From Faecalibacterium prausnitzii (GTDB taxonomy: Bacteria > Bacillota > Clostridia > Oscillospirales > Ruminococcaceae), in the NCBI GenBank assembly GCA_002313795.1, contig DCCL01000089.1, positions 1 to 10,627 of the forward strand: a stretch of 10,627 nucleotides of DNA, given 5' to 3'. The notes beneath the pieces are model-generated. The model was given only the letters and a program-made list of their open reading frames with translations, was not told the origin of the DNA and did not search any database. Position 1 is the stretch's first letter. Every line of letters begins with the position of its first letter. Position numbers and translations under genes: made by a program. Of this stretch, positions 1 to 10,627 are shown piece after piece.

Positions 1-695
1 GTGTTGATGTTGATCTTGGAGACACCCAGGCTGATTGCCTTTGCGATCATATCATCGGGGATGCCGGTGCCGCCGTGCAGAACCAGAGGAATGTTATTGG
101 TAGCCTTGTGGATGCGGTCCAGAGCCTCAAAGTCCAGGCCCTTCCAGTTGGCGGGGTAGACACCGTGGATGTTGCCGATGCCGGCAGCCAGGAAATCGAT
201 GCCCAGAGCGGTGATCTTTGCGCACTCTTCGGGGTCTGCGATCTCGCCAGCACCCACAACGCCGTCCTCGACGCCGCCAATGGAGCCGACCTCAGCCTCG
301 ATGCTCATGCCCTTGGAGTGTGCCAGAGCCACCAGCTCCTTGGTCTTGGCCACGTTCTCCTCGATGGAGTAGTGGCTGCCGTCGAACATGATGGAGGAGA
401 AACCGGCCTCAACGCAGGCCTTGCAGCCCTCGTAGGTGCCGTGGTCCAGATGCAGGGCAACGGGAACGGTGATGCCCATGGAATCGACCATTGCACTGAC
501 CATTGCGGCAACGGTCTTGAAGCCGGTCATGTACTTGCCGGCACCCTCGGAGACACCCAGGATAACGGGGCTCTTCATCTCTTCGCAGGCGGTCAGAACA
601 GCCTTGGTCCACTCCAGGTTGTTGATGTTGAACTGAGGCACACCATAGTGGCCGTCACGAGCTTTGATGAGCATTTCGGTTGCATTTACCAACAT
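1..695 (-). CDS. fba: Class II fructose-1,6-bisphosphate aldolase (3' end outside window)
   Basis: Catalyses the reversible cleavage of fructose-1,6-bisphosphate to dihydroxyacetone phosphate and glyceraldehyde-3-phosphate, a central step of cytosolic glycolysis. I translated the minus strand from the ATG at 695-693. The 231 visible residues begin MLVNATEMLIKARDGHYGVP and stay open to the window edge. Family marks are LHLDHG (residues 81-86; catalytic Asp84 and Zn ligand His85), EAEVG (133-137), GNIHG (174-178, His177), LHGGTG (206-211, His207) and GVSKIN near the end. Members are usually about 280-285 residues, so roughly 50 C-terminal residues lie outside. The start is fixed by GGAGG at 704-708, eight bases upstream, and by a good promoter beyond it. 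The alternative reading, a tagatose- or ketose-bisphosphate aldolase of the same fold, is less likely but cannot be fully excluded by eye. Confidence 0.95.
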   Translation of the reverse strand, partial: MLVNATEMLIKARDGHYGVPQFNINNLEWTKAVLTACEEMKSPVILGVSEGAGKYMTGFKTVAAMVSAMVDSMGITVPVALHLDHGTYEGCKACVEAGFSSIMFDGSHYSIEENVAKTKELVALAHSKGMSIEAEVGSIGGVEDGVVGAGEIADPEECAKITALGIDFLAAGIGNIHGVYPANWKGLDFEALDRIHKATNNIPLVLHGGTGIPDDMIAKAISLGVSKININ

Positions 696-773
696 TATTA
701 TTACCTCCACAAATTATCGGGGTATGTTCGTCCCACGCAAGTCTTTGTGCATGGTTTAACGAAGTACAGCCTA

Positions 774-802
774 AGTATACCCCAAACAGAGCCTAAAATC
801 AA
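774..802 (-). promoter_or_regulatory. Sigma-A promoter of the aldolase gene
   Basis: On the minus strand the -35 hexamer is TTGATT (797-802) and the -10 hexamer is TATACT (774-779), 17 bases apart. The predicted transcript starts near 767 and has a leader of about 70 bases before the ATG at 695. The same -35, -10 and spacing recur in front of rubrerythrin and of the S24 repressor. Confidence 0.75.
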
Positions 803-902
803 TGCACCGGAGTGTAAAACAGAAAAATGAGAAAAATCCTGCATTTATGACAGTCTGCAGCAGCAGGTCCCATAGGGCATCCGGATGTCCGAAAAAAGGA
901 CA

Positions 903-1188
903 GTTTTCAACAGAAATCCACATTCGTCAAAATGATATTGGACAAAAAACCAAAACCGGACAGGTTCCAGTTCAAAATTTTGTCATGATTTTGTCTTGGA
1001 AATTACAAAATGTATGCTGTGTTTTGAACCTGTCGATACGGCAGTGTTGAAAACTCTGTGGAAACTGTGGAATTTCACCCTGAAAATGGGCTTGACGCCT
1101 TGAGTTTTGAACTTTTTCCACGGGGTTTTCAACTTGTGGAAAAAACAGGGCAGATATACAGAAAGTAGAAGACCGGAATTGTGGAAAA
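903..1188. other. Cluster of DnaA-box-like 9-mers in an AT-rich gene-free region
   Basis: Within the 934-bp gap between aldolase and rlmB, several 9-mers lie close to the DnaA box TTATCCACA (reverse TGTGGATAA). They are AAATCCACA at 914-922, TGTGGAAAC at 1057-1065, TGTGGAATT at 1066-1074, TTTTCCACG at 1114-1122, TTTTCAACT at 1126-1134, and TGTGGAAAA at 1135-1143 and 1180-1188. The two TGTGGAAAA copies differ from consensus at one position and the rest at two or more. AT-rich sequence at about 970-1020 lies beside them. The flanking genes diverge, as is common around replication origins. No dnaA, dnaN or rpmH is in the window and no site is perfect. It could be an origin, a DnaA-titration site or chance. 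I see no convincing gene in this stretch. Confidence 0.3.
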
Positions 1189-1323
1189 CTTTTGCTTCGG
1201 GCAAAAAGACGGAGGCCCTCTGCATAAAAAGACCATGCGAATCGTGCCCGGTGCAGGAAAATCACGGCACAGAAATTTCACGGGAAGAAAAAGGATAATC
1301 CTATAGCAAACCCCTGCCGCTTA

Positions 1324-1332
1324 TGTTATACT
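1324..1332 (+). promoter_or_regulatory. Possible extended -10 promoter for the rlmB leader or a small RNA
   Basis: TGT followed by TATACT (1324-1332) is an extended -10 element. The -35 region at 1304-1309 (TAGCAA) is poor. An 11-bp palindrome, AGGATAATCCT (1292-1302), lies just upstream and could be an operator. If used, transcription would start near 1339 and give rlmB a leader of about 290 bases, or a short RNA ending near 1461. Confidence 0.35.
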
Positions 1333-1360
1333 TCATGATGAGTCGTAGTCTTGACAGCTC

Positions 1361-1401
1361 TGGAAACTCCGGCAAAGCAGGTTGTTCTGCCAGAGTTTCC
1401 A
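1361..1401 (+). repeat. Imperfect inverted repeat / stem-loop in the rlmB upstream region
   Basis: Arms of 14 bases, 1361-1374 (TGGAAACTCCGGCA) and 1388-1401 (TGCCAGAGTTTCCA), pair with one C-A mismatch around a 13-base loop. A competing pairing is possible between CTCTGG (1358-1363) and CCAGAG (1390-1395). Two exclusive folds are what one expects of a leader regulator, but a protein-binding palindrome is equally possible. Nothing here matches a riboswitch class I can recognise. Confidence 0.5.
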
Positions 1402-1442
1402 CGATTTTATAAAATAAGAAGCTGTTTTCAGAAGCATTGCAC

Positions 1443-1461
1443 ACCGTCAGAACGGTTTTTT
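1443..1461 (+). terminator. Weak terminator-like hairpin upstream of rlmB
   Basis: A 5-bp stem ACCGT/ACGGT (1443-1447 with 1452-1456) closes a 4-base loop and runs into TTTTTT (1456-1461). The stem is short, so efficiency would be low. It may end a short transcript from the promoter near 1332 or act as an attenuator ahead of rlmB. Confidence 0.3.
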
Positions 1462-1574
1462 GGCCGGCATACTGTGTTTCCCTTGCGATTCCTCAGAGTC
1501 GCTGCGGAAATGTTGGTAAAAACCTTCGTCCTTCGGTATGTCCTGCTTGCGAAAATAACTTCTAAGAGTGAAAC

Positions 1575-1602
1575 GGTGCCATGGGCCGCGGCCCGGGGCA
1601 CC
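1575..1602 (+). repeat. GC-rich hairpin just before the rlmB ribosome-binding site
   Basis: GGTGCC (1575-1580) pairs with GGCACC (1597-1602). Inside it GGGC (1583-1586) pairs with GCCC (1591-1594) around CGCG, with a 2x2 internal mismatch. The hairpin ends 15 bases before the Shine-Dalgarno AAGGAG at 1618-1623. It would sit in the rlmB 5' leader and could affect translation or mRNA stability. No U-run follows, so it is not a terminator. Confidence 0.55.
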
Positions 1603-1629
1603 CTGTGATGGAAATGGAAGGAGAACTTC

Positions 1630-2439
1630 ATGGAAGAACGTAATGCATCCCGCCGCCCCCGCCGTGCAGCGGAAGAGGACAATAAGCCCCGCAACGAGAG
1701 CCTTGTTTATGGCAAGAACCCGGTCACTGAGCTGCTGAAGAGCGGCTCCGGTGTAGATACGGTGCTTCTGGCAGAGGGAATGGCTCCGGCGGTGGCCGCA
1801 TATTATACCGCTATGGCCAAAGAAGTCGGTGCCGCAGTCAAGCGGGTGAACCCCAACAAACTGCGCCTCATGACCGGCACGGAGAGCCATCAGGGCGTGG
1901 CCGCATTCGCCAGTGAGATCGAATATGTGTCGGTGGAAGACCTGCTGGCTGCTGCGAAAGAAAAGGGTGAGCCGCCCTTCCTGGTGCTCAGCGACGGCAT
2001 CGAAGACCCCCACAATCTGGGCGCTGTGATGCGCTCTGCCCTTCTCTGCGGGGCTCATGGCATCGTCATCCCCAAGCGGGGCGGTGCCTCTGTGACCCCC
2101 ACGGTCATCAAGTCCAGCGCCGGTGCAGCAGAGCGCCTGCCGGTGGCCCGGGTGGCTAATATCGGTGAGACCATCCGCCGCCTGAAGGAGCAGGGCGTTT
2201 TCGTCTACTGCGCCGATATGGACGGCGTGCCCCTCCGCAAGAACAACCTCACCGGCCCCATCGCACTGGTGATGGGCAGCGAGGGCAGCGGCGTCTCCCA
2301 GCTGGTCAAAAAGCTCTGCGACGGCGTGGTGCGGCTGGATATGGCCGCCCAGGGCACCGGTGTGGACAGCTTCAACGTCTCGGTGGCTGCGGGCATCATC
2401 CTGTATGAGATCCAGAGCCAGCGCGCCGCTCAGGGCTGA
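1630..2439 (+). CDS. rlmB: 23S rRNA (guanosine-2'-O)-methyltransferase RlmB-like, SpoU/TrmH family
   Basis: A SAM-dependent cytosolic SPOUT enzyme. By family it 2'-O-methylates a guanosine in the 23S rRNA P loop (G2251 in E. coli numbering). The 269 residues show a charged N-terminal extension (1-24), a substrate-binding domain from about 25 to 100 (VYGKNPVTELL), and the SpoU core. Core motifs are motif 1 DPHNLGAVMRSA (126-137; Asn129, Arg135), motif 2 IALVMGSEGSGVS (211-223; Glu218) and motif 3 VDSFNVSVAAGIILYE (245-260). RlmB is usually near 245 residues, so the extra length is the N-terminal tail. The start is supported by AAGGAG at 1618-1623, six bases upstream. The next gene begins 40 bases downstream with no terminator between, so the two are probably co-transcribed. 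TrmH-type tRNA or other rRNA 2'-O-methylation is possible within this family. Confidence 0.9.
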   Translation: MEERNASRRPRRAAEEDNKPRNESLVYGKNPVTELLKSGSGVDTVLLAEGMAPAVAAYYTAMAKEVGAAVKRVNPNKLRLMTGTESHQGVAAFASEIEYVSVEDLLAAAKEKGEPPFLVLSDGIEDPHNLGAVMRSALLCGAHGIVIPKRGGASVTPTVIKSSAGAAERLPVARVANIGETIRRLKEQGVFVYCADMDGVPLRKNNLTGPIALVMGSEGSGVSQLVKKLCDGVVRLDMAAQGTGVDSFNVSVAAGIILYEIQSQRAAQG

Positions 2440-2479
2440 GTGACCAGCGCGAAATCATCATCAGGGAGGGAAGATCAGA

Positions 2480-5158
2480 ATGCCGAAGGATGAGAAGCGC
2501 CGCACCGATCCAAAGGAAATGACGCAGGAAGAAATCAACGCGCAGGACGAGCGATTCCGCAACTTTTTCAGTACCAGCGTGGCACAGGTGCCCGCGGAGA
2601 TGAGCCGCCGGGCCAAGGAAGCAGAGGAAAAGCCCAAGAGCCTGCTGGGACGGTTATTCCATCAGAATAAGAATGAGCCGGAGAAGCCTCAGGACGAGAA
2701 GATGCCGGGGGAGGAACCCACCGGAGAGATCCAGCTGGGAGCAGAGCCGAAAGAAGAGCCTTCCGATCTGGAACTGGTTCTGACGCTGGAAGAGGAGACA
2801 AAGACTCCGGAGCCTGCAGCTCCTGCAGAGAAGCCGCAGCCGCAGCCCCCTACAGAAAAACAGCCGACGGTCCCCCAGCCGGAAAAGCCGGAACCGCAGA
2901 CGGAAAAGAAACCGGAAGAAAAAGAGCAGCCTGCTGCAGAAAAGCAGGCTCCGCATAAGAAAAAGACAGTGCAGTTCGAGCCCCGCACCCCGCAGGAGCA
3001 GTACGAGGATCGGGAGATGCAGGCTCTGAAGGCCATGCTCTTTGGCTCGAAGCAGCCGAAGCAGGAAGAACCGGCCCCCGCAGAGACGACAAAAGCTCCT
3101 GCTCCGGAAGCACCGGAGACCGTGGCCCCGCAGGCCGCGGCAGCCCAGCCGAAGCAGCCGGAAGCACCCCGGCCGGAGCTGGTATTTGCAGAGGAAAAGA
3201 CTTCTGCTCCCAAGGCAGAGCCTGCCATCCGGTTCTTTGGAGCGGCAGAGGATGAGCAGAAGCCTGAGGCTCCTGCCCGTACTACCCCGCCGAGCAAGGA
3301 CGACAGCATGAGCCTGACGCTGAATTTCTTCAGCGAAGAGGACGCAGATGCCCCGGCGGAGCCGGAAAAGGCAGCCCAGCCTGCCGCCGACACGGCGGCT
3401 CTGGAAGCACTGGAAGAAGAACCGGCAGAGAGCACTGGCCCCGAGACGCCGGAGCAGACCGGTGAGCGGCTCCATAAGATGGCCGGAACGCTGACGCTGC
3501 GCTGTGCGCTGAGCGGCGTCCTCGCTCTCATCCTGCTCCACTTTGGTCTGGCTGCAGAAAGTCTGGTGGGCCCGGTGGCCGGGCTTGACCCGGTGACGGC
3601 ACCCACCGCGTTCTATGCGGCAAATCTGCTCTTCTTTGTGCTGGAACTGGCCGTCAGCTGGCCCATCCTGCGGGATGGCCTGCAGGGTCTGCGGGGCCGT
3701 CCCAGCATGGAGACCATGCCGGCGCTGGCTGCCTGTGCTGCGCTGGTGCAGGCTGTTGTGGCCATGCTGAACGCAAAGAACTATCAGACTTCTTCCTTTA
3801 CTCTCCTCACCGGCATCGCCGCACTGGGCCTGTTCCTGGCGCTGCTGGGCGACCGGGTGCTGCTGGCCTCCATCCGGGGCGGCTTTGAGATGGCAAAGGC
3901 AGAGCCGAAGCAGCGGGGCGCTTTCCGGGCAAAGGACAAAGACCTCATCCGGATGCTGGCAAAGAATATGGAACAGAAAGACCCGTGGGTGCTGCTCAGC
4001 CGCCCCACGGAGTGGGATGCGGCTCTGGTGGAGCAGGGCTTCGGCCCCCGTGCCTGTGAGCGCCGGGCCCGCAAGACGACGTACATCCTGCTGGGCGTGG
4101 CCCTGCTGGCCGGATTCGTCTTTCTGGTGATGGGCGGCGGCGTCAACGGCGGTGCTGCGGCCCTGACAGCCGTGCTCTGCATGGGCGCACCCCTTTCCTC
4201 CACCCTCATCGCGGGCTTCGCTTCCCTGCGGCTGCAGCAGACCGCTGCGGCCTCCGGTGCAGTGGTGCCCAGCTGGGCGGCCATTGAGGAACTGGGCGGC
4301 GTGGATACGGTGCAGGCAGATGCCGAAGAGCTGTTCACGCCGGACAGTGCCATGCTGGAAGACATCCGCATCTTCAAGGGCGGCCGCATCGACCGTGCCA
4401 TCCTCTACTCGGCCAGCGTCCTCAGCCAGTGCTGCAACACCCTGAGCGGGCTGTTCCGGCAGATCATCGAAGACCGCACCGATATCCTCTACCCGGTCAA
4501 GGATCTGGAAATCCATCGGGGCCTCGGCTTCTCGGCCTGGTGCGACAACAACCGCATCCTCATCGGCACCCGCGCCTACATGGAGCAGGAAGATGTGCCC
4601 CTGCCGGATGAGGAGTATGAGAACAAGCACTCGAAGAACGGTGAACTGCAGATCCTCTATCTGGCCGTTTCCGGCAGTCTGCACGCCATGTTCGTGCTCC
4701 GGTATGTGGGCGGGCGGAACGTGGCCCGGGGTCTGGAACAGCTGCAGAAGGAGAATATCCAGCTGCTGGTGTCCTGTCAGGACCCCAGCCTGACGGCCCG
4801 TCATATCACCGACGCCTATCACCTGCCCGAAGGCATGGTGGTGATGATGGATCAGGAGCAGTGCGCCGCGCTGGACGCTGCCGCTGCGCAGCCGGACAAT
4901 GCCGACGACTGCTGCATCCTCTGCACCAAGGGGTTTGCCAGCATGACCGGCGGTCTGCGGGCTGCAGAACAGGCCCAGAATGCAGAGACGACCGCAACCA
5001 CGGTGCAGCTGGTATCCGTGTGGGTCTCGGTGGCTATTGCAGTGCTGCTGACCTATGCCGGCAGCGTGGGAATGCTGAGCGTGGCGGCGGTGCTGATGTA
5101 TCAGGCCGCATGGAGCGCCCTGAGCATTGCCGTCTGTGCCCTCAAGCAGCATAACTGA
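2480..5158 (+). CDS. Pseudo-P-type ATPase: degenerate heavy-metal (P1B) ATPase-like membrane protein with long disordered tail
   Basis: This 892-residue protein has no obvious named family. Residues 1-335 are a charged, Pro/Glu/Ala/Lys-rich tail with no predicted fold. Eight hydrophobic segments follow in a 4+2+2 pattern: about 337-358, 377-397, 413-430, 440-463; 533-551, 559-580; 841-860, 863-885. This is the P1B ATPase layout. LCMGAP (566-571) falls where the metal-binding CPC motif lies. GGVDTVQADAEELFT (606-620) aligns with the VDTVVFDKTGTLT signature: Asp614 may match the phosphorylated Asp, but KTGT is lost. GLGFSAWCDNNRILIG (681-696) resembles the nucleotide-domain G-x-G region, and VSCQDPSLTA (764-773) stands in for TGDN. 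The TGES actuator motif and GDGxND are absent. It is therefore probably not a pump; a structural or regulatory role is inference. GGAGG at 2465-2469 supports the start. It is probably co-transcribed with rlmB. Confidence 0.75.
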   Translation: MPKDEKRRTDPKEMTQEEINAQDERFRNFFSTSVAQVPAEMSRRAKEAEEKPKSLLGRLFHQNKNEPEKPQDEKMPGEEPTGEIQLGAEPKEEPSDLELVLTLEEETKTPEPAAPAEKPQPQPPTEKQPTVPQPEKPEPQTEKKPEEKEQPAAEKQAPHKKKTVQFEPRTPQEQYEDREMQALKAMLFGSKQPKQEEPAPAETTKAPAPEAPETVAPQAAAAQPKQPEAPRPELVFAEEKTSAPKAEPAIRFFGAAEDEQKPEAPARTTPPSKDDSMSLTLNFFSEEDADAPAEPEKAAQPAADTAALEALEEEPAESTGPETPEQTGERLHKMAGTLTLRCALSGVLALILLHFGLAAESLVGPVAGLDPVTAPTAFYAANLLFFVLELAVSWPILRDGLQGLRGRPSMETMPALAACAALVQAVVAMLNAKNYQTSSFTLLTGIAALGLFLALLGDRVLLASIRGGFEMAKAEPKQRGAFRAKDKDLIRMLAKNMEQKDPWVLLSRPTEWDAALVEQGFGPRACERRARKTTYILLGVALLAGFVFLVMGGGVNGGAAALTAVLCMGAPLSSTLIAGFASLRLQQTAAASGAVVPSWAAIEELGGVDTVQADAEELFTPDSAMLEDIRIFKGGRIDRAILYSASVLSQCCNTLSGLFRQIIEDRTDILYPVKDLEIHRGLGFSAWCDNNRILIGTRAYMEQEDVPLPDEEYENKHSKNGELQILYLAVSGSLHAMFVLRYVGGRNVARGLEQLQKENIQLLVSCQDPSLTARHITDAYHLPEGMVVMMDQEQCAALDAAAAQPDNADDCCILCTKGFASMTGGLRAAEQAQNAETTATTVQLVSVWVSVAIAVLLTYAGSVGMLSVAAVLMYQAAWSALSIAVCALKQHN

Positions 5159-5192
5159 GAATAATTCTCAAAATAAATAGGAATAATTCTTG
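5156..5192 (+). promoter_or_regulatory. Tandem Fur/PerR-like operator ahead of rubrerythrin
   Basis: TGAGAATAATTCTCA (5156-5170) is a perfect 7-1-7 palindrome, the architecture of Fur-family boxes (Fur TGATAATNATTATCA; PerR TTATAATNATTATAA). A second copy, TAGGAATAATTCTTG (5178-5192), shares the core GAATAATTCT and pairs at 5 of 7 positions. The centres (5163 and 5185) are 22 bp apart, about two helical turns. The second copy overlaps the -35 hexamer, as expected of a repressor. The first overlaps the stop codon of the preceding gene. The family assignment rests on motif shape and on rubrerythrin being a typical PerR target; the regulator gene is not in the window. Confidence 0.6.
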
Positions 5193-5218
5193 ATTTCCGG
5201 ACGAGATTCTGCTATACT
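5190..5218 (+). promoter_or_regulatory. Sigma-A promoter of rubrerythrin
   Basis: TTGATT (5190-5195) and TATACT (5213-5218) are 17 bases apart. The transcript would start near 5225 and has a leader of about 115 bases. A 6-bp hairpin GCACGG/CCGTGC (5290-5311) lies in the leader, upstream of the Shine-Dalgarno. Confidence 0.8.
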
Positions 5219-5340
5219 ATCCTCAGAGACAACAAGCCGCACAACGCACCCGGTACCGAAAAAAGCGGGCTGCGCGTATGATGAACAAAGCACGGCCCAT
5301 ACTGACCGTGCAAGCATCAGTCTGAGAGGAGAATATGACG

Positions 5341-5880
5341 ATGGAACTCAAGGGAAGCAAGACCGAGAAAAACCTGATGGAAGCGTTTGCAGGCGAGAGC
5401 ATGGCCCGCAACAAGTACACCTTCTTTGCCAGCGTCGCAAAGAAAGAGGGCTACCAGCAGCTGGCCGCCATCTTTGAGGAGACCGCAGGCAACGAGAAAG
5501 AGCACGCCAAGCTGTGGTTCAAGGCCCTGTGCGGCGGCGCCCTCCCGGACACCAAGACCTGCCTCGAACTGGCCGCAGGCGGTGAGCACGACGAGTGGAC
5601 GGAGATGTATCCCCGGATGGCTGCAGAGGCCAAGGAAGAGGGATTCACTCAGCTGGCCGCTCTCTTCACCATGGTGGGCCAGATCGAGAAGGAGCATGAG
5701 GAGCGCTACCGCGCCCTCGCCCAGAACCTCAAGGAGGGCAAGGTCTTTGCCCGCGAGGAGCAGCAGGTGTGGGTCTGCCGGAACTGCGGCTATACCTATA
5801 TCGGCAAGTCTGCTCCCCTCAAGTGCCCGGTCTGCGCACATCCGCAGGACTACTTTGAGCTGAAAGCCAAGAATTACTGA
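5341..5880 (+). CDS. rbr: Rubrerythrin
   Basis: A non-haem di-iron protein that reduces hydrogen peroxide to water in the cytosol of anaerobes, fed electrons by rubredoxin-type partners. The 179 residues hold a four-helix ferritin-like domain (1-135) with two ligand sets: Glu19 with Glu52-x-x-His55, and Glu85/Glu88 with Glu116-x-x-His119. A C-terminal rubredoxin-like iron site follows, with VCRNCG (Cys146, Cys149) and CPVC (Cys162, Cys165). Length and domain order are those of classical rubrerythrin, and all ligands appear present. GAGGAG at 5326-5331 lies nine bases before the ATG at 5341 but only three before the ATG at 5335, so I prefer 5341; the 5335 start would add two residues. It has its own promoter with overlapping Fur/PerR-like boxes and its own terminator, so it is probably a peroxide-inducible single-gene unit. 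Confidence 0.95.
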   Translation: MELKGSKTEKNLMEAFAGESMARNKYTFFASVAKKEGYQQLAAIFEETAGNEKEHAKLWFKALCGGALPDTKTCLELAAGGEHDEWTEMYPRMAAEAKEEGFTQLAALFTMVGQIEKEHEERYRALAQNLKEGKVFAREEQQVWVCRNCGYTYIGKSAPLKCPVCAHPQDYFELKAKNY

Positions 5881-5893
5881 GAACCGGATCAGG

Positions 5894-5933
5894 AGAGCCG
5901 CTGAGCTTTGGAGAAGAGCGCAGCGGCTCTTTT
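5894..5933 (+). terminator. Rho-independent terminator of rubrerythrin
   Basis: A perfect 10-bp stem, AGAGCCGCTG (5894-5903) with CAGCGGCTCT (5921-5930), closes a partly paired 17-base loop and runs into TTTT (5930-5933). It lies 13 bases after the rubrerythrin stop codon. Confidence 0.9.
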
Positions 5934-6037
5934 CGTGTACCTGAATGCAGTCTGCACGATTTGTATAAATTACAGAGGGGGCTTTTAGTGCCTTTCACGA
6001 AAAGCTGCGCGAAATTGTGACACTTCTGATGAAAAAC

Positions 6038-6066
6038 TTGACCCGTCTTTGGGGGGCGTGTACAAT
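6038..6066 (+). promoter_or_regulatory. Sigma-A promoter of the BIG2-domain gene
   Basis: TTGACC (6038-6043) and TACAAT (6061-6066) are 17 bases apart. This gives a leader of about 90 bases to the ATG at 6164. The Shine-Dalgarno region is AAGGAGGGGAG at 6144-6154. The rest of the 5934-6037 stretch shows nothing I can name. Confidence 0.75.
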
Positions 6067-6163
6067 AAACGGTAAGTGAGAAGAAATTTTGTGCAGAACA
6101 GATTCGGATAGACAGAGGGCGCAGCTGCGCCTGAAATGATACGAAGGAGGGGAGAGCGACCCC

Positions 6164-7123
6164 ATGAAGAAGATCGAACGATTCGCGGCTGCTCTGGTGC
6201 TGAGCGGTCTGCTCCTGACGGCCCCCGCCGCACAGGCCGCTACGTCGCTTTTGGGTGCATCCACGAATTTTGCGCTGGAAGTGAACGAGATGGAGCTGGA
6301 GATCACCGAAGATGACCCCCGCCCCAAGGCATATCTCTACACCGGCGGACAGAACGACTATTATTTCATCGTCTGGATGAGCAGCAACCCCACGGTGGCT
6401 ACTGTGGACGGCGATGGCCGCGTGACCGGCCGCAGCGCCGGTGAGGCCACCATCACGGCCATTACCGATAAGGGCGAGTACGCCGCCTGCAAGGTGACGG
6501 TGCGCAAGGAGAGCAAGGAGGAGGCTGCCAAGAAACCGGCTCTGGATAAAACGACCCTGAGCCTCGTCATCCAGTATAACAACGCCCATCCCACCCATAA
6601 GCTGGAACTCATCAACACCAACGGTTCCTTTATCTATGCCTATCAGTGGATGAGTAGCAACCCCGAGGTAGCAACGGTGGATTCCAATGGCGTTGTTACG
6701 GCTCAGAAGCCCGGCACGGCCACCATCACGGCGCTGGCCTCCAATGGTCAGGCCCTCCGCTGCGCCGTCACCGTCAATACCGACGTGGGCAAGGTGAGCC
6801 TGAACCGGCGTGACCTGCTGCTCCGCACAGTGGGCAGCAAAGAGACCCTGAAAGCTACCGTGGCCGTGGAAGGCGGCACGAATGTGCCCATCACCTGGGT
6901 CAGCAGCAACCCCGGCGTGGCGACGGTGGATACCAACGGCGTGGTGACGGCTGTGGCCGATGGCGAGGCCAAGATCACGGCCCTCTCGCCGGAGGGGCAG
7001 TTTGCAAGCTGCAGCGTGTTCGTGGGCATTGCCGCTGATAAGTACGACAGCGAAGAAGAACTCTCGGATGAGCTGAAGCTCCCCGACCCCCATGTGGCAG
7101 TCCGGCTGAACCGCCTGAGCTGA
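6164..7123 (+). CDS. Secreted protein with three bacterial Ig-like (BIG2) repeats
   Basis: This 319-residue exported protein has unknown function. Residues 1-25 form a signal peptide with KK start, a hydrophobic core AALVLSGLLLTA and an AQA cleavage motif. Three BIG2-type Ig-like domains follow, at about 38-113, 127-205 and 209-288. Each carries the hallmark W-x-SSNP-x-VATVD-x-x-G-x-VT (Trp71, Trp162, Trp245) and a TITA/KITA strand. Each repeat has a single Cys near its end (Cys109, Cys200, Cys283), so the mature protein has three. The acidic C-terminus (295-319) has no LPXTG signal, SLH domain or transmembrane anchor; LPDPH at 306-310 is not a sortase motif. BIG2 domains are usual in adhesins and cell-wall proteins, so a surface or matrix role is likely but unproven. 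It is transcribed alone, between its own promoter and a terminator. Confidence 0.85.
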   Translation: MKKIERFAAALVLSGLLLTAPAAQAATSLLGASTNFALEVNEMELEITEDDPRPKAYLYTGGQNDYYFIVWMSSNPTVATVDGDGRVTGRSAGEATITAITDKGEYAACKVTVRKESKEEAAKKPALDKTTLSLVIQYNNAHPTHKLELINTNGSFIYAYQWMSSNPEVATVDSNGVVTAQKPGTATITALASNGQALRCAVTVNTDVGKVSLNRRDLLLRTVGSKETLKATVAVEGGTNVPITWVSSNPGVATVDTNGVVTAVADGEAKITALSPEGQFASCSVFVGIAADKYDSEEELSDELKLPDPHVAVRLNRLS

Positions 7124-7134
7124 AGAAAGATGAA

Positions 7135-7177
7135 AAAAGACCTGCATCGTATCGGAATGGTACGGTGCAGGTCTTTT
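7135..7177. terminator. Bidirectional terminator between convergent genes
   Basis: AAAAGACCTGCA (7135-7146) pairs perfectly with TGCAGGTCTTTT (7166-7177). The stem extends inward by TCGTA/TACGG with one G-U pair, and the loop has nine bases. A-run and T-run flank the stem on opposite sides, so it can end both the BIG2 gene (plus) and the lysR gene (minus), whose stop codon is at 7181-7183. Confidence 0.9.
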
Positions 7178-7180
7178 CTA

Positions 7181-8056
7181 TTATCGGTTCACCAGCTCGA
7201 TGAAGGCCTTCATCTGAGGGGTCAGCCATTTGTCTTTGTGATAGAACAGCTGCCGGTGCATGACGACGGTGCAGTCGGGCACGTTCAGGCGGCTCAGACG
7301 CCCGGCGGAGAGGGCAGGCCGGACGATGTATTCCGGCAGGAAAGAAAGCCCCATCCCCCGCTCCACCATCTGGCAGAGGAGGGCGGCGCTGCCCAGCTCA
7401 AGATAGGGGTGGACGGCCAGTCCCCGGGCGGCAAAGCACTGGTCCAGTGCGTCCCGGTAGCTCATGCCCCGCTCGGTGAGGAGAAATTCCTGCCCGGCCA
7501 GCACTTCCAGCGGCACGGCATCTTCTCCGGCCAGCGGGTGCCCGGCGGGGGCCACGAAACAGACCGGCTCCGGCACATCCACGGCCAGCGTCAGGCTGGG
7601 CAGGAGCAGAGGCTGGTCAAGGGTGTAAGCCAGGTCGATCTGATTTGCGCCCAGCAGCCGCAGCATCTCGTCAGCGGTGGCGGTGCGGAGCACCAGTTCC
7701 ACCTGCGGGCAGCGGGCGTGGAACTGCTGTAAGAGGTCGGGCAGGAAGGCGCTGCACACCGAATCGGCCAGCGCGATGCGCAGGGTACCGCTGACGGCCT
7801 GTTCGGGCTGCAGGGCGGCTTTGGCCTGCTGAGCTGTCACCAGCAGGCTCCGGGCATAGCTCTGGAAGGTCTGGCCGGCATCCGTGAGCCGGACGGTCTT
7901 GCCTACCCGGTCAAAGAGGGGCGTGCCCAGCTCTGCTTCCAGCTGTGCGATCTGGGCCGATACCGCCGACTGGGAATAGCCCAGCTCCCGGGCAGCGCTG
8001 GAAAAGCTGTGCAGCTCAGCGATGTGGAGGAAGGTATTGATGTTTCGCAGCTCCAT
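7181..8056 (-). CDS. LysR-family transcriptional regulator
   Basis: A DNA-binding regulator of 291 residues, the usual size for the LysR family. The N-terminal winged helix-turn-helix (1-60) reads MELRNINTFLHIAELHSFSS with the recognition region YSQSAVSAQIAQLEAELGTPLFDR and TDAG after it. A linker helix follows. The effector-binding domain runs from about 90 to 291 (GTLRIALADSV, GHPLAGED, VERGMGLSFLPEYIV). The effector and targets cannot be read from sequence. No divergent gene is next to it, unlike most LysR genes, so its target is not obvious from context. The start at 8056 is preceded by GGAGGAG on the minus strand. It lies 18 bases after trmO on the same strand, so it is probably the last gene of the S24 repressor-trmO-lysR operon. 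Confidence 0.93.
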   Translation of the reverse strand: MELRNINTFLHIAELHSFSSAARELGYSQSAVSAQIAQLEAELGTPLFDRVGKTVRLTDAGQTFQSYARSLLVTAQQAKAALQPEQAVSGTLRIALADSVCSAFLPDLLQQFHARCPQVELVLRTATADEMLRLLGANQIDLAYTLDQPLLLPSLTLAVDVPEPVCFVAPAGHPLAGEDAVPLEVLAGQEFLLTERGMSYRDALDQCFAARGLAVHPYLELGSAALLCQMVERGMGLSFLPEYIVRPALSAGRLSRLNVPDCTVVMHRQLFYHKDKWLTPQMKAFIELVNR

Positions 8057-8074
8057 GACGGCTCCTCCTGCGGG

Positions 8075-8770
8075 TCAGCGCCGGTCAATGCCGGTGACGG
8101 TCAGGATATCGCCGTCCACCTTGAAATGCACTTCCAGCCCGCCGAACTCCATGCCGTAGACCCGCTCCGGGTCGTGCTGGTAGGAGGGGCGGGGGTCGTT
8201 CTCCAACACCCCCTGCAGGGCCTCCCGCTGGTCAGCAGGAACTTTATCCCAGAGGGCGGGAGCGCAGACCATATTCAGATGGTGGAACTGAGTCTGTGTC
8301 GTGAAGCCTGCGGCGGCGTCCGGATGGCAGTCGGCATAGGGGATGTAGGGCTTGATGTCGTAGATGGGAGTGCCGTCCATCAGGTCAGCGCCCCGTACGA
8401 TGAGCACAGGGCCCACGTCGGGCCGATGCTCGATGGCTTCCAGCTGGACACTGGACAGGCCCAGCGGATTGGGCCGGAAGGGAGACCGGGTAGCAAAGAC
8501 GCCCATCCGGGTGTTGCCGCCCAGACGGGGCGGGCGCACGGTAGGCGACCAGCTGTCCCGCACTGCTCCGGAAAACTGCCACACCAGCCAGATGTGACTG
8601 AAGTCTTCCAGTCCGCGCACGGCGTCGGCATTGCGGTATTCCGGAGTAAAGATGATCTCTCCCTTCAGGCTCTCCACCAGACCGCTCTGGCGGGGGATGC
8701 CGAACTTGGTGGGAAATGCGGTATGGATATGGGCGATGACTTTCAGGGTCATTTCTTCGGGTGCAGACAT
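8075..8770 (-). CDS. trmO: tRNA (adenine-N6)-methyltransferase TrmO (TsaA/UPF0066 family)
   Basis: By family it uses S-adenosylmethionine to methylate N6 of t6A37 in tRNA-Thr, giving m6t6A, a decoding fine-tuner; cytosolic. The 231-residue sequence has the marks of the small beta-barrel SAM-binding TsaA domain: GLEDFSHIWLVWQF (53-66), TRSPFRPNPLGLSSVQLE (94-111) and DLMDGTPIYDIKPYIPYAD (129-147). The C-terminal part (170-231; WDKVPADQREALQGVL, DPRPSYQHDPERVYGMEF) matches the second domain of full-length TrmO, so the gene is complete. AAGGAGAG on the minus strand precedes the start. The S24 repressor gene ends 21 bases upstream and lysR starts 18 bases downstream, all on one strand. That makes it the middle gene of a likely operon driven by a phage-type repressor promoter, an unexpected setting for a tRNA-modification gene. 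Confidence 0.92.
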   Translation of the reverse strand: MSAPEEMTLKVIAHIHTAFPTKFGIPRQSGLVESLKGEIIFTPEYRNADAVRGLEDFSHIWLVWQFSGAVRDSWSPTVRPPRLGGNTRMGVFATRSPFRPNPLGLSSVQLEAIEHRPDVGPVLIVRGADLMDGTPIYDIKPYIPYADCHPDAAAGFTTQTQFHHLNMVCAPALWDKVPADQREALQGVLENDPRPSYQHDPERVYGMEFGGLEVHFKVDGDILTVTGIDRR

Positions 8771-8791
8771 GGGTGACTCTCCTTTTATATG

Positions 8792-9418
8792 TTACAGGCC
8801 GCGGCAGAAGCCCACGGCACGGCCCTCGATCTGAATCTCTTCCAGCTGGGGGCCGGAGAACATCATGGGCGGGCAGACGGTGCTGTTGTCCGCCAGCAGC
8901 ATGACGGCATCGCCCTGACGGTGGAAGTGCTTGAGGGTGGCTTCCTCTCCAATGCGGACGGCGGCGATCTCCCCCTGCTCCACCTCGGGCTGACGGCGGA
9001 TGCAGACGATATCACCATCGCAGATGGTGGGGGACATGCTGTTGCCGTGGCAGGTGAGGGCAAAGTCTGCGTGCCACGCAGCGGGCACCCCGATGAACCG
9101 CTCGATGTTCTGTTCTGCCGTGATGGGGGTGCCGCAGGCAATAGACCCCACCAGCGGCACCCGGGCCATCTCCGGCAGCGGCTCAAAGCCTGGCGGGGGG
9201 CAGGGCAGGTCGGTCAGGCCCATGAGCCACGCCGGGGTGGTGTCCAGCGCTGCGGCCAGCTCTTCCAGCTTGGCCCGGGGCAGGTCGTTGATGCCCTTTT
9301 CCAGTTTGGTGATGGAGGATTTGGAGCGGTAGCCCATCCGGGCGGCCAGCTCTTCCTGCGAAAGTCCCAGCTCATCCCGGCGCTGCCGGATGCGGCTGGA
9401 TAGATCAGGAGCCGACAT
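8792..9418 (-). CDS. HTH-XRE / S24 peptidase repressor (phage CI or LexA-like, self-cleaving)
   Basis: A 208-residue transcriptional repressor. An XRE-type helix-turn-helix (residues 7-60; LGLSQEELAARMGYRSKSSI) is followed by an S24 peptidase domain. Catalytic Ser127 lies in CHGNSMSPTICDGDIV and Lys163 in EATLKHF, 36 residues apart as in LexA-type enzymes. The likely self-cleavage bond is Cys95-Gly96 in VGSIACGTPIT; Cys-Gly is also used by UmuD. The HTH is of phage type, not the winged helix of true LexA, so I call it CI-like. The frame stays open to 9499, but I choose Met at 9418 because it opens the domain, has GAGGG seven bases upstream, and leaves the promoter (9471-9499) outside the gene. 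RecA-stimulated cleavage after DNA damage is known for the family and inferred here. First gene of the operon with trmO and lysR, divergent from a Cro-like gene. Confidence 0.9.
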   Translation of the reverse strand: MSAPDLSSRIRQRRDELGLSQEELAARMGYRSKSSITKLEKGINDLPRAKLEELAAALDTTPAWLMGLTDLPCPPPGFEPLPEMARVPLVGSIACGTPITAEQNIERFIGVPAAWHADFALTCHGNSMSPTICDGDIVCIRRQPEVEQGEIAAVRIGEEATLKHFHRQGDAVMLLADNSTVCPPMMFSGPQLEEIQIEGRAVGFCRGL

Positions 9419-9470
9419 AAACAAGCCCTCACTTTCCCGCAAATCGCGTGTTTTGCTGTGTTCTGAGGTC

Positions 9471-9499
9471 AGTATAGCAAAAAATTTACTATAAATCAA
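9471..9499 (-). promoter_or_regulatory. Sigma-A promoter of the S24 repressor operon
   Basis: On the minus strand TTGATT (9494-9499) and TATACT (9471-9476) are 17 bases apart. The transcript would start near 9464, leaving a leader of about 45 bases to the ATG at 9418. An ATCAACTT element (9495-9502) overlaps the -35, which allows autorepression. Confidence 0.8.
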
Positions 9500-9526
9500 C
9501 TTTTCAAAAACTATTTCGCAAATAAT

Positions 9527-9543
9527 GTTGACAAATAATCAAC
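9527..9543. promoter_or_regulatory. Candidate operator in the divergent CI/Cro-like intergenic region
   Basis: GTTGA (9527-9531) and TCAAC (9539-9543) form an inverted repeat with a 7-base gap that overlaps the plus-strand -35 hexamer. The word ATCAACTT at 9538-9545 recurs at 9495-9502, 43 bp away, on the -35 of the minus-strand promoter. Paired sites over two opposed promoters fit a repressor switch. Assignment to the S24 or Cro-like protein is inference. Confidence 0.5.
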
Positions 9544-9556
9544 TTGAGAATATACT
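9528..9556 (+). promoter_or_regulatory. Strong sigma-A promoter of the Cro-like gene
   Basis: TTGACA (9528-9533) and TATACT (9551-9556) are 17 bases apart. The -35 is perfect and the -10 has one mismatch. The leader is about 48 bases and the Shine-Dalgarno AAAGGAGA is at 9597-9604. It is the best promoter in the window and would be expected to need a repressor. Confidence 0.85.
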
Positions 9557-9610
9557 ACAACCAATGATTGTAACACAAAACACAAATGTAAAACTGAAAG
9601 GAGAACGCCA

Positions 9611-9823
9611 ATGACCGATACCGTAATGATCCGTGACTGCATCCGAAGCAGCGGCCTGAAACTGGGACACCTCGCCCATGTGATGGGTATCACCAACAAC
9701 ACCCTGCGCAATAAGCTGGAAAATGAGACGGAATTCAAGCTCAGCGAGGCGGACAAGCTCTCGAAGATCCTGGGCATGACTGCGGAGCAGCGCGACCGCT
9801 GCTTTTTCGGCCCGGCGGGCTGA
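9611..9823 (+). CDS. Small Cro-like helix-turn-helix protein
   Basis: A 70-residue DNA-binding protein of phage Cro/CI type, made of little more than one XRE-like helix-turn-helix. Residues 15-40 (LKLGHLAHVMGITNNTLRNK) form the HTH. The following NETEFKLSEADKLSKILGMT and a terminal RDRCFF are typical of short phage and mobile-element regulators in Firmicutes. It is divergent from the S24 repressor gene, with 192 bases of shared regulatory DNA, the arrangement of a lysogeny switch. AAAGGAGA at 9597-9604 supports the start. The next gene starts 30 bases after its stop on the same strand and is probably co-transcribed. It could alternatively be an ordinary chromosomal regulator; no phage structural genes are in the window. 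Confidence 0.8.
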   Translation: MTDTVMIRDCIRSSGLKLGHLAHVMGITNNTLRNKLENETEFKLSEADKLSKILGMTAEQRDRCFFGPAG

Positions 9824-9853
9824 GCAGCAGGGGGAACGGGAGGCGAACGGAAG

Positions 9854-10150
9854 ATGACACAGGAACAGCGCCGGAAGACCAGAGAAGCCCTTGAGAGCTA
9901 CGGAAAGAAGAACTGGGTCTACGGCCCCCATAACTGGGGGTGGAAACGGGCCATCGAGCAGACAGAAGAATATTACCGCGAGACAGACCCCGGCCTGCGG
10001 GGAAGCATTCTGCAGCTGCGCTACATGGAAAAGCAGAAGCGGGACGATGTGATGGAGGCCCTGAACATCGGGTACAGCACCTACCAGAAAGCCCACAGCG
10101 ACCTGCTGAGTACTGTGGCGGTCTTTGCCGCCCACTACGGGGAACTGTAA
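9854..10150 (+). CDS. Small protein with a sigma-region-4/ArpU-like C-terminal HTH
   Basis: A 98-residue hypothetical protein. The N-terminal third is charged and aromatic (KKNWVYGPHNWGWKR, 18-32). Residues 38-60 (TEEYYRETDPGLRGSILQLR) lead into a segment (50-90) laid out like sigma-70 region 4 or the ArpU/RinA-type phage late-gene regulators: LRYMEKQKRDDVMEALNIGYS, then TYQKAHSDLL as a recognition helix. That similarity is by pattern only. It follows the Cro-like gene by 30 bases; a GGGAGG about 11 bases upstream supports the start. Being placed after a Cro-like gene, it may be a transcription factor of the same small unit. A chromosomal HTH protein unrelated to phage is the main alternative. 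Confidence 0.65.
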   Translation: MTQEQRRKTREALESYGKKNWVYGPHNWGWKRAIEQTEEYYRETDPGLRGSILQLRYMEKQKRDDVMEALNIGYSTYQKAHSDLLSTVAVFAAHYGEL

Positions 10151-10157
10151 GATGAAA

Positions 10158-10198
10158 AACGCCCTCTGACCGGCAGATACGACCGGACAGAGGGCGTT
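10158..10198. terminator. Terminator between the 98-residue gene and the FeoB-associated gene
   Basis: AACGCCCTCTG (10158-10168) pairs with CAGAGGGCGTT (10188-10198). Inside, CCGG (10170-10173) pairs with CCGG (10183-10186). On the minus strand it is followed by GTTTTTC, a fair U-run for the FeoB-associated gene, which ends at 10205. On the plus strand the tail is only TTCGTC, so termination of the upstream pair may be weaker. Confidence 0.8.
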
Positions 10199-10204
10199 CG
10201 TCAT

Positions 10205-10366
10205 TCAGTGCTTCTTTTCGGGAGTCTCGCAGTGCTGATGGCAGGAGGCGCAGTTGCCGCCGCAGCCTTCGCCCTTCCAGCCGCCCTGCTTGGACACCCA
10301 CATGACTGCCAGCGCGAACAGGACAGCCAGCACCAGCAGAGTGATGATACCACGTACCGTGATCAT
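10205..10366 (-). CDS. FeoB-associated Cys-rich membrane protein
   Basis: A 53-residue single-pass membrane protein of the FeoB-associated Cys-rich family, often found next to ferrous-iron transporters. One hydrophobic helix (5-24; RGIITLLVLAVLFALAVMWV) is followed by a Gly/Cys tail with GEGCGGNCASCHQHC (Cys35, Cys39, Cys42, Cys46), a likely metal-binding cluster, and a charged end. Its molecular role is not established in the family. I choose Met at 10366, not the upstream ATG at 10438: it directly precedes the helix, has GAGG nine bases upstream (10376-10379), and the longer version would run over the promoter. No feoA or feoB is in the window, so the gene is detached from its usual partner. 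Transcribed alone between its promoter and the terminator at 10158-10198. Confidence 0.8.
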   Translation of the reverse strand: MITVRGIITLLVLAVLFALAVMWVSKQGGWKGEGCGGNCASCHQHCETPEKKH

Positions 10367-10383
10367 AAAAAAAGACCTCGCTT

Positions 10384-10405
10384 CCGGAACCAGGAACGGT
10401 TCCGG
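10384..10405 (-). repeat. Perfect 8-bp hairpin at the mRNA 5' end of the FeoB-associated gene
   Basis: CCGGAACC (10384-10391) and GGTTCCGG (10398-10405) pair around a six-base loop. It begins at about the predicted transcription start (near 10403) and ends five bases before the Shine-Dalgarno GAGG. A seven-base U-run lies between that GAGG and the start codon. It could protect the 5' end of the mRNA or act in regulation. Confidence 0.6.
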
Positions 10406-10409
10406 CCTA

Positions 10410-10438
10410 AGTATACACCATCTGCCCCCGGAGAGCAA
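10410..10438 (-). promoter_or_regulatory. Promoter of the FeoB-associated gene
   Basis: On the minus strand TTGCTC (10433-10438) and TATACT (10410-10415) are 17 bases apart. The -35 is moderate and the -10 good. No clear Fur-type palindrome overlaps it. Confidence 0.65.
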
Positions 10439-10489
10439 CCGGAAACCGCTGCCGCGAAAAACTTTTTTGCGAAAATTGAAAATTGGGGC

Positions 10490-10518
10490 TTGCTTTTGAG
10501 CCTGTGCAGTGATATAAT
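10490..10518 (+). promoter_or_regulatory. Promoter of tRNA-Val
   Basis: TTGCTT (10490-10495) and the perfect TATAAT (10513-10518) are 17 bases apart. Transcription would start near 10525, about ten bases before the mature tRNA. Confidence 0.8.
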
Positions 10519-10534
10519 AAGCATGTTCCGATTC

Positions 10535-10611
10535 GGAGGATTAGCTCAGCTGGTTAGAGCACCTGCATCACACGCAGGGGGTCTGGGGTTCGAGTCCCTA
10601 ATTCTCCACCA
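10535..10611 (+). tRNA. tRNA-Val (anticodon CAC), CCA encoded
   Basis: A complete cloverleaf can be folded. The acceptor stem GGAGGAT pairs with ATTCTCC (one G-U). The D stem is GCTC/GAGC. The anticodon stem is CCTGC/GCAGG with a seven-base loop ATCACAC, which puts CAC at positions 34-36 and reads the valine codon GUG. The T arm is TGGGG-TTCGAGT-CCCTA. Discriminator A (10608) is followed by a genomic CCA (10609-10611). Confidence 0.95.
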
Positions 10612-10627
10612 TACAGTTCGTACTCGA

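Follow-up and report, generated by a model that had tools for sequence, protein, structure and literature searches.

A putative non-catalytic descendant of CopA-type P1B ATPases is encoded next to rlmB in Faecalibacterium and most sampled genomes of its order

The window analysed here, a stretch of 10,627 nucleotides from Faecalibacterium prausnitzii, encodes a P1B ATPase-like protein directly downstream of the rRNA methyltransferase gene rlmB. The genes and features of this locus are listed below (window coordinates, strand, feature; residues are those of the 892-aa protein).

1630..2439, + strand: rlmB, 23S rRNA (guanosine-2251-2'-O)-methyltransferase (TIGR00186, 212 bits, cut-off 160)
2463..2470, + strand: candidate Shine-Dalgarno-like AGGGAGGG of the P1B-like gene (read from the sequence; rated good)
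2480..5158, + strand: putative pseudo-P1B ATPase gene, 892 aa (profile match, fold model, family alignment)
2480..3475, + strand: N-terminal tail, residues 1-332, P/E/A/K-rich (composition; no Pfam match at 0.001)
3479..3874, + strand: TM1-TM4, residues 334-465 (hydropathy, AlphaFold model, alignment)
3875..4072, + strand: remnant of the A (actuator) domain, residues 466-531 (profile alignment; TGES 0/119)
4073..4228, + strand: TM5-TM6, residues 532-583 (hydropathy, AlphaFold model)
4187..4195, + strand: CPC site, residues 570-572, here A-P-L (family alignment)
4301..4339, + strand: DKTGT site, residues 608-620, here VDTVQADAEELFT (family alignment)
4340..4702, + strand: N (nucleotide-binding) domain, residues ~621-741 (structure match, alignment)
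4520..4567, + strand: G-x-G ... ILIG loop, residues 681-696 (family alignment)
4781..4783, + strand: D768, counterpart of the TGDN Asp (119/119 in the alignment)
4928..4933, + strand: approximate deletion junction where GDGxND is lost, residues 817/818 (profile alignment)
4991..5143, + strand: TM7-TM8, residues 838-888 (YN and MxxSS replaced; new Y/F874, Q875, W878)

The original prediction, made from the DNA letters of this stretch, had placed the start of the P1B-like gene at 3485, which omits the tail of about 332 residues; the start was corrected to 2480, where AGGGAGGG precedes it at 2463-2470. The proposed 4+2+2 arrangement of hydrophobic segments was recovered by hydropathy (residues 334-367, 379-397, 412-433 and 437-465, then 532-560 and 559-583, then 838-874 and 868-888), and the long helices of the AlphaFold model agree with these eight segments. 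The model in use was built on 41 sequences, and one built on 13 sequences (pLDDT 49.4) was set aside. Within TM1-TM4, G400 is kept in 96% of the family and position 411 carries D/E, like P1B pumps. Several motif readings also stood, including LCMGAP in place of CPC (residues 566-571), VDTVQADAEELFT where DKTGT is expected, the G-x-G...ILIG stretch at residues 681-696, a shortened A domain (about 66 residues at its place) and the absence of GDGxND, for which the profile alignment places a deletion near residue 817/818. The string VSCQDPSLTA (residues 764-773), said to replace TGDN, is present; the Asp itself is not replaced, as D768 aligns with it in 119/119 members.

Descent from a P1B ATPase had been proposed on the understanding that residues 530-890 should match P-type ATPases and that the fold should include a P-domain. 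A P1B match is detectable by NCBIfam and profile alignment, and the predicted fold is that of a P1B ATPase with an N-domain and part of the P-domain. Residues 336-892 match NCBIfam CopA (E 7e-10) and TIGR01525 (E 8e-8), both far below the curated cut-offs, with PRK10671 CopA as the best NCBIfam match; the Pfam search of the whole 892-aa protein returned no matches. The best solved-structure matches of the model are Legionella CopA (3rfu/4bbj), ATP7B and plant HMA4. Against a profile of the family, real pumps from the genus reach 23-85 bits, and among pumps the CopA type scores highest (72-85 and 153-156 bits; others 23-51). A tree built from 15 pumps and 29 of the 119 members used below places the family on a single long branch beside all pumps (support 100/100); the CopA pumps group with support of no more than 69/52, and the program flags long branches. 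Homologous sequence and fold thus extend over the TM core and the P and N domains, and on sequence grounds the protein is a member of the P-type ATPase superfamily by descent.

In P-type ATPases DKTGT is the phosphorylation motif, TGES in the A domain serves dephosphorylation and GDGxND forms a Mg-binding hinge; together with TGDN they are needed for the catalytic cycle, and a CPC-type motif in TM6 is the metal motif of P1B pumps. We aligned 119 members (the window protein and 118 loci) with nine real pumps. The members comprise 84 profile-picked loci (window included) and 35 other loci hand-picked regardless of motifs, duplicates and further close loci having been dropped; the pumps are seven of the eight Faecalibacterium P1B pumps from the profile alignment plus L210 and L211. 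Whole DKTGT, TGES, TGDN, GDGIND and CPC motifs were each found in 0/119 members, and every DKTGT position is kept in 9/9 pumps. In the first DKTGT column, Asp occurs in 47/119 members (D614 in the window protein) and is missing in 72/119, the Lys, Gly and last Thr are missing throughout, and the family has a new block at this site, most commonly ending in (D/E)-L-F-P. GDGxND is a gap in 119/119 members and the adenine-contact Glu and His occur in none; the TGES columns are the least certain of the alignment, as little of the A domain is left. In the G-x-G...ILIG loop, the second Gly (G683) is kept in 117/119 and G696 in 100%. The Pro of CPC remains in 91/119, and one of the nine pumps (L020) also lacks CPC. 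The copper-site YN (TM7) and MxxSS (TM8) are replaced by Y/F874 (110/119), Q875 (66/119) and W878 (87%). Short strings resembling pump motifs are found outside the aligned sites at L057, L061, L101, L103, L115 and L168. None of a further 30 family loci checked has pump motifs. As DKTGT is absent from all orthologues checked, its loss is a fixed state of the family, in line with the original prediction. Alignment and predicted fold together show that the eight-helix core and the N-domain fold persist, along with part of the P-domain, and that the catalytic motifs, adenine contacts and copper ligands are gone from the family members aligned.

The gene is under purifying selection. Among seven Faecalibacterium orthologue pairs, dN/dS of residues 601-800 ranged from 0.034 to 0.221, in six pairs lower than in each of the four other regions compared (barely so in L005/L010 and L012/L013); the exception is L005/L006, with 0.025 for TM1-4 and 0.034 for the P/N region. 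The tail has the highest dN/dS in all seven pairs (0.20-0.54). A 60-sequence alignment contains seven invariant columns, six in the cytosolic N/P part (F659, G683, G696, Y727, G732, D768) and one in the membrane part (G400). Low dN/dS and the long intact frame agree with the earlier view that this is not a decaying pseudogene, and a single damaged copy was rejected on the basis of low dN/dS and a motif state common to 119 members. Lost catalytic residues, a retained fold and purifying selection characterise a pseudoenzyme, a class well known among kinases and proteases; inactivity is predicted here from sequence. Because the catalytic features of a P-type pump are missing, the protein should not be called a pump.

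The species collection yielded 15 loci, all from Faecalibacterium, which NCBI taxonomy places in the Eubacteriales, Oscillospiraceae; we take the sampled order and family to be Oscillospirales and Ruminococcaceae (GTDB). A profile from 13 close sequences matched 190/197 same-family genomes at 1e-10, and a broad profile matched 242/245 order genomes at 1e-6. As real pumps reach 1.7e-25 in the genus and 3.7e-31 elsewhere, only matches with E <= 4.3e-40 were counted, and by this threshold (read by eye) the gene is present in 226/245 sampled order genomes. When 67 weaker-scoring genomes were searched again, each gave exactly one match at 1e-35; 30 of these loci were read, and 26 show part of rlmB in the flanking 1.5 kb. 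A class-wide distribution was rejected: only 14/291 class genomes match at E <= 1e-30, a search that would miss very divergent members such as the G408 copy (2.8e-19, recognised only beside rlmB). Twelve of the 14 are order genomes already drawn, and the other two (G439, G553), presumed to lie outside the order, encode real CopA pumps with all motifs and have other neighbours at rlmB. The protein carries no descriptive name among the matches listed (120 proteins per protein search). One relative (L109, G222) is split by an in-frame TGA.

The gene is linked to rlmB. In the window 40 bp separate the two, and a simple scan found no promoter- or terminator-like sites between 2439 and 2480. Among 84 loci chosen by their match to the P1B-like gene alone, 83 have rlmB upstream on the same strand, the one miss being a contig end. 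The gap lies between -10 and 100 bp in 73/83 (median 18), including six 4-bp overlaps, and larger negative gaps probably reflect start-codon choice in the ORF calls. The shared strand and short gaps predict an operon, the terminator scan having covered the window only. A 2.7-kb gap at L075 was discarded as a scaffold duplication, in which the gene start is doubled beside a run of N. Among 245 order genomes, the gene is absent in 14/16 without a good rlmB match compared with 5/229 with one (Fisher p 6e-17), an association that is limited by the absence threshold and may partly reflect incomplete assemblies. Four of these five rlmB-positive genomes have either a divergent copy beside rlmB (G408) or rlmB at a contig end (G204, G227, G433); the fifth (G429) has a weak rlmB match with no adjoining copy. 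Among the matches listed, rlmB and the gene lie on separate contigs in G253, G333, G376, G407, G296, G320 and G414 (by eye), six of which have one of the two less than 900 bases from the contig's low end, and a good rlmB match is lacking in two genomes that have the gene, G289 and G308. The commonest downstream neighbour, by clustering, is an EF-G-like gene (21/83 loci, sharing the strand in the 12 cases listed), one of which was identified by profile (L059:8079-10148). A radical-SAM gene follows in at least four loci, L150 (identified by Pfam), L157, L203 and L206.

In the family of G239, rlmB is also adjoined by a second P-type ATPase-like gene, which was matched at 1e-20 in eight of 12 genomes searched, shares the strand of rlmB and lies upstream of it. 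Both NCBIfam and Pfam class the G239 protein as P2-type, with a still recognisable A domain. The second gene lacks DKTGT and TGES in six loci (L252-L257, one cut by a contig end) and has TGES, DKTGT and TGDG in L258 (G323); at L134 (G297) only position and similarity identify it. The 736-aa versions (L252, L253, L257) show weak similarity to the G239 protein and contain a CPC string, with a Pfam A-domain match for L252. With the second gene upstream and the P1B-like gene downstream, one rlmB is thus flanked by two P-type relatives, and motif-bearing and dead states coexist at one position. Like the P1B-like gene, the upstream gene is P-type ATPase-like, sits at the rlmB locus and can lack DKTGT; unlike it, the upstream gene is P2-type with a recognisable A domain in G239, was found in one small family only and has a motif-bearing version in G323.

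A VDDILxE-type motif occurs near the N-terminus in 32/84 relatives (0.2 expected; e.g. L072, L080, L082) and is missing in the other 52, the window protein included. We rejected it as a general N-terminal tag: in 12 genomes the corresponding DNA pattern was found at 13 places, 11 of them assigned by coordinates to this locus (with G008 counted twice) and two elsewhere, both in G071, with one control match; two of the 12 genomes had none. Relatives of 545-548 aa at L141-L145 and L148 keep the pump-like part beside rlmB and have no tail, so a scaffold based on the tail is not universal.

Compared with CopA/P1B-1 pumps such as Legionella CopA, ATP7B and plant HMA4, the family shares the eight-helix layout, N-domain fold and domain order. 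It differs in the 0/119 state of DKTGT, TGES, GDGxND and CPC, the replaced YN and MxxSS, the A-domain remnant, the long tail in the place of an HMA metal domain and the linkage to rlmB. No description of this family was found in the open-access literature searched, no catalytically dead P1B family was among the matches listed in open-access PubMed Central literature, and "pseudo" or "inactive" P-type ATPases, searched as phrases, gave no match in open-access literature. The nearest printed precedent in the literature searched is TMEM94/ERMA, whose status as a pump is disputed. Its 2025 structure is described as a P-type-like fold without TGES, with a bound lipid and no signs of a catalytic cycle under the conditions used (PMC12134183), and a 2026 report argues that it is a Mg ATPase (PMC13322241). 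TMEM94 resembles the family in its P-type-like fold and differs in being human, having ten helices and, according to the structural report, being structurally nearest to SPCA (PMC12134183); common ancestry is not claimed.

We favour, at a probability of about 0.55, the interpretation that the gene product descends from a CopA-type P1B ATPase, is not catalytic and acts as a membrane-anchored scaffold or sensor. That the P1B descendant does not pump, as originally proposed, is indicated by sequence, fold and dN/dS, and its retention in the same dead state next to rlmB in most sampled order genomes probably means that it has a different job. Most of the invariant positions fall in the former nucleotide-binding N-domain, so this domain probably has a different binding target, which would be a partner or a ligand held without classic adenine contacts. 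We hypothesize that the remodelled N-domain binds a partner protein or small ligand, that the remodelled TM6-TM8 pocket (Y/F874, Q875, W878) perhaps shares in this binding, and that the long cytosolic tail, with the VDDILxE-type motif near its start in many relatives, would serve as a docking arm recruiting cytosolic partners. The process served might be ribosome maturation or translation near the membrane, as suggested by the rlmB linkage and neighbours such as the EF-G-like gene; proximity in an operon does not imply interaction, and the link to rlmB may be no more than co-expression. A bolder version, which we regard as doubtful, is that in this order of gut bacteria a copper pump became a catalytically dead membrane receptor, whose disordered tail and remodelled nucleotide domain would couple a signal from the membrane or from a small molecule, via RlmB, to translation or 50S maturation, the operon being a near-universal signature of the order.

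Other explanations have to account for the same features. Having given up ATP use, the protein could be a passive channel, carrier or lipid-handling protein with transport through the TM6-TM8 core; the eight retained helices, the CPC Pro and the new Y/F874, Q875 and W878 in place of copper ligands fit this idea, and TMEM94 with its reported lipid offers a precedent (PMC12134183). However, six of the seven invariant columns are cytosolic, with only G400 in the membrane part, and the neighbours suggest no substrate, so that we consider this role unlikely. Distinctly unlikely, too, is a regulatory partner that forms a hetero-oligomer with an active P-type ATPase and tunes a metal or cation pump. 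The predicted fold retains that of a pump, A-domain matches that pass the Pfam cut-off were found in 4/4 Faecalibacterium and 17/17 order genomes checked, and the upstream P-type ATPase gene of the G239 family is intact in one genome and degenerate in others. The linkage, however, is with rlmB (83/84 loci), an adjoining pump gene was seen only in the G239 family, and G341 and G373, which have the gene and in which no CPC-type pump was found, make an obligate partnership with such a pump unlikely, although these assemblies may be incomplete.

Two further alternatives bear on the motif loss itself. An ATP-driven P-type pump with unusual motifs could point to the Asp at the D614 position in 47 members and to the invariant TGDN Asp, but with the former missing in 72 members and the DKTGT Lys, Gly and last Thr, TGES, GDGxND and the adenine-contact residues missing in all 119, we regard such activity as highly improbable. 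Motif loss would likewise result from damage to or decay of the gene or from an artefact of assembly, and the internal TGA of the G222 relative is of this kind; low dN/dS, long open frames, the shared motif state and the adjoining rlmB argue so strongly against decay that we give it almost no credence. A dead P1B family in 226/245 order genomes, linked to an rRNA methyltransferase and without a Pfam match, represents a natural experiment in the uses of a pump scaffold without pumping.

Downstream in the window, two copies of GAATAATTC at 5159-5189 lie just ahead of a promoter-like site (5190-5218) that precedes a rubrerythrin gene. These copies are possibly a peroxide-type operator, for which PerR would presumably be the regulator. 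Between the rubrerythrin gene and a LysR regulator, 6164-7123 encodes a protein with three Big_2 (group-2 bacterial Ig-like) stretches. Farther along, an S24-peptidase HTH repressor-like gene (8792-9499) and a small ORF that matches DUF1492 below threshold (9854-10150) lie near tRNA-Val (10535-10611) and are possibly the remains of a mobile element.
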